Source: Gemmatimonas groenlandica (GTDB lineage Bacteria > Gemmatimonadota > Gemmatimonadetes > Gemmatimonadales > Gemmatimonadaceae). Taken from it: a DNA stretch of 64,000 nucleotides. The notes beneath the pieces were generated by a model that was given only the letters and a program-made list of their open reading frames with translations, had not been told where the DNA came from and did no database searches. This document shows, in pieces, positions 1 through 64,000 of the stretch. The first letter of the stretch is position 1. The number at the start of each line of letters is the position of its first letter. The stretch is taken from contig NZ_CP053085.1 in assembly GCF_013004105.1 (NCBI RefSeq), positions 1,798,001 to 1,862,000 on the forward strand, in the 5' to 3' direction. The position numbers and the translations under genes are program-made.

Positions 1-2570
1 TACTCGTTCACCGTCGCGCTGAGCGTCTTCCAGTAGTTGTCGCCCGACTTCACATCCTGCCCGTCGATCGACAGGATATAGTCTCCGGTGGACAACCCGA
101 GCCACTCCTTGTCGGCCGGCCCGTCACGGTAGATGTGTCCGATGCGATATCGGCCCGCATCGGTCGGCTCCAGCTCGAGGCCCAGGAATCGCGTGCTGTA
201 GACACGTGGCATCGCGCGTGTCGGCGGTCCGCTTACACCCGTGTGCGACGCGTTCAGCTCACCGATCATCTCATTGGCCAGATCGTACACATCCTCGTTC
301 GTGCCCACGTAACGCAGGAGTGGCTTGTAGCGCGACTTGACGGCATCCCAATCCTTCCCGTGCATCTTCTCGTCGTAGAAGCGGTACTTCATCACGCGCC
401 ATGACTCTTCGAACAGCTGATTCCATTCGGCGCGGCGATCGACCCGCACTCCGAAGCTGAACGCGACCGGCTCGGCGCGCTGCGGCGTGGCGATGACCAG
501 CTTGGCGATCTCCGTGCCGGAGGCCGCGCCGCCGGCCGCGTCGCCGTCACCCGAGCGAGACGCTCGACGGAAGTAGATCGCGCGGCGATCGGCGGTCGGT
601 GTCATTCCGGGATACGTCCCTCCGGCAATACGCCGCCGGTTGAGCCCATCGATCGCAATGCTGAACAGTCCGACGTTCGGGTTGTCGGCGTCGGTCGCGG
701 CGGCATTCTGCCCTCCGCCTCCCGGTCCGCCACCACCACCGCCCACGGTGAACATGATCGTCCGGCCGTCACGCGACAGGAAGAACGCGCCGACGGGAAG
801 CGCGCCGCGCGTGAGCTGCATGGCCCGACGCTCGATGCCCGCTTCGTCGATACGCATGGGAGCCGCGGCAGCACCCGCCGTCGACGTGGCGGCTGAGTCA
901 CCGCGGTCGGCGCGCGCACTGGCGCCGGCGCCGGCGCCCGCTGCACGACGCTGACGCTCGCGCACCAGCGGATCATTGGGATCCTCGGTCAGTCGGGCCA
1001 ACGAGACCACGAACAGTTGCGAGACTCCGCCCTCTCGCGACGAGGTGAACACCACATGTCGGCCATCAGGCGTGAGCATACCGTTTCCGTCGGCGAACGG
1101 ATTGCGCGTCACGTTCACTTCCTTCTTCGTGCGGAGATCGAATACGAACACATCCGCATTCTGATCGTCATCGCGCTTGATGTAGCTGAGCGCGTTGCCA
1201 TCGCCGGCCCACGACCCGATGGTGAATCCGCCGGCCTGATTGAATGCCAACTCGCGCGGCCCACCGCCGGCGGCATCCACTTCCCACAAGCGATTGGCGC
1301 CCGTGTAGGCGAGCTTCTGCGAGTTCGGCGCCCAGGTCAGATCGGCCTTGATCGATGCCTGCGTGGTGACCTTGCGTCGCTGTGCCGTCGCGAGATCATA
1401 GATCCAGATCTCCTCGTCGCCCGACTCATCGGAGATGTAGGCAAGGCGCCGCCCATCCGGGCTGTAGACCTGCGACCGCTCACGCCACGGAGAACTTGTC
1501 ACCTGCGTGCGTTCACCCACGCCGGACTCAGTGGGCACGATCATGATCTCGCCGTGAAAGTCCACCGCGAGGTAGTCACCGTTGGGGGACGGCGAGAATC
1601 CGTCGGCACGGTTGGTGGTGGACATCATGTCGACGTCATTCTCCTTCGGATCGAAGGCCATCCGAAGGGCCAGCTTTTTCGGCGCACCGCTGGGCACGTC
1701 GAGGGTCCACAGCTCGAAGTCGTTTTCGTAGATCAGATGACGACCGTCCGGTGAGATCGCCGGAAACTGCACCCCGTCTTCCTTGTGCTTCGTGACCTGC
1801 TGCGGCGCGCCCCCCGTGGGAGGCACGCGCCAGATATTGAAGGTCCCATCGCGCTCCGACGCGAAGTAGATCATGCCGTCAGCGCCCCACATCGGATGCA
1901 CATCGTGCACGGCCGACTGGTAGGACTTGACGTCGGTATCAGTGAGCTCGGTGATCTCGCCGCTCTTGAGATCCTGCACGGCGATGTCGGCGTTGCTGTT
2001 CCCGCGATAGCCCTTGCGCCAGTAGCTGGGGAGGGTGCGGTTGAACGCAATCTTGGTGGCATCCTGCTTGATCATGCCGGAGCGACCGAAATCCATCGAC
2101 ATCGCGCGCGGTATCGACCCATCGAGCGTCACGCGGTATAGCGGCGATCCGAACGGATGCTCACCGCGGGCGCTGGTGAACACGATCTCGCGTCCGTCGG
2201 GTGTCCAGTACAGCGCCTGGTCGTCGCCGGAATGCCACGTCAGCTGCCTCGGCTCTCCACCGCTCACCGGCACCACGTACACATCGTTGTTGCCCAAGCG
2301 GTTGCTGGTAAACGCGATCCAGCGTCCGTCGGGCGAAAAGCGCGGCATGAAGTCGCGCGCGACGTGTGCCGTCAGCCGGCGAGGATTGGCCCCGTCGGCA
2401 TCGGCCAGCCAGATGTCGTCCTGATAGGTGAAGGCAATCGTCCCATCGTTGGCCACGTGCGCGTATCGCGCAAACTTGACCGGCTCGGGGGCTTGGGCCC
2501 GCAGGAGCGTCGGGGCGAGGAGGGCCGCGGCGGACACGGACCCAAGCAGCAGGCGGCAGGCGAGACGCAT
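1..2570 (-). CDS. Tricorn-like secreted protease, partial (C-terminus lies beyond the window)
   Basis: About 856 residues are visible on the minus strand, open to the window edge. The ATG at 2570 begins a signal peptide (MRLACRLLLG, then a hydrophobic run ending LLRAQA). Repeated PD40/WD40-like blades follow (SPDGRWIAFTS, TPDGREIVFTS, SPDGRRLAYIS), so the N-terminal half is a beta-propeller. A low-complexity Gly/Ala linker lies near 700-960. A tricorn C1-like helical segment comes next, and the last visible residues form a PDZ domain (IYRDGPADKEWLGLSTGDYILSIDGQDV). In tricorn homologues an S41-type serine protease core follows; here it would lie off the window, so catalysis cannot be verified. 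By family it should degrade peptides in the envelope or outside the cell. The gene directly upstream (2669) runs the same way, 98 bp away. Confidence 0.85.
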   Translation of the reverse strand, partial: MRLACRLLLGSVSAAALLAPTLLRAQAPEPVKFARYAHVANDGTIAFTYQDDIWLADADGANPRRLTAHVARDFMPRFSPDGRWIAFTSNRLGNNDVYVVPVSGGEPRQLTWHSGDDQALYWTPDGREIVFTSARGEHPFGSPLYRVTLDGSIPRAMSMDFGRSGMIKQDATKIAFNRTLPSYWRKGYRGNSNADIAVQDLKSGEITELTDTDVKSYQSAVHDVHPMWGADGMIYFASERDGTFNIWRVPPTGGAPQQVTKHKEDGVQFPAISPDGRHLIYENDFELWTLDVPSGAPKKLALRMAFDPKENDVDMMSTTNRADGFSPSPNGDYLAVDFHGEIMIVPTESGVGERTQVTSSPWRERSQVYSPDGRRLAYISDESGDEEIWIYDLATAQRRKVTTQASIKADLTWAPNSQKLAYTGANRLWEVDAAGGGPRELAFNQAGGFTIGSWAGDGNALSYIKRDDDQNADVFVFDLRTKKEVNVTRNPFADGNGMLTPDGRHVVFTSSREGGVSQLFVVSLARLTEDPNDPLVRERQRRAAGAGAGASARADRGDSAATSTAGAAAAPMRIDEAGIERRAMQLTRGALPVGAFFLSRDGRTIMFTVGGGGGGPGGGGQNAAATDADNPNVGLFSIAIDGLNRRRIAGGTYPGMTPTADRRAIYFRRASRSGDGDAAGGAASGTEIAKLVIATPQRAEPVAFSFGVRVDRRAEWNQLFEESWRVMKYRFYDEKMHGKDWDAVKSRYKPLLRYVGTNEDVYDLANEMIGELNASHTGVSGPPTRAMPRVYSTRFLGLELEPTDAGRYRIGHIYRDGPADKEWLGLSTGDYILSIDGQDVKSGDNYWKTLSATVNE

Positions 2571-2668
2571 GAGGGGCGGAGTTGAGGGGCGAACGCGTAG
2601 TCCACCCAAACGTGCGGCCGGACTTCCAGGTGCGCCAGAGCGACCGCGGCTCGCCACGTGCTGTGCAC

Positions 2669-3256
2669 TCAGCGCTTGGTCAGCCGCATCTCGATCGTAC
2701 GCGTCCACACGACGCCGTCTGTAGACTCCTCCCCCAGTTCATACCACGCCCCTTCCGGCGTCTTGGTGATGGTGAATCTCGACCGGACATTTCCACGGTC
2801 TGCCAGCCTCCACACAAAGGACGTTCCGCTGACCGAGGCCTCTGTGATGCCGAGGTAGCCGCTCCCTCCGCTGGACACCCAGGTGAAACGCCCCGTGCCC
2901 ACGTCATACGTCAGCATGCCGGCCGCCTGGAACACTTCGCGTTCCACCGCCGAGGCGTCTTTCATACTCCCGCTGCCCCGAATCATCAGCACGGTGCCAT
3001 TCGCGGCAGCTTCAACCGTTTCCCGTTGCGTGAGCGTGAACGTCCGCCCACCCGACGTGACCGTCGCGGGGCCGCTCCACTCCCCGACCAGCCACGTGAG
3101 CGGGGCAAGCCTCGCCCGAGCAGTATCGGCGCCAGCCGTCGACGGCGCCTGCGCACGCACGGTCAGCGGGAACGCCGCGAGCAACGAGAAACAAAAAGTG
3201 AGGACGGCAACGGCTGAGCGAACGACTGGTCGTGCAGTGGACAGAGACAGGGTCAT
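2669..3256 (-). CDS. Small secreted DUF1579-like protein
   Basis: Encodes 195 residues. I start at the ATG at 3256; an in-frame TTG one codon upstream is less likely. The N-terminus is a signal peptide (hydrophobic VAVLTFCFSLLAAFPL, cleavage near VRAQA). The mature part opens with LAPLTWLVGEWSG, which resembles the start of DUF1579/THAP4-like beta-barrels (LxxLxxLxGxWxG), and continues with alternating strands ending WTRTIEMRLTKR. Proteins of this kind are small periplasmic barrels of uncertain ligand. It lies between the tricorn-like gene and the thr operon, codirectional with both but separated by gaps of 98 and 85 bp, so it may be transcribed alone. Its function is not established from sequence. 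Confidence 0.7.
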   Translation of the reverse strand: MTLSLSTARPVVRSAVAVLTFCFSLLAAFPLTVRAQAPSTAGADTARARLAPLTWLVGEWSGPATVTSGGRTFTLTQRETVEAAANGTVLMIRGSGSMKDASAVEREVFQAAGMLTYDVGTGRFTWVSSGGSGYLGITEASVSGTSFVWRLADRGNVRSRFTITKTPEGAWYELGEESTDGVVWTRTIEMRLTKR

Positions 3257-3341
3257 CAACGCGCTCCGGATGGAATGATCGAACGGTGCAGCATCAACCT
3301 ATGTCCAGCGCGTCCACCGGTCTTGAACGAATGCGACAGCG

Positions 3342-4157
3342 TCAGTCCACGAGGTGATCGTGCGCGATGTCGTCCAGTCGCTCGGCCAGCATGGTGGGCG
3401 TCAACGTCGTGAGGCGACCGACCTCACGGGTCAGATGCGCTTGGTCGGCGTAACCGGAGTCGAACGCCACCTGGGCGAGACCCGGCTGCAGGCCTCGGTC
3501 CTCGGCTACGACCAGCCGTTTCAACGCAGCGCGCCCGCGCCGAACGCTGGCGTACTCCTTGGGTGTCAATCCGGTAGCGGCGCGAAAGCGACGTTGGAGC
3601 TGGCGCACGGTGACGCCAAGCCCCTCGGCCATATCGGTAATCGGGCCAGTGCCGTCCTCGGCGACGATGGCGTCCACGGCGCGTTGAACGAGCGCGTCAA
3701 TTGGCCGGTCGACACCGATCGTGTCGAGCGACCAGCGATCAAAGATCGTAGCGACCTCGCTCGCGTCGTCGGCGTCGCGAAATCGGGCGAGCGCCGAGAT
3801 CAGCGGCGTCAACGCGGTACCAAACAGCTCATGTGCATCGAGTCGTTGATCACGCAAGGACTGCGCGCTGCGCCCACAGCACACACCACCGGCTTCGGGT
3901 CGAAACCGTATACCCCAGTATTGCTCCCCCGGGTGCACCGCAACGCTCGACGCAGTGACCGACGCCCCGACGAGCGCCGCCACCGATGCGCCGTGGGGCA
4001 CGCTGCAAATCGCCAACGTGGCGCAGCCATCCGGCCAGACGTGATGCGTGAAGCCAGGATGTGGCAGCTCCCGAATAGTGAAGCCCCAATACGTCGCAAC
4101 AATCCCGGAGAGTGCCGGTGCCGCGGGCATTTCGACGTAGCGGAGCGGCTTCGTCAT
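3342..4157 (-). CDS. AraC-family transcriptional regulator
   Basis: Encodes 271 residues. The start is the ATG at 4157, which overlaps the TGA of the M1 peptidase gene (ATGA), so translation is probably coupled; longer upstream extensions would run through the peptidase gene. The N-terminal 150 residues resemble the DUF6597/AraC effector domain (ATYWGFTIRELP, VWPDGCATLAIC). The C-terminal part is a two-helix-turn-helix AraC domain (MAEGLGVTVRQLQRRFRAAT, then FDSGYADQAHLTREVGRLT). It is the last gene of the thrA-thrC-SDR-M1 operon, which is odd for a regulator and may mean it senses a product of the operon. The target is unknown. Confidence 0.85.
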   Translation of the reverse strand: MTKPLRYVEMPAAPALSGIVATYWGFTIRELPHPGFTHHVWPDGCATLAICSVPHGASVAALVGASVTASSVAVHPGEQYWGIRFRPEAGGVCCGRSAQSLRDQRLDAHELFGTALTPLISALARFRDADDASEVATIFDRWSLDTIGVDRPIDALVQRAVDAIVAEDGTGPITDMAEGLGVTVRQLQRRFRAATGLTPKEYASVRRGRAALKRLVVAEDRGLQPGLAQVAFDSGYADQAHLTREVGRLTTLTPTMLAERLDDIAHDHLVD

Positions 4158-5806
4158 TGGCGCAGCACGCCCAGCAACGAAACGTCCCCGTCGAACAACA
4201 CCGCGCGTGGCTTTGCCGCCAGCGTGAGCGGCACCGTCATCGTCGCCAAGCGCTGCGCTGGCACCGTCACCCGCACGCGCTTCATGGTCCCGCTTGCGGT
4301 CGTGACATCCACGGCGAGCGACAGCCGGTAGGGCGCGAAGCGCGTCCCCTGCCGAACGGTGACAGTGAGCTGAAGGGTTTTCTGGTTCCACGACCACGAT
4401 GCGTCCGCGTCGACGTACCCGGGACGGCGCATCCACTGGTCGAAGAACCAATCGAGCTGGCGTGACGACGAGCGCTCGAACGCCTGCTGCAAGTCGGCCG
4501 TCAGCGCGTTCCCGTGGCGATGCGCCGCATAGTACGCGCGGATCCCGCGAAAGAACGCCGAGTCTCCGATCTCACGTCGCAACATGTGCAGCGTAAAGCC
4601 GGCCTTCTCGTACACGTTGGTGTTCAGCACGCGCGTCAGATCGTCGAGCGTCGTATCGATCACGGCCTTCTCGACGGTGATCGGCGACTTCAGCATCTTC
4701 GCGCGAATATCGTGCATCTCCGCCAGGAAGGCGCTGTCGCCATGCGCGTGCTCCGTCCAGAGCGCAGCGAAGTAGGTGGCAAAGCCCTCCGAGAGCCACA
4801 CATGTGGCCATTCACGCTCAGTCACCGCATCACCAAACCACTGGTGAGCGGTTTCGTGCGCAATCAGCGACTCACTGATCGCGCCCGGCACGAACAACCG
4901 CTGGTCGTAAAAGATGGCGCCGGCGTTCTCCATACCGCCGAAGCGCGTGGACGAGGCCACGTGCGCCAACTTCTCGTACGGGAACGGTCCGACGAGCGTC
5001 GAAAAGAACGCCACGATGTCGCCCGCGCGCGCGAAATTTCCTGGCATCGCGGCACGACGGTCGGGGCTCGTCCACACCGATTGGCGCACGCAGCCAGGCC
5101 GCTCGGCGAGATTGCACGCGGTCTCGCCCAACTCGAGCACGGCGAATGGCGACACGCCGATGACCATCAGACCAGTGTAGATCGGCCGCACGGTACGCCA
5201 ATGGGTGCGCACCAGCGGCGCGCCGGCAAGACCGGCCTCCGGCGTCTCCTCCACCAGCTCGCCGTTGGCGATCACGCGATGCGTTCGCGGCGCGCGCACA
5301 ATCCAATCCACCAGCGCCTTGTCCGACGGGTGATCGACCGTGGCGAGCCACTGCCGAGCGCGGTCGGGGAAGTTGTCGCCGAACGCGGTCCATCCAAGCA
5401 GCGAGTCGCGTCGCACAATCAGCCCATCAGTCGGCAGGCCTCGGTAGTACACCGCCACGCGGACCGTATCGTTGCTGCCCTTCGGCAACGCAACGCGCAC
5501 GCTATCGCCGGGTCGCGTGAACGCCACGCGTGCACCGTTCACATACGTGGAGTCCACGTGCATCGCGGCCGCCAGATCGAGCGAGAGCGACATCGCATCG
5601 CGGCGCGTCGCCGTGGTCGTCGCCTCGAACCGGATCGTGTCAGGCCACGCGCGCGCCGGAAAGTCGACGCGAAACTCGTAGTGCACCACGTCGAGTCCGG
5701 CCCGACGCGCACCCGTGCGACTGGGCGATGCCTGCGCGGCGAGGGCGGAGCTCAGCACCACTGGCAGCACGCTCGCGGCGGCGAGGACGCGAAAGGCACG
5801 CGGCAT
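4154..5806 (-). CDS. M1-family metallopeptidase (aminopeptidase), secreted
   Basis: Encodes 550 residues from the ATG at 5806, six bases after the SDR stop. The signal peptide is MPRAFRVLAAASVLPVVLSSALAAQA. The M1 signature is complete: substrate-anchoring GGMEN at about 290-294, zinc motif HETAH with ligands H317 and H321, and the third ligand E340 eighteen residues on in LSEGF. A barrel-like N-terminal domain precedes the catalytic domain, and a beta-sandwich follows it. By family it removes N-terminal amino acids from peptides, here in the periplasm or outside the cell. Its place in a threonine biosynthesis operon suggests that peptide scavenging and amino-acid supply are controlled together. 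The overlap with the AraC gene supports one transcript. Confidence 0.93.
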   Translation of the reverse strand: MPRAFRVLAAASVLPVVLSSALAAQASPSRTGARRAGLDVVHYEFRVDFPARAWPDTIRFEATTTATRRDAMSLSLDLAAAMHVDSTYVNGARVAFTRPGDSVRVALPKGSNDTVRVAVYYRGLPTDGLIVRRDSLLGWTAFGDNFPDRARQWLATVDHPSDKALVDWIVRAPRTHRVIANGELVEETPEAGLAGAPLVRTHWRTVRPIYTGLMVIGVSPFAVLELGETACNLAERPGCVRQSVWTSPDRRAAMPGNFARAGDIVAFFSTLVGPFPYEKLAHVASSTRFGGMENAGAIFYDQRLFVPGAISESLIAHETAHQWFGDAVTEREWPHVWLSEGFATYFAALWTEHAHGDSAFLAEMHDIRAKMLKSPITVEKAVIDTTLDDLTRVLNTNVYEKAGFTLHMLRREIGDSAFFRGIRAYYAAHRHGNALTADLQQAFERSSSRQLDWFFDQWMRRPGYVDADASWSWNQKTLQLTVTVRQGTRFAPYRLSLAVDVTTASGTMKRVRVTVPAQRLATMTVPLTLAAKPRAVLFDGDVSLLGVLRQ

Positions 5807-5811
5807 TTGGG

Positions 5812-6567
5812 CTACCACGCCCGCTCCGCCCCCGTCCAATCCAGAAAGCTCCCGGTCTTCTCGCGCGGCAACCGTTCCATCTGACTCAGCAGCCCGATGG
5901 CCGCCTCGTCGATCGGGACGCGGAACGCGGGGCCATCGGGAGTGGTAGCGAAATGCCCGGGGTTGCCCAGCATGAGCACGATGCGCTCCTCACTCAAGTC
6001 GTGCGCCACGGCGCGCATGTGCATGTGCAACGCGGCGCCGCTTGCACAGGTGGCGTAGTCCCCGCCCTGCGTCTTGCCGGCGAGGGAACCGAGCCAGCTG
6101 CTCACGACCAGTACACGTGCACCGTCGCGATTGGCCAGAAACGGCAACAGCGTGCGCACCAGCAGCAGCGGCGCCACCGCATGCCGTCGGTAATGCTCGG
6201 TGAGCCCAGTGCCCGACAACGTCGACAATGCTTCATCGCGCTCACTGTCGGCCAGCTTCTCGTGCTGCCCCGGCTCGGCCGGCGCAATGATCAGCTGGTC
6301 GAGCGAATCGGTGAGGCTCTCGAGCACCGGCACCGCATCGGCCACCAACGACGGATCGGCAGGATCGAGGGCGATCAGCTCCAGTCCGCCGTATTCGGCG
6401 CGCAGATCCGCCAGCACCGGCACCCGCGCCGGATTGCGTGCCGCCGCGTAGACCTTGTCGCCGCGAATGAGACACTGCCGCACCAACTCCACACCGAGTG
6501 GCCGCGCGGCGCCGGTGATCAGGGTGCGTCGCGGCGACGCCATCGCATGCATGCTGGCCGGCGTCAC
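5812..6567 (-). CDS. SDR-fold protein lacking the catalytic Tyr and Lys (C-factor-like pseudoenzyme)
   Basis: Encodes 251 residues. The GTG start at 6567 overlaps the thrC stop (GTGA); a later ATG is possible. The N-terminal Rossmann motif is TGAARPLG and the body follows the C-factor/sniffer subgroup of short-chain dehydrogenases. Where that subgroup has YxYRASKAALNM, this protein reads YATCASGAALHM, so the proton-donating Tyr is Thr and the active-site Lys is Gly. The Ser region (SSWLGSLAG) and the loop NPGHFATT are kept. Loss of both key residues argues against normal oxidoreductase chemistry and for a nucleotide-binding or signalling role. It is coupled to thrC upstream and nearly abuts the M1 peptidase. 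The residue alignment is mine, by eye. Confidence 0.8.
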   Translation of the reverse strand: MTPASMHAMASPRRTLITGAARPLGVELVRQCLIRGDKVYAAARNPARVPVLADLRAEYGGLELIALDPADPSLVADAVPVLESLTDSLDQLIIAPAEPGQHEKLADSERDEALSTLSGTGLTEHYRRHAVAPLLLVRTLLPFLANRDGARVLVVSSWLGSLAGKTQGGDYATCASGAALHMHMRAVAHDLSEERIVLMLGNPGHFATTPDGPAFRVPIDEAAIGLLSQMERLPREKTGSFLDWTGAERAW

Positions 6568-7946
6568 AGCGCGCTCCCGCGCGTCTCACGCAGCACCGCT
6601 TCCACCGCACTCACCGTGGCATCGATCTCGACGGGGCGGTTGGCGCGCGGGTAGTCCTCACGCTGATGCAATTCCACGAGCATGCCGGGGTCCTTGAGTA
6701 CGTGTCCGGTCAGCACCGCCACCACGGTGTCACCGGCTCCGATGATACCGTCGCGCACGAGTTGCCGCACGCCGGCCACACTGGCCGCGCTCGCCGGCTC
6801 GCAGCCGACGCCGGCGGCGTCGATGGTGACTTTGGCATCGATGATCTCGTCGTCGGTCGCCGAAATCACGAGGCCGTTGGTTTCACGAATGGCGCGCACT
6901 GCGCGATCCCACGAGGCCGGATCGCCGATGCGAATCGCGGTCGCAATTGTTTCCGCCTGCACCGTGTAGCGCGTGGCAAAGTCTTCGCGGAATGCGCGCG
7001 CGAACGGCGCCGCACCGGCCGCCTGCACACTCACGAGGCGCGGCATCTTCGCGATCAACCCCAACGCGTGCGCCTCGCGCAACGCCTTTCCGAACGCGGC
7101 GGTATTCCCCAGATTGCCGGCCGGCAGCACGATGAAGTCGGGCGCGTGCCAGCCCAGCTGCTGCAGCAGTTCGAATACGATGGTCTTCTGCCCTTCCACG
7201 CGCCACGGATTGATCGAGTTGAGCAGATAGATGCCCAGTTCACGCGACGCCTGCTGCACAAGCCGCAAGCATTCGTCGAAGTCGCCCTTCACCAACAGCG
7301 TGCGCGCGCCGTACGACAACGTCTGCGCCAGCTTGCCGAGCGCGATCTTGCCGGCGGGCACGAACACCAGACCGGGAATACCGGCCTGCGCGGCGTACGA
7401 TGCCAATGCCGCCGACGTGTTACCCGTGCTGGCACAGGCCACGGCACTCGCACCGATACGCACCGCTTGCGTGGTGCCTACCGTCATCCCGCGATCCTTG
7501 AACGAGCCGGTGGGATTGTGCCCTTCGTGCTTGATCAGCAATCCGTCGCAGCCCGTGTACCGCGAAATTGCCGCGCGCGAAAGCAGCGGCGTGTTGCCCT
7601 CTGGATGACTCACGATCGCATCGCCGGCACCGGGCATCACGATCGACTCGAAGCGCCACACGCCCGACGCATGACCCATCGGCAGCGCACAGCAGTGCTG
7701 CGCGAAGCTGTGCTTGATGGCGTTGGCGGACAATGGCGCATCGAATTCATCCACGGGCGCGCGGTGAATGATTTCGAGCAACCCGCCGCAGCTCGGACAA
7801 TCGGGCGCGGCATCCAGCGGAGAGAGTAGCTGCCCGCACGACGCGCATCGCTGCACGCTGTGTTGCGCGCCGACCGGCAGGCCGGTCACACCGGCGGGCA
7901 GAAAGACCGCATCGGCCGGTAACGGGTGAGACATCGGCGTGGTCAT
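6564..7946 (-). CDS. thrC: Threonine synthase
   Basis: Encodes 460 residues. The enzyme converts O-phosphohomoserine to threonine using pyridoxal phosphate. The PLP lysine is K150 in NPTGSFKDRG, the hallmark of threonine synthase and threonine dehydratase. The phosphate-binding glycine-rich loop is PAGNLGNTAAFG. An N-terminal zinc ribbon (C34, C37, C50, C53 in CASCG and CPSCG) is typical of one threonine synthase subgroup, and an EGNTPLL segment follows it. The start ATG overlaps the thrA stop (ATGA at 7943-7946), and the stop overlaps the next gene, so the enzymes are probably made in step. No homoserine kinase gene lies between thrA and thrC. Confidence 0.95.
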   Translation of the reverse strand: MTTPMSHPLPADAVFLPAGVTGLPVGAQHSVQRCASCGQLLSPLDAAPDCPSCGGLLEIIHRAPVDEFDAPLSANAIKHSFAQHCCALPMGHASGVWRFESIVMPGAGDAIVSHPEGNTPLLSRAAISRYTGCDGLLIKHEGHNPTGSFKDRGMTVGTTQAVRIGASAVACASTGNTSAALASYAAQAGIPGLVFVPAGKIALGKLAQTLSYGARTLLVKGDFDECLRLVQQASRELGIYLLNSINPWRVEGQKTIVFELLQQLGWHAPDFIVLPAGNLGNTAAFGKALREAHALGLIAKMPRLVSVQAAGAAPFARAFREDFATRYTVQAETIATAIRIGDPASWDRAVRAIRETNGLVISATDDEIIDAKVTIDAAGVGCEPASAASVAGVRQLVRDGIIGAGDTVVAVLTGHVLKDPGMLVELHQREDYPRANRPVEIDATVSAVEAVLRETRGSAL

Positions 7947-10477
7947 GATGGCGTCAGCTGAAGAATATCATTGAGCACACCGGCGGCGGTGACGGCCGGA
8001 CCAGCGCCCGGGCCGGTGATCACCAGCGGATGCTCACGATATCGCATGGTGGTGAACACGATCTGATTGTCGGTGCCACGCAGCCCCGCCAGTGGATGCG
8101 TGAGCGGCACAGCGCGCAGCCCCACTTCCACCTTCCGTGGTGACGCGTTCAGCACGTACCGCAACACGCGCCCCTGTTTGGTCGCCGCCGCGAAACGCTC
8201 GGCCCATGCCGCGTCCTGCTGCGCGAGCGTGGCCAGGAACTTCGGCAACGGCATGCTGCGGTACGCGACTGGCACGAGGGATTCCACGGTGACGTCCTTC
8301 AAATCGCCGCCGAAGCCCATCATACGCGCCAGAATGAGCGCCTTGCGTGCCACGTCCATGCCCGACAGATCATCGCGCGGATCAGGTTCGGTGAACCCGC
8401 GCGACATCGCATCACGCAGCGATTCGCTGAACGGGCGGCCTTTGCCGATCTCGGTGAGCAGAAAGCCCAACGTCCCCGAGGTGCACCCTTCGATGCGCAG
8501 CACCTTGTCACCCGTTTCCACGAGCTTCGCGTAGCTGTCCATAACGGGCAGACCAGCGCCCACCGTGGTTTCGTGCAACAGTCGAGAGCCGTGCTTCGCG
8601 GCCAGCGCCCGCAGCGACTCCACCTCGGCCCGGGGCGCGGACAGCGGCCGCTTGTTGGCCATCACGATATCCATGTTGGCCAGAATCGCCGCGCGAATAG
8701 CCGGCAACGTTTCGTGCGCTGTGACGTCGACCAGTACCGGACGCGCCAGCGCGTGAGTGCCGATATAGGCCACCGCCTCGGCCGCCGTGCCTTTGTGCCC
8801 ACCGCTCATCGTCGCCAAGCTGCCACCAGATTCCTTGGCCTTCGCGTAGCTGGCCAGCTGTCGTGCCGTGAGTCCATCGGGTTCGAACACGAAACCGCTG
8901 CGATCGATGAGACCCACGATCGTGGGCTTCACACGGCGCCGCACACGTGGCAGCATCCGCAGCAGCTCCCGCCCGATCAGTCCCACTCCCATCAGCACCA
9001 CGTCCAGACGATCTTCTTCGCGCAGTCCGCCGCCGCCGATCTTGTCGAGCTGAAATTCGTCGTGCACGGCCTGCGCGGCCACTTCCGCATCGGGTTCGGC
9101 AATCACCACCGAGATGTTCAGCTCACTCGAGCCTTGCGCAATCGCCACGATGTTCACGCCGGCGGTGGACAGCGAAGTGAACATCCGCGAGGCAATGCCC
9201 GGCGATCCGGCCATGCCGAGTCCAACGACCGCCAGGGTGGCCATGCCGCGCTGTACGTCCATTCCTTCGAGTTCACGCCGCGAAAGTTCGAGCGCAAACG
9301 CCTTCTCGAGCGCTACGCGCGCCTCGGCGCCACGTTCGGCCGGCACGCACAAGCAGATCGAGTGCTCCGATGACGCCTGCGAAATCAGCGTCACGGAAAT
9401 GCCGGCCTGCTGGAGCGCTGCGAACGTGCGGGCGGCGATACCCGGAACGCCGAGCATGCCATTGCCGGTCACCGTGACCAGTGACTGACTGCGCACGATC
9501 GAGAGCGCTTTCACGGGATACCGCGTGAGCGTGTGACGAACCGAGATCTCGGTACCCGGCGCCGCGGGATCGGCAAACGGTCGCACGAACACCGGCACGC
9601 GCACGCGCGCCAGCGGGATGAGCGCGCGCGGATGCAGCACTTTGGCGCCGTAGTACGCCAGCTCTGCCGCTTCGCGCACGTTGAGCTGCGGCACGATGCG
9701 CGCCGTGGGCACCAGGCGCGGGTCGGTCGTCATCAGCCCGGGCACGTCTTTCCAGAGCGTGATGCGCTGGGCCCGCAGCGAACGTCCCAGCACCGTGGCC
9801 GTGAGATCACTGCCACCACGTCCCAACGTCACCAGCGCGCCGTCCGTCGTGCCCCCGACAAATCCGGGCACAACCGGCAGAACACGCCTTTTCAACAAGG
9901 GGAGCAGTTGCGCCCGAACTTCGCGATCGGTGGCCAGCAGATCCGGGAACGCTCCACCGAAGACGCCGTCAGTGCGTATGAGCGTGGCCGCCTCCACGTA
10001 TTCCGCCTTCGCGCCGCGAGCGAGCAGGCCGGCCACCACCAGTCGCGCCGAAAGCTGCTCTCCGCGCACCAGCAGAAAGTCTCTGGTACGCGGGGTGAGT
10101 TCGCGAAGGCTGGCCACGCCGTGGCCCAGCATGCGCAGCTCCTCGAAGGCCTCGTCCAGCTCGCGAAGGAGGCGGGTTCGAACTCTGGCGTTGCCAATGA
10201 TGCCGACGGCCACGGCGGCATGTCGCTTCTGCAGCTTCGTGACCTGCTCATCGACGGCATCGATGTCACCGGCGCGCGCCGACTCAGCGATCGCCAGCAG
10301 CGCGTCGGTGACGCCTGCCAGCGCCGATACCACGGTCACCACGCGCGTCGGACGCGGTTCGAGAATCAGCTCGATCGCGTGGCGAACGGCCGCCGCATCG
10401 GCCAAAGAGGCGCCGCCGAACTTGAAAACGTCGATCGCGGGAGACCGCGAAACGGAGCGGGTACGCAGTGGCGGCAT
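7943..10477 (-). CDS. thrA: Bifunctional aspartate kinase / homoserine dehydrogenase
   Basis: Encodes 844 residues and catalyses steps 1 and 3 of threonine and methionine synthesis. I start at the ATG at 10477, which puts the kinase motif FKFGGAS at residues 18-24; an upstream start at 10555 would add an unlikely extension. Kinase motifs follow (SDLTATVLG, TTDPRLV). Two ACT regulatory domains lie at about 332-400 and 412-478 (NGMLGVPGIAARTF, GLGMAGSPGIASRMF), the usual site of threonine feedback. The homoserine dehydrogenase half begins near 490 with the NAD-binding VVLMGVGLIGREL and includes the ANKRPLSAP segment. It is the first gene of the operon; the 198-bp gap upstream is divergent with glgP. 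Confidence 0.96.
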   Translation of the reverse strand: MPPLRTRSVSRSPAIDVFKFGGASLADAAAVRHAIELILEPRPTRVVTVVSALAGVTDALLAIAESARAGDIDAVDEQVTKLQKRHAAVAVGIIGNARVRTRLLRELDEAFEELRMLGHGVASLRELTPRTRDFLLVRGEQLSARLVVAGLLARGAKAEYVEAATLIRTDGVFGGAFPDLLATDREVRAQLLPLLKRRVLPVVPGFVGGTTDGALVTLGRGGSDLTATVLGRSLRAQRITLWKDVPGLMTTDPRLVPTARIVPQLNVREAAELAYYGAKVLHPRALIPLARVRVPVFVRPFADPAAPGTEISVRHTLTRYPVKALSIVRSQSLVTVTGNGMLGVPGIAARTFAALQQAGISVTLISQASSEHSICLCVPAERGAEARVALEKAFALELSRRELEGMDVQRGMATLAVVGLGMAGSPGIASRMFTSLSTAGVNIVAIAQGSSELNISVVIAEPDAEVAAQAVHDEFQLDKIGGGGLREEDRLDVVLMGVGLIGRELLRMLPRVRRRVKPTIVGLIDRSGFVFEPDGLTARQLASYAKAKESGGSLATMSGGHKGTAAEAVAYIGTHALARPVLVDVTAHETLPAIRAAILANMDIVMANKRPLSAPRAEVESLRALAAKHGSRLLHETTVGAGLPVMDSYAKLVETGDKVLRIEGCTSGTLGFLLTEIGKGRPFSESLRDAMSRGFTEPDPRDDLSGMDVARKALILARMMGFGGDLKDVTVESLVPVAYRSMPLPKFLATLAQQDAAWAERFAAATKQGRVLRYVLNASPRKVEVGLRAVPLTHPLAGLRGTDNQIVFTTMRYREHPLVITGPGAGPAVTAAGVLNDILQLTPS

Positions 10478-10675
10478 GTTGCAGTTGGAAAATGAGACCA
10501 ATCGGACGCCCCGGTCCAACGCTCGAGAGGCCATCGAGAGGCCATCGAGGGGCACATCCGCACACTACTTCGGCCCGGTTCACCTGTCCACACCGGTGCG
10601 CATCCCCCTAGTTTTCACGAAGCTGTTCAGTCGCGGCCATTCCGGGTCGCGTTTTCGTCCCGTGTTCCCGTGGAT
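10478..10675. promoter_or_regulatory. Divergent intergenic region between thrA and glgP
   Basis: This 198-bp gap must hold the promoters for the thr operon (leftward) and the glycogen operon (rightward). Near 10524-10552 an 11-bp unit, cgagaggccat, occurs twice in tandem with a partial third copy. I see no clear sigma70 hexamers, no T-box and no run of Thr codons that would suggest an attenuator leader. Confidence 0.4.
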
Positions 10676-12850
10676 ATGACCGCACCTGTCGAAGCGCCAC
10701 CTGCCCCGCCTGTCCCCGAGCCTACCCCACTGCCGGGACGGCTCGCCGGGCTTGCCCACCTCGCGCACAATCTGGCGTGGAGCTGGAACCGCGACGCGCG
10801 GATGATCTTCAAGGAGATCGACGAGAGCCTGTGGCAGCGGCTGCGCCATAACCCGATCCGACTGCTCCAGCTCGTCGATCCGGCCCGTCTCGTGCAGCTC
10901 GCCGACGACGCCGTCTTTTGTGCGCGCTACGACCGCGCGATGCAGTGGCTGGCCTCTGAGCGGTCGGACGAGCATACTTGGTACGCCCGCACCTTTCCCG
11001 AGTTGCGCGGTCAGCCGGTCGCCTATTTCTGCGCCGAGTTCGGAGTGCACAACTCCGTGCCGATCTATTCCGGCGGCCTCGGTGTGCTCGCCGGTGACCA
11101 CCTCAAGACGGCGTCCGATCTTGGTATCCCGCTGGTGGCCGTTGGCATCCTGTACCGACAGGGGTACTTCGATCAGCACATCCGCGTGGACGGCTGGCAG
11201 GAAGACTCGAACGATGCCATCGACTTCAATGCGGTGCCGATCGTCCCGTTGCCCGGCAAGGACGGCGAAAAGCACCTCGTCACTGTGAACACGTTCGGCC
11301 GCGACATCAACATCCGCGTCTGGAAGATGCAGGTGGGTCGCGTACCCGTGTATCTGCTCGATTCCGATCTCCCGGAAAACCATCCCGACGACCGACCGCT
11401 GCTCTCGAAGCTGTACTCGGGTGGCCCTGCGATGCGCCTCCGTCAGGAATGGTTGTTGGGCGTGGGAGGCGTGCGTGCGCTTCGCGCGCTTGGCATCGCA
11501 CCCGCTGCTTGGCACGCCAACGAAGGGCATGCCGCGTTCATGATGGTCGAGCGCGTGCGTGAACTGTGTCAGCAGGGCGTGTCGTTTGCGGATGCGGTGA
11601 AGCGGGTGCGCAATCGCAGCGTCTTCACCACGCACACGCCGGTACCGGCCGGCCACGATCACTTCGGGGTAAACGAAGTGCGTCAGTGCGCCCAAGGCTA
11701 CTGGAACGAGATGGGGATCGACGCCGAGACATTCCTGCGCATCGGCTACATGCCGGAGTCGGGTACCGGTGTGTATCACATGACGGCTGCGTCGGTGCGC
11801 CTGTCGCGTCGCGTGAACGCCGTCTCGCGTCGACATGGCATTGTCACGCGCGTTATGAGCCGATCGCTCTGGAACGGACGGGAGGCCGAGAACATCCCCG
11901 TCGGTCATGTCACGAACGGCGTGCACCTCGCGACGTGGATGGCCAATCCCATCATGAAGCTCCTCGACGATCACCTCGGACCGGCGTGGGGACACAGCAA
12001 TGACCCCGCCCTCTGGGAACAGGTGCTCACGCTCGACGACGAAGCGCTCTGGTTCACGCACTCGCGTCTCAAGCACACCCTCATGCGGCTCGTGCGAGAA
12101 GAAGCGCGAAACGCCTTCGCGCGACGGCAGATCGAGGCCACCCAGCTCGTTGGTGCCGGAACCCTGCTCGACCCGAAGACGCTCACGATTGGATTCGCCC
12201 GACGTTTTGCCACCTACAAGCGCGCCGACCTGATCTTCCGCGACGTCGAACGCCTGCGGAAACTCGTCACCAATGTGCAGCGTCCGGTGCAGATCGTATT
12301 CGCCGGCAAGGCGCATCCGGCCGACAATCCGGGCAAGCAGGTGCTGCAGAACGTGTATCACTTCACCCGCGATCCGCGCTTCGAAGGTCGTGTCGCCTTC
12401 GTGGAGGATTACGGCATGCACCTCGCGCACCTGCTCGTGCAGGGCGTGGACTTGTGGATGAATCTGCCGCGCGTGCCGCTCGAGGCCTCGGGCACGAGCG
12501 GCATGAAGGCCGCGCTCAACGGCGTGCCGCAAATCTCCACCATCGACGGTTGGTGGGAAGAAGGCTACGAAGGCAACAACGGCTGGGCCATCACGCCGGA
12601 AGAGGACGACGAGGCGGGGATCAGCACGTCGAACCGATTGTACGAGCTGCTCGAACAGGAAGTCGTGCCGCGCTACTACGACGTGGATAAGAATGAATTG
12701 CCGCGTCGCTGGCTCGCCACAATGAAGCACTCGATTCGCGTGGCCGGCCAGCAATTCACGGCGCGTCGCATGGTGGAGCAGTACGCCCGCGCCTACTATG
12801 CGCCATCGATCCTGGGTGACTCCCTGCCCGACGATCCACCAATCGCGTAA
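10676..12850 (+). CDS. glgP: Alpha-glucan (glycogen/maltodextrin) phosphorylase, GT35
   Basis: Encodes 724 residues from the ATG at 10676; a GTG two codons upstream is also possible. It releases glucose 1-phosphate from the ends of alpha-1,4-glucans using PLP. The sequence matches the shorter, actinobacterial/Thermotoga-type phosphorylases that carry an N-terminal DUF3417 segment (LAHNLAWSWN). The core has AYFCAEFGVHNSVPIYSGGL, HANEGHAAF, FTTHTPVPAGHD and TIGFARRFATYKRA. The PLP lysine sits in EASGTSGMKAALNG near residue 610. No signal peptide is present, so it is cytosolic. It heads the operon glgP-glgA-GH57 with a 10-bp gap before glgA, linking glycogen breakdown and synthesis in one transcript. 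Confidence 0.95.
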   Translation: MTAPVEAPPAPPVPEPTPLPGRLAGLAHLAHNLAWSWNRDARMIFKEIDESLWQRLRHNPIRLLQLVDPARLVQLADDAVFCARYDRAMQWLASERSDEHTWYARTFPELRGQPVAYFCAEFGVHNSVPIYSGGLGVLAGDHLKTASDLGIPLVAVGILYRQGYFDQHIRVDGWQEDSNDAIDFNAVPIVPLPGKDGEKHLVTVNTFGRDINIRVWKMQVGRVPVYLLDSDLPENHPDDRPLLSKLYSGGPAMRLRQEWLLGVGGVRALRALGIAPAAWHANEGHAAFMMVERVRELCQQGVSFADAVKRVRNRSVFTTHTPVPAGHDHFGVNEVRQCAQGYWNEMGIDAETFLRIGYMPESGTGVYHMTAASVRLSRRVNAVSRRHGIVTRVMSRSLWNGREAENIPVGHVTNGVHLATWMANPIMKLLDDHLGPAWGHSNDPALWEQVLTLDDEALWFTHSRLKHTLMRLVREEARNAFARRQIEATQLVGAGTLLDPKTLTIGFARRFATYKRADLIFRDVERLRKLVTNVQRPVQIVFAGKAHPADNPGKQVLQNVYHFTRDPRFEGRVAFVEDYGMHLAHLLVQGVDLWMNLPRVPLEASGTSGMKAALNGVPQISTIDGWWEEGYEGNNGWAITPEEDDEAGISTSNRLYELLEQEVVPRYYDVDKNELPRRWLATMKHSIRVAGQQFTARRMVEQYARAYYAPSILGDSLPDDPPIA

Positions 12851-12860
12851 CACGCCGACA

Positions 12861-14375
12861 ATGACCTCCCCAGCCATGCCCACGCCCAGCTTCGGGTCGC
12901 CCGTCATACGGGCACCCGAAGGTGGTGCGCCGACGATCGTACATCTCACGTCGGAATACAGTCCCTTCGCCCGGACGGGTGGGCTGGCCGAGGCCGTGAT
13001 GGGGTTGGCCAATTATCAGGTGATGGGTGGGGCGAACGTGGTCGTGTTCGTGCCACTCTATCGCTCGGTGCGCGCCCACGCGCCCGACCTCGCCCCGCTC
13101 GGCCGGCCCATTCAGGTCGCGCTCGGATTCCGCAGTGAGGAAGTGCGGTTCTTCCGTGAAGTGCAACAGCCAGCCGGTCCGAAGGTGGTGTTCGTCGACA
13201 TCCCCTCGGCGTTCAGCCGCGCCGGCTTGTACGGCGAGGGCGGCCGCGACTACGTCGACAATGCGCGACGCTTCTCGCTCTTCTCGCGCGCGGTGCTCGA
13301 CGGCATTCCGCGACTCATTGCCGGTCCCGTGCTGGTGCACGCGCACGACTGGCACACGTCGCTGGCGCTCATGTACATGCGCACGTACGGCGAACTCAGG
13401 GAACGTTTCGCCGATACGCCGACAGTGCTCTCGGTGCACAACGCCGGCTACCAAGGCCACTTTCCGGCCTCGATGCTGAACGACTGCGGTATTCCACCCG
13501 AGGTGTACAACTTCCGGCATCTCGAGTGGTACGACCGCATCAACTTCCTGAAAGGCGGACTCACCTTCGCCGACATGGTCGTGACCGTGAGCCCGACGCA
13601 CGCGCAGGAGTTGCGTACGCCGGGTGGCGGCTTCGGTCTTCAGGAAGTGTTTCAGTGGCTGGGTACGCGCTTCACGGGCATCACGAACGGCATCGATCAG
13701 TCGCTGTGGAATCCCGCCACCGACGATCAGATCACCGCCAATTACTCGCGTACGGATACCGCGAACAAGGCGAAGTGCAAGGCAGCGCTCCAGCGTTCGT
13801 TCGGCCTGCCGCAGCGGAAGCGCATACCGATGTTCGGTCTGACCGGGCGCATGGTCACGCAGAAGGGTCTCGATCTCGTGCTGAATTCGCAGCTCATCTG
13901 GACCCTCGATGCCCAGTTCGTCTTTCTTGGCGCCGGCGAAGCGAAGTACGAGCGCGCCCTGTTGACGTTGGCGAAGGCGCGTCCTCAGCACGTCGGCGTT
14001 CAACTGAACTTCACCGACCGGCTCGAGCATCGGCTAATGGCTGGCGCCGACATGTTTCTCATGCCGTCGCAGTACGAGCCGTGCGGGCTCACGCAGATGC
14101 GCGCACAGCGATACGGCTCACTGCCGATCGGGCGCCGTGTGGGCGGCATCGCCGATACCGTGCGGGACGACACCACCGGTTTCCTCTTCGACGAATTTCA
14201 GCCGGCCGCGCTCGACCGGGCCATTTCCCGCGCCCTCGCGCGTTTCGCCGACTCGAACGCCTGGACGCCACGCATGAATGCCGCGATGCAGCAGGATTTC
14301 GGATGGGAACGCTCGGCCGAGCGCTATGCGCAGGTGTATCAGCAGGCGATCGAGATCGCCAAGCAGCGCCGCTGA
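12861..14375 (+). CDS. glgA: Glycogen synthase (ADP-glucose type, GT5)
   Basis: Encodes 504 residues from the ATG at 12861. It adds glucose from ADP-glucose to growing alpha-1,4-glucan chains. The N-terminal Rossmann half includes HLTSEYSPFARTGGLAEAV, and VHAHDWHTSL and LSVHNAGYQG follow. The C-terminal half has ITNGIDQSLWNP, GLTGRMVTQKGLDL and the nucleotide-sugar motif PSQYEPCGLTQ. The usual KTGGL at the N-terminus is RTGGL here, a conservative swap of the lysine that contacts the ADP-glucose phosphates. The product is probably still active, since the rest is well conserved. The stop overlaps the start of the GH57 gene (TGATG), so the two are probably translated together. Confidence 0.93.
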   Translation: MTSPAMPTPSFGSPVIRAPEGGAPTIVHLTSEYSPFARTGGLAEAVMGLANYQVMGGANVVVFVPLYRSVRAHAPDLAPLGRPIQVALGFRSEEVRFFREVQQPAGPKVVFVDIPSAFSRAGLYGEGGRDYVDNARRFSLFSRAVLDGIPRLIAGPVLVHAHDWHTSLALMYMRTYGELRERFADTPTVLSVHNAGYQGHFPASMLNDCGIPPEVYNFRHLEWYDRINFLKGGLTFADMVVTVSPTHAQELRTPGGGFGLQEVFQWLGTRFTGITNGIDQSLWNPATDDQITANYSRTDTANKAKCKAALQRSFGLPQRKRIPMFGLTGRMVTQKGLDLVLNSQLIWTLDAQFVFLGAGEAKYERALLTLAKARPQHVGVQLNFTDRLEHRLMAGADMFLMPSQYEPCGLTQMRAQRYGSLPIGRRVGGIADTVRDDTTGFLFDEFQPAALDRAISRALARFADSNAWTPRMNAAMQQDFGWERSAERYAQVYQQAIEIAKQRR

Positions 14376-16195
14376 TGCATTCGGTCGTCGTACACCATCA
14401 CCTGTATCAGCCGCCGCGCGAGGATCCTTGGCTCGAGGTGGTACCGACCGAGCCGTCGGCAGCCCCCGACCACGATTGGAATACGCGTATCAATCGCGAG
14501 TGTTATGCGCGCCTCGCGGCGGCCGAGGCGCACCTGCGCGACCGGCGTGCCGCCGCGCGGGATCCTGACGCGCGCGCCGGCATTGCACGCGTGGTGAATC
14601 TCTACGCCTGGTGTTCCTTCGATGTGGGGGCCACCCTCTGCGAATGGCTCGACGCCGAAGCCCCCGACACCATGCGGGCGATGCAGGAGGGCGATGCGGC
14701 CAGCATGCGTCGGTGGGGACACGGCAACGCGATCGCCGCGCCGTATCATCACGTGATTCTCCCGCTCGCATCACCGCGCGAGCGCGCCACCGAGATCCGC
14801 TGGGGCATCCGCGACTTCCGTCGACGTTTCCGTCGAGAACCGGAGGGCATGTGGTTGCCCGAGTGCGCGGCTGATGAGGACACCCTCGATGCCGTCGCCA
14901 AAGAAGGCATCGCCTTTACGATTCTGGCACCGTATCAGGTGCATGGTCACGACGGCAGCGGCATGCCGGTGCGTTGGCGCGGCGCCTCTGGTCGGACACT
15001 CACGATCGTGCCGTACGACGGCTCGCTCGCCGGCGATGTCGCATTCGGCGGGTTGCTGCGCGACGCCCCGGCGCTGGCCCGGCGGCTCACGCCGTACCGC
15101 GACGCGGGCGATGCGCACCTCGATCGATGCACCACGCTGGCCACCGATGGCGAGACCTTCGGTCATCACCACAAGAGTGGAGACTCCACACTTACCGAAG
15201 CACTGTCGATGGTGGTGCGTGAGTCGAGTTCCCGCGTCACCAACAGCGCGGCGTTGGTGGCGAAGTATCCGGCGACCACCGATGTGCGTTTGGTCTCGCC
15301 GAGCGCCTGGAGCTGCGCACACGGTGTGGAACGGTGGCGCAGCAACTGCGGGTGTCGACTCGATGGCAGCAAGCCGCCGGCGCAACAGTGGCGCGGACCG
15401 CTGCGAGCGGCCATCGAGCGCCTCTCGCATCACGCACATGAGGTGTTCGAGCACGAAGGGCGCGCACTCTTCCGCGACGATCCGTGGGACGTGCGCGACC
15501 GATATGGGGACGTGGTCGCGCAGGATGGACCCGCGCTCGAACAGTTCGCGCGACGTGAACTGCCCGCCGATGCGTCGGACCACCACGTGCAGCGCGCTCG
15601 CGAACTGCTCGAGCTCGAACGGGCAACGATGCGGACCTTTACGTCGTGCGCGTGGTTCTTCGACGAAGTCGAGCGCATCGAAGTGCGACAAGTGCTTCGT
15701 TACGCCGCTCGCTCCATCGAACTGTCCGGCCACGCATCACGGCTGATGCCGGAGTTCGTGCAGTGGCTGGCACCGGCAACCAGCGGTGCCCCGAACAGCG
15801 GCAGCGCCAGCGAGTTGTTCGTGCGCGAGGCGATGCCGCACCGTGATGCGACCACCTGTGCGGCGGCAGGCGCGATGGCCTGCGCCTCGATGGGGATCGC
15901 GACACCGCGCATTGCCACGTTCGATGTCACCGTGGCCGCGCACGACGAGGCGCCGAGTGCGCCCTGGCAGGTAACGCTCGCGCACCGACGCACGGGCGCC
16001 GTGCGCTCCTTCGTCGGTCACGTCCATGGTACCGGCCCCGGTCTCACCGTCGACCTGTCGGAAGCCAACGCCGACACCGGCGATACGCACGGCATCAACG
16101 TGCACGAGTTCCCGGAAGCCATCGCGCGGCAACTGCTCCGACCGATGGCGCTCTCCGATGAGGCGTTGATCGACGAAGTCGGCCCCACGCGCTGA
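14375..16195 (+). CDS. Glycoside hydrolase family 57 protein (DUF3536-type)
   Basis: Encodes 606 residues from the ATG at 14375, overlapping the glgA stop. GH57 enzymes act on alpha-glucans as amylases, 4-alpha-glucanotransferases or branching enzymes with a retaining mechanism. Signature segments are visible: HSVVVHHHLYQPPREDPW at the start, EGMWLPECAADED with candidate nucleophile E163, and TDGETFGHHH with candidate acid D258. A DUF3536-like C-terminal region follows. No glgB-type (GH13) branching enzyme lies nearby, so this could serve as the branching or debranching partner of GlgA and GlgP; that is inference. It ends 30 bp from the convergent TonB receptor gene. Confidence 0.88.
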   Translation: MHSVVVHHHLYQPPREDPWLEVVPTEPSAAPDHDWNTRINRECYARLAAAEAHLRDRRAAARDPDARAGIARVVNLYAWCSFDVGATLCEWLDAEAPDTMRAMQEGDAASMRRWGHGNAIAAPYHHVILPLASPRERATEIRWGIRDFRRRFRREPEGMWLPECAADEDTLDAVAKEGIAFTILAPYQVHGHDGSGMPVRWRGASGRTLTIVPYDGSLAGDVAFGGLLRDAPALARRLTPYRDAGDAHLDRCTTLATDGETFGHHHKSGDSTLTEALSMVVRESSSRVTNSAALVAKYPATTDVRLVSPSAWSCAHGVERWRSNCGCRLDGSKPPAQQWRGPLRAAIERLSHHAHEVFEHEGRALFRDDPWDVRDRYGDVVAQDGPALEQFARRELPADASDHHVQRARELLELERATMRTFTSCAWFFDEVERIEVRQVLRYAARSIELSGHASRLMPEFVQWLAPATSGAPNSGSASELFVREAMPHRDATTCAAAGAMACASMGIATPRIATFDVTVAAHDEAPSAPWQVTLAHRRTGAVRSFVGHVHGTGPGLTVDLSEANADTGDTHGINVHEFPEAIARQLLRPMALSDEALIDEVGPTR

Positions 16196-16225
16196 GTCCA
16201 GCGAGACCCAGCGTACAGCGCGACG

Positions 16226-18403
16226 CTACGGTGCCACGCTCCACCGCCAGCGTAGGCCGGCGTACAACTGTCGGGCAAAGGCGGGCGTCCACAAGTTCGG
16301 CTGCTGATTGAGCAGATTGTTCACGCCACCGGACACTTCGAGTTCGCGTGTCACCGCCAGACGCAGCTGCGCGTCGACCGACAACAACGCGCCCTGACGA
16401 CCGATGATGCCGCTTTCCGTGGAGAACGGTCCGGTGATCGGCGCGCCGCTCGGAATGCCGACGAGCGGTGCATTCCCGGTATATCGTACCGAGGCATCGG
16501 TGGAGAGTCCCCGTCGCACGGTCCATTCGCGCGCCACGCGCAGTCGCGCCGTGTGCGACGCACGGCGGCTGAGTGGCAGCCCCGAGTTCAGATCGCGCGC
16601 CCGCAGGAAGTCGTAGCCCAGCGTAACCTCCGTGGCGCCCGCATTCAGGCGCGCATTGGTCTCCACGCCCTGCGTTCGGGCGCGCGCCACGTTGACGTAG
16701 CGATACGTTTGGAATCCGGCCGCGTTGTCACCCTCGTACCGCCAGTCGACGAGACCAGACACGTCGTTGCGATACCCTTCCACATCGAAGGAGACCAACT
16801 GGCTCGGCGCCCACGTGCCGCCAACGCTCGTGCTCCACGATGATTCCGGCAGCAGCTCAGGATTGCCCTCGAGTGTGTAACCGCCCGCCGGATTGGTGAA
16901 GGTGTAGCGAATCTCCTTGAAGCCCGGCGCGCGGAATCCTCGCGCCACGTTGCTGCGCAGGCGCACACGCGACGACGTCTGCCAGGCCACGCCGAACGAC
17001 GGATTGGTGCTGCTGCCCCACAGCGTGCTGTTCGTATGTCGTGCGCCGACCGTCATGAGCAGCGCACCGAGTGTCCAGGAGTCGCGGGCGAACACTTCCG
17101 TCACCTGCTCATCGGCGCTGTCCCCCGTCACCTTCTTCGGTGCCACCAGTGTGCGATGCGAACGCTGCGCGCCGACGTCGATCGCATGGGCGCCGACCAC
17201 GTGCGTATACGACAGCAGATAACGCCCCTGTCGCTCCCGCTGCTCGAGCGAATCAGCCGAGCCTTTGATCGGCAGCAGTTCGCGGGACTGACGGTACTGA
17301 TACACGAACCGCTGCTCGAAGGCGCGCGCGCGGACGTTGCCACCGAACAACGGCCCACGGACTTCGGCGAAGCCCTGCCCGCCGCGATTGTCGATGAATC
17401 CATTGAAGGCGGCGTCCACGGGAAAGCGCTGACGTTCCTGCGATCCTTGCATGTCGAGCCGCAGCGCCCACTTGTCGGTGAGCGCATAGCGGAAGTCCGT
17501 GCGCACATCGTAAATGCGATTGAACGTCGAGCCGATCGCGTTGTATCCGGTCACGCGATCGGACTGGCGCCACCCTCCATTCATGCGGTAGCCGAACTTT
17601 CCCACCGTCTGGCTCACGCCCACGGACGATTCCTGTCGTCCCAGTCCGCCTTCGCGCGCGAGCGCGTCGAGCGTCAGGTGTTGGGTCGGTGCCGCCTGCA
17701 CGATGTTGATGACGCCACCCAATGCGTCGCTGCCGAACTCCACGCTCGATGGCCCCTTCGTGACCTCGATGCGCTCGGTCGCGATGGTACTCAGTCGGCC
17801 GATGTCACGGCTCTCGATGAGCGCGCCCGCCACGGGTTCACCGTCCACCAAGACGAGCACTCGCGAATCGTCGAACCCACGAATCGAGATCGATGTCTTC
17901 GACGGCGGCGCGGGAAGCTCCTGCAATCCCGGCAATTGACGCAGCAATTGATTGGCCGAGACCGCCGCCACGGCATCGAGTTCTTCACGTCCGATCACGG
18001 TCACGCTACGCGGCGATTCGCTGGCGCGGATGACGCGCTGACCCATCGTCGTCGTGAACACCGGCAGCACGGTGGCCAACGCCACCAACCGCACCACCGG
18101 TGTGCTGCTCTGCACCACCGTTCGGAGCTCGGCAAATCCGAGCGCCCGCACAATCAGCGAATCGCCCACCGACGCCGCGACGCGAAACGTGCCGCGTTCA
18201 TCGGTGCGGGCGCGCGCGCCGGTTCGTGGCAGGCGTACTTCGGCCGACAACACCGGCGCTCCATCGTTCTTTCCAAGCACCGTGCCCTGCACCGCAACCG
18301 CGCTCTGCGCGTGAGCCGGTCCGCCAGACACGACGGCCAGCATCAACGCGCAGCAGAGCGGCATCATCCGATACGACATCGCGGTGCGCCGGACATCGCT
18401 CAT
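16226..18403 (-). CDS. TonB-dependent outer-membrane receptor (probable haem receptor)
   Basis: Encodes 725 residues. Its ATG at 18403 overlaps the TGA of the HmuY-like gene (ATGA). The order is: signal peptide (MMPLCCALMLAVVSGGPAHAQ), a CarboxypepD_reg-like domain (VQGTVLGKNDGAPVLSAEVRLP), a plug domain (SVTVIGREELDAVAA, LLRQLPGLQELPAPP, IRGFDDSRVLVLVDGEPV, GPSSVEFGSDALGGVINIV), then a long beta-barrel ending in the aromatic-rich YAGLRWRWSVAP. It should import a ligand through the outer membrane using TonB energy. Coupling to a HmuY-like lipoprotein suggests haem as the ligand, by analogy with the HmuY-HmuR pair. I see no Fur box I would trust. Confidence 0.92.
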   Translation of the reverse strand: MSDVRRTAMSYRMMPLCCALMLAVVSGGPAHAQSAVAVQGTVLGKNDGAPVLSAEVRLPRTGARARTDERGTFRVAASVGDSLIVRALGFAELRTVVQSSTPVVRLVALATVLPVFTTTMGQRVIRASESPRSVTVIGREELDAVAAVSANQLLRQLPGLQELPAPPSKTSISIRGFDDSRVLVLVDGEPVAGALIESRDIGRLSTIATERIEVTKGPSSVEFGSDALGGVINIVQAAPTQHLTLDALAREGGLGRQESSVGVSQTVGKFGYRMNGGWRQSDRVTGYNAIGSTFNRIYDVRTDFRYALTDKWALRLDMQGSQERQRFPVDAAFNGFIDNRGGQGFAEVRGPLFGGNVRARAFEQRFVYQYRQSRELLPIKGSADSLEQRERQGRYLLSYTHVVGAHAIDVGAQRSHRTLVAPKKVTGDSADEQVTEVFARDSWTLGALLMTVGARHTNSTLWGSSTNPSFGVAWQTSSRVRLRSNVARGFRAPGFKEIRYTFTNPAGGYTLEGNPELLPESSWSTSVGGTWAPSQLVSFDVEGYRNDVSGLVDWRYEGDNAAGFQTYRYVNVARARTQGVETNARLNAGATEVTLGYDFLRARDLNSGLPLSRRASHTARLRVAREWTVRRGLSTDASVRYTGNAPLVGIPSGAPITGPFSTESGIIGRQGALLSVDAQLRLAVTRELEVSGGVNNLLNQQPNLWTPAFARQLYAGLRWRWSVAP

Positions 18404-19467
18404 CGAATGCGGGCGTAGCGAATCGTCGGAAAGCCCGCCACACCGGTGTTGCTGTAGTAGTCGGTGACCTGGAGCTTGTAGACGCGCGTGCCCGACTTCA
18501 CGAGATACGTGTTGAACGCCGCGTGCAAGCGGTCGTTGCCCTGCAGGTTGTAGCGGAACGGAGCGCTCTTATCGAGCACGGAGTTCGGGATCGGCCCCAC
18601 CAACGTCGAGAGGAAGGTCGCGAACTGCGGCGCATCGCTGGCGATCGTCGCGTTGGCGAACGCCGGAGAGGTCGGCCCCGGATACGAGCCGGCGTTGCAC
18701 GCGACATTGGGCACGAGCGACAGTTGGTTCGCGGCGGGATTGAACTCGAGATCCCAGTTGCAGCCGGCGCCGGTGACCACGGCATTGGTGGCGAGACTGA
18801 TCTGACGCACGCCGTTGGCCGGCGCAATCGCCAGCGTCTGCACCGCACCGAGAGTGCTGCCGGTCTGCAGGCGCGACTCGAGGTACAGCGTGTCCACCGC
18901 AAACGTCTGCGTGAACTTGATGCGGGTGGCGCGGAACACCGCGAACGTACCATTGGCCAGACGCAGCTTCCAATAGTTCGCCGGATTCGCCGTCGGAATG
19001 CCGCTCAGGTTCAGGTAGCCCTGCTTGTTCTCCGTCAAACGATCGGTCTGAAACTGATCGTCGGCGGGAATCTGCGCCACGCGCACCCCATCGAAGTCGG
19101 CGAGCGTCGCGGCCGGTGTGAAGGCCAAAACCTGCGCGTCACTGGTCGTCTTGTTGTTGTCGAGTGCGAAGCCAAGCACGTTCTTGCTCGTCGCGCCGCC
19201 AACTGCCGGCGAGTTCAAACGGACTTCGTAGCGACGGAATGCCAGATCCCAGTCGGCGGTGCGCGGCACCAAGGTGCCGGAAGCAAAGCTGAAGAACACG
19301 AGGGTGTCGGTGCTGCTCGCGTTGAGCGGACCGAACGACACCACCTGGTTGATGGCCGGCTCCGGTGTGCCGGCACCCGGACCAGTGGCGTTCGACTCGC
19401 CTTCACACGCGCCGAGCACAGCGAGGGAGGCCACCGACAACAGCGACCGCATCATCATCGACTTCAT
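18400..19467 (-). CDS. HmuY-like lipoprotein (putative haem binding)
   Basis: Encodes 355 residues. I choose the ATG at 19467 because it places a lipoprotein signal directly after it (LLSVASLAVLGAC, lipidated Cys in the lipobox LGAC). HmuY-family features are the early DWDLAFRRYEVRLN and the C-terminal VYKLQVTDYYSNTGVAGFPTIRYARI. HmuY of Porphyromonas is a surface haem-binding lipoprotein that passes haem to the TonB receptor HmuR; here the coupled downstream gene encodes such a receptor. It is longer than HmuY, with an added middle region of about 130 residues. Haem as the ligand is inferred from family and context. Confidence 0.8.
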   Translation of the reverse strand: MKSMMMRSLLSVASLAVLGACEGESNATGPGAGTPEPAINQVVSFGPLNASSTDTLVFFSFASGTLVPRTADWDLAFRRYEVRLNSPAVGGATSKNVLGFALDNNKTTSDAQVLAFTPAATLADFDGVRVAQIPADDQFQTDRLTENKQGYLNLSGIPTANPANYWKLRLANGTFAVFRATRIKFTQTFAVDTLYLESRLQTGSTLGAVQTLAIAPANGVRQISLATNAVVTGAGCNWDLEFNPAANQLSLVPNVACNAGSYPGPTSPAFANATIASDAPQFATFLSTLVGPIPNSVLDKSAPFRYNLQGNDRLHAAFNTYLVKSGTRVYKLQVTDYYSNTGVAGFPTIRYARIR

Positions 19468-19626
19468 ATAGGAGAGAGCGCAGCAGAGATTCGATTGAGT
19501 CGAGCAGCACCGGCGGATATCGCCCGCCCGTGCGCGAAGCTGGACAGTACCTATGCGCACGGCGCTGCTGCATTCGTATTTCTAACGAGGTGATCGTAGG
19601 GGAATCCCTGCGTTACTCTTGATACC

Positions 19627-20397
19627 ATGAGCACACCGACTCTCTCCGATCGCCCCGTACTCGTCATCACGGGGGCGAGTGGCGGCATTGGGGCCGCGCT
19701 GGCGCGTCACGTGGCGCCTACGCACGCCTTGTCCCTCGTCGCACGACGCGCCGCTGAACTCCAGGCCGTGGGCGACGAGCTGAGGGCGACTGGATCGCGA
19801 GTCCTGACCATCACCGCCGATGTCACAAGCCGCGCCGAGGTCCAGCGCGTCGTGCGCGAGACGCTGGCGCGCTTCGGACGAATCGATGCCTGGGTCAATA
19901 ACGTCGGTCAGGGCATCACGCGCATGCCGTCCGAACTCACCGACGACGACATCGACGACATGATGCGGATCAACGTGAAGTCGGCGCTGTACGGCATGCA
20001 GGAGGTGCTGCCGCATTTCCAGGCGACCGGCCGCGGACACATCGTCAATGTCTCGTCCATGCTGGGGCGCGCGCCCTTCGCCCTGCAACGCTCGGCCTAC
20101 AGCGCAGCGAAGCATTTCCTCAACGCACTCACGGCGAATTTCCGCACCGAGGTGCAGGCGACCCACCCGGACATTCAGGTCTCCCTGGTCTCTCCGGGCG
20201 TCGTGCGCACGGAGTTCGGCCTGAATGCCCGCCATGGTGGCGTCGACTCGCGCGCGCTACCGGAATCGCAGAGCGCCGACGACGTGGCGGCCGTGATCGC
20301 CGCCGTGCTTCATGACCGCCGACCGGACGTCTATACCCGTACCGGATCGGCGGCGCGCATTGCCGGCATGTACGCGTCGATCGGCGTCGACCCGTAA
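19627..20397 (+). CDS. Short-chain dehydrogenase/reductase
   Basis: Encodes 256 residues. It is a classical SDR with all key residues: nucleotide motif TGASGGIG (15-22), NNVG at 91-94, Ser in NVSS (143/144), and the catalytic pair Y158 and K162 in YSAAK. It should catalyse an NAD(P)-dependent oxidoreduction; the substrate cannot be told. The N-terminus has no signal, so it is cytosolic. The gene stands alone: divergent from the HmuY-like gene and convergent with the carboxylate-amine ligase, with both stop codons inside one hairpin. It contrasts with the SDR-like protein at 5812, which lacks these residues. Confidence 0.9.
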   Translation: MSTPTLSDRPVLVITGASGGIGAALARHVAPTHALSLVARRAAELQAVGDELRATGSRVLTITADVTSRAEVQRVVRETLARFGRIDAWVNNVGQGITRMPSELTDDDIDDMMRINVKSALYGMQEVLPHFQATGRGHIVNVSSMLGRAPFALQRSAYSAAKHFLNALTANFRTEVQATHPDIQVSLVSPGVVRTEFGLNARHGGVDSRALPESQSADDVAAVIAAVLHDRRPDVYTRTGSAARIAGMYASIGVDP

Positions 20398-20411
20398 CGC
20401 GTAGTTACGGG
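20391..20411. terminator. Hairpin spanning two convergent stop codons
   Basis: The 8-bp arms cccgtaac and gttacggg flank the 5-base loop gcgta. The left arm contains the TAA of the SDR gene and the right arm contains the TAA of the minus-strand ligase gene. The pairing is perfect and could act as a compact two-way terminator, though there is no T-run on either side. Confidence 0.45.
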
Positions 20412-21625
20412 ACTGACTGCCCTCGCACCGCCGACAACGGGGCAGTCGGGGTGGGCATCGATCCCGGAACAGCCGCCTCACGTGAGTTCGCCGACTCGAG
20501 CGGCGGACCAAGGAACGGCTCGCATACCCCCTCGGCCGTCTCGCGGATGAGCTGGTCGACGACCGCCCGCAGATCTCCAGTTCGCGCATACGTCGCCAAC
20601 TGACGCTGGGCGCTCGACCCTTCGTCGAGGATGCGAAACGCATACTCGACTTCCTTTCGCGTACCGAGCTCGTCGAGCACGTCGTCGAGGAACCACTCCA
20701 CCAGCTCGCGGATCAGCACCGGTGCCGGCAGCTCCTCCTTCTTGCCGAAGTCGATCAGCTTGCCGCCGAGTCCCCAACGGACGGCGCGCCACTTGTTCTC
20801 TTCAATGAGATCCTGGGCGTACACGCGGAACGTCATGTTGTCGCGACGCAGCTTCCACATCTTGGCGACAACGGCCTGCAGAATGGCCGCGATGCATACC
20901 GCCTCATCGACCTTCGTGTTCACATCGCAGGCGCGGAACTCGAGCGTCGGGTAGATGTGGTGCGGGCGCACGTCCCACCAGATCTTCGATCCATCCGGAA
21001 TGCTGCGCGTTTTCACCAGCGTGTCCACGAGATCGGCGTAGTCGCCCCATCCGTTCAGGATGCGCGGTACACCGGTGCGCGGAAAGTTCTTGAACACGAT
21101 GCTGCGATAGGAATGCAGCCCCGTGTTGCGACCGAACCAGAACGGCGACGATGTGGACAAACACAAAATGTGAGGCAGGATGTAACGCGCGGCGTTCAGG
21201 CAGTCGATCCGGAATTCCGGATCTTCAATGCCCACATGCACATGCGTCCCGAAAATGAGCAGGCGGTGGGCCAGGTCCTGCAGCTCCGCCTTCACGCCGA
21301 GGTATCGCTCCTTCGGCGTCATCTCCTGATTCATCCAGTTGGAGAAGGGATGCGTACCGGCCGAGGCGATGGTCAGGCCATGCTGACCGGCCGCCTTGAT
21401 GACCAACCCACGCAGCTTCACCAGCTCCGAGCGCAGTTCCGCAATCGAGGAGCAGACCTTCGTGCCGATCTCCACCTGACATTGGTGGAGCTCAGCTTTG
21501 ACGTCGGCCAACTGTGCGTCGTTGCTCGACACCAACGCATCGAACCCGGGCGTGAGGTCACGCGTGACGGGGTCGATGATCTGGTACTCTTCCTCGATTC
21601 CGACCGTTAGGCTCGGAGCGCGCAT
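20405..21625 (-). CDS. Carboxylate-amine ligase, GCS2 family (YbdK-like)
   Basis: Encodes 406 residues from an ATG that directly follows the GATase stop (TAA then ATG, no gap). The family joins a carboxylate, often glutamate, to an amine using ATP. The GCS2 start motif GIEEEYQIID is at 9-18; HQCQVEIGTKVC, FGTHVHVGIEDPE and WWDVRPHHIYPTLEFRACD follow. E. coli YbdK has weak gamma-glutamylcysteine synthetase activity, so this could make a gamma-glutamyl compound. It is the last gene of a run that also contains a GATase and two ATP-grasp-like proteins, so its product may be modified by them. The actual substrate is unknown. Confidence 0.88.
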   Translation of the reverse strand: MRAPSLTVGIEEEYQIIDPVTRDLTPGFDALVSSNDAQLADVKAELHQCQVEIGTKVCSSIAELRSELVKLRGLVIKAAGQHGLTIASAGTHPFSNWMNQEMTPKERYLGVKAELQDLAHRLLIFGTHVHVGIEDPEFRIDCLNAARYILPHILCLSTSSPFWFGRNTGLHSYRSIVFKNFPRTGVPRILNGWGDYADLVDTLVKTRSIPDGSKIWWDVRPHHIYPTLEFRACDVNTKVDEAVCIAAILQAVVAKMWKLRRDNMTFRVYAQDLIEENKWRAVRWGLGGKLIDFGKKEELPAPVLIRELVEWFLDDVLDELGTRKEVEYAFRILDEGSSAQRQLATYARTGDLRAVVDQLIRETAEGVCEPFLGPPLESANSREAAVPGSMPTPTAPLSAVRGQSVP

Positions 21626-22423
21626 TTAACCCCCCACGCCCACACGGGACGTGCTGTTCGCCGTGGACCAATCCATAGCGGCACGAATGAAGCCGCCGAA
21701 CAGATGTCGGGTATGTGGATCCGCCATCTCGAGCACTTCCGGGTGCCATTGCACCCCGATCAGAAACGCGTCACCGTCGCCCTCGACTGCCTCGATCAAC
21801 CCGTCATCGGCGGTCGCCGAGGCCACGAGATGCTGCCCCAGCTGCTTGATGCCCTGATGATGCATGCTGTTCACGGGCGCCCGTGTGGATTCCAGCAACC
21901 GTGACAGCTTTGTGTCCGCCACAATATCGACCTCGTGCGCGAGGTGGTCGCGCTCGAAGCCCGCCGTCGGAAAAAAATCGTGCTTGTTGAAAGACGGCTT
22001 TTGTGATGCGAGGTCCTGCCAGAGCGTACCGCCCGAGGCCACGTTGATCACCTGCAGACCACGGCAGAGACCGAAGACGGGCTTACCGTCCTCGATGGCC
22101 CATCGCACCAATTGCAGCTCCACGCGGTCGCGCGCGGGGTCCAGATTGCCACATTCCTTCCGGACCGTCTCGCCGTACTCGGCCGGATTGATATCGACGC
22201 CACCCGGAATCAGGATGCCGTCGAGCCGCTCGTAGATCTCGCGAAGTGTGAGCAGATCGTCGTCGAGCAGCGGGATCATCCAGGGCACGGCACCCACCAT
22301 GGTGGCGGCCAGGAAGTAGCGCTGATTCATCACCCACGACGATGGCAATCCGGGTGGAATGCCGTCGATCGAGTGCAGCGTTTGTGTGGTCAGCCCGATC
22401 ACCGGGCGTTTCAAAGACGACAT
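21626..22423 (-). CDS. Class I glutamine-amidotransferase-like gamma-glutamyl hydrolase (PuuD-like)
   Basis: Encodes 265 residues. Its ATG overlaps the stop of the upstream ATP-grasp-like gene by one base (TGATG). The C26-type triad is present: C120 in FGLCRGLQ, H227 and E229 in GVQWHPE. PGGVDINPAEYGE is typical of the gamma-glutamyl-GABA hydrolase group, and HHQGI is kept. The family splits gamma-glutamyl amides or moves ammonia from glutamine. Lying between a ligase that could form gamma-glutamyl bonds and two ATP-grasp proteins, it may cleave or trim a pathway intermediate. There is no signal peptide. Confidence 0.9.
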   Translation of the reverse strand: MSSLKRPVIGLTTQTLHSIDGIPPGLPSSWVMNQRYFLAATMVGAVPWMIPLLDDDLLTLREIYERLDGILIPGGVDINPAEYGETVRKECGNLDPARDRVELQLVRWAIEDGKPVFGLCRGLQVINVASGGTLWQDLASQKPSFNKHDFFPTAGFERDHLAHEVDIVADTKLSRLLESTRAPVNSMHHQGIKQLGQHLVASATADDGLIEAVEGDGDAFLIGVQWHPEVLEMADPHTRHLFGGFIRAAMDWSTANSTSRVGVGG

Positions 22424-23775
22424 CAGCGTGGTTCAACAAGAAAGGTAGGAACGTTCGAGCCACCGCCGGCGGTGACGTTGAGCAGCGGATCGGTCGCAAT
22501 GCGCGTGAGACACCCAGACATCGTAATGCCGTCCGCGAGAAAGGGCGCGGTATCGAGCATGCGTTCTCCAAGATGTAGCGCGCCGTCGGTCCAGGCCGGC
22601 CACAATTCGCTGGGGATCTCCACCCGCTCCTGCACGATATATGGCTCGGCAAGGGCCGTCGCGATCGCCGCTGCCCACTCGGCGTCGTTCACCGTCCAGC
22701 CCAGCACGATCCCCTTTCCGCCGTACTCATCGTTGGGCTTGAGCACGAGCGTCGCGCGGTTGGCGGCGGTGAATTCCAGGAGATCGACGCGACTGTCGCC
22801 ATACTGCGTGTGTCGCGCCTGCACCACACGTGTCCACGGCACATGGGCGGAGACGGCTGCCCGTTCGTCGGCGGTGAGCAGCGGCGCCTGCCGTTCGTCA
22901 CTTAACACGGCAAGTGAGGCCTTCTTATGTAACATCTTGCAGCGAAACGGGTTCACCATGCACACCGCACCTTCACGCACAGCTCGGACGACGGGTGAAT
23001 CGAGCCCTTCACGCGTCACCAGTTCGTCGATCAATACGCGCTTGTAGATCAGCGTGACGTGCTTGCCACCGATCATCAGCTTGCCGTTCGTGTACTCCGC
23101 GTCACGCGGGTCGCCGATGAACGCGTCGATCCCGAGCGCTTTGAACTCGCGCTCGAAGAGCACGAACTCGCTGTACGTCGGCACTTCCTTCCAATCGAGA
23201 ATGACGATCGTGGGCGCCTCGCGCACCCCGCGCCAGCGGTAGTACGCGTTGAGGAGCGAGTGCACGACCGACGGCGCGGCGGGCAGCGGCACGGCGACAT
23301 GCGTCCGGCTGAACTCATGCATGACCGGCAACGACAGAAACGCGCGCGACAACGCATCGTTGTATGCCGCCCCAGCCGGCGTCTCCGCGTTGAATTCCGT
23401 GAACTTGAGCCCGCCCCGCCCTTCCGCGAAAAAGGCATCGAGGCGGGAGGTCGGGCTGGCGACGTCGAAGCCGGGGTCGGCATGGATCAGCTGCTCTTCC
23501 CAAGCCGTCAACCCGAACTGGGCACGTAAAGCCGAGTCCGCCATGGCAGCCACGCGGACCTTTTCGAACGCCGATCCGACCAGGGCACAGGCGCGGGCCA
23601 GCTGCTGGTATTGCCCGAGACCAAGGAAGCGCGGGCGTAAGACACTGCACAACGCGCGCTCTCCAAAAAAGAGCCCGTCATGCCGGAGCTGCCGTTCAAG
23701 GACTTCGGCGCTCGCCTGCGCAATCGCGCGATCCTGCAGCGCATCGTGGTACCGCGCGATCGCGGATGTGGACAT
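22423..23775 (-). CDS. ATP-grasp-like ligase, possibly circularly permuted
   Basis: Encodes 450 residues with no signal peptide. FTEFNAETPAG at 125-135 and VTLIYKRVLIDEL at 240-252 recall circularly permuted ATP-grasp and glutathionylspermidine-synthase-like proteins. The nucleotide segment is LVLKPNDEYGGKGIVLGW, with K346 and a flexible glycine loop at 351-355, followed by YIVQERVEIP. The family makes amide bonds through acyl phosphates. The C-terminal half ends MSGCLTRIATDPLLNVTAGGGS, resembling the metal and nucleotide site of ATP-grasp folds. It is coupled to the GATase downstream. The family assignment comes from motifs; the permutation is suggested, not shown. Confidence 0.7.
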   Translation of the reverse strand: MSTSAIARYHDALQDRAIAQASAEVLERQLRHDGLFFGERALCSVLRPRFLGLGQYQQLARACALVGSAFEKVRVAAMADSALRAQFGLTAWEEQLIHADPGFDVASPTSRLDAFFAEGRGGLKFTEFNAETPAGAAYNDALSRAFLSLPVMHEFSRTHVAVPLPAAPSVVHSLLNAYYRWRGVREAPTIVILDWKEVPTYSEFVLFEREFKALGIDAFIGDPRDAEYTNGKLMIGGKHVTLIYKRVLIDELVTREGLDSPVVRAVREGAVCMVNPFRCKMLHKKASLAVLSDERQAPLLTADERAAVSAHVPWTRVVQARHTQYGDSRVDLLEFTAANRATLVLKPNDEYGGKGIVLGWTVNDAEWAAAIATALAEPYIVQERVEIPSELWPAWTDGALHLGERMLDTAPFLADGITMSGCLTRIATDPLLNVTAGGGSNVPTFLVEPR

Positions 23776-23830
23776 AAACTGTCGCTAAAGTTTGTGATCA
23801 ACCAACACGCCGTCGTGTACACATGAGTAT

Positions 23831-23898
23831 GGAGTATGGGGTACGGAGTACTCCGTAATACGGTACTCCGTACTCCGGTACTCCCTACCCCGTACTCC
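23831..23898. repeat. Inverted and tandem GTACTCC repeat between two ATP-grasp genes
   Basis: Twenty-base arms at 23831-23850 and 23879-23898 are complementary at 18 of 20 positions. Inside lies the perfect palindrome tacggagtactccgta (23842-23857) and more copies of tactccg. The element fills most of the 130-bp gap between codirectional genes, so the transcript would carry it as a large hairpin. It could be an attenuator or terminator, or a dispersed intergenic repeat. Confidence 0.7.
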
Positions 23899-23905
23899 CA
23901 ACCCC

Positions 23906-24835
23906 TTACTTCGCTGTTGTCGTTTCTCCAATCGCCACACCCTTCGGCTCCTTTCGCGGCGCCGTCGCCAGCTTGATCGCGAGATCCGCCATGTGCTCCA
24001 CGACCCATTCGAAGTAGGTCGGCGTGAGCGAATAGATATCCATGTCGGGAGCCGGGTTCATGAAGTCGATGGCGTAGGGTATGCCATCCTTCACGGCGAA
24101 CTCGACGGTGTTCATGTCGTACCCCAAGGCATTGCACAACGTGAGCGAGTCCTTGATGCAGCGGGCCTCGAGTTCCTTGCCCAGATAGCCCGGGTCCGGG
24201 ATGTAGCGGCGCTCGCCGGGGTCGTACGGCATCGGCAGCACTTCTTCGCGCCCGAGCGCCATGCAGCGCACGTAGGCGTCCCATTTGATGAACTCCTGCA
24301 CCACCATGGTGAGCAGTCCACTGTTGTTGTAATGGTGGATCAGCTCCTCCATCGAGTCGCAGATGTACACATCGCGCCAGCCGCCGCCGTGGGCGTCCTT
24401 GAGGACGCAGGGGAAGCCGATGTATTCGGCGACGCCCTTCCAGTCGAGCGGATAGGCCAGGTTGCGCAGCGACTCCGTATGCGAGATCCCAGGGATGTAG
24501 TCCTTGTTGGGCAGGACCATTGTCTTCGGGTGCGCCACGCCGTTCTGGATGGCTACCGTGGCGTCGTAGAACTTGTCATCGGCGGACCACATGAAGGGGT
24601 TGTTGACGACGGTCGTCCCCATCCGCGTCGCGTGCTTCAGGAAGGTGCGGTAGAACCCGACCTCATGCGAGATGCGGTCAATGATCAGCGAATACGGGAC
24701 ATCCTGGCCCATTCGCGTGGCGTCGAGCGTGATGTAGTCCGCGGTGACACCGGACTGCCGGCGCGCCACCGCTTCGAGAAAGGCGGGAGGAAACGACCAT
24801 TCCCGGCCGACGAGCAATCCGATCCGTGGTTCCAT
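23906..24835 (-). CDS. ATP-grasp-domain protein (RimK/D-Ala-ligase-like)
   Basis: Encodes 309 residues. The ATG at 24835 is chosen because MEPRIGLLVGREWSFPPAF starts a typical pre-ATP-grasp domain; the in-frame extension upstream covers the DnaA-box region and looks non-coding. The ATP-grasp core shows FPCVLKDAHGGGWRD (K146, glycine loop 150-152), VVQEFIKWDAYVRC (E181) and the metal site NTVEF/IDFMNPAPD (E245, D257, N260). It should activate a carboxylate with ATP and join it to an amine. It is the first gene of the leftward cluster. The product has no signal peptide. Substrates are unknown. Confidence 0.85.
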   Translation of the reverse strand: MEPRIGLLVGREWSFPPAFLEAVARRQSGVTADYITLDATRMGQDVPYSLIIDRISHEVGFYRTFLKHATRMGTTVVNNPFMWSADDKFYDATVAIQNGVAHPKTMVLPNKDYIPGISHTESLRNLAYPLDWKGVAEYIGFPCVLKDAHGGGWRDVYICDSMEELIHHYNNSGLLTMVVQEFIKWDAYVRCMALGREEVLPMPYDPGERRYIPDPGYLGKELEARCIKDSLTLCNALGYDMNTVEFAVKDGIPYAIDFMNPAPDMDIYSLTPTYFEWVVEHMADLAIKLATAPRKEPKGVAIGETTTAK

Positions 24836-25287
24836 CGACACGTCTGTTCTCCTGATGAGGGGCGCGTAATCACGGGAGAATGCGCCCAAATGAGCGGCTC
24901 CGCCATGGTTCCGCGTGTTTCGTCGCCGGAACGGCTGGGCTCGCCCGATCGACAGCGAAGCCAGCCGTGGGGATGTGTTAGCAAACAACGGAAAAGCACT
25001 TTTGTGACAACGGGCAATGTGGACAAAGTGCCCATCCGCACCGCAAAACGGAGGGGCATCACGGAACCACTTATCCACACGACGCCTGGGGGGATCTTCC
25101 CCCGCAATGCGGACTTACCGAGTTATCCACACACCTTTCAACGTATATCAACAACTAGATCAACAACTTAGCCTCATCCGGTCGTATTGCGCGGGCGCTC
25201 GGATCGTCATAACATCACCGCCCGCCGCTGATCCGACGCAAGTCGAAATACCGGTGCTCACGTTTCTGCCTTCATTGGAAATCGCTC
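24836..25287. other. Gene-free segment with DnaA-box array and AT-rich direct repeat (candidate origin)
   Basis: This 452-bp gap between divergent genes contains two perfect DnaA boxes TTATCCACA at 25071-25079 and 25123-25131, and a reverse-strand near-match (TTGTCCACA) at 25019-25027. The three lie exactly 52 bp apart, about five helical turns. Weaker matches lie near 24968 and 25174. Just right of the last box, 25138-25170 is AT-rich for this genome and carries atcaacaact twice, 12 bp apart, like an unwinding element. Genes to the left run mainly leftward and those to the right are mixed. No dnaA gene is in view, so a DnaA-regulated promoter or titration site is the alternative. Confidence 0.55.
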
Positions 25288-25707
25288 ATGCACGTCGTCG
25301 CCTGTAACGCCCCACTCGGCACCATCGACCCGGCGCCGCTCACATCGCTGCCTATCAACATGGGCGTGGAGAGTGACCGGTTGACCGCGTTCTGGAACAG
25401 CGACGACCAGTATCTGGTCTGCGTCGAGGGCGAAACCGGGACCGCATGGTATCGCATCGAAGCGGAAGCATCGGCGCCGGCCACCGATGAAGCCACACGC
25501 GTCGCGATCGGCGCCATGATGGCCGACATCCTGCCCCTCGGGGCGGGGCGCATCGCCTTTCCCGTGGGGAGCAGCGGACGCCGCGTGTATCGCGTCTGGC
25601 GCGCCTCCAGAGGCGCAGCCAGAGGCAACACCAAGGGCGCGTCGAAGGCAGGACGGACTAGAATCCTGGGAGTTCTAGCTGGGCGGTCACGCCGCCTGCC
25701 AGCGTAA
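25288..25707 (+). CDS. Hypothetical protein
   Basis: Encodes 139 residues from the ATG at 25288, just downstream of the DnaA-box segment. I recognise no family. Codon third positions are GC-rich as in neighbouring genes, which supports coding. The first 100 residues look like a small alpha/beta domain (FWNSDDQYLVCVEGETGTAWYRIEAEAS); the last 35 are basic and disordered (SRGAARGNTKGASKAGRTR), suggesting possible nucleic-acid contact. The final 50 bases overlap tail-to-tail with the minus-strand gene that ends at 25658. There is no signal peptide or membrane segment. Position beside a candidate origin is suggestive, but no function can be assigned. Confidence 0.55.
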   Translation: MHVVACNAPLGTIDPAPLTSLPINMGVESDRLTAFWNSDDQYLVCVEGETGTAWYRIEAEASAPATDEATRVAIGAMMADILPLGAGRIAFPVGSSGRRVYRVWRASRGAARGNTKGASKAGRTRILGVLAGRSRRLPA

Positions 25708-26599
25708 CGCCGGCAGCTTGCAGCCACGCCAGCAATACGTCCTGTCCATGATCGCCAGCCATGGCGGAGCGCGCCGCGCTCAGGTGCAGCTTGAACTCGC
25801 CCGACACATCGGGCAGAGTGCGCCGCAGCACGGCCACCGTGAGCAGCTCGGTCGCGTCAGCCAGATGTCGGATCGCGAACTCCGTCATGCGGGCGCGCAG
25901 CGCGGCCGTGTTGAGGAGCGGTCCTTCACCGGGCACCTCGTGGTCGGCCCGACGCTCACGGAATGCCGCCAATCGACTACGCGTGGCGGAGAGCATCGGC
26001 AGTTCCTCGGCGGCGTTATCGGCGTGCGCTGCCACGGGGGCGCCCATCAACCCCAGCCACGCCATCCAGAGCGTGCCCCGGGCGTAGGCTTCCCACGGCT
26101 CATGCTCGAGCCGAAGGGCCGCCTGATTCACGGTCTCGGTGACCTGATTGCGCACCGCCCACCAGCGGATGTAGGCGTCGGTCTGTCGCGACACCAGCGC
26201 CAAGGCCCCCAACTTGAGGGCCCACTTGACCGCCGATTCCCCATCGTCGGTGGGGGCTCGCAGTGCCGCCGAGCAGCGGAAGGCGCGGGCCGCACCGAGG
26301 GCCAGCACGGCTTGGGCGAGATCGCGGCCGGCGCTGGGAGCCGGCTGCAGCGCCGCATCGAGCTGTCCGAGTGCCGCCAATTCGTACGCCGTCCCCAGCA
26401 GTGCCAGTCCGTCGGCAATCGGTTCGCCGAGTCCGTCCCCGGGGCGAAGGGCCGCAGCGTCCGCCCGTTCCAGCAGCAGGGCGCGCCGCTCGGTCGGGAT
26501 CGCGGCGACAGCCCAGTGATCGTCGAGGGTGGTTCTGGCCAGTTCCGCCAGATCCCTCGCCGCAAGATCACGTTCCGCTATCGGGGTGAGGACGTGCAT
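25658..26599 (-). CDS. Hypothetical alanine-rich helical protein
   Basis: Encodes 313 residues from the ATG at 26599. I do not recognise a family. The sequence is rich in Ala and Leu and appears all-helical, with segments such as RDLAELARTTLDDHWAV, LLGTAYELAALGQLDAAL and TEFAIRHLADATELLTVAVL; helical-repeat folds are possible. There is no signal peptide and no clear transmembrane segment, so it is probably cytosolic. Its 3' end overlaps the converging small gene by 50 bases. Upstream is a 343-bp gap shared with the divergent gene at 26943. Coding looks sound from length and third-position GC; function is unknown. Confidence 0.65.
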   Translation of the reverse strand: MHVLTPIAERDLAARDLAELARTTLDDHWAVAAIPTERRALLLERADAAALRPGDGLGEPIADGLALLGTAYELAALGQLDAALQPAPSAGRDLAQAVLALGAARAFRCSAALRAPTDDGESAVKWALKLGALALVSRQTDAYIRWWAVRNQVTETVNQAALRLEHEPWEAYARGTLWMAWLGLMGAPVAAHADNAAEELPMLSATRSRLAAFRERRADHEVPGEGPLLNTAALRARMTEFAIRHLADATELLTVAVLRRTLPDVSGEFKLHLSAARSAMAGDHGQDVLLAWLQAAGVTLAGGVTAQLELPGF

Positions 26600-26862
26600 C
26601 CAGCCTCCTCCAGGGGAGAGCTCGAACCGTACCCTGTCTCACACCCGACGTGGTGTGGGAACAGGCCTCAGACCTCTGATCGAAGCACACGCCGGCGACG
26701 ACCGGGCGACCGATCGAGACCGTCCTGCTCCGCGCCGACGCTGTGTTAGGCGCCCGTTCGGCACCAGAAAGACGCCGAACCACGAAGCAACTGCAGTAAG
26801 CAACGCCATAGCATGCGGTTATCCCGCCCTCACCGCATCGCCATCACTGTCGCATTTATGTA
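26600..26862. other. Intergenic region without a recognisable gene
   Basis: This is the part of the divergent gap between 25658-26599 and 26943 that lies before the RNA leader. Short frames run through it but none has plausible protein character. I see no tRNA, transposase remnant or clear promoter hexamers. It presumably holds the two divergent promoters. Confidence 0.5.
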
Positions 26863-26936
26863 ACAGGTCCGTTCCTGTCAAGAGCAAACTCGGGTGAAAC
26901 CCGCGTAAACCTCTGATAGACGGCACTTTCCGGAGA
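26863..26936 (+). promoter_or_regulatory. Structured RNA leader that could hide the ribosome-binding site
   Basis: Three stems can form before the GTG at 26943: acagg/cctgt (26863-26867 with 26874-26878), cgggt/acccg (26891-26895 with 26899-26903) and a short cgg/ccg at 26921-26932. The segment agag (26881-26884) can close the second stem by pairing with ctct (26911-26914). The same ctct can instead pair with ggag of the Shine-Dalgarno (26932-26935). These exclusive pairings resemble a translational riboswitch. The gcaaac...gaaa...aaacc pieces faintly recall c-di-GMP-I aptamers, but the match is incomplete. Confidence 0.3.
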
Positions 26937-26942
26937 TTTCGC

Positions 26943-27356
26943 GTGGGATTTGAGTCATCGCAGGTGGCGCGGCGCCGTTTGGCCGCATTGGCGTCGAGCA
27001 ATGGGCGCGTGCAGGAAGCCCTGTCGGCGTCGACGTTTCCGGGATTTTGGGGCACCTCGTCCCACCAAGACGCGAGCCAGGATCGTGAGGTATCGTTGAG
27101 TGCAGGAACCACGCCGGGCTCCGCCCACGGTGGCGCGTTGGTGCGTCATCTCGACGACCTCGCCCAGGATATCGTGGCGATCCCCGGAGCCGGTGGTGCC
27201 CTTCTTGCGGCGTACGCGGCGCAGGCCCGCGCACTCTCCATGGTCGTCGAAGCCGCCAAGCGGGCCGGTGGTTCACCCCTGCCCGCCTCCGTCCTCATGG
27301 CCGCTCAAGACGCCCTCTCGGCTCCCTCGCCCCTGCCGGGGCTGGTGATCGGTTGA
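26943..27356 (+). CDS. Hypothetical protein
   Basis: Encodes 137 residues. The GTG start at 26943 is supported by a good Shine-Dalgarno (ggaga, 26932-26936) six bases before it. I recognise no family. The first 60 residues are polar and low in structure; the C-terminal half is helical and Ala-rich (HLDDLAQDIVAIPGAGGALLAAYAAQARALSM given by its key segments HLDDLAQDIVAI and LLAAYAAQARALSM). There is no signal peptide. The stop overlaps the next gene's TTG start (TTGA), so the two form a pair. A possible switch-like leader precedes it. Its role is unknown. Confidence 0.55.
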   Translation: MGFESSQVARRRLAALASSNGRVQEALSASTFPGFWGTSSHQDASQDREVSLSAGTTPGSAHGGALVRHLDDLAQDIVAIPGAGGALLAAYAAQARALSMVVEAAKRAGGSPLPASVLMAAQDALSAPSPLPGLVIG

Positions 27357-28198
27357 TTACGCTCCCGCGGCGCGCTCTGCTCGCGGCGGCGCTGCTGGTC
27401 GGCACCGCCACCGCCCGCGACCTCGCCGCGCAGTCGGGCGAACCGGTCACCCTCTGGCGCGCCGGCCGCGCCTTCGCCCTCCGTGGGCAGGTCGACTCCG
27501 CGCTCCGCACCTTCGAGTTGGCCGGCACGGCAGCACGAACCGCTGGCGATCTCGCCACGGAACAGGCCACCATACGGGGCCGCGCGGACCTGTGGATGCT
27601 CCGTGGTTGCGCCGACAGTGCGAGTCGCGTGTTGCGCGAAGCCGTCGCCGCCGCGTCGCCCGGCGATCGATCCAGCGCCGATGCACTCGTTCGACTGCTG
27701 GCGTCCCGGAAGGCGGTCGCGGAGGCGCGCACCGTGCTGGTGAAGGCCTACAGCGACGTCCCCTCGGTTGGTAGCAACATCACCCGGGAGAGCGTGACCT
27801 TCCTGCAGGGCATGGCCGCGGTGGAGCTCGCCGGCGGCCAGGAATCGGCGGCCATGGCCACCCTCAACTCCGCCCTCGCCATTGCCGTTCGACTGCACGA
27901 AGGCGACGTAAAGGATCGCAGCGAGCACGCCGTCGGTGACATCACCGACGAAAATGCCTGGCTGATGTTCGATCTCGCACAATTGCGTCGAACCGCCAAG
28001 AGCCCGGCCATTCGTTCACCGCGCGAGCACGCCCGCATCATGGCCAACCTCGTAAAGGCCTGGCCCACGCTCGACGTGCTCCCCGACGACGGCTTTCCGA
28101 TCACCCGCTTTGCCGATCGTCTCGTGATGCGCGCCGCGCTGTGTGCCGCCGATGGCAGCGAGTGCCCGGCTCCGATCGTCGCGAAGGGGTGTCCGTAG
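27353..28198 (+). CDS. Secreted helical (TPR-like) hypothetical protein
   Basis: Encodes 281 residues from a TTG at 27353 that overlaps the previous stop. The N-terminus is a signal peptide (RRALLAAALLVGTATARDLAAQ). Repeated helix pairs follow, such as LWRAGRAFALRGQVDSALRTFELAG and ELAGGQESAAMATLNSALAIAVRL, with TPR-like spacing. A cysteine pair near the C-terminus (CAADGSECPAP) may form a disulphide. It is probably periplasmic and involved in protein contacts. The coupling to the cytosolic-looking protein upstream is unusual. The gene ends 123 bp from the convergent S9 peptidase gene, with a long hairpin between. Confidence 0.65.
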   Translation: MITLPRRALLAAALLVGTATARDLAAQSGEPVTLWRAGRAFALRGQVDSALRTFELAGTAARTAGDLATEQATIRGRADLWMLRGCADSASRVLREAVAAASPGDRSSADALVRLLASRKAVAEARTVLVKAYSDVPSVGSNITRESVTFLQGMAAVELAGGQESAAMATLNSALAIAVRLHEGDVKDRSEHAVGDITDENAWLMFDLAQLRRTAKSPAIRSPREHARIMANLVKAWPTLDVLPDDGFPITRFADRLVMRAALCAADGSECPAPIVAKGCP

Positions 28199-28220
28199 GC
28201 TTGGCTCCATGAAAAGAAAA

Positions 28221-28296
28221 CGCAGAGTCGCAGAGAACGCAGAGGCGCAGAGAAGATCCTTTTTCTCTGCGCCTCTGCGTTCTCTGCACCTCTGCG
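28221..28296. terminator. Long perfect-type hairpin between convergent genes
   Basis: Arms 28221-28255 and 28262-28296 are 35 bases each and pair at 32 positions around a 6-base loop. Each arm is itself built of cgcagag-type units (cgcagag, cagagaacgc, agaggcgcag). It sits midway between the ends of the TPR-like gene and the S9 peptidase gene, so it can terminate both transcripts. Units of this kind are also known as dispersed intergenic repeats in several phyla. Confidence 0.7.
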
Positions 28297-28320
28297 TGAT
28301 CGGTTCTGAACCGTCGCCGA

Positions 28321-30672
28321 TCAGTTGATCCCCTTCACGTCGACCTTCTTCTCGGCCTTCGGATCCTCGAGCGTTTCCAGCACCTCGCGCCACGAGAACT
28401 TCTTGCCGCTGCCGAGCACCCAGTAGTTCATCCACGCCATCTCGGCCGTGCTCTTCACGAGCCGATTGCGCGCGTCAGGAATGCCGTGAGACGCGCCGGG
28501 ATACATGAACAGCTCGGTGGGCACGCCGACGCGCTTGAGACCCATGTGCAGCTCGACACTCTGCGGGCTCGGCACGCGCGGGTCGCCTTCGACCACGTGG
28601 ATCATCGTGGGCGTCTTCGCATTCCGGATGTACTTGATCGGCGACTGCTTCCAGTAGGCGTCGAAGTCGTCGTAGGGGAGCTTGTTGCCCAGGTAGTACT
28701 GACGGTTCCGCTGCACGTCGGACTGCGCGTACATGGAAATCCAGTTCGACGTGCCAGCGCCGCTCGAGATGCCCTTGAAGCGATCGGTGTGCGTAAGAAT
28801 CCAGTTGCTCCAGTGACCACCGGCGCTCCAGCCCAGCACGCCCATCTTGGTCTCGTCGACCAGTCCCTGCGCGACCAGCGCGTCGACGCCGGTCATGATG
28901 TCGTTGTAGCCCGGCTCGAAGTAGTTCCCCACGATACCGTTCTTGTGCGCTTCACCGTAGTTCGTAGAGCCACGGTAGTTGGGCATCAACACCGCCCATC
29001 CCTGCCCCGCATACACCTGCGCGCCGTAGCCGCCGTTGAAGGACAGCTGATCGGCCGCGGCCGGACCGCCGTGAATGGCCACGATGAGTGGATACTTCTT
29101 GCCGGGTTGGTAGCCGACGGGCTTGAGCAGCACGCCTCCCACCTTCTTGCCATCCTTCGACGTCCACGTCACTTCCGTTTCTTCGCCAAGCGCGAGCTGC
29201 TCACGCACCCACGGGTTGGGATCGGTGAGCTGCGTCCACGAGTTGCGTGAGGCGAGCGACGCGAGCGACGCCACGGTGAACAGTGACGGCGTCGTGGTCG
29301 GATCTTGGTAGGAGACCATCAGGCGCTTGGTCGCCTCGTCCTGAGTCACCGCGATCACGCCCTTCACGTCGGTCACCGCCTTCACTTTGCCAGACGCCAC
29401 ATCGAGCGCGAACAGCTGCTGCGTGGCCTTGAAGCCTTCGTTGAAATAGATCGTCTTGCCGTCGGCCGACCACCAGTCGGCGCTGACGTCGCCGTCGAGA
29501 TCGCCGATCTTCCGGAACGCGCCGCCCTTCGCATCGGTCGCGCGCACGTACACGCGACGGTTCTTCATGTTGTACGCCACCATATCGTCCGACGCCGAAA
29601 ACGCGATCGAGCGCGCGTCGGGCGAAAAGGAGAGCCCGGACTCGGCCGACTCGTCGTTCTTGGTGAGTCGCTCGATGCTGCCGTCGCGCGTGTCGAGCAG
29701 GAACTGGTCGGCGTAGATCCCCTGCTCGGTGATGTTGCGCTTGTAGCGATCGTTGGGCACCGCCGTGAAGCCCACCCACTTGCTGTCGGGTGCGATCACG
29801 AACGCCGTGACGGCCAGCGACGTGTCGCGGGTGACCCGCGTCGTCGGACGAGACGCGGACGACAGATCGACCATCCACAGCGAATTGATCGACGTCTCGG
29901 CGTTCCGCACGGCGACGGTGAACTTCTTCTCCACCCGCGCCTTCTCGTCGGAATCGACGGTATCAGCGGTGATGAAGTAGATGCGGCGGGAATCCGGGGC
30001 GAGCTCCCAACTGCCCACGCCCGTGGCATGCTTGGTGAGCTGCGTGGGCGTGAGCGAATCCACCGGCGTACCGCGGTCGAGCGACGCCATGGGGAGCGCG
30101 TAGAGCTGCTCTTCGTTCGCCTTGCCGCTGCGGTATACCAGCCACTGTCCGTCTTTGCTGAAGGCAAACGTGCTCACGCCTTCCTTCGCATTGGTGATGC
30201 GTCGCGCCTCGCCACCGTCGGCGCGCATGAGGAACAGCTGCTGCTTCGTGTCACCGGCCGCCCCCTCGCGATTGGATGAGAAAGCAAACCACCCGCCGGC
30301 GGGAGCCCACCGCGGCGACGATTCGTTCTTACCGGTCGTAAACGTGAGCTGTCGCGTGCTCTCCACTCCACGATCGGTGCGCACTACATAGATGTCGCTC
30401 TGGGTGGTCGCCTCTTTCCAATCGGGCGTGGTGAGGGCGTACAGCATCTGGGTGCCGTCGGGGGAGATGGCGGTGCCGGCCACCGAACGGAGTCGCTGCG
30501 CGTCGACCCACGCCATGGGCCGCTTCGCCTGCGCCCAGAGGGGGGAGGCAGACAACACGAGCAGGGTGCCGCCCGCCGCCACTCGGGCAACAGCCACTCG
30601 GGCAACAGCCACTCGGGCAGGAGCCAGACGCGCGGCAGAGGGAAGGAGCGATCGGTCGGGCACGGGTCGCAT
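28321..30672 (-). CDS. Secreted S9 prolyl-oligopeptidase-family peptidase
   Basis: Encodes 783 residues. I start at the ATG at 30672, next to the signal region; the longer frame overlaps the divergent gene. The N-terminal region contains an exact 15-bp tandem repeat giving ARVAVARVAV, then the hydrophobic TLLVLSASPLWAQA. A beta-propeller (SPDGTQMLYAL, APDSKWVGFTA) precedes the alpha/beta-hydrolase domain. The catalytic Ser is in GWSAGG, Asp in VEGDPRVPS and His in GASHGIPD, so the triad is complete. It should cut short peptides or acylated amino acids in the periplasm. It is divergent from the VPS10-like gene with a gap of 79 bp. Confidence 0.93.
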   Translation of the reverse strand: MRPVPDRSLLPSAARLAPARVAVARVAVARVAAGGTLLVLSASPLWAQAKRPMAWVDAQRLRSVAGTAISPDGTQMLYALTTPDWKEATTQSDIYVVRTDRGVESTRQLTFTTGKNESSPRWAPAGGWFAFSSNREGAAGDTKQQLFLMRADGGEARRITNAKEGVSTFAFSKDGQWLVYRSGKANEEQLYALPMASLDRGTPVDSLTPTQLTKHATGVGSWELAPDSRRIYFITADTVDSDEKARVEKKFTVAVRNAETSINSLWMVDLSSASRPTTRVTRDTSLAVTAFVIAPDSKWVGFTAVPNDRYKRNITEQGIYADQFLLDTRDGSIERLTKNDESAESGLSFSPDARSIAFSASDDMVAYNMKNRRVYVRATDAKGGAFRKIGDLDGDVSADWWSADGKTIYFNEGFKATQQLFALDVASGKVKAVTDVKGVIAVTQDEATKRLMVSYQDPTTTPSLFTVASLASLASRNSWTQLTDPNPWVREQLALGEETEVTWTSKDGKKVGGVLLKPVGYQPGKKYPLIVAIHGGPAAADQLSFNGGYGAQVYAGQGWAVLMPNYRGSTNYGEAHKNGIVGNYFEPGYNDIMTGVDALVAQGLVDETKMGVLGWSAGGHWSNWILTHTDRFKGISSGAGTSNWISMYAQSDVQRNRQYYLGNKLPYDDFDAYWKQSPIKYIRNAKTPTMIHVVEGDPRVPSPQSVELHMGLKRVGVPTELFMYPGASHGIPDARNRLVKSTAEMAWMNYWVLGSGKKFSWREVLETLEDPKAEKKVDVKGIN
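30578..30622. repeat. Three 15-bp tandem repeats in the S9 peptidase signal region
   Basis: The unit gccactcgggcaaca occurs at 30578-30592 and 30593-30607 exactly, and at 30608-30622 with two mismatches. On the coding strand it gives a 5-residue repeat in the signal peptide, so copy-number change would keep frame. Confidence 0.95.
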
Positions 30673-30751
30673 GGGCAGCCTCGGTACGGATGGGAAACGC
30701 CAAGAGTCGGCTGATCTTGCACCCGGCGCCGTTCGCTGGCAACGTCCCCGG

Positions 30752-33700
30752 ATGCGTTCATCATTCCTATTACGTCGCAGCGGAGTTACCGCTGCGCTCC
30801 TGTTGCTCAGCGTGATGCCGGCCGCTGCGCAAAGCGCTCGCGCACAAGCCACGGGCTCGCCGCGCCCCGCCTACGACCCTGCCCTGTACAGCGACGGCAC
30901 CAAAACGAATCCGGCCTTCAAGTCGCTGCGCTGGCGCAACGTCGGCCCCTCCCGCGGCGGTCGCGCGACGGCCGTCACGGGCGACCCTACCAAGCCCCTG
31001 GTCTTCTATTTCGGTGCCGTGAATGGTGGCGTCTGGAAGACCACCAACGCTGGACAGTCGTGGGAGAACATCACCGACGGCAAGACCGACCTCTCGTCGG
31101 TCGGCGCGATCACCGTGTCCCCCAGTGATCCCAATGTGATCTGGGTGGGCACGGGCGAAGGCAAACCGCGTGAAGATCTGACGTACGGCACCGGCGTGTA
31201 TCGCTCCACCGACGGCGGACAAACGTGGACGCCACGCGGTCTCGCCAATGCACAGCAGATCACATCGCTCCGCGTGCACCCATCCAATCCCGACGTCGCC
31301 TTCGTGACGTCACTTGGCCACGCCTTCGGTCCGTCGCCGGATCGCGGCGTATTCCGCACCACCGACGGTGGCGCGACGTGGAAGAAGGTGCTGTTCCTGA
31401 ACGACAGCACCGGCGCCGCCGACCTCTCGATCGACGTGAACAATCCGCGCATCGTGTACGCGTCGATGTGGAAGTTCCAGCGTACGCCCTGGGGGATGGA
31501 CGCCGGCGCGGGACGCAGCGGCCTCTGGAAGAGCACCGACGGCGGCGACACGTGGAAAGAGATCACCTTCAATCCGGGCATGCCGAAGGGGCTGATCGGA
31601 AAAATCGGCGTCGCTGTCTCACCGGCGAACTCGCAGCGCGTGTACGCGAACATCGAAGCGCAGGACTCATTGGGCGGCGTGTTTCGCTCCGATGACGCCG
31701 GCGCCACGTGGTCGCGCACCAGCGGTGATCAGAAGTTCGTGGTGCGGCCGTTCTACTACATGAGCCTCACGGCCGATCCGGTGAACGAGAACACCGTGTA
31801 CGTCATGAATCTCACCGTACACCGTTCCATCGACGGCGGCCGCACGTTCACGCCGGTGCGCGTGCCGCACGGCGATACGCACATCATGTGGGTCGACCCG
31901 AAAGACCCGAACCGTCTCATCAACGGCAACGACGGCGGCGCCACGATCTCGATGGATGGCGGGCGCACGTGGAGCACACAGGGCAATCAGCCCACGGCGC
32001 AGTTCTATCACGTGACCACCGATACGCAGCAGCCGTATCGCATCTACGGCGCCCAGCAGGACAACACCACGGTGTCGATCGCCAGCCGCTCCGACAACGG
32101 CTTCATCGGTGAGCGCGATTGGTTTCCCGTCGCCGGCTGCGAGAACGCCTATATCGCGATCGACGCGAAGAATCCGAACGTGACCTTCGGCGGCTGCTAC
32201 ATGGGTCAGCTCACGCGTCACGACAAGAGCACGAACACCCGTCGCGACGTGTCGGTGTGGCTGGGCAACTACGACGGCGTGGCCGTGAAGGATGTACCGC
32301 AGCGATTCCAGTGGACCTTCCCGATCCACTTCTCGCCGCACGATCCGACCACGCTGTATACCACGTCGCAGTACGTGTGGCGCTCGAAGAATCAGGGGGC
32401 CTCGTGGGACAAGATCTCCGGTGATCTTACGCTGGCCGACACCAACACCATGGGACGCAGCGGTGGTCCGGTGAGCGGCGACATGACCGGCACCGAGTGG
32501 TACGCCACGATCTTCGCCTTCGCCGAATCGCCGGTGAAGGCCGGCGTGCTCTGGACCGGCAGTGACGATGGTCTGGTGCATGTCTCCACCGACAACGGCA
32601 GCACGTGGAAGAACGTGTCGCCCAAGGCCTTCGGCAAGTTCACGCGCGTCTCGATCATCGAAGCATCGCCGTTCGACGCCGGCACCGCGTATCTCGCGGC
32701 CAACCGGTACCAGCAGGACGACTTCACCCCCTACCTGTTCAAGACCACCGACTACGGCGCCACCTGGACGCGCATCGACGCCGGCATTCCTGTGGGCGCG
32801 TACACGCGCGCCATCCGCAGCGATATCAAGCGCAAGGGCCTGCTCTTCGCCGGCACGGAAGCAGGCATCTACACCTCGTTCAACGACGGCGTGAACTGGG
32901 AGCCGCTGCAGCTCAACCTGCCGCGCGTGAGCGTCCGCGACGTGCATGTGCACGACAACGACCTCATCGTCGCCACGCATGGTCGCGCCTTCTGGTCGAT
33001 CGACGACATCTCGCCGTTGCGCGCGCTGGGTGACTCGATCACCACCAAGGCCACGCATCTCTTCACGCCGGCGCCGGCCATGCGCTGGGCAAGCGGCGGC
33101 GGACGCGGCGGCGGCGCCGGTGCGAATCCATCGTTCGGCGTCACCATCGACTACTGGCTCAAAACCAAGCCGGCCGCGCCGATCACCATGCAGTTCCTCG
33201 AGTCGAACGGCACGGTGATTCGTACCTTCACCAGCGATGCGCCCGACAAGAAGGACAGCACCGGCAACGTGCAGGCCGACTCGGCGGCGAACGCGGCGCG
33301 TGCGCTGCAGAACGTGATGCAGCTGGCGTACGCGCCGGCGGATTCCGTGGTGCACGCGCGCGCCGGCGCCAACCGCTTCGTCTGGGACCTGATGTACACA
33401 GGCCCGAAGCGCATTCCGGGGTCGATCAACGATGACGGTTCGTACGAGGGCGCGATGGCGGTCCCGGGCGACTACGCGGTGCGTCTCATCGTGGGCAAGG
33501 ATACGCTCTCCCGCGGGTTCACCGTGCGTCCCGATCCGCGCGTGCAGCTCACCACGGCCGAGTACAAGGCGCAATTCGACGCGGCGACGGCCGTCGGTGC
33601 ACGCATCACCAGCATCACCGAAGCCGTCGCGCGTATGCAGGATCTGCAACAGCAGCTCGACCAGCGCGCTCGTCAGGCGAGCTCGCAAGCGTATGCCGAC

Positions 33701-34033
33701 TCGGTGAAGACGATGGCCACCGCACTGCGCAAGAAGCTCGAAGCGGTGCGCGCCGAAGTGTACGAGGTATACACCAAGGCCGATCAGGCCACGCTCAACT
33801 ATCCGATCAAGTTGTACCAGATGTTCGTGACGCTGAACGGACAAGTGAACGAAGGCACCAACCCGCCTACGCGCCAGCACGGCGAGATCCTCACCGATCT
33901 CTCCACGAAACTGAACGTGCAGCTGAACACGCTGCAGAAGCTCGAAGAGAACGATCTGCAGCAGTTCAACGCATTGCTGACGCGGCTGGGTGTACCGAAT
34001 GTGTTCGTGGCGCCGAAAAAACCGATCGGCTGA
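30752..34033 (+). CDS. Secreted VPS10/sortilin-like BNR beta-propeller protein (glycosyl-hydrolase-like)
   Basis: Encodes 1093 residues from the ATG at 30752. The signal peptide is SFLLRRSGVTAALLLLSVMPAAAQ. About 700 residues hold many Asp-box/BNR repeats (STDGGQTWTPRG, TTDGGATWKKV, STDGGDTWKEI, SMDGGRTWSTQ, STDNGSTWKNV), as in VPS10 or xyloglucanase-type propellers. A FlgD-like Ig segment (VPGDYAVRLIVGKDTLSRGFTV) and a C-terminal helical region rich in Gln and Lys follow (MQDLQQQLDQRARQAS). Similar proteins are common in Gemmatimonadota and Bacteroidota and are annotated as glycosyl hydrolases, but I cannot identify catalytic residues. It converges on the amidase gene: the stops meet in TGATCA with no spacer. 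Confidence 0.88.
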   Translation: MRSSFLLRRSGVTAALLLLSVMPAAAQSARAQATGSPRPAYDPALYSDGTKTNPAFKSLRWRNVGPSRGGRATAVTGDPTKPLVFYFGAVNGGVWKTTNAGQSWENITDGKTDLSSVGAITVSPSDPNVIWVGTGEGKPREDLTYGTGVYRSTDGGQTWTPRGLANAQQITSLRVHPSNPDVAFVTSLGHAFGPSPDRGVFRTTDGGATWKKVLFLNDSTGAADLSIDVNNPRIVYASMWKFQRTPWGMDAGAGRSGLWKSTDGGDTWKEITFNPGMPKGLIGKIGVAVSPANSQRVYANIEAQDSLGGVFRSDDAGATWSRTSGDQKFVVRPFYYMSLTADPVNENTVYVMNLTVHRSIDGGRTFTPVRVPHGDTHIMWVDPKDPNRLINGNDGGATISMDGGRTWSTQGNQPTAQFYHVTTDTQQPYRIYGAQQDNTTVSIASRSDNGFIGERDWFPVAGCENAYIAIDAKNPNVTFGGCYMGQLTRHDKSTNTRRDVSVWLGNYDGVAVKDVPQRFQWTFPIHFSPHDPTTLYTTSQYVWRSKNQGASWDKISGDLTLADTNTMGRSGGPVSGDMTGTEWYATIFAFAESPVKAGVLWTGSDDGLVHVSTDNGSTWKNVSPKAFGKFTRVSIIEASPFDAGTAYLAANRYQQDDFTPYLFKTTDYGATWTRIDAGIPVGAYTRAIRSDIKRKGLLFAGTEAGIYTSFNDGVNWEPLQLNLPRVSVRDVHVHDNDLIVATHGRAFWSIDDISPLRALGDSITTKATHLFTPAPAMRWASGGGRGGGAGANPSFGVTIDYWLKTKPAAPITMQFLESNGTVIRTFTSDAPDKKDSTGNVQADSAANAARALQNVMQLAYAPADSVVHARAGANRFVWDLMYTGPKRIPGSINDDGSYEGAMAVPGDYAVRLIVGKDTLSRGFTVRPDPRVQLTTAEYKAQFDAATAVGARITSITEAVARMQDLQQQLDQRARQASSQAYADSVKTMATALRKKLEAVRAEVYEVYTKADQATLNYPIKLYQMFVTLNGQVNEGTNPPTRQHGEILTDLSTKLNVQLNTLQKLEENDLQQFNALLTRLGVPNVFVAPKKPIG

Positions 34034-35872
34034 TCAGGCGAACGACGGACGCTTGGTGTGGAAGTCGGTCGCCTTCTGAAACTGATGGGCGACCGACAGG
34101 ATCAGATCATCGTTGTACAGGTTGCCGGTGATCACGCCGCAGATCGGCTGCGCCTTGTACACCGGTGCCGGCGTGGCCGCATTCGCGCCACCACCACCAC
34201 CACCACCACCGAACTGCGGCACGTCGAACTTGTACGGCAACACGGCGCACGGATGTCCGGTCTGCGCGTTGGGGCCGACATCGGCGTTGGGACCGGCGAT
34301 GAACAGGTCGAGATCCTTCATGAACTCGCCCCACTTGGCCACCAGCAGCATGCGACGCCGCTGATTTTGCATGAACTCGAAGCCGCGCGCGGTGCGGCCG
34401 CCCACGAAGCGCGGATTCCAGTCGGCGGCCGCCATCGGATTGGTGGCACCGGCTTCGATCCCCTTCGGTAGCGCCGCCACGTTGTTGCCGAACGGCGCGT
34501 TCCCCGTGCGCGGCGCATCGTAGATCGTGTTGAGATCGAGCCCGATCTCCTTCGCCTTGCGCTGCACGTAGAAGTCGAACGCGGCCGCGTACTCCACGTT
34601 CAATCCACCGCCCTGCATGCCGGCCACGGTGGGGCGCGCACCGATCGTCTTCGGATTCATACCCAGCTCGCGCAGCTTGTCGACCAGTTCCTTCGGCGCG
34701 GCCGGATCCACGCCAATTCGCAGCGACGCCAGCTTGAGATTGCGATCGAACTGGAAGGGCATCGTGACCGTGCTCGCATCCTTCTCATCGACGCCGTGCA
34801 ACACGCTGAACACCATCGCACAGTCCTCGGCGGTGCGGCACATCGGCCCCACGCGATCCTGCGACCACGACAGCACCATCCCGCCGTACCGGCTCACGCG
34901 GCCGAACGTAGGGCGCAGCGCGCTGATGCCGTTGCGAATTGCCGGCGACACGATCGAACCCTGCGTCTCGGTGCCGATCGAGAAGGCCACACAGCCGGCC
35001 GCCGTCGCCGAGCCAGGCCCCGTCGAGCTGCCACTCGACCCGATGTTCGTGTTCCACGGATTATTGGTGCGTCCACCAAACCACCAATCGTTCTGCGCAA
35101 ACAGCCCCGTGGCCAGCTTCGCCAGCAACACGGCGCCGGCGTCCCGCAGTCGCACCACCACTTCCGAATCGGTATCGGCAATCTGGTCCTTGAAGTCGGC
35201 CGAGCCCCACGAGGTGGGTACGCCCTTCACGGCGAACAAGTCCTTGATCCCATAGGGCACGCCGTGCAGCGGTCCGCGATACTTGCCGGCCGCGATCTCG
35301 GCGTCGGCCTTGTCGGCTTCTGCGCGCGCCTGCGACGCCAGCAGAGTGACCACGAAGTTGAGCGTGGGATTGAGCTTCTCGATGCGCGCGAGATAGATGT
35401 CGGTGATCTGACGCGACGTGATCTTGCGCGCCTTGATCAGCGCCGAGATGCGATGCGCCGGCAGGAACGCGAGATCGTCGGGATTGGTGGGCACCACGCC
35501 GCTCCACTTCTCGACCGCGTGCGGCGTGCGCGTGAACGCGCCGGCGCCTTTCTCGCGCACCACCTTCTCCATGAGCGCGCCGGTGCCACCGGGGTACGGC
35601 ATGAACTGGAGCGCCGGCGCTTCGCCGTTGCCGAGAGGTACGGGCGGAACCTGCGGCGGCTGCGCGGCGCCACTGGCGATGCTGCCCATGCCACTGGCGC
35701 GCGCGAGTGCACCCTGCGCACCGGCCGCCTGCGCACCGAACGTGCTCGCCGCCGCCGCGACCAGCGAGTAGAACATGAACTGCCGACGGTCTACGCCCGT
35801 CGCCGATTCATCATGATCGGCGGCCGCCAGTTCGGCTTCGGCCTGTTCCAGAAAATCCAGGGGGGTATCCAC
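34034..35872 (-). CDS. Exported amidase (amidase-signature family)
   Basis: Encodes 612 residues from a GTG at 35872. A cytoplasmic-looking stretch of 28 residues comes before a Tat-like motif DRRQF and a hydrophobic run (YSLVAAAASTFGAQAAGAQ), so export is likely. The amidase-signature triad is visible: K210 in GVPYGIKDLF, the cis-Ser in GSSGSSTGPGS (about 282) and the nucleophile S306 in TETQGSIVSPA. The enzyme should hydrolyse an amide, with an unknown substrate. Near the C-terminus a run of eight Gly is encoded by a trinucleotide repeat. It lies between a TonB-like gene (codirectional) and the convergent propeller gene. Confidence 0.92.
   Translation of the reverse strand: MDTPLDFLEQAEAELAAADHDESATGVDRRQFMFYSLVAAAASTFGAQAAGAQGALARASGMGSIASGAAQPPQVPPVPLGNGEAPALQFMPYPGGTGALMEKVVREKGAGAFTRTPHAVEKWSGVVPTNPDDLAFLPAHRISALIKARKITSRQITDIYLARIEKLNPTLNFVVTLLASQARAEADKADAEIAAGKYRGPLHGVPYGIKDLFAVKGVPTSWGSADFKDQIADTDSEVVVRLRDAGAVLLAKLATGLFAQNDWWFGGRTNNPWNTNIGSSGSSTGPGSATAAGCVAFSIGTETQGSIVSPAIRNGISALRPTFGRVSRYGGMVLSWSQDRVGPMCRTAEDCAMVFSVLHGVDEKDASTVTMPFQFDRNLKLASLRIGVDPAAPKELVDKLRELGMNPKTIGARPTVAGMQGGGLNVEYAAAFDFYVQRKAKEIGLDLNTIYDAPRTGNAPFGNNVAALPKGIEAGATNPMAAADWNPRFVGGRTARGFEFMQNQRRRMLLVAKWGEFMKDLDLFIAGPNADVGPNAQTGHPCAVLPYKFDVPQFGGGGGGGGANAATPAPVYKAQPICGVITGNLYNDDLILSVAHQFQKATDFHTKRPSFA
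34188..34210. repeat. Trinucleotide (CCA)n microsatellite coding for poly-Gly
   Basis: The unit cca runs for 23 bases, nearly eight copies, and is read on the minus strand as Gly codons in a linker of the amidase. Slippage here would change linker length without a frameshift when whole units move. Confidence 0.9.
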
Positions 35873-35950
35873 GCAGGGGCTCCAACAGAGAGAGGCAACG
35901 GAACGGGACCTTCAACGCTCGCCCCGAATATCTCTCACCGTACGCGCGCT

Positions 35951-35972
35951 GGCGAGCTTCGTTGAGCTCGCC
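35951..35972 (-). terminator. Hairpin after the TonB-like gene
   Basis: The arms ggcgagc and gctcgcc pair perfectly around an 8-base loop, 8 bp downstream of the TonB-like stop. No T-run follows on the minus strand, so intrinsic termination would be weak. Confidence 0.35.
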
Positions 35973-35979
35973 GGCTCTA

Positions 35980-36675
35980 CTACGGTTTCCCGTCGGGATT
36001 CTGGATGCGGAAGACGAACGGCTGTTCGACCAGCTGGGACACGGCTCGTCCGTGCAGGATCGCCGGCCGGTACTTCATCTTCAGCAGGGCGGTGCGTACC
36101 GCCGCGACGAACTCCGGCTCGGGCTTGTCGAGCACCACCAGTGACGCGGTATCCACGTGACCGATGGTATCCACGATGAAGCGCGCGTACACCACACCCT
36201 GCACACCGGCCTTGAGCAGCGCCGGCGGATATTGCGGGCCCTCGGCCGAGGGATCGAGCGTTACGGTCGAGTCGACTTCGATTTCGCTGTAGGCCTTCTC
36301 AGAATCGTTCGACGCGTCGGGAAGTTCGAGCTCCTCACCAGCGACGTCACCAAGACTGCCGCGCGGGACCGGCGTCTTGCCGTATTCCGATGTTTCGATG
36401 ACAGGGATCGATACCGAGTTCAATCCACCGAGCCCGATGAACTGAATCGACTCCTGCACCGGCGGCGGCGCCGATTGACGGAGTGGCGCCAGAAAGCTGA
36501 CCGCCTCATCGACCAATGGCGTGGGAGCGATGCGATTCATGGCGCGCGCACCAACGATCGAGACGGCAATGAGCGCGGAGTACGCGCCGAGTCCGAGCAA
36601 CTCGGCGCCCACCGCATTCAGCGTGGTCCGGCGAGTCGACTCGATCAACGTAAGACGAACTTTAGCTTTGGGCAT
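35980..36675 (-). CDS. TonB-like energy transducer
   Basis: Encodes 231 residues from the ATG at 36675. After a short N-terminus (KAKVRLTLIESTRRTTLNA), a single membrane segment is visible (LLGLGAYSALIAVSIVGARAM). A Pro-containing periplasmic stretch follows, then a TonB C-terminal domain: YPPALLKAGVQGVVYARFIVD and FVAAVRTALLKMKYRPA. Such proteins pass proton-motive energy to outer-membrane receptors, for example the one at 16226. The membrane anchor is less central than in classical TonB, and no exbB/exbD genes lie nearby. It is divergent from the Rrf2 regulator; control by that regulator is possible but not shown. Confidence 0.85.
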   Translation of the reverse strand: MPKAKVRLTLIESTRRTTLNAVGAELLGLGAYSALIAVSIVGARAMNRIAPTPLVDEAVSFLAPLRQSAPPPVQESIQFIGLGGLNSVSIPVIETSEYGKTPVPRGSLGDVAGEELELPDASNDSEKAYSEIEVDSTVTLDPSAEGPQYPPALLKAGVQGVVYARFIVDTIGHVDTASLVVLDKPEPEFVAAVRTALLKMKYRPAILHGRAVSQLVEQPFVFRIQNPDGKP

Positions 36676-36806
36676 GTCGCCACCCTGAGGGCGCGAGACG
36701 ACGGCGGGAAGAACGGGGCCTGCTTGATCAATGCGGGGCGTTTCGCAGGTTGGCAAGGGGGGTGCGTCCGACAGCTGGGGCCGGCACCAGAAGCGGGCTC
36801 TCTTCC

Positions 36807-36846
36807 CTCTTGCCAATTTGGATCAAACACTGTTACGTATTCAATC
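36807..36846 (+). promoter_or_regulatory. Possible extended -10 promoter of the Rrf2 gene (leaderless)
   Basis: ttgcca at 36810-36815 could be a -35 element. tgttacgta at 36831-36839 fits an extended -10 (TGnTACGTA), 18 bp away. Transcription would start at or next to the ATG at 36847, giving a leaderless mRNA. Confidence 0.3.
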
Positions 36847-37323
36847 ATGAACAGCCGCCTCACTGTCGCCGCCCATGTGCTGGGCATGATCGCGTACATC
36901 GAACGCGAGCAACAGCGCGCCACCACCTCTGACGAACTCGCCTCGAGCGTGGGGACCAATCCGGTGGTCGTGCGACGAGTGCTGTCTCAGCTGAAGCAGG
37001 CCGGCCTGGTCGATAGCCGCCGCGGCGTGGGCGGCGGGTCGATCCTCGCCCGTGACCCGCGCGAGATCACCATGCGCATGGTGTACGAGGCGGTCGAGGA
37101 GCGCGACTGTGAGCTGATCGGACGCCACGCCGGCTGTGTCGGTGAGAACTGCCACGTCGCGCCGGTGATCGCCAAGTACCTCGACGAACTCTACGCCGAC
37201 GCCGAAGAAGCCTTGTTGCGCACGCTCTCCTCCGTAACGGTCGACTCGATGTCTCGCGCGGTCATGGACCGCGTACAGCGTCGTGGAGCCTTGCACCGCC
37301 CTTCGACGCTTCAGGCGTCGTAG
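36847..37323 (+). CDS. Rrf2-family transcriptional regulator
   Basis: Encodes 158 residues from the ATG at 36847. The winged helix-turn-helix matches Rrf2 (AHVLGMIAYIE, TSDELASSVGTNPVVVRRVL, LKQAGLVDSRRGVGGG). Three cysteines follow in the effector part, spaced C-x8-C-x4-C (DCELIGRHAGCVGENC). IscR and NsrR use C-x5-C-x5-C to hold an iron-sulphur cluster, so a cluster is possible here with altered spacing, as in YwnA-like members. It probably senses redox, NO or metal stress. It is divergent from the TonB-like gene and starts a rightward row of genes. Targets are unknown. Confidence 0.9.
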   Translation: MNSRLTVAAHVLGMIAYIEREQQRATTSDELASSVGTNPVVVRRVLSQLKQAGLVDSRRGVGGGSILARDPREITMRMVYEAVEERDCELIGRHAGCVGENCHVAPVIAKYLDELYADAEEALLRTLSSVTVDSMSRAVMDRVQRRGALHRPSTLQAS

Positions 37324-37386
37324 CCCCGTTTTCTTCGTACGTTCACCGTACGTTCTCAGTAGCGGACCATTCTGCAGACCGAAGAT

Positions 37387-38157
37387 ATGTCACCGATTCG
37401 CGCGCTAATTCGTAACAGCTACTGGCACCTTCTTCACTCTCGGCTGACACGCGCCGCCGCGCTCGCGGGGATCTGGGCAGGCGCCCTCGGAACGCCGCTG
37501 CTGGCGCAGGTGGCCGCACCGACGTCACCGGCGCCCCGTGGCTGGCGGTTTGCCGAGAACGTCGTGCTGCACATTCCCGGCAGCAGCCGCTTCGCCGGCG
37601 ATATCCGCGGCGCGGACAGTGTGCGCGCGCATCTCGCCGCGCTCGGCGAGCTGGCGACGACGGATAGCGCCGCCGTAACGATGTACTCGACCGCCGAGGG
37701 CCGTCTGCTCGTGCTTACGCGGACCACCATCCGCGTCGCCGAGTCTCGACGAATCGGCCACCGATCGGGCCTCCGCGCCGGCGCAACGACTGTGCAGGTG
37801 ATAGCGATCCCGACGTTCGACGATCGCGGCGACGTGGGCGCTCTCGATGTGTTCATCGACGATCTCCCGGTATTCGACCGGCGGGCACCGCGCGACGACG
37901 GCATCCGAGTCGTCTCCCTCGCCATGCAGCGCAATCTCGAGCAAGTCCGCGCGCTGTACGGACGCGGCGGTGCGGCCCGATTCATCGCCGCCAACGCGCA
38001 TCAGGTCGTCGTACTCGTCGATGACGCCGGGAACGGACCTGGCGCCGGGGCAGCCGTCATGCGCTACCGGTTCGATGCGGCCGGACGCGTCAAGCAGGTC
38101 GAGCAGTTCTCACCCAGCTGTCTCGTGGCGATGGCGTTCAAGACCACGGCGCGATAA
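37387..38157 (+). CDS. Secreted SnoaL/NTF2-like protein
   Basis: Encodes 256 residues from the ATG at 37387. The N-terminus is long and basic, then hydrophobic (AAALAGIWAGALGTPLLAQ), consistent with a signal peptide. VVLHIPGSSRFAGDIRGADSVRAHL matches the start of SnoaL-like domains (HIPGxxxxAGxYxGxxxV), which fold as cone-shaped barrels with diverse small-molecule roles. A second, similar-sized region (VVSLAMQRNLEQVRALYG, ANAHQVVVLVDD) may be another such domain. It stands between Rrf2 and the photolyase-like gene, in the same direction, with gaps of 63 and 46 bp. Function is not clear. Confidence 0.65.
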   Translation: MSPIRALIRNSYWHLLHSRLTRAAALAGIWAGALGTPLLAQVAAPTSPAPRGWRFAENVVLHIPGSSRFAGDIRGADSVRAHLAALGELATTDSAAVTMYSTAEGRLLVLTRTTIRVAESRRIGHRSGLRAGATTVQVIAIPTFDDRGDVGALDVFIDDLPVFDRRAPRDDGIRVVSLAMQRNLEQVRALYGRGGAARFIAANAHQVVVLVDDAGNGPGAGAAVMRYRFDAAGRVKQVEQFSPSCLVAMAFKTTAR

Positions 38158-38203
38158 GCGCTCGCGGGAACGTCGGTAGGGTCGCCCGCTGTTCGGTTCG
38201 AAC

Positions 38204-39739
38204 ATGGCTGCCCTGCAACTTGTCTGGTACAAACGCGACCTCCGGATCGCCGATCACGCGCCGCTCGCGGGAGCGATGGCTGCGGGTCCGGTGGTGGCCG
38301 TGTACGTGCACGAGCCGGAGCAGCAGTACGCGACGGACCGCGACGTGCGACACGAGCGGGTGTTGCGTGACGCACTCGACGAGCTCAAGGCTTCGTGGCA
38401 GGCGCGCGGTGGTCATTTCATCGAGCTGCACGGCGTACTCCCCGCGGTGTTCGACGCATTGCACCGCGTGCTCCCCTTCGCGGCCATCTGGGCCCACGAG
38501 GAAACGTGGAATGCGCTGAGCTACGCGCGCGACCGACGCGTGCGCGCGTGGGCCAAACACGCCGGTGTCACGATGCACGAACTGCCCAGCAACGGCGTCG
38601 TGCGTCGCCTCGCGTCACGCGATGGGTGGGCGGAGACCTGGCAGCGGCGCATGCGATCGCGCCTCGTTCCCGCACCGGACCGGATCGCGTCACCGGATGC
38701 GGCAACGACGACCGCGGCGGTGACGGCCTTGCCGGAAGACATGCGCACGTCGACCGGTGCGCACGTCGTGCCGCCGTGGTCCGACTGGCAGCGAGGCGGT
38801 GAAGCCCGAGGACATGACATGCTGCTGTCGTTTCTGTCGGCGCGCGGCCAGGACTATCGCCGTGCCATGTCGAGCCCCAATGAGGCGCCGGAAGCGTGCA
38901 GCCGGATTTCTGTGGCGCTCGCGTTCGGTTCGCTCTCGGTACGTCATGCGTACCAGGCGGCCCGACAGCGCGCGCGTGAGCTGCGAGACGACACGCGCAA
39001 CCGGCGTGACGGTGATGCGGCGCAATGGTCACAGAGCCTCGTGAGCTTTGCCTCGCGGCTGCACTGGCACTGCCACTTCATCCAGAAGCTCGAAGACGAG
39101 CCGCGACTCGAGACCACCCACTACGCACCGGTCTTCGACGGATTGCGCCCCGCCGAGCCGGACATGGACCATTTACGCGCGTGGCGCGATGGCCAGACCG
39201 GGTACCCGCTGGTGGACGCCTGTATGCGTTCGCTGCGTGTGACCGGCTGGCTCACATTTCGTATGCGGGCGATGGTGATGAGCTTCGCGAGCTATCATCT
39301 CTGGCTGGACTGGCGACACACCGGGCCGGTGCTGGCGCGCTGGTTCACCGATTACGAACCGGGTATCCACTGGACGCAGTGTCAGATGCAGTCGGGCACC
39401 ACCGGCATCAACACGATCCGCATCTACAATCCGTACAAGCAAGCCGAGGAGCATGACGCGGCCGGTGCATTCGTGCGTCGGTGGGTACCCGAACTGTCGG
39501 CATTGTCCGATGCCGATCTGGTGCGCCCCGAGCACACGCCGCTCATAATGCAGCAGATGACGGGGTGCGTCATCGGTCGCGACTATCCGCTGCCGATCGT
39601 GCACCACGAAACTGCGTATGCCTTCGCTCGCGATCGCATGCACGCCATCAAGCAGGCCGCGCAGCGATCGGGGAGCGCACAACAGGTGTACGATCGGCAT
39701 GGGTCGCGTCGCACGCCGCTCGAGGCGCGGACACGGTGA
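38204..39739 (+). CDS. Divergent photolyase/cryptochrome-family flavoprotein
   Basis: Encodes 511 residues. The N-terminal photolyase alpha/beta domain is clear (LQLVWYKRDLRIADHAPLAGA, then VVAVYVHEP). The C-terminal FAD-binding region has GYPLVDACMRSLRVTGWLTFRMRAMVMSF given by key parts DACMRSL and TGWLTFRMR, then RIYNPYKQAEEHDAAGAFVRRWVPEL in short form (IRIYNPYKQ, FVRRWVPEL). Classical photolyases have an NGGWQW-type segment where this protein reads IHWTQCQMQSGTTGIN, so the active site and DNA-contact surface differ. It may repair DNA or sense blue light. No chromophore synthesis gene lies nearby. The next gene begins 14 bp after its stop. Confidence 0.88.
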   Translation: MAALQLVWYKRDLRIADHAPLAGAMAAGPVVAVYVHEPEQQYATDRDVRHERVLRDALDELKASWQARGGHFIELHGVLPAVFDALHRVLPFAAIWAHEETWNALSYARDRRVRAWAKHAGVTMHELPSNGVVRRLASRDGWAETWQRRMRSRLVPAPDRIASPDAATTTAAVTALPEDMRTSTGAHVVPPWSDWQRGGEARGHDMLLSFLSARGQDYRRAMSSPNEAPEACSRISVALAFGSLSVRHAYQAARQRARELRDDTRNRRDGDAAQWSQSLVSFASRLHWHCHFIQKLEDEPRLETTHYAPVFDGLRPAEPDMDHLRAWRDGQTGYPLVDACMRSLRVTGWLTFRMRAMVMSFASYHLWLDWRHTGPVLARWFTDYEPGIHWTQCQMQSGTTGINTIRIYNPYKQAEEHDAAGAFVRRWVPELSALSDADLVRPEHTPLIMQQMTGCVIGRDYPLPIVHHETAYAFARDRMHAIKQAAQRSGSAQQVYDRHGSRRTPLEARTR

Positions 39740-39753
39740 GATCACACGGTTCG

Positions 39754-40941
39754 ATGCACTCTTTCAGGTTCGTGCGACGACTCGTCCGCGTTGCTCGCTT
39801 CGTGGCGCTCTTCGTGGCGCTCTTCGTGGCGCTCTTCGTGGCGCCGCCGCTGCTACCAGCGCAAGGCACGGGCACGCTCTCGGTGACCGTCACAGCGACG
39901 CAGACCGGCGTGTCGCTACCCTACGCGGTAGTGGCCCTGCCCGACCGTGGCATCGAGCGGTTCACCGACGCGGGCGGACGCGCCCTCATCGTGGCGTTGC
40001 CCGCCGGGAGCTACGACATCGCCGTGCGACGTATCGGGTTCGCCCCGTATCGCGGCCGCGTCGTCATCGAGGCTGGAGTCGTGACATCGACGCCGGTCAC
40101 GTTGGCCCAGATTCCGGTGCAACTCACGGGTATGCTCGTGCGCCCGCGCGAGGCGTGCACGAAGCCCGGCATGCCCGATCGAGCGCGCGATCCCGCCGTC
40201 TACGATGTCGTGGAGCTGCTGCGGGAGAACGCCGATCAGTTCCGTCTCCTCACCTCGCAGTATCCCTTTCGCTACGCGACGCAGCGCGTACTGGCGGCCG
40301 TCGCCGACAGCGCCGTGTTCGTGCAGACCGTCGATACGCTGGTGGCAGAGAGCAAGTCGCTGGGGGGCTATCGTCCCGGTCGCGTCGTCCGTGAACGACG
40401 GGCCTCTGGTGGTCGGACCGAGACCACGATGTCGATTCCCGTACTGTCCGACATCGCCGCCCCGTCGTTCATCGCCAACCACTGTTTTCACTTCGGGGGC
40501 GTTGTGAACGAGGGCGCCGAGACGTGGGTCCGCCTGGAAGTGCGCGCCGCCGACAAGCTGCGCTCCCCCGACGTGCACGGCACCTTCTTCCTCGACAGCG
40601 CGACAGCGCAGCTGCGGCGCATGGACCTCGAGATGAGCCGCCCCGATCTCCTGCCGCGTCGACTGCAGGGCATCCGCACGGTGGCCGTGTCCACCACCTT
40701 CCGGGAGATCACGCCGGGCTTGTCGTTGATCGATCGTGTGTGCGCGATCAACTGGCAGAAGCCGTTCCAGAGGCGCGGGTCTCGTCATCCGGTCGAACTG
40801 CAGCAGCTGACGGCGTATCGGTTCGACGCCGCACCGCCCGACGCGCCAATGGTGAGTGCGTACAGCTCGCCGCAATGGCAACCTCGCACACAGCTCGGCC
40901 GCGATGTACTCTGGTGCGATGGCATGGGCACCAGCGGCTAA
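39754..40941 (+). CDS. Secreted CarboxypepD_reg-domain protein
   Basis: Encodes 395 residues from the ATG at 39754. The signal region contains an exact 12-bp tandem repeat giving FVALFVALFVALFVAP, followed by LLPAQG. Residues 35-125 form a carboxypeptidase-regulatory-like Ig fold (LSVTVTATQTGVSLPYAVVALP, DAGGRALIVALPAGSYDIAVRRIGF given in part). The rest has no known motif (YDVVELLRENADQF, HCFHFGG). Such proteins are frequent in Gemmatimonadota and sit in or near the outer membrane. It follows the photolyase-like gene closely and may share its transcript. Function is unknown. Confidence 0.75.
   Translation: MHSFRFVRRLVRVARFVALFVALFVALFVAPPLLPAQGTGTLSVTVTATQTGVSLPYAVVALPDRGIERFTDAGGRALIVALPAGSYDIAVRRIGFAPYRGRVVIEAGVVTSTPVTLAQIPVQLTGMLVRPREACTKPGMPDRARDPAVYDVVELLRENADQFRLLTSQYPFRYATQRVLAAVADSAVFVQTVDTLVAESKSLGGYRPGRVVRERRASGGRTETTMSIPVLSDIAAPSFIANHCFHFGGVVNEGAETWVRLEVRAADKLRSPDVHGTFFLDSATAQLRRMDLEMSRPDLLPRRLQGIRTVAVSTTFREITPGLSLIDRVCAINWQKPFQRRGSRHPVELQQLTAYRFDAAPPDAPMVSAYSSPQWQPRTQLGRDVLWCDGMGTSG
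39799..39843. repeat. 12-bp tandem repeat in a signal peptide
   Basis: The unit ttcgtggcgctc occurs three times exactly (39799-39834) and continues for nine more bases. It encodes FVAL repeats that form most of the hydrophobic core, so each gained or lost unit changes the core by four residues in frame. Confidence 0.95.
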
Positions 40942-41058
40942 CGCCGGCACGCCCGGGACGGAGCATTCGCCATTCGCGGGGTAGAGAAGGAGATACCGTG
41001 ACGACCGTGGCTGGCGTGTCGCATGCCCAGCCGACCACCGATTCGACCAACACGACCA

Positions 41059-42747
41059 ATGCAGAGTACTCCGTTCGCTGTGCGTCCTTCTCGTCCACTG
41101 GCGCGCCTGCTACCGCTCGCGCTGCCTCTGGCACTGCCGTTCGTGCTTGCGCTTGGCGCCTGTGCGCGCGCCGGCGTGACCACGGCGCCCGAGCCGGCGA
41201 TGCAGCCGGTGATGCAGGCCCCTATTCAGGTGGCGCCACCGCCGCCAACCCCGGCGGCAGCAGACACGGCGCGGGCCGATTGGCAGCGCCTCGACTTCGA
41301 CACCGATCGCGTGATGGGTGTGGGGTCCGAACGCGCGATTCGTGAGTTGCTGGCCTCGCGTGCGCCGCGTCGTCGCGTGGTGGTCGCGGTCGTAGACGGT
41401 GGCGTCGATACCGCGCACACCCGGCTCACCGGCTCCTTGTGGAAGAACCCGCGCGAGATCGCCGGCAACGGCAAAGACGACGATGGCAACGGCGTCGTCG
41501 ATGACGTCTTCGGTTGGAATGCCCTCGCCACCGCCGACGGGACACCGGTGCGCTACGACACGTTCGAACTCACGCGCTTGTACGCGGCGTGTCGCAATCA
41601 GCCCGCCGGATCGCTGACGCCCAAGCCGTCCACCACGGCCTGCAGCGATCTCGCGTCGGCGTATCGCGACAAGGCCAAGGAAGTGAAGTCGACGCTGCTG
41701 CAGGTGGAGAACATCGACGAGATCCTGCGCACCGTCGAGCGCCTGCTCGGCACGGCCCTGAACGGTGCGCCGGTTACGCGCGCGTCGGTCACCGTACTGC
41801 GTCCGGTCTCAGCCGACGTGGAGGAAGCCAAGCGGATGTGGCTGCGGCTCGATGCCGATGGGCTCAATGCCGGGGAGATCGCGAAGGCGCGTGAGGCCTA
41901 CGACTCGCAGGCGAAGTACGCGCTCGACACGCTGTTCAATCCACGCTCGCCCCAGCGCGTGGTGGGCACGCGCGACGTGACCGGCCCCGACGCGAGCCAC
42001 GGCACGCACGTGGCGGGCATCATCGGCGCGCTGCGTGGTGATGGTGCCGCGATGCAGGGCATCGCCCCGAACGTCGACATCATGGCCGTTCGCGCCGTGC
42101 CCGATGGCGACGAGCGCGACGTGGACGTGGCCCGGGCGATCCGGTACGCGGTGGACAACGGCGCGCAGATCGTGAACATGAGCTTCGGCAAGGGCTACTC
42201 TCCCGCGAAGGCGTCGGTCGATTCCGCGGTGCGCTATGCGGAATCGAAGGGCGTGCTGCTGGTGCATGCGGCCGGCAACGAAGGCGAGAACAACGACGAG
42301 ACGCCGTCATTTCCCACGCCCGTGCTCAGCGGCGGAACGCGCGCCGCGAATTGGATCGAAGTGGGCGCGTCGAGCTGGAAACCGCTGGCGTCGTTGCCGG
42401 CCGAGTTCTCGAACTATGGCCGCGAGCAGGTCGACCTGTTTGCGCCGGGCGTCGACATCCTGTCCACGGTGCCGGGCGGTGGCCTCAAGCGCGAGAGCGG
42501 CACCAGCATGGCCGCACCGGTGGTGTCGGGCGTGGCCGCGTTGCTGCTGGCGTACTTTCCTGAGCTGACGGCGATGCAGGTGCGTGACATTCTGTTGGAG
42601 TCGGTGCGTAAACTGCCCGACCTCGAGGTACGTCGACCGGGTGATGGATCGAAGGTGAAGTTCACCACCCTGTCGCGCACCGGTGGCGTGATCGATGCCT
42701 ATGCCGCCGTGAAGCTGGCCTTGCAGCGCGTGGCGCCGCGGCCGTAG
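41059..42747 (+). CDS. Subtilisin-like S8 serine protease, lipoprotein
   Basis: Encodes 562 residues from the ATG at 41059. The leader LLPLALPLALPFVLALGAC ends in a lipobox Cys, so it is probably anchored to a membrane. The S8 triad is D113 (VVDGGVD), H314 (SHGTHVAG) and S483 (GTSMAAP), with the oxyanion Asn in HAAGNEGE. About 200 residues separate Asp and His, much longer than in plain subtilisins; the insert begins with a GNGKDDDGNGVVDD calcium-like loop and contains helical stretches (KEVKSTLLQVENIDEIL). It follows the CarboxypepD_reg gene with a 117-bp gap. It should be an envelope protease. Confidence 0.93.
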   Translation: MQSTPFAVRPSRPLARLLPLALPLALPFVLALGACARAGVTTAPEPAMQPVMQAPIQVAPPPPTPAAADTARADWQRLDFDTDRVMGVGSERAIRELLASRAPRRRVVVAVVDGGVDTAHTRLTGSLWKNPREIAGNGKDDDGNGVVDDVFGWNALATADGTPVRYDTFELTRLYAACRNQPAGSLTPKPSTTACSDLASAYRDKAKEVKSTLLQVENIDEILRTVERLLGTALNGAPVTRASVTVLRPVSADVEEAKRMWLRLDADGLNAGEIAKAREAYDSQAKYALDTLFNPRSPQRVVGTRDVTGPDASHGTHVAGIIGALRGDGAAMQGIAPNVDIMAVRAVPDGDERDVDVARAIRYAVDNGAQIVNMSFGKGYSPAKASVDSAVRYAESKGVLLVHAAGNEGENNDETPSFPTPVLSGGTRAANWIEVGASSWKPLASLPAEFSNYGREQVDLFAPGVDILSTVPGGGLKRESGTSMAAPVVSGVAALLLAYFPELTAMQVRDILLESVRKLPDLEVRRPGDGSKVKFTTLSRTGGVIDAYAAVKLALQRVAPRP

Positions 42748-42802
42748 GTATTTGGCACAGCACCGTTCTGAGAGGTGTCCGCCTCACCACCACCAACATC
42801 GA

Positions 42803-43354
42803 ATGCAACGCATGCGAATGACTGCGCGCTCGACAGCCACATCCTCGGCCACGCAGATTCGGCGACTGGTTGCCTCTGGCACCCTCATCGCGGCGGCGAT
42901 GCTGACCACGCGAGTCGCCGCGGCACAGGCCACGAAAGGCGCGCGCGTGACCTCGGCGGCGGGAGTCGGCGCTGCTCGTGACTCAGCCGACGCACTGGCC
43001 ACCTTTCGCGAGAACATCGCCGCGATACACACCCGTAACAAGCCGCGCTATCTGGCCACCTACGTGCACACGCCGCAGCTGGTCCGGCATTCGCCGACCG
43101 CCCTCGAAACTGGCTACGAAGGGTGGCCAGCGATCACCGAGAGTGCCTGGCCGGACACGCTGATCGTGAAAGAGATGCGCGTGGTCCCGGTCGCTCCTGG
43201 CGTGGTATACGGCTACTACCGCTACATCGGCGTGCCCGCGCCCGGCGACACGCTGACGGGCGTATCGACACGAGTGTTCGTGCGTACGTCACAAGGCATG
43301 CGCATCACCGTGACAGCATCGTGGAACGATGCGCCGCCAGTGACAAAACGCTAA
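42803..43354 (+). CDS. Secreted NTF2/SnoaL-like (DUF4440-type) protein
   Basis: Encodes 183 residues from the ATG at 42803; one at 42812 is also possible. The signal region is RLVASGTLIAAAMLTTRVAAAQ. The mature part is an NTF2-like fold (FRENIAAIHTRNKPRYLATYVHTPQL, YEGWPAITES, VVYGYYRYIGVP) ending RITVTASWNDAPPVTKR. Such domains bind or convert small molecules, or act as accessory folds. A second copy of its last 18 codons is found at 44279, beside the intact ankyrin gene, showing that this gene once had a paralogue there. Ligand and role are unknown. Confidence 0.75.
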   Translation: MQRMRMTARSTATSSATQIRRLVASGTLIAAAMLTTRVAAAQATKGARVTSAAGVGAARDSADALATFRENIAAIHTRNKPRYLATYVHTPQLVRHSPTALETGYEGWPAITESAWPDTLIVKEMRVVPVAPGVVYGYYRYIGVPAPGDTLTGVSTRVFVRTSQGMRITVTASWNDAPPVTKR

Positions 43355-43361
43355 TCCCGCA

Positions 43362-43418
43362 TCAGCAGCTCGTGCACAAGTGGTTATTCTTCGCGCCCAG
43401 CTTCTCGAGCAGTTCGAT
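43362..43418 (-). pseudogene. C-terminal fragment of an ankyrin-protein paralogue
   Basis: Read on the minus strand this gives IELLEKLGAKNNHLCTSC and a stop. The intact ankyrin protein ends IELLEKMGAKNNHKCKSC. Homology ceases sharply at 43418. It is a remnant of a second copy, lying tail-to-tail with the intact NTF2-like gene, as the full pair would. Confidence 0.85.
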
Positions 43419-43426
43419 CTATCATG

Positions 43427-43495
43427 GAGTCGGGCTTCGCCGAAACGCTGCGCGAGATGGAAGCGCTTGGCGGCAAGCTCGTGATGCCGATGCGG
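43427..43495 (+). pseudogene. Fragment of a VOC/glyoxalase-family gene
   Basis: The frame gives ESGFAETLREMEALGGKLVMPMR over 23 codons (quoted key part: LREMEALGGKLVMPMR). The intact VOC protein at 54197 has SGLDEKLRDVVGLGGKIVMPVR in the same place, with about 13 of 23 residues identical. The frame loses resemblance right after it. It looks like a third broken piece within the scar. Confidence 0.6.
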
Positions 43496-43513
43496 GTGCG
43501 ACGGGCGTATCCG

Positions 43514-43987
43514 CTACCGATCGTCCGTCGCCCGAAACAAATAGAGCGCCACGTTCGGAGCGCGGTACACCGATCGGGTACCACGTGTACTGAACGCGCA
43601 GACCAAGTCGTTGCCGTTCAGATCGTATGGTTTCACCTGCAAAACCAGAAACGCCGCCGCGGCTTCGACCGATTCGAACTCCTGTCCGAACGCGTTTTCG
43701 ATGAACGACTTCGGGTCCGTGATACCGGCCGCGGCAAACCCGGCCTTCGTAATACCCCACCACGTGTCCGGCGCGTCCACAGCGCTCAGCTTGATCAGAC
43801 CGAGCGATTTGGAGTCTTGAGCACATCCCGTGCTATTAACGCCGCCTTGGGTTAACCGGGCCTCCGGGTCAGCGAGCGGCACGGAGGTTGGACCGTCGGA
43901 GCAGGCCGACATCAGGGCAGCAACTCCGATGGTGAACGCAGCAAGCACACGCGGTGCCGAGAACGGGGAAACAGAGCGGTGCATCAT
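43514..43987 (-). CDS. Hypothetical lipoprotein
   Basis: Encodes 157 residues from the ATG at 43987 (a second ATG is the next codon). The signal sequence ends in a lipobox (VAALMSAC), so it is probably a lipoprotein. The mature part is small, with GLIKLSAVDAPDTWWGITKAGF and LVLQVKPYDLNGNDLVCAFSTRGT; the two Cys may form a disulphide. I do not recognise the family, though the DLNGNDLVC piece resembles calcium-like loops of small secreted proteins. It is the only apparently intact gene within the rearrangement scar and may have arrived with it. Function is unknown. Confidence 0.6.
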   Translation of the reverse strand: MMHRSVSPFSAPRVLAAFTIGVAALMSACSDGPTSVPLADPEARLTQGGVNSTGCAQDSKSLGLIKLSAVDAPDTWWGITKAGFAAAGITDPKSFIENAFGQEFESVEAAAAFLVLQVKPYDLNGNDLVCAFSTRGTRSVYRAPNVALYLFRATDDR

Positions 43988-44278
43988 CTCGAAACCTCGG
44001 GCAGGAGTGGAGGACTCTCGTCGATTTCACAGTGCGGCAACCCAAACGATTGATGGCTTTCGCCCCAAGCGCACGGTTCAACATGCCGCTTCGTGGTGCG
44101 CGCGCAAGGGCATACAAGACACGCGGTTGGCGACCTCGACCTTATTTCTGACGAGAGTCTGACGGTCGCGCCGTTCCGTCCGCTTTGTCCGCCACCGATC
44201 TCGAGTCAGGCGGTATTCGACATCAGTCGATTGACGTGACCGAGCATTCCGCCGAAGTCCTGCCGTCCCGTCGGTACG
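43988..44278. other. Intergenic part of the rearrangement scar
   Basis: This 291-bp stretch lies upstream of the lipoprotein gene and before the NTF2-like fragment. No frame in it has protein character and I see no transposase, terminal inverted repeats or tRNA. It should contain the lipoprotein promoter. Confidence 0.5.
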
Positions 44279-44332
44279 CGCATCACCGTGACGGCATCAT
44301 GGAACGATGCGCCACCGGCCACGAAGAAATAA
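44279..44332 (+). pseudogene. C-terminal fragment of an NTF2/SnoaL-like paralogue
   Basis: The frame gives RITVTASWNDAPPATKK and TAA. The intact protein at 42803 ends RITVTASWNDAPPVTKR. The fragment's stop directly abuts the stop of the intact ankyrin gene, mirroring the arrangement at 43354-43362. Confidence 0.85.
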
Positions 44333-46240
44333 TCAGCAGCTCTTGCACTTGTGGTTGTTCTTCGCTCCCATCTTCTCGAGCAGTTCGATGGTGTCGAGGA
44401 ACGGGGGAATACGCTGCACGGCACCGTTGGCCATGTCGACCGTGGTCTGACCGGTACGCGCCACCGCCATGACATCGGCGCCCTTGCTCACCAGATACGT
44501 AATCAACTCGTTGTCGCCACGCGCTGCCGCGTGGTGTAGCGGCGTGTAGCCCTTGAAGTCGCGGGCATTCACATCGGCCTTGAGTTCTTCCACGAGGAAC
44601 TTGACCGTCGGCACCCAGCTGTCTGGTGCGTGACGATGGGCGTTGGCCGCGAAGCCTTCGCCATAACCGGCACCGCTGGCCGCATGAATGGCCAGCACAC
44701 CGGGGCCGTTGTCGGGCACCGGCGGCAACCCTGACGGGTCCTTACCGGCGGCGACATCGGCGTCGAGTTCTTCCGAGCCAGGCAAGCGACCGGCCGGCTT
44801 GATGGTGGCCACGTTCGGATCGGCGCCGTACTTGAGCAACAGCTTCATCGCATCGAGATCGGTGCCGTACGCGGCGCGCCAGAACGGCGTGGCGCCGGCG
44901 GTGCTGACACTGAGCTGATCGAAGTTGTACGACATGTACCACAGGTGCTTCGTGAGTCGCACGTTCACGTCGGCGCCCGCCTTGATCAGCGCTTCCATCA
45001 GTTCGAGATACGTGACGTTCGACTGATACTGCGCCACGGGCTGCGGATACGCCGCCTTCGGCGCCCATACCACGTTGATCACCGCGTACAGCGGCGTCGC
45101 GTTTGCCGTGCTCGCGAGTTTGGGATCGGCCCCGCGGTCGAGCAGAGTCTTGGCCAGATCGAAGCGACCGTTGATCGTTGCCATCAGCAGCGGCGTGGTG
45201 CTGTCACCGGCGCTCGCGTGGTTGATCTTCGCGCCCGCCATCAGCAGCGCATTCACCGCTGCCGTCTGCCCGTCACGCACGGCGAGCAACAGGGCGGTGT
45301 TGCCACCCTTGCTGCCCACCAGATCACCGTACGACGGACCACGCTGCCGGCGATCACCAGCCGTGGGCGTGATGCGCGTGTCGGAGTTGCCGGTGGGAGC
45401 GGCACCCGCCGTCGCCGCCGACGGTGCGGGCGCAGCCGCTGCCGCCGCCGCCGACGGCGCTGCGGTGCGCGGCGTGGCCGCCGAGGCCGACGCCGTCGTG
45501 GCCGCGCCAGGAGTCGCCGCAACGGCCGTCGGCGCCAACAACGCTTCAGCCGACTTCATCGCCGCCATGCGTCGTGATCGCGTGACCAGATACGCGCGGT
45601 CCTTCTTCTCTTGCTCGGGGATGCTCTGCGTCCGCGTTTCCGCTTCGATGTCGGCGCCGCGCTTCACCAGCGCGGTAATCGCCGACACGCGATTGGCCGC
45701 CGCCGCCCACATGAGCGGCGTCTGCGAGAACGCCGCTTCACGTACGTTCACCGAGGCACCCTTGTCGACCAGCGCGTCGATCGTGGCCGCATCGCCGCTC
45801 GAGGCGGCGAAGTGCAGCGCCGAGGCGCCACCGGACGACGTGGTGGCGTTCACCTTCGCCCCCGCGGCCAGTAGCGCCTTCACCGTCTCAGCGCGTCCGT
45901 TCTGCGCGGCCAGATGCAGCGGCGTGTAGTTGCCGTTGCGCGTCACCGGATCCAATCGGGCGCCCGCAGAAACAAGCATACGGGTGGCCGCCAGATTGCC
46001 GCGTGATGCCGCCCAGTGCAGCGCGGTCATGCCATCGCCCTGCACTTCGTTCACATCGACGCCCTGCTTCAGCAGCACGCGCAGCCCGGCGCTGTCACCG
46101 CGCATGACGGCGTCCGCCAACGGGGAGTCCGACGCGGGAGTGCCGGCCGACAGCATGAGGGCCGCGCCGAGCGCCATACCCACCGTGGCCAGCCGCTTCG
46201 AGGCGCGCTGCACGACGTGTCCCGCCACCTGCTTAGGCAT
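44333..46240 (-). CDS. Exported ankyrin-repeat protein
   Basis: Encodes 635 residues. The start ATG at 46240 lies inside the end of the DUF1552 gene (8-bp overlap). The N-terminus has an export signal (RLATVGMALGAALMLSAGTPAS). About ten ankyrin repeats follow in two groups: roughly 40-220 (DGMTALHWAASRGNLAATRMLVSAGA-type units) and 310-620. An Ala/Thr/Pro-rich linker of about 60 residues separates them. Ankyrin repeats bind proteins. The C-terminus KNNHKCKSC holds two Cys that might anchor or bind metal. It belongs to the DUF1592-DUF1552 operon and may act as their envelope partner. Confidence 0.93.
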   Translation of the reverse strand: MPKQVAGHVVQRASKRLATVGMALGAALMLSAGTPASDSPLADAVMRGDSAGLRVLLKQGVDVNEVQGDGMTALHWAASRGNLAATRMLVSAGARLDPVTRNGNYTPLHLAAQNGRAETVKALLAAGAKVNATTSSGGASALHFAASSGDAATIDALVDKGASVNVREAAFSQTPLMWAAAANRVSAITALVKRGADIEAETRTQSIPEQEKKDRAYLVTRSRRMAAMKSAEALLAPTAVAATPGAATTASASAATPRTAAPSAAAAAAAPAPSAATAGAAPTGNSDTRITPTAGDRRQRGPSYGDLVGSKGGNTALLLAVRDGQTAAVNALLMAGAKINHASAGDSTTPLLMATINGRFDLAKTLLDRGADPKLASTANATPLYAVINVVWAPKAAYPQPVAQYQSNVTYLELMEALIKAGADVNVRLTKHLWYMSYNFDQLSVSTAGATPFWRAAYGTDLDAMKLLLKYGADPNVATIKPAGRLPGSEELDADVAAGKDPSGLPPVPDNGPGVLAIHAASGAGYGEGFAANAHRHAPDSWVPTVKFLVEELKADVNARDFKGYTPLHHAAARGDNELITYLVSKGADVMAVARTGQTTVDMANGAVQRIPPFLDTIELLEKMGAKNNHKCKSC

Positions 46241-47621
46241 GGGAGTTCAGATTGAGGGCACCCGTGCTGTCACCGAACGTGGTCAGATCGTTCATGCCGA
46301 GCGTGTGCATCATGCTGAGCATCGCATTCGCCATCGGCGTACCGTCCGGCGCCTTGATGTGCATGTTGCCGGCGAGACGATTTTCGGCCTTGCCGAGCAG
46401 CATGAGCGGGCAGCGGCGATGGTTGTGCACGTTCGGGTCGCCCATCGGCGAACCGTAGATGATCATCGTCTTGTCGAGCATGTTGCTCTCGCCTTCCTGG
46501 ATGCTCTTCAACTTGTCGAGCAGATACGGCAGCATCGACACGTGGTACTTGTTGAGCAGCTGGAAGTCGCGCACGCCCTTCTCACCGCCGCCATGATGCG
46601 ACGCCGGATGGAAGCCCTTGTCGGTACCGCTTTCCGGATAGGTACGGCTGGTGCCGTCGCGGCTCATCTTGAACGAGAACACGCGCGTGACGTCGGCGGC
46701 GAAGGCGAGCGCCTGGATGTCGAACATCAGTTCGACGTGTTCCTTGAACGAATCTGGCACGCCAGCGGGCGCGGCGGCGAGCTCACGCTCCTCGCCGCTC
46801 GTGTTGCGCGCTTCGACCATCTGAATGCGGCGCTCGACCTCGCGGATGTCCGTGAGGTAGCGATCCATGCGGTGGCGGTCGTCGGCATCGAGGCCACGCG
46901 ACAGTGACGTCATCTGCCCCGACACGAAGTCGAGAATGCTGCGGCGCGAGCGACGACGGTCGGCGCGCTCGGCGCTGTTGCCACCCACACCGAACAACTT
47001 CTCGAAGGCCACGCGCGGATCGCGAATGACCGGCAGCGGCTCGGTGGGCGACTTCCAGCTGATGGAGTCGGTGTAGACGCAGGCGTAACCGTACGAGCAG
47101 CCACCGGCCTGATCGACGTTCTCGATGCACAGCTGCATGGACGGGATCGGCGTCTCCTGGCCGAACCGCTGCGCGTACAGCTGATCGAGCGATGTGGCGA
47201 TCTTGACGTCGGAGCCTTCTGTCTGCTTCGGGTGCGTCTGCGTGAGGAACGTGGCGCTCGAACGGAAATGGTCGCCACCGATCTCGGGCGGAGCGGCTGG
47301 CTCGGCTTCGCGCACGTCGGTGTTGCTGATGATCGTCATGTACTCGCGGTACTTGTCCAGCGAAGACAACGCCGACGGCGACAGATCGAAGTCACGACCA
47401 GTCGCCGCGGGCGACCAGAAGTTGAGCTTCGAGCCGATGTCGTTGGAGCCGGCGGCGCCGTGCACCATTTCGATCGCAATCAAGCGGGGCGCCGCGTTGG
47501 CCGAGCCCATGATGCTCTGGCCACGGGGGACCATCGCGTTCAGGTACGGCAGCGCGATGGTGGCGCTGAGGGACTGCACGAACTGTCGGCGAGGCATCGC
47601 CTTTCCCGTCAGGAACTGCAT
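46233..47621 (-). CDS. DUF1552-family exported protein
   Basis: Encodes 462 residues from the ATG at 47621. A Tat-like start is visible (MPRRQFVQSLSATIALPYLNAM). The body matches DUF1552 (IAIEMVHGAAGSND, FWSPAATGRDFDLSPSALSSLD by key parts, GGDHFRSSATFLT, YGSPMGDPNVHNHRRCPLMLLG). This family almost always sits next to a DUF1592 protein in Planctomycetes, Acidobacteria and similar phyla, and its fold resembles sulphatase/phosphatase-like DUF1501 proteins. The GDxNVHNHRRCP segment is a plausible metal site. It lies 31 bp after the DUF1592 gene and overlaps the ankyrin gene. The substrate is unknown. Confidence 0.92.
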   Translation of the reverse strand: MQFLTGKAMPRRQFVQSLSATIALPYLNAMVPRGQSIMGSANAAPRLIAIEMVHGAAGSNDIGSKLNFWSPAATGRDFDLSPSALSSLDKYREYMTIISNTDVREAEPAAPPEIGGDHFRSSATFLTQTHPKQTEGSDVKIATSLDQLYAQRFGQETPIPSMQLCIENVDQAGGCSYGYACVYTDSISWKSPTEPLPVIRDPRVAFEKLFGVGGNSAERADRRRSRRSILDFVSGQMTSLSRGLDADDRHRMDRYLTDIREVERRIQMVEARNTSGEERELAAAPAGVPDSFKEHVELMFDIQALAFAADVTRVFSFKMSRDGTSRTYPESGTDKGFHPASHHGGGEKGVRDFQLLNKYHVSMLPYLLDKLKSIQEGESNMLDKTMIIYGSPMGDPNVHNHRRCPLMLLGKAENRLAGNMHIKAPDGTPMANAMLSMMHTLGMNDLTTFGDSTGALNLNSHA

Positions 47622-47652
47622 AGCGTTTGCTCCTAGGAGTTGGTCAGGAAAT

Positions 47653-50229
47653 TCAGCGGCTTTGGCCGACTGATGCCCCGCTCGCGGGGAGTGCTGCCTG
47701 AGCGACCGGAACCATGCGCATCCGGAACGCGTCGCTCTTCACCACACCCAGCACGACATCTTGAATTCGATAGTTCTTGGTCCGCACCGACGCTTCGATC
47801 TTACGGATGGCCGGACCGTCGGAGTACTCCACGCGCCGGCCGACGGCGTAGGCCATCAGGTTCGTCACGAACGTGCGGACCAGCGGCACCGGACGCTTCA
47901 GCAGTACCTGCTGCAGCTCACGCGGGCCGGTGATCTTGGTGCCGTCGTAGTAATCGCCGCGCGTATCGAGCGGCATGTTGTTTTCCTTGATGCGCCACTG
48001 CCCGATCACATCGAAATTGTCGAGCGCCAGTCCGATCGGATCGATGAACTGGTGGCAGGAGCGGCACGACGCATTGGCGCGGTGCTCTTCCATGCGCTCG
48101 CGCGTGGTCAGCATGCGTCCCTCCTTGCTGGCGCCGGTCACTTCGAGATCGGGCACGTTGGGCGGCGGCGGTGGCGGCGGTGAGCCCATGAGCACTTCCA
48201 TGACCCACTTGCCACGCAGCACCGGTGAGGTGCGATTGCCCTGCGAGGTCAACAGCAGCACGCCGCCGTGTCCCAGAATGCCGACGCGGTTCTTGTCGGT
48301 GTAGGTTACGCGACGGAAATCCGTGCCCACCACATCGGTCATACCGTAATGTCGGGCCAGGTCTTCGTTCACGTAGGTGTAGTCCGCCGTGTACAGATCG
48401 AGCAGGCTACGGTTCTCGCGCACCAGGCTGGCCACGAACAGCTCCGTTTCCTTCTGCATGTTCTTCGCGAGCTGCAGATTGAACGCGGGGTACAGCAGCG
48501 GGTCCGGATGGACCTTTTCGATGTCCTGCAGGCGCAGCCACTGCGCGGCAAAGCGCGTGGACAGCGCATCAGCGCGCGGATCGGCCAGCATCCGCTTGGT
48601 CTGCGCGATCAGCACCGTGGTATCCGTGAGCAGGCCGCGCTGCGCCACGCTCGTGAGCGTCGAGTCGGGCAGCGTCCCCCACAGGAAGAACGACAAGCGC
48701 GACGCGAGATCGGTGGAGCTGACCGCCACCTTCGAGCCTGGCTTGGCGGTCACGGCCACTTCATCGGCGCGGAACACGAAGTACGGGCTGGCCAGAATCG
48801 CCTCGACCGCACCGCGCACGCCGCTTTCGAAACCGCCCGACTTCGCCTCTTCGTCGTAGAAGCTCATGATCGCCTTGCGATCGCTGACCGTCAGCGGCCG
48901 GCGATAGGCCTGCGAGCCGATGCGATTCACGATGCGTTCGGCGCAGGGACGCTGCTCGGCAGCGCTGAGCGGACGGCAGCTGAAGATGCGCCGGCGACTC
49001 GGCGTGTCGGACACCCCCGTCGGGTTGAACGGGCCGGTGACCGTGAACAGCTTCATGTGGCCCTGAATCGTGATCGCGTCCTGAATGCCGATCTGCGTGT
49101 CGGGCAGGCTGTTCCCGATCGGCGTCATGAGATCCTCGACCGGCCCTTCGAACGTGCGCACGTACGCGGCGGCGACCACACGCGGGCCGGCCTTCACGGT
49201 GATCGGCACCGTCTTGAGGTCGAGCCCATTCGGCTCACTCTCGTGCATGCCACGATCGATATCGAGCAGTGCCACGCGCTCGCCGTCCACCGAGATCTCG
49301 ATCTTCTCATCGAACGGCGCGTTGCCGCCCACCAGCTGACCGATCGGGGTGGAGTGCAGCGACACCGAGAACACGTACGCGCCATCGGCCGGGAAATAAT
49401 GCGTGGCCGCGCCGCCGCCGCGCGTGCCGATCGGCGCGTCGCCTTCATGCCCGTTTTGGTTCGCGAGTCTCGACACCTTGAACGTGGTGGTCGACACACT
49501 CGCCTTCGCATCGCCGATCGCCAGCCGGCTGATGGCGTTGGCCGCATCGAGATACGACTCGAGCACCGTGGCCGACGGGATCTGCACGTCGGCGATGTTA
49601 TCGAAGTTCGCACTCTTGGTATCGAGCGGCAGCCACGACTCGGCGTTCACGCTCACCGTGAGCAGGTCCTTCACCGCGCGCTCGTACTCGGCACGGTTCA
49701 ACCGCTGGAAGGAGCGACGACCGACATCGGGCTTGCGCACGGCGATCGCGTCCATCTGACGTTCGAGCGTTTCGGTGAGCACATCGAGCGTGTCGCCAGC
49801 CGGACGCGGACGCCCCGGCGGCGGCATCATGCCAGTGCGCAGCTTGCCGATCATCTTCTCGGCAATGATCGGCGAGGTGGCGCCGACCGTGGCGAGGTCG
49901 AAGGACTGCAGCGAGAAATTGCCCATCTTGCGCTGATCGCTATGGCACCCGGCGCACGTCTTCTTGACGACGTCGTTGAGCACGACCGGGGCCATGGTGC
50001 GCGTGGTGCGCGCGTGCGCTCCAATGCTTGGTCGCATTTCGTCGAGCGTCGCGCGATAGCGCGCGAGTGGCGCGAACGGCGATGCGAAGTAGCTGGCCGA
50101 CGACATCACGGCCGACGCCGCGGTCGGCTGCGGAGCAACGGACTCGACACGCGAATCAGCGCGATCATAACTGCTCGCCGCGATCGCGAGGATGATCGAG
50201 CCAGCGCCAAGTGCAACGACAGATTTCAT
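47653..50229 (-). CDS. DUF1592-family exported c-type haem protein
   Basis: Encodes 858 residues from the ATG at 50229. The signal is SVVALGAGSIILAIAAS. The usual domain chain of planctomycete cytochrome proteins is seen: a cytochrome c motif CAGCH (92-96), DUF1587, DUF1595 (RRPLTVSDRKAIMSFY), DUF1592 (LASRLSFFLWGTLPDSTL), DUF1588 (GGVLLLTSQGNRTSPVLRGKWV) and DUF1585 at the C-terminus. A second CxxCH (CRSCH, 722-726) lies in ANASCRSCHQFIDPIGLALDNF. Both can bind haem c covalently. The protein probably moves electrons for an oxidation of an organic polymer or small molecule together with DUF1552. It heads the trio. Confidence 0.94.
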   Translation of the reverse strand: MKSVVALGAGSIILAIAASSYDRADSRVESVAPQPTAASAVMSSASYFASPFAPLARYRATLDEMRPSIGAHARTTRTMAPVVLNDVVKKTCAGCHSDQRKMGNFSLQSFDLATVGATSPIIAEKMIGKLRTGMMPPPGRPRPAGDTLDVLTETLERQMDAIAVRKPDVGRRSFQRLNRAEYERAVKDLLTVSVNAESWLPLDTKSANFDNIADVQIPSATVLESYLDAANAISRLAIGDAKASVSTTTFKVSRLANQNGHEGDAPIGTRGGGAATHYFPADGAYVFSVSLHSTPIGQLVGGNAPFDEKIEISVDGERVALLDIDRGMHESEPNGLDLKTVPITVKAGPRVVAAAYVRTFEGPVEDLMTPIGNSLPDTQIGIQDAITIQGHMKLFTVTGPFNPTGVSDTPSRRRIFSCRPLSAAEQRPCAERIVNRIGSQAYRRPLTVSDRKAIMSFYDEEAKSGGFESGVRGAVEAILASPYFVFRADEVAVTAKPGSKVAVSSTDLASRLSFFLWGTLPDSTLTSVAQRGLLTDTTVLIAQTKRMLADPRADALSTRFAAQWLRLQDIEKVHPDPLLYPAFNLQLAKNMQKETELFVASLVRENRSLLDLYTADYTYVNEDLARHYGMTDVVGTDFRRVTYTDKNRVGILGHGGVLLLTSQGNRTSPVLRGKWVMEVLMGSPPPPPPPNVPDLEVTGASKEGRMLTTRERMEEHRANASCRSCHQFIDPIGLALDNFDVIGQWRIKENNMPLDTRGDYYDGTKITGPRELQQVLLKRPVPLVRTFVTNLMAYAVGRRVEYSDGPAIRKIEASVRTKNYRIQDVVLGVVKSDAFRMRMVPVAQAALPASGASVGQSR

Positions 50230-50439
50230 CCCAAAGCCTCGGGGCGGGGCGGGAACAGCAGTGCCGGGCGGGAATAACAGACGGACACGTCTATGAAGAG
50301 TGTTCCCCGCCCAGACGTCGAGCAAGGGTCCACTTACTTACGCGGACCGGTGCTAGGGCGTTGCCGGAACGCCGCTTACGTTGCGAGTCGGGGTACGACT
50401 CATCCCCGTGCCGAACGTCTTCATCTCAGAGCAACTCGC

Positions 50440-51795
50440 ATGCCCCAGAGCAGCACCGCCGCCCCTTCCACCGGACCCACGCGTGGGTCCGAGCAATCTC
50501 TCGTACGGGCAGTCGGCGTCTGGGGGCTGGCGGCCGCCATCGCCAACGTCACGATCGGCGGTGGCATTTTCCGTCTCCCTGCCTCGGTGGCCGGCGCGCT
50601 GGGGGCGGCGGCACCGCTGGCGTATCTCGTGTGTGCGGTGGCCATGGGGCTGATCGTGATGTGCATCGCCGAGGCGGGCAGCCGCGTTTCGCTCACGGGT
50701 GGTCCCTACGCCTACGTCGAACTGGCGTTCGGCCCGTACTTCGGCTTCCAGGCCGGCGTGATGCTGTGGCTTCTCGGCACGTACGCGGTCGCCGCCGTGG
50801 CCACCGTGTACGCGGACAACGCGGCCACCCTCATCCCCGCGTTGGCCGGACCGATCCCGCGTGCGTCGCTCTTGATCGCCACCTTCGCCATCGTTGGCGG
50901 CGTGAACACGATCGGCGTGAGCCAGGGCAGCCGACTGAATCAGGTCACCACCGTCGCCAAGCTGGCCCCACTGCTTCTGCTCATCGCGGTAGGGGTGTTC
51001 TCCATCAAGGGCGAGAACCTCGCGATCACGACCGTGCCCGCCTCCGGGGACGTGCTCCGCGCCAGCATTGTCCTGATCTTCGCGTTCAGTGGGATCGAGA
51101 CGGCGCTCGTCCCGAGCGGTGAAGTGCAGAACCCGTCGCGCACCGTGCCGCGCGCCATCTTCGTGGCGATGATCGGCATCACGCTGTTGTATGTCGCTCT
51201 GCAGTATGTGGCGCAGGGCGTACTCGGCGCCTCCTTGGCCACGTCGGCCACACCGCTGGCCGATGCCGCCGGCGTCGTGCTCGGACCGTGGGGACGCACC
51301 TTGCTGCTGATCGGCGTGGTCGTTTCGACGTTTGGGTATCTTAGCGGAATGGCCTTGGCCGTGCCGCGCGCGCTCTACGCGTTCGCCCGCGACGGGTTCC
51401 TGCCGGCGCCGATTGCGACCGTGCATCCCACGTGGAAGACGCCGCACATCGCGATCGCCCTGCAGTTGGCGGTGACGTGCACACTGGCCATCACCAGCGG
51501 ATTCGGGCCACTGGCGATCATTGCCAACGTGGCCGCGTTGCTGGTGTACTTCGCCTGCGCGGTGGCCGCGCTGGAACTGCGCCGACGCAACGTGCAGTCG
51601 GGCGGCATCCCCTTCCGCGTCCCGGGTGCCGGCGTGGTGCCCATCCTCGCGTGCGTGGTGATCATCGGTCTGCTGACATCGATCACGCTGGCCGAATGGA
51701 CCAGCATTCTGGTCACCGCCGCCGTGGCGAGCGGACTGTACGTGCTGTCGTATCGCCATCGAGCCGCCAAGGCGAAGGCGGCCGCGACGGCATGA
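50440..51795 (+). CDS. APC-superfamily amino-acid permease
   Basis: Encodes 451 residues from the ATG at 50440. About twelve hydrophobic segments run through it. The first helix has the APC substrate motif (VTIGGGIFRLPASV, Gly-rich unwound helix) and helix 6 carries FAFSGIETALVPSGEVQNPSRTVPRAI by key parts FSGIETA and EVQNPSRTVPRAI. It should take up amino acids with protons, in the inner membrane; which amino acid is not clear. It is divergent from the DUF1592 gene (210-bp gap) and converges with the M20 peptidase gene, 10 bp away. Confidence 0.93.
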   Translation: MPQSSTAAPSTGPTRGSEQSLVRAVGVWGLAAAIANVTIGGGIFRLPASVAGALGAAAPLAYLVCAVAMGLIVMCIAEAGSRVSLTGGPYAYVELAFGPYFGFQAGVMLWLLGTYAVAAVATVYADNAATLIPALAGPIPRASLLIATFAIVGGVNTIGVSQGSRLNQVTTVAKLAPLLLLIAVGVFSIKGENLAITTVPASGDVLRASIVLIFAFSGIETALVPSGEVQNPSRTVPRAIFVAMIGITLLYVALQYVAQGVLGASLATSATPLADAAGVVLGPWGRTLLLIGVVVSTFGYLSGMALAVPRALYAFARDGFLPAPIATVHPTWKTPHIAIALQLAVTCTLAITSGFGPLAIIANVAALLVYFACAVAALELRRRNVQSGGIPFRVPGAGVVPILACVVIIGLLTSITLAEWTSILVTAAVASGLYVLSYRHRAAKAKAAATA

Positions 51796-51805
51796 CCGGG
51801 CTGGC

Positions 51806-53242
51806 TCAGCGCGCGGTGCCTGAGCCAGCCACGCGCTTCAGTGTGCGGAACAACATTTCCGTGCCCTGTCGCAACGACTCGACACTGACCCGCTCATCGT
51901 TGCCATGCATGCGGCGTAGCTCGTCGGTACTGATGGGATACGGGTAAATGCCGAACACCGGGATCCCGCGATTGCGCCACGCCGCAGCGTCGGTGCCGGC
52001 CTGAAAAAGGTACGGCGTCACCTCGGCCTCAGGCCATTCGGCCTTCGCCTCAGCTGCGAGCGCACGGTACAGGAGCGACGTATCTGGCGATGCCGGCGAG
52101 GCCGGCGCCAACGCGGTCGTCATCTTCACCGTCAGCAGTGGATCGTTGAACAGCTTCTCGAGCGTGCTGATGAGCACCGCCGGATCGCTGCCCGGAATGA
52201 GACGCACGTTGAGCGTGACGTCGGCCGAACCCGGAATGACGTTGCTGCGGAAGCCACCGGCCACGATCACCGGCGCAATTGTGTTGCGCATCAACGAGTG
52301 AATGAGCGGATCCCGCGAGAGCATCCGGTCGGCGGCATTCACCTGCGGCGGCGTGCCATTCAATAGCTGCGTGTAGAGGCGCGCCAGCTCGCCGGTGCTC
52401 GTCTTGGCCAGCGTCGCAAAATACTTTCGCGAGTCCGGCGTGAACTCGAGCGGCGTTTCGTAGCTCCCCAGCTTGGCCAGCGCACGGCCGACGGTGACGA
52501 GTGCGTTATCGGGCAGCGGCATCGACGCATGCGTGCTCGTGCCCTTGGCCGACAGCGTCACGCCCATCACACGCTTGTCCGAGGTGGAGATGCTCACGTA
52601 CTGCACGCGCCCGTCGTCACGCTTGATGATCCAACCGCCCTCGTTGAGCGCGAACTCGGCGTCCATCTTGTCCCAATGTTGGCGTGACAGCCACGTCGTA
52701 TTCATTGGCGCACCTTCTTCGTCGGCCTCGGCCAGAAAGATGATGTCGCGATCGAGCGGCACCTTGCGATCGGCCAGCAACATGGCGGCGCGCGCAAAAA
52801 CGGCGATGCCTCCCTTGAAGTCGATGGCGCCTCGCCCGTACACGGCTCCATCCTTGATCACGCCCGCGAACGGATCGACGCTCCATTTCTCACGCTCCAC
52901 CCCCACGACATCGGCGTGCGCCGCGAGCAGCAATGGCTTCTTCGATCCATTCCCTTTCAGGCGCGCGAAGAAGTGCACCTTGGCGGAGTCCGGTGTAGGG
53001 ATGATGTCGACCTGAAATCCTCGCGCGCGAAAGAGCGGCCCGAGAATGTCGGCAATCTGCTGCGTGTGCCCGGGCGGATTACTGCTGTTGGCGCGAATGA
53101 GTTGCGCCAGCAGGAGCGCCGTCGAATCGGCGGCCTGTGCCTGCGCCTGTGCCTGCGCCTGCGCGGGCGACGGCGTGGACGAGGTCAGCAGCATCGCCGC
53201 CAGCGAAGGGAGCGCAAGCGTACGGAGTACGGAGCGAATCAT
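51806..53242 (-). CDS. Secreted M20-family metallopeptidase
   Basis: Encodes 478 residues from the ATG at 53242. The signal (LRTLALPSLAAMLLTSSTPSPA) is followed by five AQ dipeptides from a 6-bp DNA repeat. The M20 metal motifs are clear: LLLAAHADVVGVE (His and Asp ligands), GRGAIDFKGG (bridging Asp) and FLAEADEEGAP (catalytic Glu and ligand Glu). A dimerisation or lid domain follows (VTLSAKGTSTHASMP). A late His is seen in RRMHGNDERV. The family includes carboxypeptidases and deacylases, here acting outside the cytoplasm. It is divergent from the cupredoxin gene, 102 bp away. Confidence 0.94.
   Translation of the reverse strand: MIRSVLRTLALPSLAAMLLTSSTPSPAQAQAQAQAQAADSTALLLAQLIRANSSNPPGHTQQIADILGPLFRARGFQVDIIPTPDSAKVHFFARLKGNGSKKPLLLAAHADVVGVEREKWSVDPFAGVIKDGAVYGRGAIDFKGGIAVFARAAMLLADRKVPLDRDIIFLAEADEEGAPMNTTWLSRQHWDKMDAEFALNEGGWIIKRDDGRVQYVSISTSDKRVMGVTLSAKGTSTHASMPLPDNALVTVGRALAKLGSYETPLEFTPDSRKYFATLAKTSTGELARLYTQLLNGTPPQVNAADRMLSRDPLIHSLMRNTIAPVIVAGGFRSNVIPGSADVTLNVRLIPGSDPAVLISTLEKLFNDPLLTVKMTTALAPASPASPDTSLLYRALAAEAKAEWPEAEVTPYLFQAGTDAAAWRNRGIPVFGIYPYPISTDELRRMHGNDERVSVESLRQGTEMLFRTLKRVAGSGTAR
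53133..53162. repeat. 6-bp tandem repeat at the signal-peptide end of the M20 peptidase
   Basis: The unit gcctgy occurs five times (gcctgt and gcctgc alternating, then gcctgc). It encodes an Ala-Gln repeat near the likely cleavage site. Confidence 0.9.
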
Positions 53243-53344
53243 GCAATAACCTCGGACCGACGGGACGGAGATGGTGGGCTTCGAAAAGCTACCGCAGCCG
53301 AGGTCGTCACGCCGCACAGTCGCCCACTTCTCCCGAGCATCGCC

Positions 53345-54133
53345 ATGTCCGATACGACGGTTCCGCGCCTTTCGTCGCTGGTCGATCGCCTCCTCGAGGA
53401 GGACTCGCCACCGTTTCATCGGTTGTACGCCGACGATCAGGCGGTGCTGGTACTCGATTCGACCGAGATCGTGCAGCCGGCACCAGCAGGATCGACGGAC
53501 CGCCGGGCGTTTCTGGCCCGCGCGTCCCTGTTGTCACTGGCGATTCCTGGCGTCGGGCCGGCGCTGGCCGCGTGCGCTCCGGCCGGCGATGCCGATTACG
53601 CCACGGCCAGTCGCGACACCGTCGGCTGGAGGGTGGCATCGACCGACAACTCCACCAGCCGATACGCCCCTCTCCTCCCACCCGAGACCGCCAGCGACCA
53701 ACTCGCGCGTCGCTGGTACGCGAGTGCGACGCCGGAGCGCACTGCGCCGGTGACCGTCAGGCTCACGAAAGAATTCGTGATCGTACAGACCGAGTTCTAT
53801 CTCGCGGACGCCGGGAATGGTACGCGCGCCTTCGACGATGCGACGATGAAGCCTCTGCGCCCCGACTTCGTGGCGTTCAGTGACCGTCATCATCAGTACA
53901 TGGACGCGCAAATACGCGTGACGGTGGGTGATTGCGTGCGCTTGTGGGTAGTGCCGGCCACGCCTGCCTATCCGTCGCACGTCCAGCGCGGCGTGCCGAG
54001 TGTCACCGCGCCGGGGGGCGGCGGCGCGGTGTTCGAGCTCGTGTGCGACGTCGCGGGCGAATTCCCGTTTGTGAATCACGGCTTCGGGCACGGACAAAAG
54101 GGCGCCATCGGCCTTCTGCTGGTCGATCCGTAG
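53345..54133 (+). CDS. Cupredoxin-domain protein with internal Tat-type lipoprotein signal
   Basis: Encodes 262 residues from the ATG at 53345. The first 50 residues look cytosolic (SSLVDRLLEEDSPPFHRLY). A twin-arginine motif DRRAF (52-56) then leads into SLLSLAIPGVGPALAAC with a lipobox Cys at 77. The C-terminal 140 residues resemble the second cupredoxin domain of copper nitrite reductases and multicopper oxidases (VTVGDCVRLWVVPATP, PGGGGAVFELVCDVAGEFPFVNHGFGHGQKGAIG by key parts). A lone His-rich end (NHGFGHG) may bind copper. The N-terminal extension before a Tat signal is odd. It may be an electron carrier or copper protein. Confidence 0.7.
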   Translation: MSDTTVPRLSSLVDRLLEEDSPPFHRLYADDQAVLVLDSTEIVQPAPAGSTDRRAFLARASLLSLAIPGVGPALAACAPAGDADYATASRDTVGWRVASTDNSTSRYAPLLPPETASDQLARRWYASATPERTAPVTVRLTKEFVIVQTEFYLADAGNGTRAFDDATMKPLRPDFVAFSDRHHQYMDAQIRVTVGDCVRLWVVPATPAYPSHVQRGVPSVTAPGGGGAVFELVCDVAGEFPFVNHGFGHGQKGAIGLLLVDP

Positions 54134-54196
54134 CCAGATCGCGCGCAACCGGCGTAGCTTCGCGTAGCGACAACGCGATCTCAACCGGAACTGCGC

Positions 54197-54595
54197 ATGA
54201 GCGACACCCCTGCCCCACTCGGCCGCATCAGCTGGACCGACCTCACCGTGCCCGACGCCACGGGGCTGCACGAGTTCTACACCAAGGTGACCGGCTGGAC
54301 GGCGATGCCGCTCAGCATGGGTGAGTACGACGACTACCTCATGCTCGGTGCCGACGGTGCTCCACAGGCTGGCCTGTGCCATGCACGTGGTGCGAACAGC
54401 GGCATTCCGCCGCAGTGGGTCGTGTACATCACCGTGTCGGGACTTGACGAGAAGTTGCGTGACGTCGTCGGACTGGGCGGCAAGATCGTGATGCCGGTGC
54501 GTAGCATGGGAAAGACTGGGCGGTATGCCATGATTCAGGATCCGGCCGGCGCCGTATGCGCGCTGTTCGAGACCGTCACGGCCGAGACGACGTAA
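54197..54595 (+). CDS. VOC-superfamily (glyoxalase-like) protein
   Basis: Encodes 132 residues from the ATG at 54197. It shows the VOC pattern of two beta-alpha-beta-beta-beta units: ISWTDLTVPDATGLHEFYTKVTGW, then YITVSGLDEKLRDVVGLGGKIVMPVR by key parts and MIQDPAGAVCALFE. VOC proteins are metal-dependent lyases, dioxygenases or resistance proteins; one or more of the usual metal ligands is not obvious here. It is cytosolic. It ends one base before the flavoprotein gene, so the two are probably co-translated. A broken relative is found at 43427. Confidence 0.85.
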   Translation: MSDTPAPLGRISWTDLTVPDATGLHEFYTKVTGWTAMPLSMGEYDDYLMLGADGAPQAGLCHARGANSGIPPQWVVYITVSGLDEKLRDVVGLGGKIVMPVRSMGKTGRYAMIQDPAGAVCALFETVTAETT

Positions 54596-54596
54596 G

Positions 54597-56141
54597 ATGC
54601 TGGTGCCGCCAACCGACTGGCCCTCCGACATTCCGCTGCTCCCGTTCGACGAAGCGAATGCGAAGCTGCTGCGCACCGTCGCGCCGAAAGGCTGGATCGC
54701 GCCGGTAACGAAGGATCGCTACCACCTCGTCGTGATCGGCGCCGGGACAGCGGGGCTCGTCAGCGCCGCGATCGCGGCCGGACTCGGTGCCCGCGTCGCG
54801 CTCATCGAGCGGCACATGTTCGGTGGTGACTGCCTCAACTTCGGGTGTGTGCCGTCCAAGGCCGTCATTCGAGCGGCCCGTGCGTGGCGCGAAGCCCGCA
54901 CGGCCGCGGCGCGGTTCGGCGGTCCTGGAGTTACCGACGACGGTGATTTCGGTGCGGTCATGGCCCGTATGCGCGGCTTACGCGCCGACATCAGCCCCGT
55001 CGACGGCGTGGAACGTTTCCGCTCGCTCGGCATCGATGTCTTCCTCGGCAATGCCGCCTTTACCGCACCCGATGCGATTACCGTGAACGACACGGTGCTC
55101 CGATTCCGTCGGGCGATCATCGCGACCGGCGCGCGGGCGGCGCGGCCGCCGATTCCCGGTCTCGCCGACACACCGTACGACACGAACGAATCGATCTTCT
55201 CGCTCACCGAGCGCCCCGCACGATTGATCGTGATTGGCGGTGGGCCGATCGGCACCGAGCTCGCTCAGTCGTTCGCCCGCTTTGGCAGCGCCGTGACGAT
55301 CGTACACGCGGATTCGCGCGTGCTGCCGCGTGATGACGCCGATGCCGCGACCGTGGTCGCCGCTTCACTCGAGGCGGATGGTGTGCGCCTGGTACACAAG
55401 TCCAGCGTCGAGCGCGTGTCGCACGATGGGCATCGGTTCACGGTGCATCTCTCGGGCGTCGGAGCGCCATCCGCGTTGGAGGCCGAACGACTGCTCGTCG
55501 CCACGGGGCGAACGCCGAACATCGACGGCCTCGGGCTCGACGTGGCGGGCATTCGCTTCACCCCCAAAGGGGTCACCGTCGACGATCGCCTGCGCACCTC
55601 GAATCCGCGGGTGTATGCGATCGGCGACGTGTCCTCCGCGCTCCAGTTTACGCACGTGGCTGATGCCCAGGCACGGCTGGTGGTGGCGAATGCGCTCTTC
55701 TTCGGCCTCGGCGGCGGGCGCGCCAGTGCGTTGGTCGTTCCGCGGGTCACGTATACCGACCCCGAGGTCGCCCAGGTGGGCATGACGGTCGACGAGGCCG
55801 CCGCGCAGGGGATGCGCATCGACACGATTCAGGTGAACCTCGAGGATAATGACCGGGCGCGTCTCGACGACGAACCCCACGGTTTCCTGAAGGTGCATCT
55901 GGCCGCCGGCACCGATCGCATCGTGGGCGCGACGCTCGTAGCCACGCATGCCGGCGAGATGATCGGCGAGATGGCCGTGGCCATCACCAACCGCATCGGA
56001 CTCGGCGCCGTTGGCAAAACGATCCACGCGTATCCCACGCAGGCCGAAGTGTTTCGGCGGGCGGCCGATGCGTGGCGTAAGCGGGCATTCACGTCGCGGG
56101 CACGGCAGTTCTTCGCGCTGTGGTTCCGCATGTTCACGTAA
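54597..56141 (+). CDS. Mercuric-reductase-like pyridine nucleotide-disulphide oxidoreductase
   Basis: Encodes 514 residues from the ATG at 54597. The FAD motif is VVIGAGTAGLVSAAIA, the redox-active disulphide is C79 and C84 in GGDCLNFGCVPSK, the NAD(P) motif is VIGGGPIGTELAQSFARFG, and the second FAD motif is VYAIGDVSSALQFTH. The C-terminal active-site segment is HAYPTQAE, with the base His. The extra N-terminal 40 residues (PPTDWPSDIPLLPFDEAN) match the mercuric-reductase-like group in cyanobacteria and others, which lack the HMA domain and the C-terminal Cys pair. It reduces an unknown acceptor. The tail is Arg/Phe-rich (FFALWFRMFT). Confidence 0.92.
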   Translation: MLVPPTDWPSDIPLLPFDEANAKLLRTVAPKGWIAPVTKDRYHLVVIGAGTAGLVSAAIAAGLGARVALIERHMFGGDCLNFGCVPSKAVIRAARAWREARTAAARFGGPGVTDDGDFGAVMARMRGLRADISPVDGVERFRSLGIDVFLGNAAFTAPDAITVNDTVLRFRRAIIATGARAARPPIPGLADTPYDTNESIFSLTERPARLIVIGGGPIGTELAQSFARFGSAVTIVHADSRVLPRDDADAATVVAASLEADGVRLVHKSSVERVSHDGHRFTVHLSGVGAPSALEAERLLVATGRTPNIDGLGLDVAGIRFTPKGVTVDDRLRTSNPRVYAIGDVSSALQFTHVADAQARLVVANALFFGLGGGRASALVVPRVTYTDPEVAQVGMTVDEAAAQGMRIDTIQVNLEDNDRARLDDEPHGFLKVHLAAGTDRIVGATLVATHAGEMIGEMAVAITNRIGLGAVGKTIHAYPTQAEVFRRAADAWRKRAFTSRARQFFALWFRMFT

Positions 56142-56211
56142 GCCGTGTTGTAAGCTTTTCGAACTTTCAGTCATTGGGGAGCGGGGATTTCTGTCAACTT
56201 CACCGAATCCG

Positions 56212-57306
56212 ATGCGAATGATCTCGCCGCTGTCTCTCCTGCTCGGCCTTGCGCTGGTCTGCCCCGTCGCGCTTTCCGCCCAGCCGCCCGCGTGGCGCCT
56301 CGCGCCGAGCCCCTCGGTCCGCATCGGGACTGCTGACAAGGCCGAGCTCTCGTTGGCCGCACCGGCCGGCGCCACACGACTGCCCAACGGCAACATCGTG
56401 GTAGGAGACTTGGCCGAGTACGCCCTCCGTGAATTCACGCCAGCGGGCGCGCTGGTGAAGCGATACGCCCGCAAGGGTGAAGGACCCGGTGAAGTCGGCT
56501 ATCTGGCGCCGCTGCTGCGTTGCGGAAGTGCGCTCGTGGCGAACGACATCACGGGCCCGCTGTCGGTGTTCACGCTCGACGGCCGCTTCCAGCGCGGATT
56601 CCGCTTTCCCACGCCCACGTATCGAATCGCATGCAACGCCGCCATGCAGTTCGTGGCCATGGGCTGGGCTTCGGATCGTGATATGAAGGCCGGCGCATAT
56701 CGCCCGAACGTGCGGTACTGGATCGCGCGGGCGGATACGAGCGCCGAGGTGCCACTCGGCACGATGCCCGCGGGCGACCGATGGCGCGAAGGCGGCGGCG
56801 ATGGGCCACTGCCGTTGGGTCGCGAGCCGCGCGTCGCCATCTCGGCTTCGCGGGCCTACGTCGCGCTGGGCGATCGACTTGAAGTGCTCGTGTTCGACCT
56901 CTCGGGCAAGGCCATGCCGCCCTTGTCCGCGCCGGTCACGCGCGTGCGCGTGACCAAGGCCGATGTAGACGCCGAGCGCGAACGGGAGATCGCCAAACTG
57001 GGAGAGCGTGCAAGGAAAATGGTCGAGCGGAGCTTCGCGACCACGACCATGCCGGACTTTCTCCCCGCCACACGCGATCTCTTGGTCGACGCGACCGGGC
57101 ACGTGTGGGTGCAGCACTATCCGAGAGCCTCGTCGACGACCGTGCCGTGGACCGTGTTTGCGCCCGACGGGAAAGTACGGGCCACGATCGCAATGCCAGT
57201 GGCGCTCGAGGTGTACGAGATCGGAACCGACTACGTGCTCGGTCGCTACATCGATCCAGAGGAACAGGTTCCTGAGGTGCGGCTGTACGCGTTGATCAGG
57301 CGGTAG
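56212..57306 (+). CDS. Secreted 6-bladed beta-propeller protein
   Basis: Encodes 364 residues from the ATG at 56212. The signal is ISPLSLLLGLALVCPVALSAQ. The first blade includes GEGPGEVGYL, a hallmark of the 6-bladed beta-propeller family PF17170. Further blades carry RLPNGNIVVGDLAEYAL and VDATGHVWVQHYP. A charged helix sits between blades (KADVDAEREREIAKLGERARKMVE by key part AEREREIAKLGERARKM). These are common in Bacteroidota and Gemmatimonadota, with unknown ligands. It stands 70 bp after the flavoprotein gene. The last 11 bases overlap a small minus-strand gene. Confidence 0.85.
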   Translation: MRMISPLSLLLGLALVCPVALSAQPPAWRLAPSPSVRIGTADKAELSLAAPAGATRLPNGNIVVGDLAEYALREFTPAGALVKRYARKGEGPGEVGYLAPLLRCGSALVANDITGPLSVFTLDGRFQRGFRFPTPTYRIACNAAMQFVAMGWASDRDMKAGAYRPNVRYWIARADTSAEVPLGTMPAGDRWREGGGDGPLPLGREPRVAISASRAYVALGDRLEVLVFDLSGKAMPPLSAPVTRVRVTKADVDAEREREIAKLGERARKMVERSFATTTMPDFLPATRDLLVDATGHVWVQHYPRASSTTVPWTVFAPDGKVRATIAMPVALEVYEIGTDYVLGRYIDPEEQVPEVRLYALIRR

Positions 57307-57451
57307 CGGCGCGGGCGAGCATCGACATCATGCTCAACAGCACCACACACGCGCCGAGCGTGATCGCGATGGACTTGGCGACAATGACGGCCATCGACGG
57401 ACGACGATAGTTCGCGGCACGCAGTGCGCGGCGCAGGAGCGGTGGCGACAT
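57296..57451 (-). CDS. Small membrane protein (51 residues)
   Basis: The start ATG at 57451 gives MSPPLLRRALRAANYRRPS, then one hydrophobic segment (AVIVAKSIAITLGACVVLLSMMSML) and a short tail. Basic residues before the segment suggest the N-terminus faces the cytoplasm. No family is recognised. It converges with the propeller gene, overlapping it by 11 bases. Small ORFs with a membrane helix can arise by chance, so this is tentative. Confidence 0.45.
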   Translation of the reverse strand: MSPPLLRRALRAANYRRPSMAVIVAKSIAITLGACVVLLSMMSMLARAATA

Positions 57452-57661
57452 GGACACGGTTTCCTCGCTGGAAGAGACAACCGTATGCTGTGGTCCATCA
57501 GTCTTTTTGGTGCACTCGCTACACGCGCGCGCTAGCATTTGGTGTTGAACGGCGCCGCGTCCGTGACAACGACGTGATGTCCGTCACGCGAATGCACGGC
57601 GACGAGGTGGAGCAACAAAAAGCCGACACCGAATCATCACCAGCACGTGGCGGCGTCCAAC

Positions 57662-58918
57662 TCAGCGCGGAAGGACGGCCACACCTAACGCAGCAGCGTG
57701 CGTAATCAGCATCTCGTCCTGCGTGTGCTGCGCGAGGGCCAGTCTCATCTCGCGTCGTGCCTCATCATCGTGGCCTGTGCGATACAGCGCCCACGCCACC
57801 AGATCGTGCCCGTACACATCCTGACGGTCGCGAAGCTCCCGCGTTGCACGCGCCAGCACCTGCTCGCGTTCGCTCGACGTACCATGATCCAGCAGGAAGA
57901 GCCCCCAGGCGCGGTGGATGACACCGGGCTGCTTGAGCGCGCTCACCGACATGGCGCGCGCATAGTACGCGGCCTGCGTCGTGTCGCCTTGGGCCGCGTA
58001 GGCGCGGCTGACGGCACCGAGCGTGGTCGGATCGAGCTGTACACCCGTGGCCCGATCACCGTACTCGATTGCCCGTGACCAGTCGCTCTGAGCGAGGGCC
58101 ACTCGTGAGAGCGCTCCCAACACGCGCACATCGTCCGGGTTTCGACGTAGGCCGTCTTGCAGCGCTGAATCGGCCGCCGCGAAGTTTCCGAGGCGCAGCT
58201 CCAGTTCACCCAACCGATAGTGAAACCACGCGACCTGCTCGCGCGGCAAGTCGTCGCGCTCGTCCACGTGTTTGATCGCGTTCTTGAGGAAGAGCCGAGC
58301 CATATCGGCGCGCCCGGTGACTTCATACCATCGGGCAAGTCGCGAACCGATCGTGAATTGCTGGCGATCGTAGTAGATGGCGCCGAAGTGCGTAGCGGCG
58401 GCGTCGTATTCGCCGAGTTCCAGTTCGATCTCGCCGAGCAGCGCAAGATGCGATGGAGTGGCCGGCTCCAGCGAATCCGCACGCGATGCCACCGCTCGCG
58501 CCTCGGCAAACGCGTGGCGCGCCATGAGCACGCTGGCCAGCAGTTCGAAGGCCTGCCCGTTACGCTGCCTACGCAAAGCAACCGATTCACGGGCCAACAG
58601 CTCAGCGCGCGCCAAATCCGTTACCGAGCCATTCGTGCGCGACCGCGAAAAGAGCAGTCCCGCCAGAGCGAGTCGGTCGTTGGAGCTCGCGGGATCGGTC
58701 GCAGCGCGCGCGGCATAAAATTCAATATTGCGATCGCGGATGTCGGCGTCGCTGACTGCCACAGTGGAGAACGCGACCAGTGGCTCACTCCGTATAACCG
58801 ACGAACGCGTCGCGAGACGACCATTCGCGACCGTGACCACGAGGACGGCGACGGCCACCACCAGGGATCCGGCGATCACCGTCATCCATGGCCTGTTCGA
58901 TTGCGTGCGGTAGGACAT
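57662..58918 (-). CDS. TPR-repeat protein, membrane-anchored or periplasmic
   Basis: Encodes 418 residues from the ATG at 58918. A single hydrophobic segment lies at 12-30 (WMTVIAGSLVVAVAVLVVTVA). About eight tetratricopeptide repeats follow (AFELLASVLMARHAFAEARAVASRADSL by key parts, HLALLGEIELELGEYDAAATHFG, YRLGELELRLGNFAAADSALQDGLRRNP by key parts). TPRs hold protein complexes together. It is the last gene of a leftward group after two DUF4331 halves. TPR proteins next to DUF4331 genes recur in my recollection of other genomes, which suggests a functional link. Confidence 0.85.
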   Translation of the reverse strand: MSYRTQSNRPWMTVIAGSLVVAVAVLVVTVANGRLATRSSVIRSEPLVAFSTVAVSDADIRDRNIEFYAARAATDPASSNDRLALAGLLFSRSRTNGSVTDLARAELLARESVALRRQRNGQAFELLASVLMARHAFAEARAVASRADSLEPATPSHLALLGEIELELGEYDAAATHFGAIYYDRQQFTIGSRLARWYEVTGRADMARLFLKNAIKHVDERDDLPREQVAWFHYRLGELELRLGNFAAADSALQDGLRRNPDDVRVLGALSRVALAQSDWSRAIEYGDRATGVQLDPTTLGAVSRAYAAQGDTTQAAYYARAMSVSALKQPGVIHRAWGLFLLDHGTSSEREQVLARATRELRDRQDVYGHDLVAWALYRTGHDDEARREMRLALAQHTQDEMLITHAAALGVAVLPR

Positions 58919-59014
58919 GGAGCGCTCCGTGAAGTGGCCGAGCCGCATCTGTCCGAAGCCGATCCGGACAGATGCGGGCCAATGTGCCGCGTGAACGGCG
59001 GGACGACCGAACGC

Positions 59015-59671
59015 CTACAGCGTCGGGCCAGCGAGATACGGGAACGTGCGAAGGAATGCCTTATCGTTGGCCGGCACGTTATCGGTGCACAACGGCAACT
59101 CGCCGTTGTTGCAGTAGGCTCCATCGGCGGTGATGATCTTGCCGAAGATCGCCGACAAGCCGGCGTCGACTACATCGTCCTTGAGGTTGCGTCCACCCCA
59201 TCCGTTCGCCAGCGCCCACGATAACCAACCCGAGGTCGACGGATTGCGCGACGACTCGACGATCAGCATGTCCGGATAGAGAACGGCGCCGAGCGTGTTG
59301 GCCACGACGGGCTGGTTGCCGCGGAACGCATTGATGAAGGCCAGACTCTGCGCGCCGAACTCGGCGGTGTTATACGGCTGCGTGCGATTGTATTTGTCGT
59401 GATTCGCCTTCACAATCGTGACTTCGCTGACCAGGGGATTGCCGAGAAATTCCACCTGCTCGTATACCGTATTCTCGTCCGCCGAATCGTCCTCGTCGTC
59501 GCCAACGTCGGCGCGGGCGGCTTCCTTGCTCTGGCTGGCCGACGGACCGGTGAGGCCTTGGTCCTGCGGGGTATCCTGGCAGGCACCGAGCGCTGCCGTG
59601 GAAGCAACGGCAAGCAGTAGCGCGGTGCGCTGCGTGAATCGAGCCGCGCGCGCGGCAGTGGTTCGCAACAT
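59015..59671 (-). CDS. DUF4331-like lipoprotein, C-terminal half only
   Basis: Encodes 218 residues from the ATG at 59671. The signal ends in a lipobox (VASTAALGAC). An acidic stretch follows (DVGDDEDDSADENT). The body begins QVEFLGNPLVSEVTIVKANHDKYNRTQPYN, in key form GNPLVSEV and DKYNRTQP, which corresponds to the C-terminal part of single-chain DUF4331 proteins. The N-terminal part is encoded by the separate gene immediately upstream (53-bp gap). Each has its own export signal, so the two halves probably meet outside the cytoplasm. Function of DUF4331 is unknown. Confidence 0.8.
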   Translation of the reverse strand: MLRTTAARAARFTQRTALLLAVASTAALGACQDTPQDQGLTGPSASQSKEAARADVGDDEDDSADENTVYEQVEFLGNPLVSEVTIVKANHDKYNRTQPYNTAEFGAQSLAFINAFRGNQPVVANTLGAVLYPDMLIVESSRNPSTSGWLSWALANGWGGRNLKDDVVDAGLSAIFGKIITADGAYCNNGELPLCTDNVPANDKAFLRTFPYLAGPTL

Positions 59672-59724
59672 GGGTCTTGCTCCTGAATCGTTGAGGAATC
59701 GAGTGAGAACGGGTGACAGCACGA

Positions 59725-60477
59725 CTAGTTGCCGCGGGCGCGGCTGGTCGTGCCCCAGACTCCGAAGCGACCATTGGTTGCGGTGTTGGCGAGCATCGCT
59801 GTGGGCAACTCCACCACGATGGCCATGTCGTTGATACCGCGCAGGAAATCGACGGCGGGATTGGCGCCAGTGGCTGACCGGAACGTCAGCGGCCCCTGCG
59901 TGATCATCGAAAGCGGACCATTTTCGGGGCGACGATCCGGAAGAATCCGGAAGAACTGCTCGAGATCGATGAAGAACGGATCATCCCGCGGACCGGCGAA
60001 CAGCTTCACTCCGTTCTGTTCAATGACCGTATTGGTATATCCCTTCAGTGGCTTCCCACCCACCAGCGTATTCAGCGTGCCGACACTGTTCGGCGCCATT
60101 GGACCACGCATTGAGACCTTCTGCTTGCCCGCCTTGCCCGTAAAGGTGAACTGGAAGACGAGGTCTTCGCGCGCATCGCCGGTGTTGTCAATCTTCAACT
60201 GATAGAGTTCCTGATCTTTCGTGCCGAACGTGAAGCTCGGCGTTTGCGCAGGCGTGATCGGCGAACTCGTCCCCAGCACGAGCACTGTGCGCGAGGGGTC
60301 GGTCGGCGACGGGAACGCGTAGACGTCATTCACGTCAAAGCGCGGGGACATCTCCACCAGCGGCGTGTCCTGGTGATCGGAGGCCATCAACTTGCGGACG
60401 GTCAGCGCTGAACCGCCAACGACGGTCAACGCGGCGAGCGCCACAAGCGGTGCTCGCAGGGAAATCCACTTCGGCAT
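59725..60477 (-). CDS. DUF4331-like exported protein, N-terminal half only
   Basis: Encodes 250 residues from the ATG at 60477. The N-terminal membrane/signal segment is RAPLVALAALTVVGGSALTV. The mature start ASDHQDTPLVEMSPRFDVNDVYAF matches the typical opening of DUF4331 (SSHREAP...DxxDVYAF). VLVLGTSSPITPAQ and LYQLKIDNTGDAREDLVFQFTF are also typical. The protein ends where single-chain homologues pass into their second half, which is supplied by the next gene. HQD and the Asp cluster may bind metal. A P-type ATPase gene lies upstream on the same strand, 224 bp away. Confidence 0.82.
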   Translation of the reverse strand: MPKWISLRAPLVALAALTVVGGSALTVRKLMASDHQDTPLVEMSPRFDVNDVYAFPSPTDPSRTVLVLGTSSPITPAQTPSFTFGTKDQELYQLKIDNTGDAREDLVFQFTFTGKAGKQKVSMRGPMAPNSVGTLNTLVGGKPLKGYTNTVIEQNGVKLFAGPRDDPFFIDLEQFFRILPDRRPENGPLSMITQGPLTFRSATGANPAVDFLRGINDMAIVVELPTAMLANTATNGRFGVWGTTSRARGN

Positions 60478-60701
60478 TGTTGCTCCACGGACGAGAGGGG
60501 CGAACGGAGTCGCACACGGCGACGTGACACGTACGCCGTTGAATCCGAACCGGATTGCAGGAGTTGCGTGAAGGTTCCGAAATGCGCCGATAGCGATCTC
60601 GTCCATTCGTGATTACCGGCTGTCATTGAGTCCGGCCGACACCAGACTGTCGACTTCGTCGAACGAGACGCGGTGTGCGGCAATGCGCGGTGAGTGCTTC
60701 A
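60478..60701. other. Intergenic region between the CopB-type ATPase and DUF4331 genes
   Basis: This 224-bp gap has no convincing frame. It probably contains a promoter for the DUF4331 genes. I see no strong hairpin and no tRNA. Confidence 0.4.
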
Positions 60702-62804
60702 CTACAATCGCACTCTGCGCAGCAGCTGCGCATTCAGCGCGACAATGATCGTGCTGAACGACATGAGCACGGCACCGACGGCCGGCGTCAGTAAGATCCC
60801 CCACGGCGCGAGCACGCCCGCAGCAAGCGGGATTGCCACGATGTTGTAGCCGGCCGCCCACCACAGGTTCTGCACCATCTTGCGGTAACTGGCCCGCGAC
60901 AAATGCACGATGCGCGGCACATCGCGTGGGTCGCTCCGCACCAGCACAACGTCACCGGCCTCCACCGCCACGTCGGTGCCCGCGCCGATAGCTATGCCCA
61001 CATCAGCCGTGACGAGTGCTGGCGCGTCGTTCACGCCGTCACCCACCATCGCCACGCGCTTGCCCTCGCGCTGCAGACGCTCGATGTGCGACGCCTTCTG
61101 CTCAGGCAACACTTGCGCAAGCACGGTGTCGATCTGCAGCTCGCGAGCGACGGCGTCGGCAACCGCTTGGGCATCGCCGGTCATCATCACCACCTCGATA
61201 CCGGCTTCGTGCAACAGCCGTACCGCTTCCGCCGATTCTGGACGCACCGCATCGGCCACGGCGAACGCGGCGAGCGCGTTCACGCCTTCGATCAAGTAGA
61301 TCACCCCTTGCCCTGCCGCCGCGGCCTTCTCGGCGAACGCCTGGATTTGCGCGCTCGGCGTAACACCCAAACTGGCGAGCAAATTCGGACCACCTTCCGC
61401 TAGCTGCCGGCCGTCGACGGTTGCCCGCACGCCCTGCCCGGGCATCGACTCGAACGCGGTCGCCGCAGGGATCGCGAGTGTTCGCTCCTCGGCACTCTTG
61501 ACGATCGCGCGTGCCACCGGATGCTCCGCGTCACGTTCGACGGCCGCCGCGAGGCGCAAGGCGTCGTTCTCAGCGAGGTCGCCGTCGGTCTGCATCGACA
61601 CCACCCGATGCTCACCGAGCGTCAACGTGCCGGTCTTGTCGAAGACTACCGTGGTAAGTCGACGCGCTTCCTCGAGCCCGCGTCGGTCACGCACCAGTAG
61701 ACCACTCTGGGCGCCGAGCGTGGTCGAGATCGCCAGCACGAGTGGGACGGCGAGTCCTAGGGCGTGTGGGCACGCGATGACCAGCACCGTGACCAGTCGC
61801 TCAACCGCGGTGGCCGCGCTCGCGCCGGCGATCAACCACGCAGCGAACGTGATCGCTCCCGATCCCAACGCCACCCACGTGAGCCAGAACGCCGCACGGT
61901 CGGCGAGCGCCTGCGCGCCTGAACGGGACGATTGCGCCTGTGCCACCAGTCGCATGATCCCCGCGAGTGCCGTACGCTCTCCGGTACCCGTCACTTCCAC
62001 GCGAAGTGATCCCGCGCCATTGATGGCGCCCGCGATCACCTTCGCACCGTCGGCCTTCTCAACCGGCGCCGACTCGCCGGTGAGGAGCGCCTCATTGACG
62101 GTGCTGCGACCCACTCGTACCACGCCGTCCGCCGGTACATTGGCACCCGGTCGCACGAGCACGACATCGCCGTTGCGCAGCGCCTCCACCGGCACGTCTT
62201 CCAAACGTTCATCGGCGCCGGCGCCGAGCACGCGTACCGCGGTCGAGGGCAACAGTTTCGCGAGTTCGCCCAGTGCACCTTGCGCCTGCGAAATCGAGCG
62301 CATCTCGAGCCAATGCCCCAGCAGCATGATCGTGACGAGTGTGGCCAGCTCCTCCCAGAGTGGCATTCCCGGGAAGCCGAGCGCGACCGCCGCACTGAAC
62401 ACAAACGCCACCGTGATCGCCAATGCGATCAGCGTCATCATGCCCGGCAGTCGGCTCACGATTTCGCGCCGTGCCCCGCGGAGAAACGGTAAGCCGCCGT
62501 ACGCAAAGACCGCCGTGCCGAAGAGTGCGGGAATCCACTGGGCGCCGGGGAATGCCGGCGCGGTGTAGTGCAGCGCCCGCTGCAGCATGTGGCCCCACAC
62601 CAAGGTGGGCAGCGTGAGGACCAACGTGAGCCAGAACTTGCTCCTGAACATCTCGACCGAGTGCCCGGCATGCTTGTCGTGCGCGGCATGATCGGCGACG
62701 GGCACACCCGCACCGGCCTGCATTCCCTTGGCCGTTTCACTCGCACTGCCGGCCACCGCGGCTGTCGGAGTTTGACCATGATGGCTCGCGTGCGGATCAG
62801 TCAT
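60702..62804 (-). CDS. copB: CopB-type (CPH) heavy-metal P-type ATPase
   Basis: Encodes 700 residues from the ATG at 62804. The N-terminus is His-rich (HASHHGQ, HAAHDKHAGH) instead of a CxxC metal-binding domain. Membrane helix 6 carries CPH (345-347, VIACPHALGLA), the mark of P1B-3 ATPases that export copper or silver. The phosphorylated Asp is D389 in DKTGTLT; TGES and GDGVNDAPAL are present too. The last membrane segments follow to the C-terminus (SFSTIIVALNAQLLRR). It protects against copper excess by pumping it out of the cytoplasm. The exact ion is inferred from CPH. DUF4331 and TPR genes follow on the same strand. Confidence 0.93.
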   Translation of the reverse strand: MTDPHASHHGQTPTAAVAGSASETAKGMQAGAGVPVADHAAHDKHAGHSVEMFRSKFWLTLVLTLPTLVWGHMLQRALHYTAPAFPGAQWIPALFGTAVFAYGGLPFLRGARREIVSRLPGMMTLIALAITVAFVFSAAVALGFPGMPLWEELATLVTIMLLGHWLEMRSISQAQGALGELAKLLPSTAVRVLGAGADERLEDVPVEALRNGDVVLVRPGANVPADGVVRVGRSTVNEALLTGESAPVEKADGAKVIAGAINGAGSLRVEVTGTGERTALAGIMRLVAQAQSSRSGAQALADRAAFWLTWVALGSGAITFAAWLIAGASAATAVERLVTVLVIACPHALGLAVPLVLAISTTLGAQSGLLVRDRRGLEEARRLTTVVFDKTGTLTLGEHRVVSMQTDGDLAENDALRLAAAVERDAEHPVARAIVKSAEERTLAIPAATAFESMPGQGVRATVDGRQLAEGGPNLLASLGVTPSAQIQAFAEKAAAAGQGVIYLIEGVNALAAFAVADAVRPESAEAVRLLHEAGIEVVMMTGDAQAVADAVARELQIDTVLAQVLPEQKASHIERLQREGKRVAMVGDGVNDAPALVTADVGIAIGAGTDVAVEAGDVVLVRSDPRDVPRIVHLSRASYRKMVQNLWWAAGYNIVAIPLAAGVLAPWGILLTPAVGAVLMSFSTIIVALNAQLLRRVRL

Positions 62805-63058
62805 AATGATGGCGTATCAGAAGTCGGGGAAGCGATGCGCGGCGAGAGCATTCTGAGGCCCGTGGTGCTTCACGCCCGGCGCTTGGCGTCATGAAGCGTC
62901 GCGGCACAGTAGCTGCAAGCATTGCATCAAGCCTGCCAGACGAACGAAAGACCACACGTACTCAGAGGGAGCGAGCTCGTGCCGTGCTGCAGCAACGTGC
63001 AGAAATGTTCCGCGGGCAACCACACGCCGTGGCACTCGATCACGCCGACGCGACTGAA

Positions 63059-63970
63059 ATGAACATGCCAGACCGCTCGCGTCGCCGATGGATCAAACGC
63101 ACCGTACTCGGCGTGGGCATCGTATCGCTTGGAATCGCCGCGCTCGCGGTGGCGGATGCGGATCGCGCGGACAGCGGCACGCCGCTGTTCGTGCGACGTC
63201 TCGGTGAAGGCGGCCCACTGCTGGTGTTCCTGCCGGGCATAGGCGGGACCACCCGGTACTGGGAGCTGGTGGTGGCCCCACTTCAAGATCGGTTCCGTTT
63301 GGCGCTGGTCGACCTGCTCGGCTTTGGGCGCTCTCCGAAGCCGTGGACCACGTACTCGGTATCGCGACATCTCGCCGAACTCGAGCGAGTCATCGCCCCG
63401 TTGGCGACGAATGAACCCGTCGTGCTCGTCGGTCACTCACTCGGCGCGCGTTTAGGCCTCGCGTACGCCGCGCGCCACCCGGCCCAAGTGCGCGCACTCG
63501 TGCTGGTGAGCATGCCGTACTTTGCGGATGGTGACAACGGTGACAACGCCAAGCGCGTCGTAGGACGCCGCGACCACGGTTGGATCTGGACGCACATGGT
63601 GCCGTTCGCCTTGGCGTGCCTGCTTGGGCGCCGACTGCTTGGGTGGGCCGCACCGATGCTGGCCGGCGACCTGCCGCGAGAGGTCGCAGAGGACATGAAT
63701 CAGATGACCTGGCGCTCGTCCACGTCGACGATGTGGGAGGTCATCTATCGCTACGATCTCACGGCAGATGTGCTGCGATTGCCTCCCAGCCTAGCCGTGA
63801 CGTTTCTTCACGGCGACCAAGACGAGAGTGCACCACTGGAGGGCATTCGGGACGTCGCCCGCCTGCGTCCATCGGTCGCGGTGCACGTACGCGAGGGGGC
63901 CGACCATCGTCTCCCGCTGAAACACCGCGCGTGGGTACGCGAGCAGATCGTCGCGGCAATGGCTCGGTAG
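63059..63970 (+). CDS. Alpha/beta-hydrolase-fold protein, membrane-anchored
   Basis: Encodes 303 residues from the ATG at 63059; an in-frame ATG at 62891 would add 56 polar residues and is less likely. A basic start (RSRRRWIKR) leads into a hydrophobic segment (TVLGVGIVSLGIAALAVADA), so it is anchored or exported. The hydrolase core has LVFLPGIGGTTRYWE, the nucleophile Ser in VLVGHSLGARLG, Asp in FLHGDQDESAP and His in REGADHRLPLKHR. The substrate is unknown; ester or lactone hydrolysis is likely by fold. It is divergent from the copB-like gene. The window ends 30 bases after the stop. Confidence 0.85.
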   Translation: MNMPDRSRRRWIKRTVLGVGIVSLGIAALAVADADRADSGTPLFVRRLGEGGPLLVFLPGIGGTTRYWELVVAPLQDRFRLALVDLLGFGRSPKPWTTYSVSRHLAELERVIAPLATNEPVVLVGHSLGARLGLAYAARHPAQVRALVLVSMPYFADGDNGDNAKRVVGRRDHGWIWTHMVPFALACLLGRRLLGWAAPMLAGDLPREVAEDMNQMTWRSSTSTMWEVIYRYDLTADVLRLPPSLAVTFLHGDQDESAPLEGIRDVARLRPSVAVHVREGADHRLPLKHRAWVREQIVAAMAR

Positions 63971-64000
63971 TGTTCACCCCATGCACGCGAGGCACACGGA

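Follow-up and report, generated by a model that had tools for sequence, protein, structure and literature searches.

The closest described case is the promoter region of sda in B. subtilis, where DnaA acts as a transcription activator, stimulating the gene directly from an upstream box array (PMC4447404, PMC8203912); in general, transcription can be either stimulated or repressed by DnaA (PMC8203912). Other clusters outside oriC in B. subtilis (ywcI/vpr, ywlC, trmE, yydA and gcp) are high-affinity multi-box regions that lie mostly upstream of genes, several of which DnaA apparently represses (PMC4447404). In Escherichia coli, the loci datA, DARS1 and DARS2 are box clusters away from the origin, with functionally important spacing and a conserved map position (PMC4585315). 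Finally, origins with a basal unwinding system have clustered DnaA boxes beside an AT-rich stretch, in the order box, short spacer, DnaA-trio run (PMC8287927).

The locus described here lies in a window of 64,000 nucleotides (1798001-1862000) of a single 5,179,092-base Gemmatimonas chromosome (G000) and resembles each of these systems in part. Like the sda region, it is a box array upstream of a small-protein gene and far from oriC; its box arrangement is its own, we claim no kinship of its 139-aa gene to sda, and regulation by DnaA is in this case deduced. Like datA and the DARS loci, it is a box cluster with conserved spacing that is not an origin, whereas the E. coli loci exert their control as non-coding DNA with helpers such as IHF and the Gemmatimonas cluster goes with the promoter region of a single gene. 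B. subtilis has several strong clusters per genome, whereas one of such strength was found in Gemmatimonas. The locus shares with oriC the clustered boxes and the adjacent AT-rich stretch, but the CTA-type DnaA-trio run is found between dnaA and dnaN instead.

The DnaA-box array and its conservation

The 9-mer TTATCCACA is the standard DnaA box, and the DnaA of Gemmatimonas carries the usual box-recognition motif, GGRDHSTVIHS. The sequence-only reading had reported two perfect copies, at 25071 and 25123, and had proposed a genome-wide count; both copies are where it placed them, and among the eight perfect sites of the whole 5.18 Mb chromosome they form the sole close pair. From eight sites approximately 0.0006 pairs as close as this are expected by chance, and from the 209 sites with at most one mismatch chromosome-wide approximately 0.002 triples like boxes 1-3, which excludes chance as the source of the cluster. 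The near match on the opposite strand, given before as starting at 25019, is real (TTGTCCACA) but begins one base earlier, and as a consequence the supposed spacing of 52 and 52 bp holds for boxes 2-3 and becomes 53 bp for boxes 1-2 (Table 1). Weak matches had also been proposed at 24968 and 25174; neither is a DnaA box at up to two mismatches, and the only other 9-mers within that distance are ATATCAACA (25145) and TTAGCCTCA (25168). The AT-rich 10-bp direct repeat (ATCAACAACT) does occur twice, but both copies belong, as rungs, to a ladder of 9-mers that resemble the box. The A+T content of 25123-25175 is 62%, against a genome G+C of approximately 65%, and the gap of 24836-25287 is free of genes and flanked by divergent ones, as had been described.

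Table 1. Positions of the array, its neighbours and the sites near dnaA (window coordinates unless marked G000)
Feature	Position	Strand	Remarks
Divergent neighbour, RimK-like ATP-grasp gene	23906..24835	-	weak family match
Conserved TTTGTGA	25001..25007	+	17 bp ahead of box 1 in 19/19 congeners
DnaA box 1	25018..25026	-	TTGTCCACA; TGTGGANAA retained at the same place in 19/19 congeners
DnaA box 2	25071..25079	+	TTATCCACA; 53 bp past box 1; TTNTCCACA in 18/19 congeners
Conserved ACTTA	25113..25117	+	10 bp ahead of box 3
DnaA box 3	25123..25131	+	TTATCCACA; 52 bp past box 2
Ladder of weak box-like 9-mers	25135..25165	+	CTTTCAACG 25135, ATATCAACA 25145, AGATCAACA 25157; conserved columns
Conserved CTTAG, past the ladder	25167..25171	+	mean pairwise identity 96%
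Promoter-like pair	25187..25215	+	TTGCGC 25187-25192, 17 bp, TAACAT 25210-25215; consensus reading only
139-aa gene, presumed target	25288..25707	+	orthologues in the genus, relatives in six further genera; codon-position pattern typical of a coding gene
dnaA-dnaN intergenic region	G000 about 3,687,370-3,687,620		CCCACA/TCCACA, CTGCTACTAC, AT-rich
dnaA-promoter box	G000 3,689,125-3,689,133		same place in four relatives

A scan for box scores over 2.8 Mb sampled from three genomes put the window cluster first, at 53, with the next independent place at 38; the matrix was built from this locus and its relatives and hence favours it, which leaves the plain site counts unaffected. Another cluster, at 1,160,482-1,160,549 (L001 1472-1549), packs one perfect box and two one-mismatch boxes into 68 bp; it lies within an SDR-like coding frame and was rejected.

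The intergenic region was matched in 28 of the 29 other genomes of the genus, and spacings were compared in 19 congeners, which belong to one genus and hence are not independent. The distance between boxes 1 and 2 is exactly 53 bp in all 19, and that between boxes 2 and 3 is 52 bp in 17, the remaining two genomes having 51 or 53 bp. Measured from start to start, the left half reads TTTGTGA-17-box 1 (reverse)-53-box 2-52-box 3 and the right half box 3-23-TATCNACA-14-TCAACAACTTAG-27-TTGCG-23-TAACAT, the exceptions to the right of box 3 being one genome with 22 bp between box 3 and TATCNACA and one with 26 bp between TCAACAACTTAG and TTGCG. The boxes have a mean pairwise identity of 0.92-0.93, against 0.44-0.50 for the spacers that separate them; the ladder reaches 0.70 and the promoter-like stretch, which has no indels in the 19 genomes, 0.85. 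The DNA toward the left gene is not conserved in length, unlike the box-to-promoter distances. Near-fixed spacing over unconserved DNA would be the expected trace of a phased protein-DNA assembly, and the phasing of the array with the promoter-like hexamers (a consensus reading) in 19/19 congeners agrees with what is expected of a DnaA-regulated promoter.

The cores of the ladder lie 12, 22 and 34 bp beyond the core of box 3 and on its strand, and successive 9-mers are 1-3 bases apart; the rung at 25145, ATATCAACA in G000, is usually NTATCCACA in relatives. The conserved TTTGTGA is possibly a site for a second factor. An Rfam search of 24800-25750 returned no family.

Association with the 139-aa gene

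The gene downstream of the array has orthologues within Gemmatimonas and relatives in six further genera of the family; the named relatives of its product come from Gemmatimonas and from unclassified Gemmatimonadetes genomes. Within the genus the protein measures 119-144 aa and combines a conserved core with a basic tail. No match was found in Pfam, NCBIfam or PDB; the structure prediction was unreliable (mean pLDDT 56), and a fold search with it gave no meaningful match.

An element model made from sequence only (158 positions) was searched in the genomes of the family. Its single match in G000, even at E<=10, is the window locus. Among 148 family genomes the gene was found in 27 and the element in 31, with both in 26 genomes from six genera, so that the array accompanies its presumed target in 26 of the 27 gene-bearing genomes. 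In all 27 gene-element pairs the two share a strand and the element ends 60-140 bp upstream of the gene. The genome G062 has two gene copies approximately 5.5 kb apart, each preceded by an element of its own, and a 28th pair was found in G012. A weak gene match without the element occurs in G069. Conversely, G032, G088, G110, G079 and G144 have an element match and no recognizable gene at E<=10; there the element may stand alone or the gene may have diverged. Outside Gemmatimonas and genus g38 the element model gives matches with modest E-values (about 1e-8 to 4e-3), but the positions of these matches beside the gene lend independent support. Element and orphan gene have travelled together through a bacterial family.

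On the other side of the gap, the divergent neighbour belongs to a run of genes on the minus strand (20405-24835) that also includes a circularly permuted ATP-grasp gene and, as judged by eye, glutamate-cysteine ligase-like and class I glutamine amidotransferase/peptidase C26-like genes; the run is possibly a peptide-ligating cluster.

Probable location of the replication origin

The proposal of a replication origin at the locus, away from dnaA and to be recognized by a change of sign in the GC skew, was refuted. The cumulative skew of G000, sampled at even intervals in 80 stretches of 20 kb that cover 31% of the genome, and not continuously, has its minimum at 3.63-3.69 Mb, where dnaA lies (3,687,621-3,689,039), and peaks near 1.36-1.42 Mb. 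The locus lies at 1.823 Mb, 36% of the chromosome away from dnaA, on the falling arm. In G021, a complete genome of 4,636,964 bases in which dnaA is close to base 1, the skew climbs from the vicinity of dnaA until approximately 1.9 Mb and then falls back, and the locus, at 1.63 Mb, is again not at an extreme. The stretches sampled from G029 reach 2.23 Mb. Paired parS-like sites were found approximately 42 kb (G000), 38 kb (G021) and 40 kb (G029) from dnaA, with none near the locus in these three complete genomes. Both 16S genes of G000 (1,099,573, plus strand, and 1,468,605, minus strand) point away from dnaA and toward the skew maximum; they lie near the presumed terminus and not near the origin.

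In G000 and five relatives the gap between dnaA and dnaN has box-like CCCACA/TCCACA motifs, weaker than the boxes of the window, followed by a DnaA-trio-like run (CTGCTACTAC), an order of box, short spacer and trio run that matches the published basal unwinding system (PMC8287927); it is conserved and AT-rich, with 52-58% A+T in the richest 100 bp in the five relatives. At the locus itself no CTA-type run was found, just a loose match to CAACAACTA. The chromosomal origin of Gemmatimonas, for which a literature search gave no relevant report, is likely the dnaA-dnaN intergenic region, judging from these signals. The rpmH-dnaA gap was rejected as an origin: in five genomes it has a single perfect TTATCCACA, within the promoter-like TTGACT...TACCTT of dnaA. 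The placement of this box suggests autoregulation of dnaA, and it would mean that a promoter box is in use in Gemmatimonas.

An origin at the window locus could still draw on its strong clustered boxes beside an AT-rich stretch and on their conservation in the genus, yet with the locus off the skew extreme in two genomes, the parS pair and trio region at dnaA and the 16S genes directed away from dnaA we regard it as extremely improbable.

Possible function of the array

The sequence-only reading had offered, as its alternative to an origin, a DnaA-titrating or DnaA-regulated site, and this is supported. Probably, though with a good deal of room for other readings, the element serves as a regulatory array to which DnaA binds and which controls the 139-aa gene; regulation is favoured over titration since throughout the family the element goes with a single downstream gene. 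The three strong boxes, approximately five helical turns apart and so expected on one side of the double helix, would be occupied by DnaA, which from box 3 would extend along the weaker ladder sites toward the promoter-like sequence and its -35 element. Bound in this way, it would alter transcription of the gene. Activation is the more likely sign given that the array precedes the -35, in contrast to the box inside the dnaA promoter.

The main competing reading, a rather unlikely one, is that the element serves mainly as a DnaA sink or DnaA-modulating locus of the datA/DARS type, which limits or resets DnaA activity and to which the gene is secondary. That the strongest box cluster found is here, with weaker boxes at dnaA-dnaN, and that strong and weak boxes stand at fixed spacing as in datA and DARS are in line with it, as are the five genomes in which the element has no recognizable gene beside it. 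The distance of the locus from dnaA is also alike in the three genomes that are complete, at 36.0%, 35.2% and 38.6% of the chromosome, which recalls datA and DARS in E. coli (PMC4585315), but this similarity may only be a matter of general synteny. Against a sink stand the strict same-strand adjacency to one gene in 26 genomes of six genera, the duplication along with that gene in G062 and the nearly indel-free phasing into the promoter-like sequence. The two functions are not mutually exclusive. It is also conceivable, and in our view quite improbable, that the array is read by a factor other than DnaA that prefers TTNTCCACA, such as a dedicated regulator of the 139-aa gene. Such a factor could account for the freedom of the third box base (A, T, G or C) and for the conserved TTTGTGA, ACTTA and CTTAG, which DnaA leaves unexplained; however, the 9-mer is the standard box, the DnaA of Gemmatimonas has the standard recognition motif and the identical 9-mer stands in the dnaA promoter.

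In a little-studied phylum, the strongest DnaA-box cluster found fronts an orphan gene and not the origin. This singles out the 139-aa gene as a candidate cell-cycle factor under the control of DnaA, with a promoter that is directly testable. More tentatively, and with clear doubt on our part, array and gene might form one replication-control module of the Gemmatimonadaceae, which would sense DnaA (perhaps its ATP form) and drive a new regulator, of a checkpoint or of initiation, with feedback to replication or the cell cycle.

As a separate observation, a protein of 591-592 aa (L010 265-2040, minus strand, at about 1.714 Mb in G000; L193 1489-3267 in G021) matches PF00308 (DnaA-type AAA+) twice and has no match to the DNA-binding domain of DnaA. 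Its score exceeds the DnaA equivalog cut-off, and it may be annotated as DnaA in error. Its gene lies approximately 108 kb from the locus in G000 and approximately 60 kb from it in relatives.

Follow-up and report, generated by a model that had tools for sequence, protein, structure and literature searches.

Insertion with long target duplication was described in Helicobacter pylori by Nobusato et al. (2000), and in the accounts cited here long direct repeats of the target flank the inserted genes, relatives without the insert exist, and the insertions were found by genome comparison (PMC1643837; PMC3154945; PMC3031569; PMC2869330). Restriction-modification genes are frequently associated with these insertions (PMC1643837). 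In Arabidopsis, transposed genes were described with flanking direct repeats of genic sequence, for which insertion of a circle by recombination was the preferred explanation, and the sister species has the orthologous site in undisrupted form (Woodhouse et al., 2010; PMC2869330). Here, we analyze a locus in a window of 64,000 nucleotides from the genome of Gemmatimonas groenlandica TET16 (contig NZ_CP053085.1, positions 1,798,001 to 1,862,000; coordinates below count from the first nucleotide of this window), which, as far as those accounts go, resembles both systems in carrying added genes between direct repeats of genic target sequence and resembles the H. pylori cases also in having relatives that lack the insert. 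Unlike the H. pylori insertions as they are described there, its cargo consists of an orphan lipoprotein gene and a scrap of a VOC gene and includes no restriction-modification family (frequent in H. pylori, not required), while its repeat, now diverged to about 80% identity, reaches across the ends of a convergent gene pair, and the undivided target is seen in no genome. The Arabidopsis account differs further in dealing with plant genomes and many cases, whereas TET16 presents one.

A third comparison concerns the joining of DNA ends, since Dupuy et al. reportedly demonstrated in a 2019 experiment that bacteria can acquire heterologous DNA by non-homologous end joining (NHEJ). Like the bacteria of that system, TET16 has Ku and LigD, with which a break could be closed around a stray fragment; unlike that experiment, the TET16 case is read from a scar, and its link to Ku comes from the presence of the genes. 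For this locus we favor, with a probability of roughly 55%, a history of two successive insertions at a tail-to-tail gene border, the second of which was an insertion with long target duplication.

The duplicated junction and the core between its copies

The tail-to-tail junction between an NTF2-like gene and an ankyrin-repeat gene is present twice, at 43295-43418 and 44273-44389, as found by repeat search, blastn, and local alignment. The copies are about 80% identical (79.8% over 119 columns in blastn; 79% for the NTF2 part and 90% for the ankyrin part in the repeat search), and their local alignment reaches a score of 126, whereas 500 shuffles of the right copy gave at most 25. They differ at 19 of the 117 compared positions and by an indel of 7 nt, the extra nucleotides standing in the left copy between both stop codons (43355-43361). 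In the left copy the NTF2-like gene (42803-43354, plus strand, stop codon 43352-43354) is whole and faces a drifting ankyrin 3' stub of 18 codons and a stop (43362-43418, minus strand, five stub-derived changes), and in the right copy the ankyrin gene (44333-46240, minus strand; PF00023, PF12796) is whole and faces an NTF2 3' stub of 19 codons and a stop (44273-44332, plus strand), recognized by sequence comparison. A first, sequence-only reading of this DNA had reported the imperfectly doubled junction, with an intact gene and a stub exchanged between the two sides, at nearly these positions, and the alignment that it proposed bears the description out. The insert sits exactly between the junction copies, past which no more remnant of the NTF2 or the ankyrin gene is found, and it is thus flanked on both sides by a long direct repeat of target sequence (117-124 nt).

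Between the copies lies a captured core of 854 nt (43419-44272), with a G+C content of 61% compared to 65% for the window. It contains a scrap of a VOC/glyoxalase-like gene of about 25 codons, truncated at both ends (43421-43495, plus strand), and a putative lipoprotein gene (43514-43987, minus strand), the sole complete gene of the insert, which encodes 157 amino acids including the motif LMSAC, which we take to be lipobox-like. Both had been noticed from the sequence alone and both are there, the VOC assignment by pairwise likeness only: 14 of 25 residues are identical to the protein encoded at 54158-54595 of the window, which itself matches PF00903, while the scrap (29 aa) matched no Pfam model. 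The lipoprotein matched nothing in Pfam or NCBIfam and had no homologues in 40 relatives, and in 394 other genomes of the phylum three weak ones were found (G191, 39% identity; G301; G327), in whose neighborhoods the ten remaining query proteins from the window gave no match at E 1e-3; these protein searches covered 41 and 395 genomes, respectively, TET16 included in each. No relative of the insert was found among plasmids (whole locus, as DNA), phages (as protein), or viral contigs. Because the captured piece is composite, with its VOC scrap truncated on both sides, more than one joining appears to have happened. Nothing suggests that the scar itself has a function; the NTF2-like and ankyrin genes remain complete, and the insert adds an orphan lipoprotein.

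The probable ancestral site and the NTF2-like gene

In six relatives, the S8 (subtilase) peptidase gene, the left neighbor of the ancestral site (41023-42747 in the window, plus strand; PF00082, E 3.7e-51), and the ankyrin gene stand tail to tail, 11-70 nt apart, and five of the six have a hairpin in the gap. These six gaps contain no NTF2-like gene, lipoprotein gene, or stub, and each of the six relatives shows a single ankyrin end. In TET16 the gap is replaced by an extra block that, by locus comparison, extends from 42748 to 44332 and comprises the NTF2-like gene, the stubs, the VOC scrap, and the lipoprotein gene. To the right, the ankyrin gene belongs to a set with a DUF1552 (HXXSHH) gene (46233-47621, minus strand; PF07586) and a DUF1592/1588/1585/1587/1595 gene (47653-50325, minus strand; PF07631, PF07627, PF07624, PF07626, PF07637). 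Identity of the flanks to the relatives is even right up to the insertion site, and this comparison gave no sign of recombination in the flanks. The six insert-free relatives also lack the NTF2-like gene, and the intermediate order, S8 and NTF2 facing ankyrin without the insert, was found in no genome examined, so that the duplication is deduced from one genome.

The NTF2-like gene occurs as a single copy in TET16, and its longest open reading frame starts at 42752. Its product shows a conserved domain in alignment and matched nothing in Pfam up to E 10, and a low-confidence structure model (pLDDT 50) has NTF2-like folds as its top matches, the best being AtzH, the CaMKII hub, and LinA at E 7.7e-05 and weaker. 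The gene stands alone at several places in the genus. It is present in eight other genomes, never adjoining an ankyrin set, and since TET16 has one NTF2 gene, its three further ankyrin/DUF1552/DUF1592 sets are without it. Comparison of its flanks by blastn revealed one common setting (G006, G009, G018) and no flanks common to the rest; tblastx of the flanks was set aside, as it was swamped by apparent high-G+C noise. A move of the gene within TET16 from the place that it has in G041 is not borne out: apart from NTF2 itself, the G041 neighborhood gives only short scattered matches in TET16.

That the NTF2-ankyrin pair moves as a unit, as had been suggested from the duplication, does not agree with this distribution. 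Apart from the site itself, no intact NTF2/ankyrin set was found in TET16, nor did one turn up where the eight other genomes carry NTF2, and a mobile cassette is left unsupported because the six relatives carry the S8/ankyrin locus without NTF2 and the NTF2-like gene elsewhere is never beside an ankyrin set. Repeated gene ends such as these are no proof that the neighboring genes travel together.

Alternative histories of the duplication

In the history that we favor, an NTF2-like gene would first have entered the short S8/ankyrin gap and replaced the hairpin, as the relatives suggest, giving S8 and NTF2 in line facing the ankyrin gene. The scar suggests that a break would next have opened across the NTF2/ankyrin border, its two ends offset by about 118 nt, and that a stray fragment of about 854 nt, with the VOC scrap and the lipoprotein gene, would have been joined between the ends. 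Both overhangs would have been filled in and the border thereby copied, so that the left side would have kept a complete NTF2 gene and the right side a complete ankyrin gene, each with its 3' stub on the opposite side, after which both stubs would have drifted without constraint. The length of the 118-nt stagger counts against this history.

The divergence of the copies bears on whether they came from one target. The same border and the same NTF2 ending, NDAPP, which is absent from eight of eight outgroups, suggest that both stem from one border. Likewise, the left ankyrin stub differs at 6 of 57 nt from the ankyrin gene of the same locus versus 15-18 of 57 from the genome's three other ankyrin genes, which marks it as a copy of its own locus and not of another set. 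Twelve changes fall on the stub side, five at third codon positions (neutral expectation four) and seven at first or second positions, and seven on the intact side, six of them at third positions; the counts are small, both for the third-position share (Fisher p 0.15) and for the totals (p 0.36). Changes per stub are about equal (7/60 in the NTF2 stub, 5/57 in the ankyrin stub), and some strike residues that are invariant in outgroups, such as a Met changed to Thr in the NTF2 stub where all eight outgroups have Met. On these alignments, the stub changes look more like drift than like the changes of formerly functional paralogues, and the shared NTF2 ending together with the stub drift would favor, with small counts, an origin of the copies in one target. 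The drift amounts to about 0.10 changes per site; set against the silent divergence per lineage from the nearest relatives, this is roughly a third to a half and may serve as a rough date.

The sequence-only reading had instead explained the junction by the merger of two paralogous cassettes. According to this explanation, a tandem of two diverged NTF2-ankyrin cassettes enclosed the VOC and lipoprotein genes, and two deletions took away the greater part of the first ankyrin gene and of the second NTF2 gene. It accounts for the truncated VOC gene beside the stub, and the NTF2 halves differ at 13 of 60 positions (more than the ankyrin halves), 9 of the 13 at third codon positions, as expected for genes that diverged while functional; these changes split into seven on the stub and six on the intact side and are thus not loaded on the stub, some of the assignments being at variable sites. 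The duplicated junction with a lipoprotein gene and debris in between stands, whereas a cassette origin seems unlikely: the ankyrin stub matches its own locus and carries changes at two lysine positions conserved throughout six orthologues, TET16 has one NTF2 gene, no NTF2-ankyrin pair exists at the eight other NTF2 loci examined, and more events are needed, namely a tandem duplication, the gain of two genes in between, and at least two deletions.

Alternatively, a circular DNA with the lipoprotein gene, the VOC scrap, and a sister strain's copy of the border might have entered the chromosome through one homologous crossover within that border. This event and insertion with long target duplication both predict host gene sequence repeated directly on either side of the insert, and uptake of DNA is conceivable since ComEC (PF03772) is encoded in 28 of 30 genomes of the genus, TET16 included. 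The circle, however, would have to contain no more of the border than 118 nt, truncated at either end, and the stub halves should then be constrained donor alleles, yet 7 of the 12 changes in the stubs affect first or second codon positions; as the searches of phages, plasmids, and viral contigs also gave no relative of the insert, we regard such an integration as quite improbable.

Transposition or site-specific integration, with the repeats as target-site or att duplications, would fit an insert between direct repeats at a gene end and is very improbable, as 118 nt is far longer than usual for such duplications, profile searches detected no transposase or recombinase family in the insert, and terminal inverted repeats at the 854-nt core are not beyond chance (18 of 300 shuffles were as good). 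Tandem unequal crossing-over alone was rejected, because it does not place new DNA exactly between the copies. Repeats are places where assemblies fail, and an assembly error had been named at the outset as a possible refutation. It can practically be dismissed, because the copies differ by the substitutions and the indel given above and the genome is described as a gap-free hybrid assembly of PacBio and Illumina data (PMC7844134).

End joining and the addition of genes

In TET16, the gene for Ku (PF02735) lies next to that for LigD (ligase and Prim-Pol domains). Of 30 genomes of the genus, 4 encode Ku; none was found in the six relatives with an empty site, whose genomes are 57-91% complete. 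Ku is also absent from genomes with NTF2 in other settings (G005, G006, G009, G013, G018, G041), and therefore Ku is not needed for the NTF2-like gene to move. Judging from gene presence, Ku/LigD end joining would be the likely machine of the capture. That Ku/LigD-dependent gene capture in nature left this scar as its fossil, a long-overhang break between convergent genes having been sealed around foreign DNA with both genes preserved because the overhang spanned both 3' ends, is a doubtful proposition.

Further scars were sought as direct repeats of 60-400 nt lying 150-6000 nt apart in 464 kb of TET16 (extended window included, about 9% of the genome) and in 400 kb of G021. The TET16 sequence yielded only two repeat pairs, the NTF2/ankyrin junction and a palindromic intergenic repeat, the latter rejected as a scar, and one pair in G021 was rejected because, on reading of its translation, it lies inside a protein with Ig-like repeats. 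As the scan gave no further scar in about 9% of the genome, there is no evidence of a frequent mechanism in TET16.

As a single case, the locus is an ordinary piece of genome history. Its type of scar is already known, and it provides an example outside Helicobacter, showing how a gene can be added between two others without harm to either. If the scar were indeed a fossil of Ku/LigD-dependent capture, lineages with Ku should hold more harmless insertions with long target duplications than their Ku-less sisters, and orphan genes would thereby have a general way of entering bacterial chromosomes.

The duplicated NTF2/ankyrin border

The genome of Gemmatimonas groenlandica TET16 is a single contig of 5,179,092 bp, of which the window covers bases 1,798,001-1,862,000. 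At the locus, a gene for an S8 (subtilase) peptidase (41023-42747, forward strand) and an NTF2-like gene (hereafter NTF2; 42803-43354, forward strand) are followed by a short debris block holding one lipoprotein-like gene (43514-43987, reverse strand), and then by an ankyrin-repeat gene (44333-46240, reverse strand) that is a member of an ankyrin / DUF1552 / DUF1592 set. The border where NTF2 and the ankyrin gene meet tail to tail by their 3' ends is present in two copies (43295-43418 and 44273-44389), with a truncated gene end, or stub, facing an intact gene in each copy. The sequence-only reading had described this repeat as of high but imperfect identity, which is borne out by a repeat search (79% in the NTF2 part, 90% in the ankyrin part) and by an alignment score of 126 against a maximum of 25 in 500 shuffles. 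Between its stop codons the left copy has kept 7 nt absent from the right copy; these are flanked by two ATC triplets, an arrangement as a slippage deletion would leave.

The insert is placed exactly between the two copies, with no other part of either gene beyond them. The captured piece is patched, with a VOC scrap that spans about 25 codons and is cut at both sides. The lipoprotein-like gene matched none of the Pfam and NCBIfam models and has only three weak relatives among 394 other genomes of the phylum, and forms an orphan family with a member at L095:917-1360.

Both NTF2 copies end in 'NDAPP', while the eight outgroup genes end in 'NDAV' (six), 'NDVP' (one) or 'PDTL' (one). Between the ankyrin stub and the intact gene at the locus, 6 of 57 nt differ; the stub is 6-10 nt away from six orthologues and 15-18 nt away from the three TET16 paralogues. 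The common NTF2 end and the closeness of the stub to the local gene suggest that both halves come from the TET16 locus or from one closely related to it.

The site in relatives and the distribution of its genes

The S8 and ankyrin orthologues adjoin directly in six genus genomes (G011, G015, G017, G042, G044, and G045), with 11-70 nt between the aligned coding ends and no NTF2, lipoprotein or stub at the locus. G024 is a seventh case, in which the ankyrin gene is cut by the contig end; the count covers these seven genomes. Identity of the flanks to the relatives is even on both sides up to the site (86-93% for the nearest bins, 78-85% for G011), and together with the empty site in the six relatives this indicates that 42748-44332 is all extra in TET16. 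A strong hairpin (GCGGCCGATC...GATCGGCCGC) was seen in the S8/ankyrin gap of five of the six (L044, L045, L089, L090, L091), the inspected gap of G011 being without it. It is also missing in TET16 (42748-42802), and transcription may thus run from S8 into NTF2.

NTF2 is present in one copy in TET16 and in 7 of 30 genus genomes, TET16 included; scanning the species-genome collection yielded eight NTF2 loci, of which two come from genomes not previously in the search (S07.Bin085 and Prado135). No match (E 1e-3) to the S8, ankyrin, DUF1552 or DUF1592 proteins was found at the NTF2 loci of eight other genomes, within flanks of up to about 6 kb per side (in L102 and both G009 contigs one side is truncated). 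By DNA comparison, only G006, G009, and G018 have a common NTF2 setting, the remaining loci being without common flanks. In G013 (L036:5169-6971) NTF2 is fused to the C-terminus of a beta-lactamase-family protein (PF00144) in an open frame of 600 codons, but in other genomes it is standalone; in G030, G032, and G038, from another family, an NTF2-like domain also lies within open frames of 570-593 codons. In TET16 the ankyrin / DUF1552 / DUF1592 set exists as four paralogues (near 695 kb, 1.84 Mb, 2.717 Mb, and 3.494 Mb), and none of the three further sets has an NTF2. The proposal that the NTF2-ankyrin pair formerly existed in several places and moved as a unit is therefore unsupported, as NTF2 is single, the other sets lack it and the eight other NTF2 loci lack the ankyrin set.

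Changes in the stubs and estimated age of the event

For each difference between the copies, the changed copy was taken to be the one whose state is the rarer in the outgroups (eight for NTF2, six for ankyrin). Seven of the 13 differences in 60 nt of NTF2 fall to the stub and six to the intact gene, several of these assignments being weak because the sites are variable; for ankyrin, five of six differences in 57 nt fall to the stub and one to the intact gene. Summed, 5 of 12 stub changes are at third positions (binomial p 0.55 vs. one third), against 6 of 7 in the intact copies (p 0.007), while comparison of the two classes gives p 0.15. The stubs are altered at one methionine (Met in 8/8 outgroups) and two lysines (Lys in 6/6 orthologues). 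Judged from these sequences, such changes are what two stubs freed simultaneously would accumulate. Counting against this, 9 of the 13 differences in NTF2 lie at third positions when polarity is disregarded, a pattern that also fits divergence of the halves as functional genes before truncation.

Stub change amounts to about 0.10 per site. When the S8 and ankyrin genes are compared with those of G024 and the five nearer empty-site relatives, the Jukes-Cantor distance at fourfold sites is 0.44-0.60, or 0.22-0.30 per lineage, which roughly places the event at a third to half of the age of the split. An event younger than the split fits the lack of the insert in the six relatives.

Putative mechanism and known counterparts

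A DNA break with ends staggered by about 118 nt may have occurred across the NTF2/ankyrin border, after which foreign DNA would have been joined between the ends and the overhangs filled. Such a single event would explain the exact placement of the insert between the copies. Family profile searches found no recombinase in the insert, and it has no inverted ends. Adjacent Ku and LigD genes, the latter with ligase and primase-polymerase domains, are encoded in TET16 (L154:6820-9866, near 365 kb), and ComEC in 28 of 30 genus genomes; from gene content, these would provide the means and do not indicate use. Ku is patchily distributed within the genus, with just 4 of 30 genomes carrying it; it was found neither in the six empty-site relatives (incomplete assemblies) nor in the other six NTF2-bearing genomes of the genus. 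Elsewhere in TET16, palindromic intergenic repeats of about 130 nt (GAACTGCCAAAAGCTTAGG...; G000:C1:225386-225515 and 226270-226401), 76% identical in direct and 81% in inverted orientation, flank an outer-membrane-like gene and perhaps represent a dispersed repeat family.

Moved plant genes are described as often flanked by direct repeats of the genic target, for which the authors preferred circle integration (PMC2869330). Insertion with long target duplication got its name from a pair of H. pylori genomes (Nobusato et al., 2000, as described or cited in PMC1643837, PMC3154945, PMC3031569, and PMC2869330). Subject to the caveat that the undivided target is unseen, the TET16 case belongs to this known kind as a new member, one from outside Helicobacter and without restriction-modification genes.
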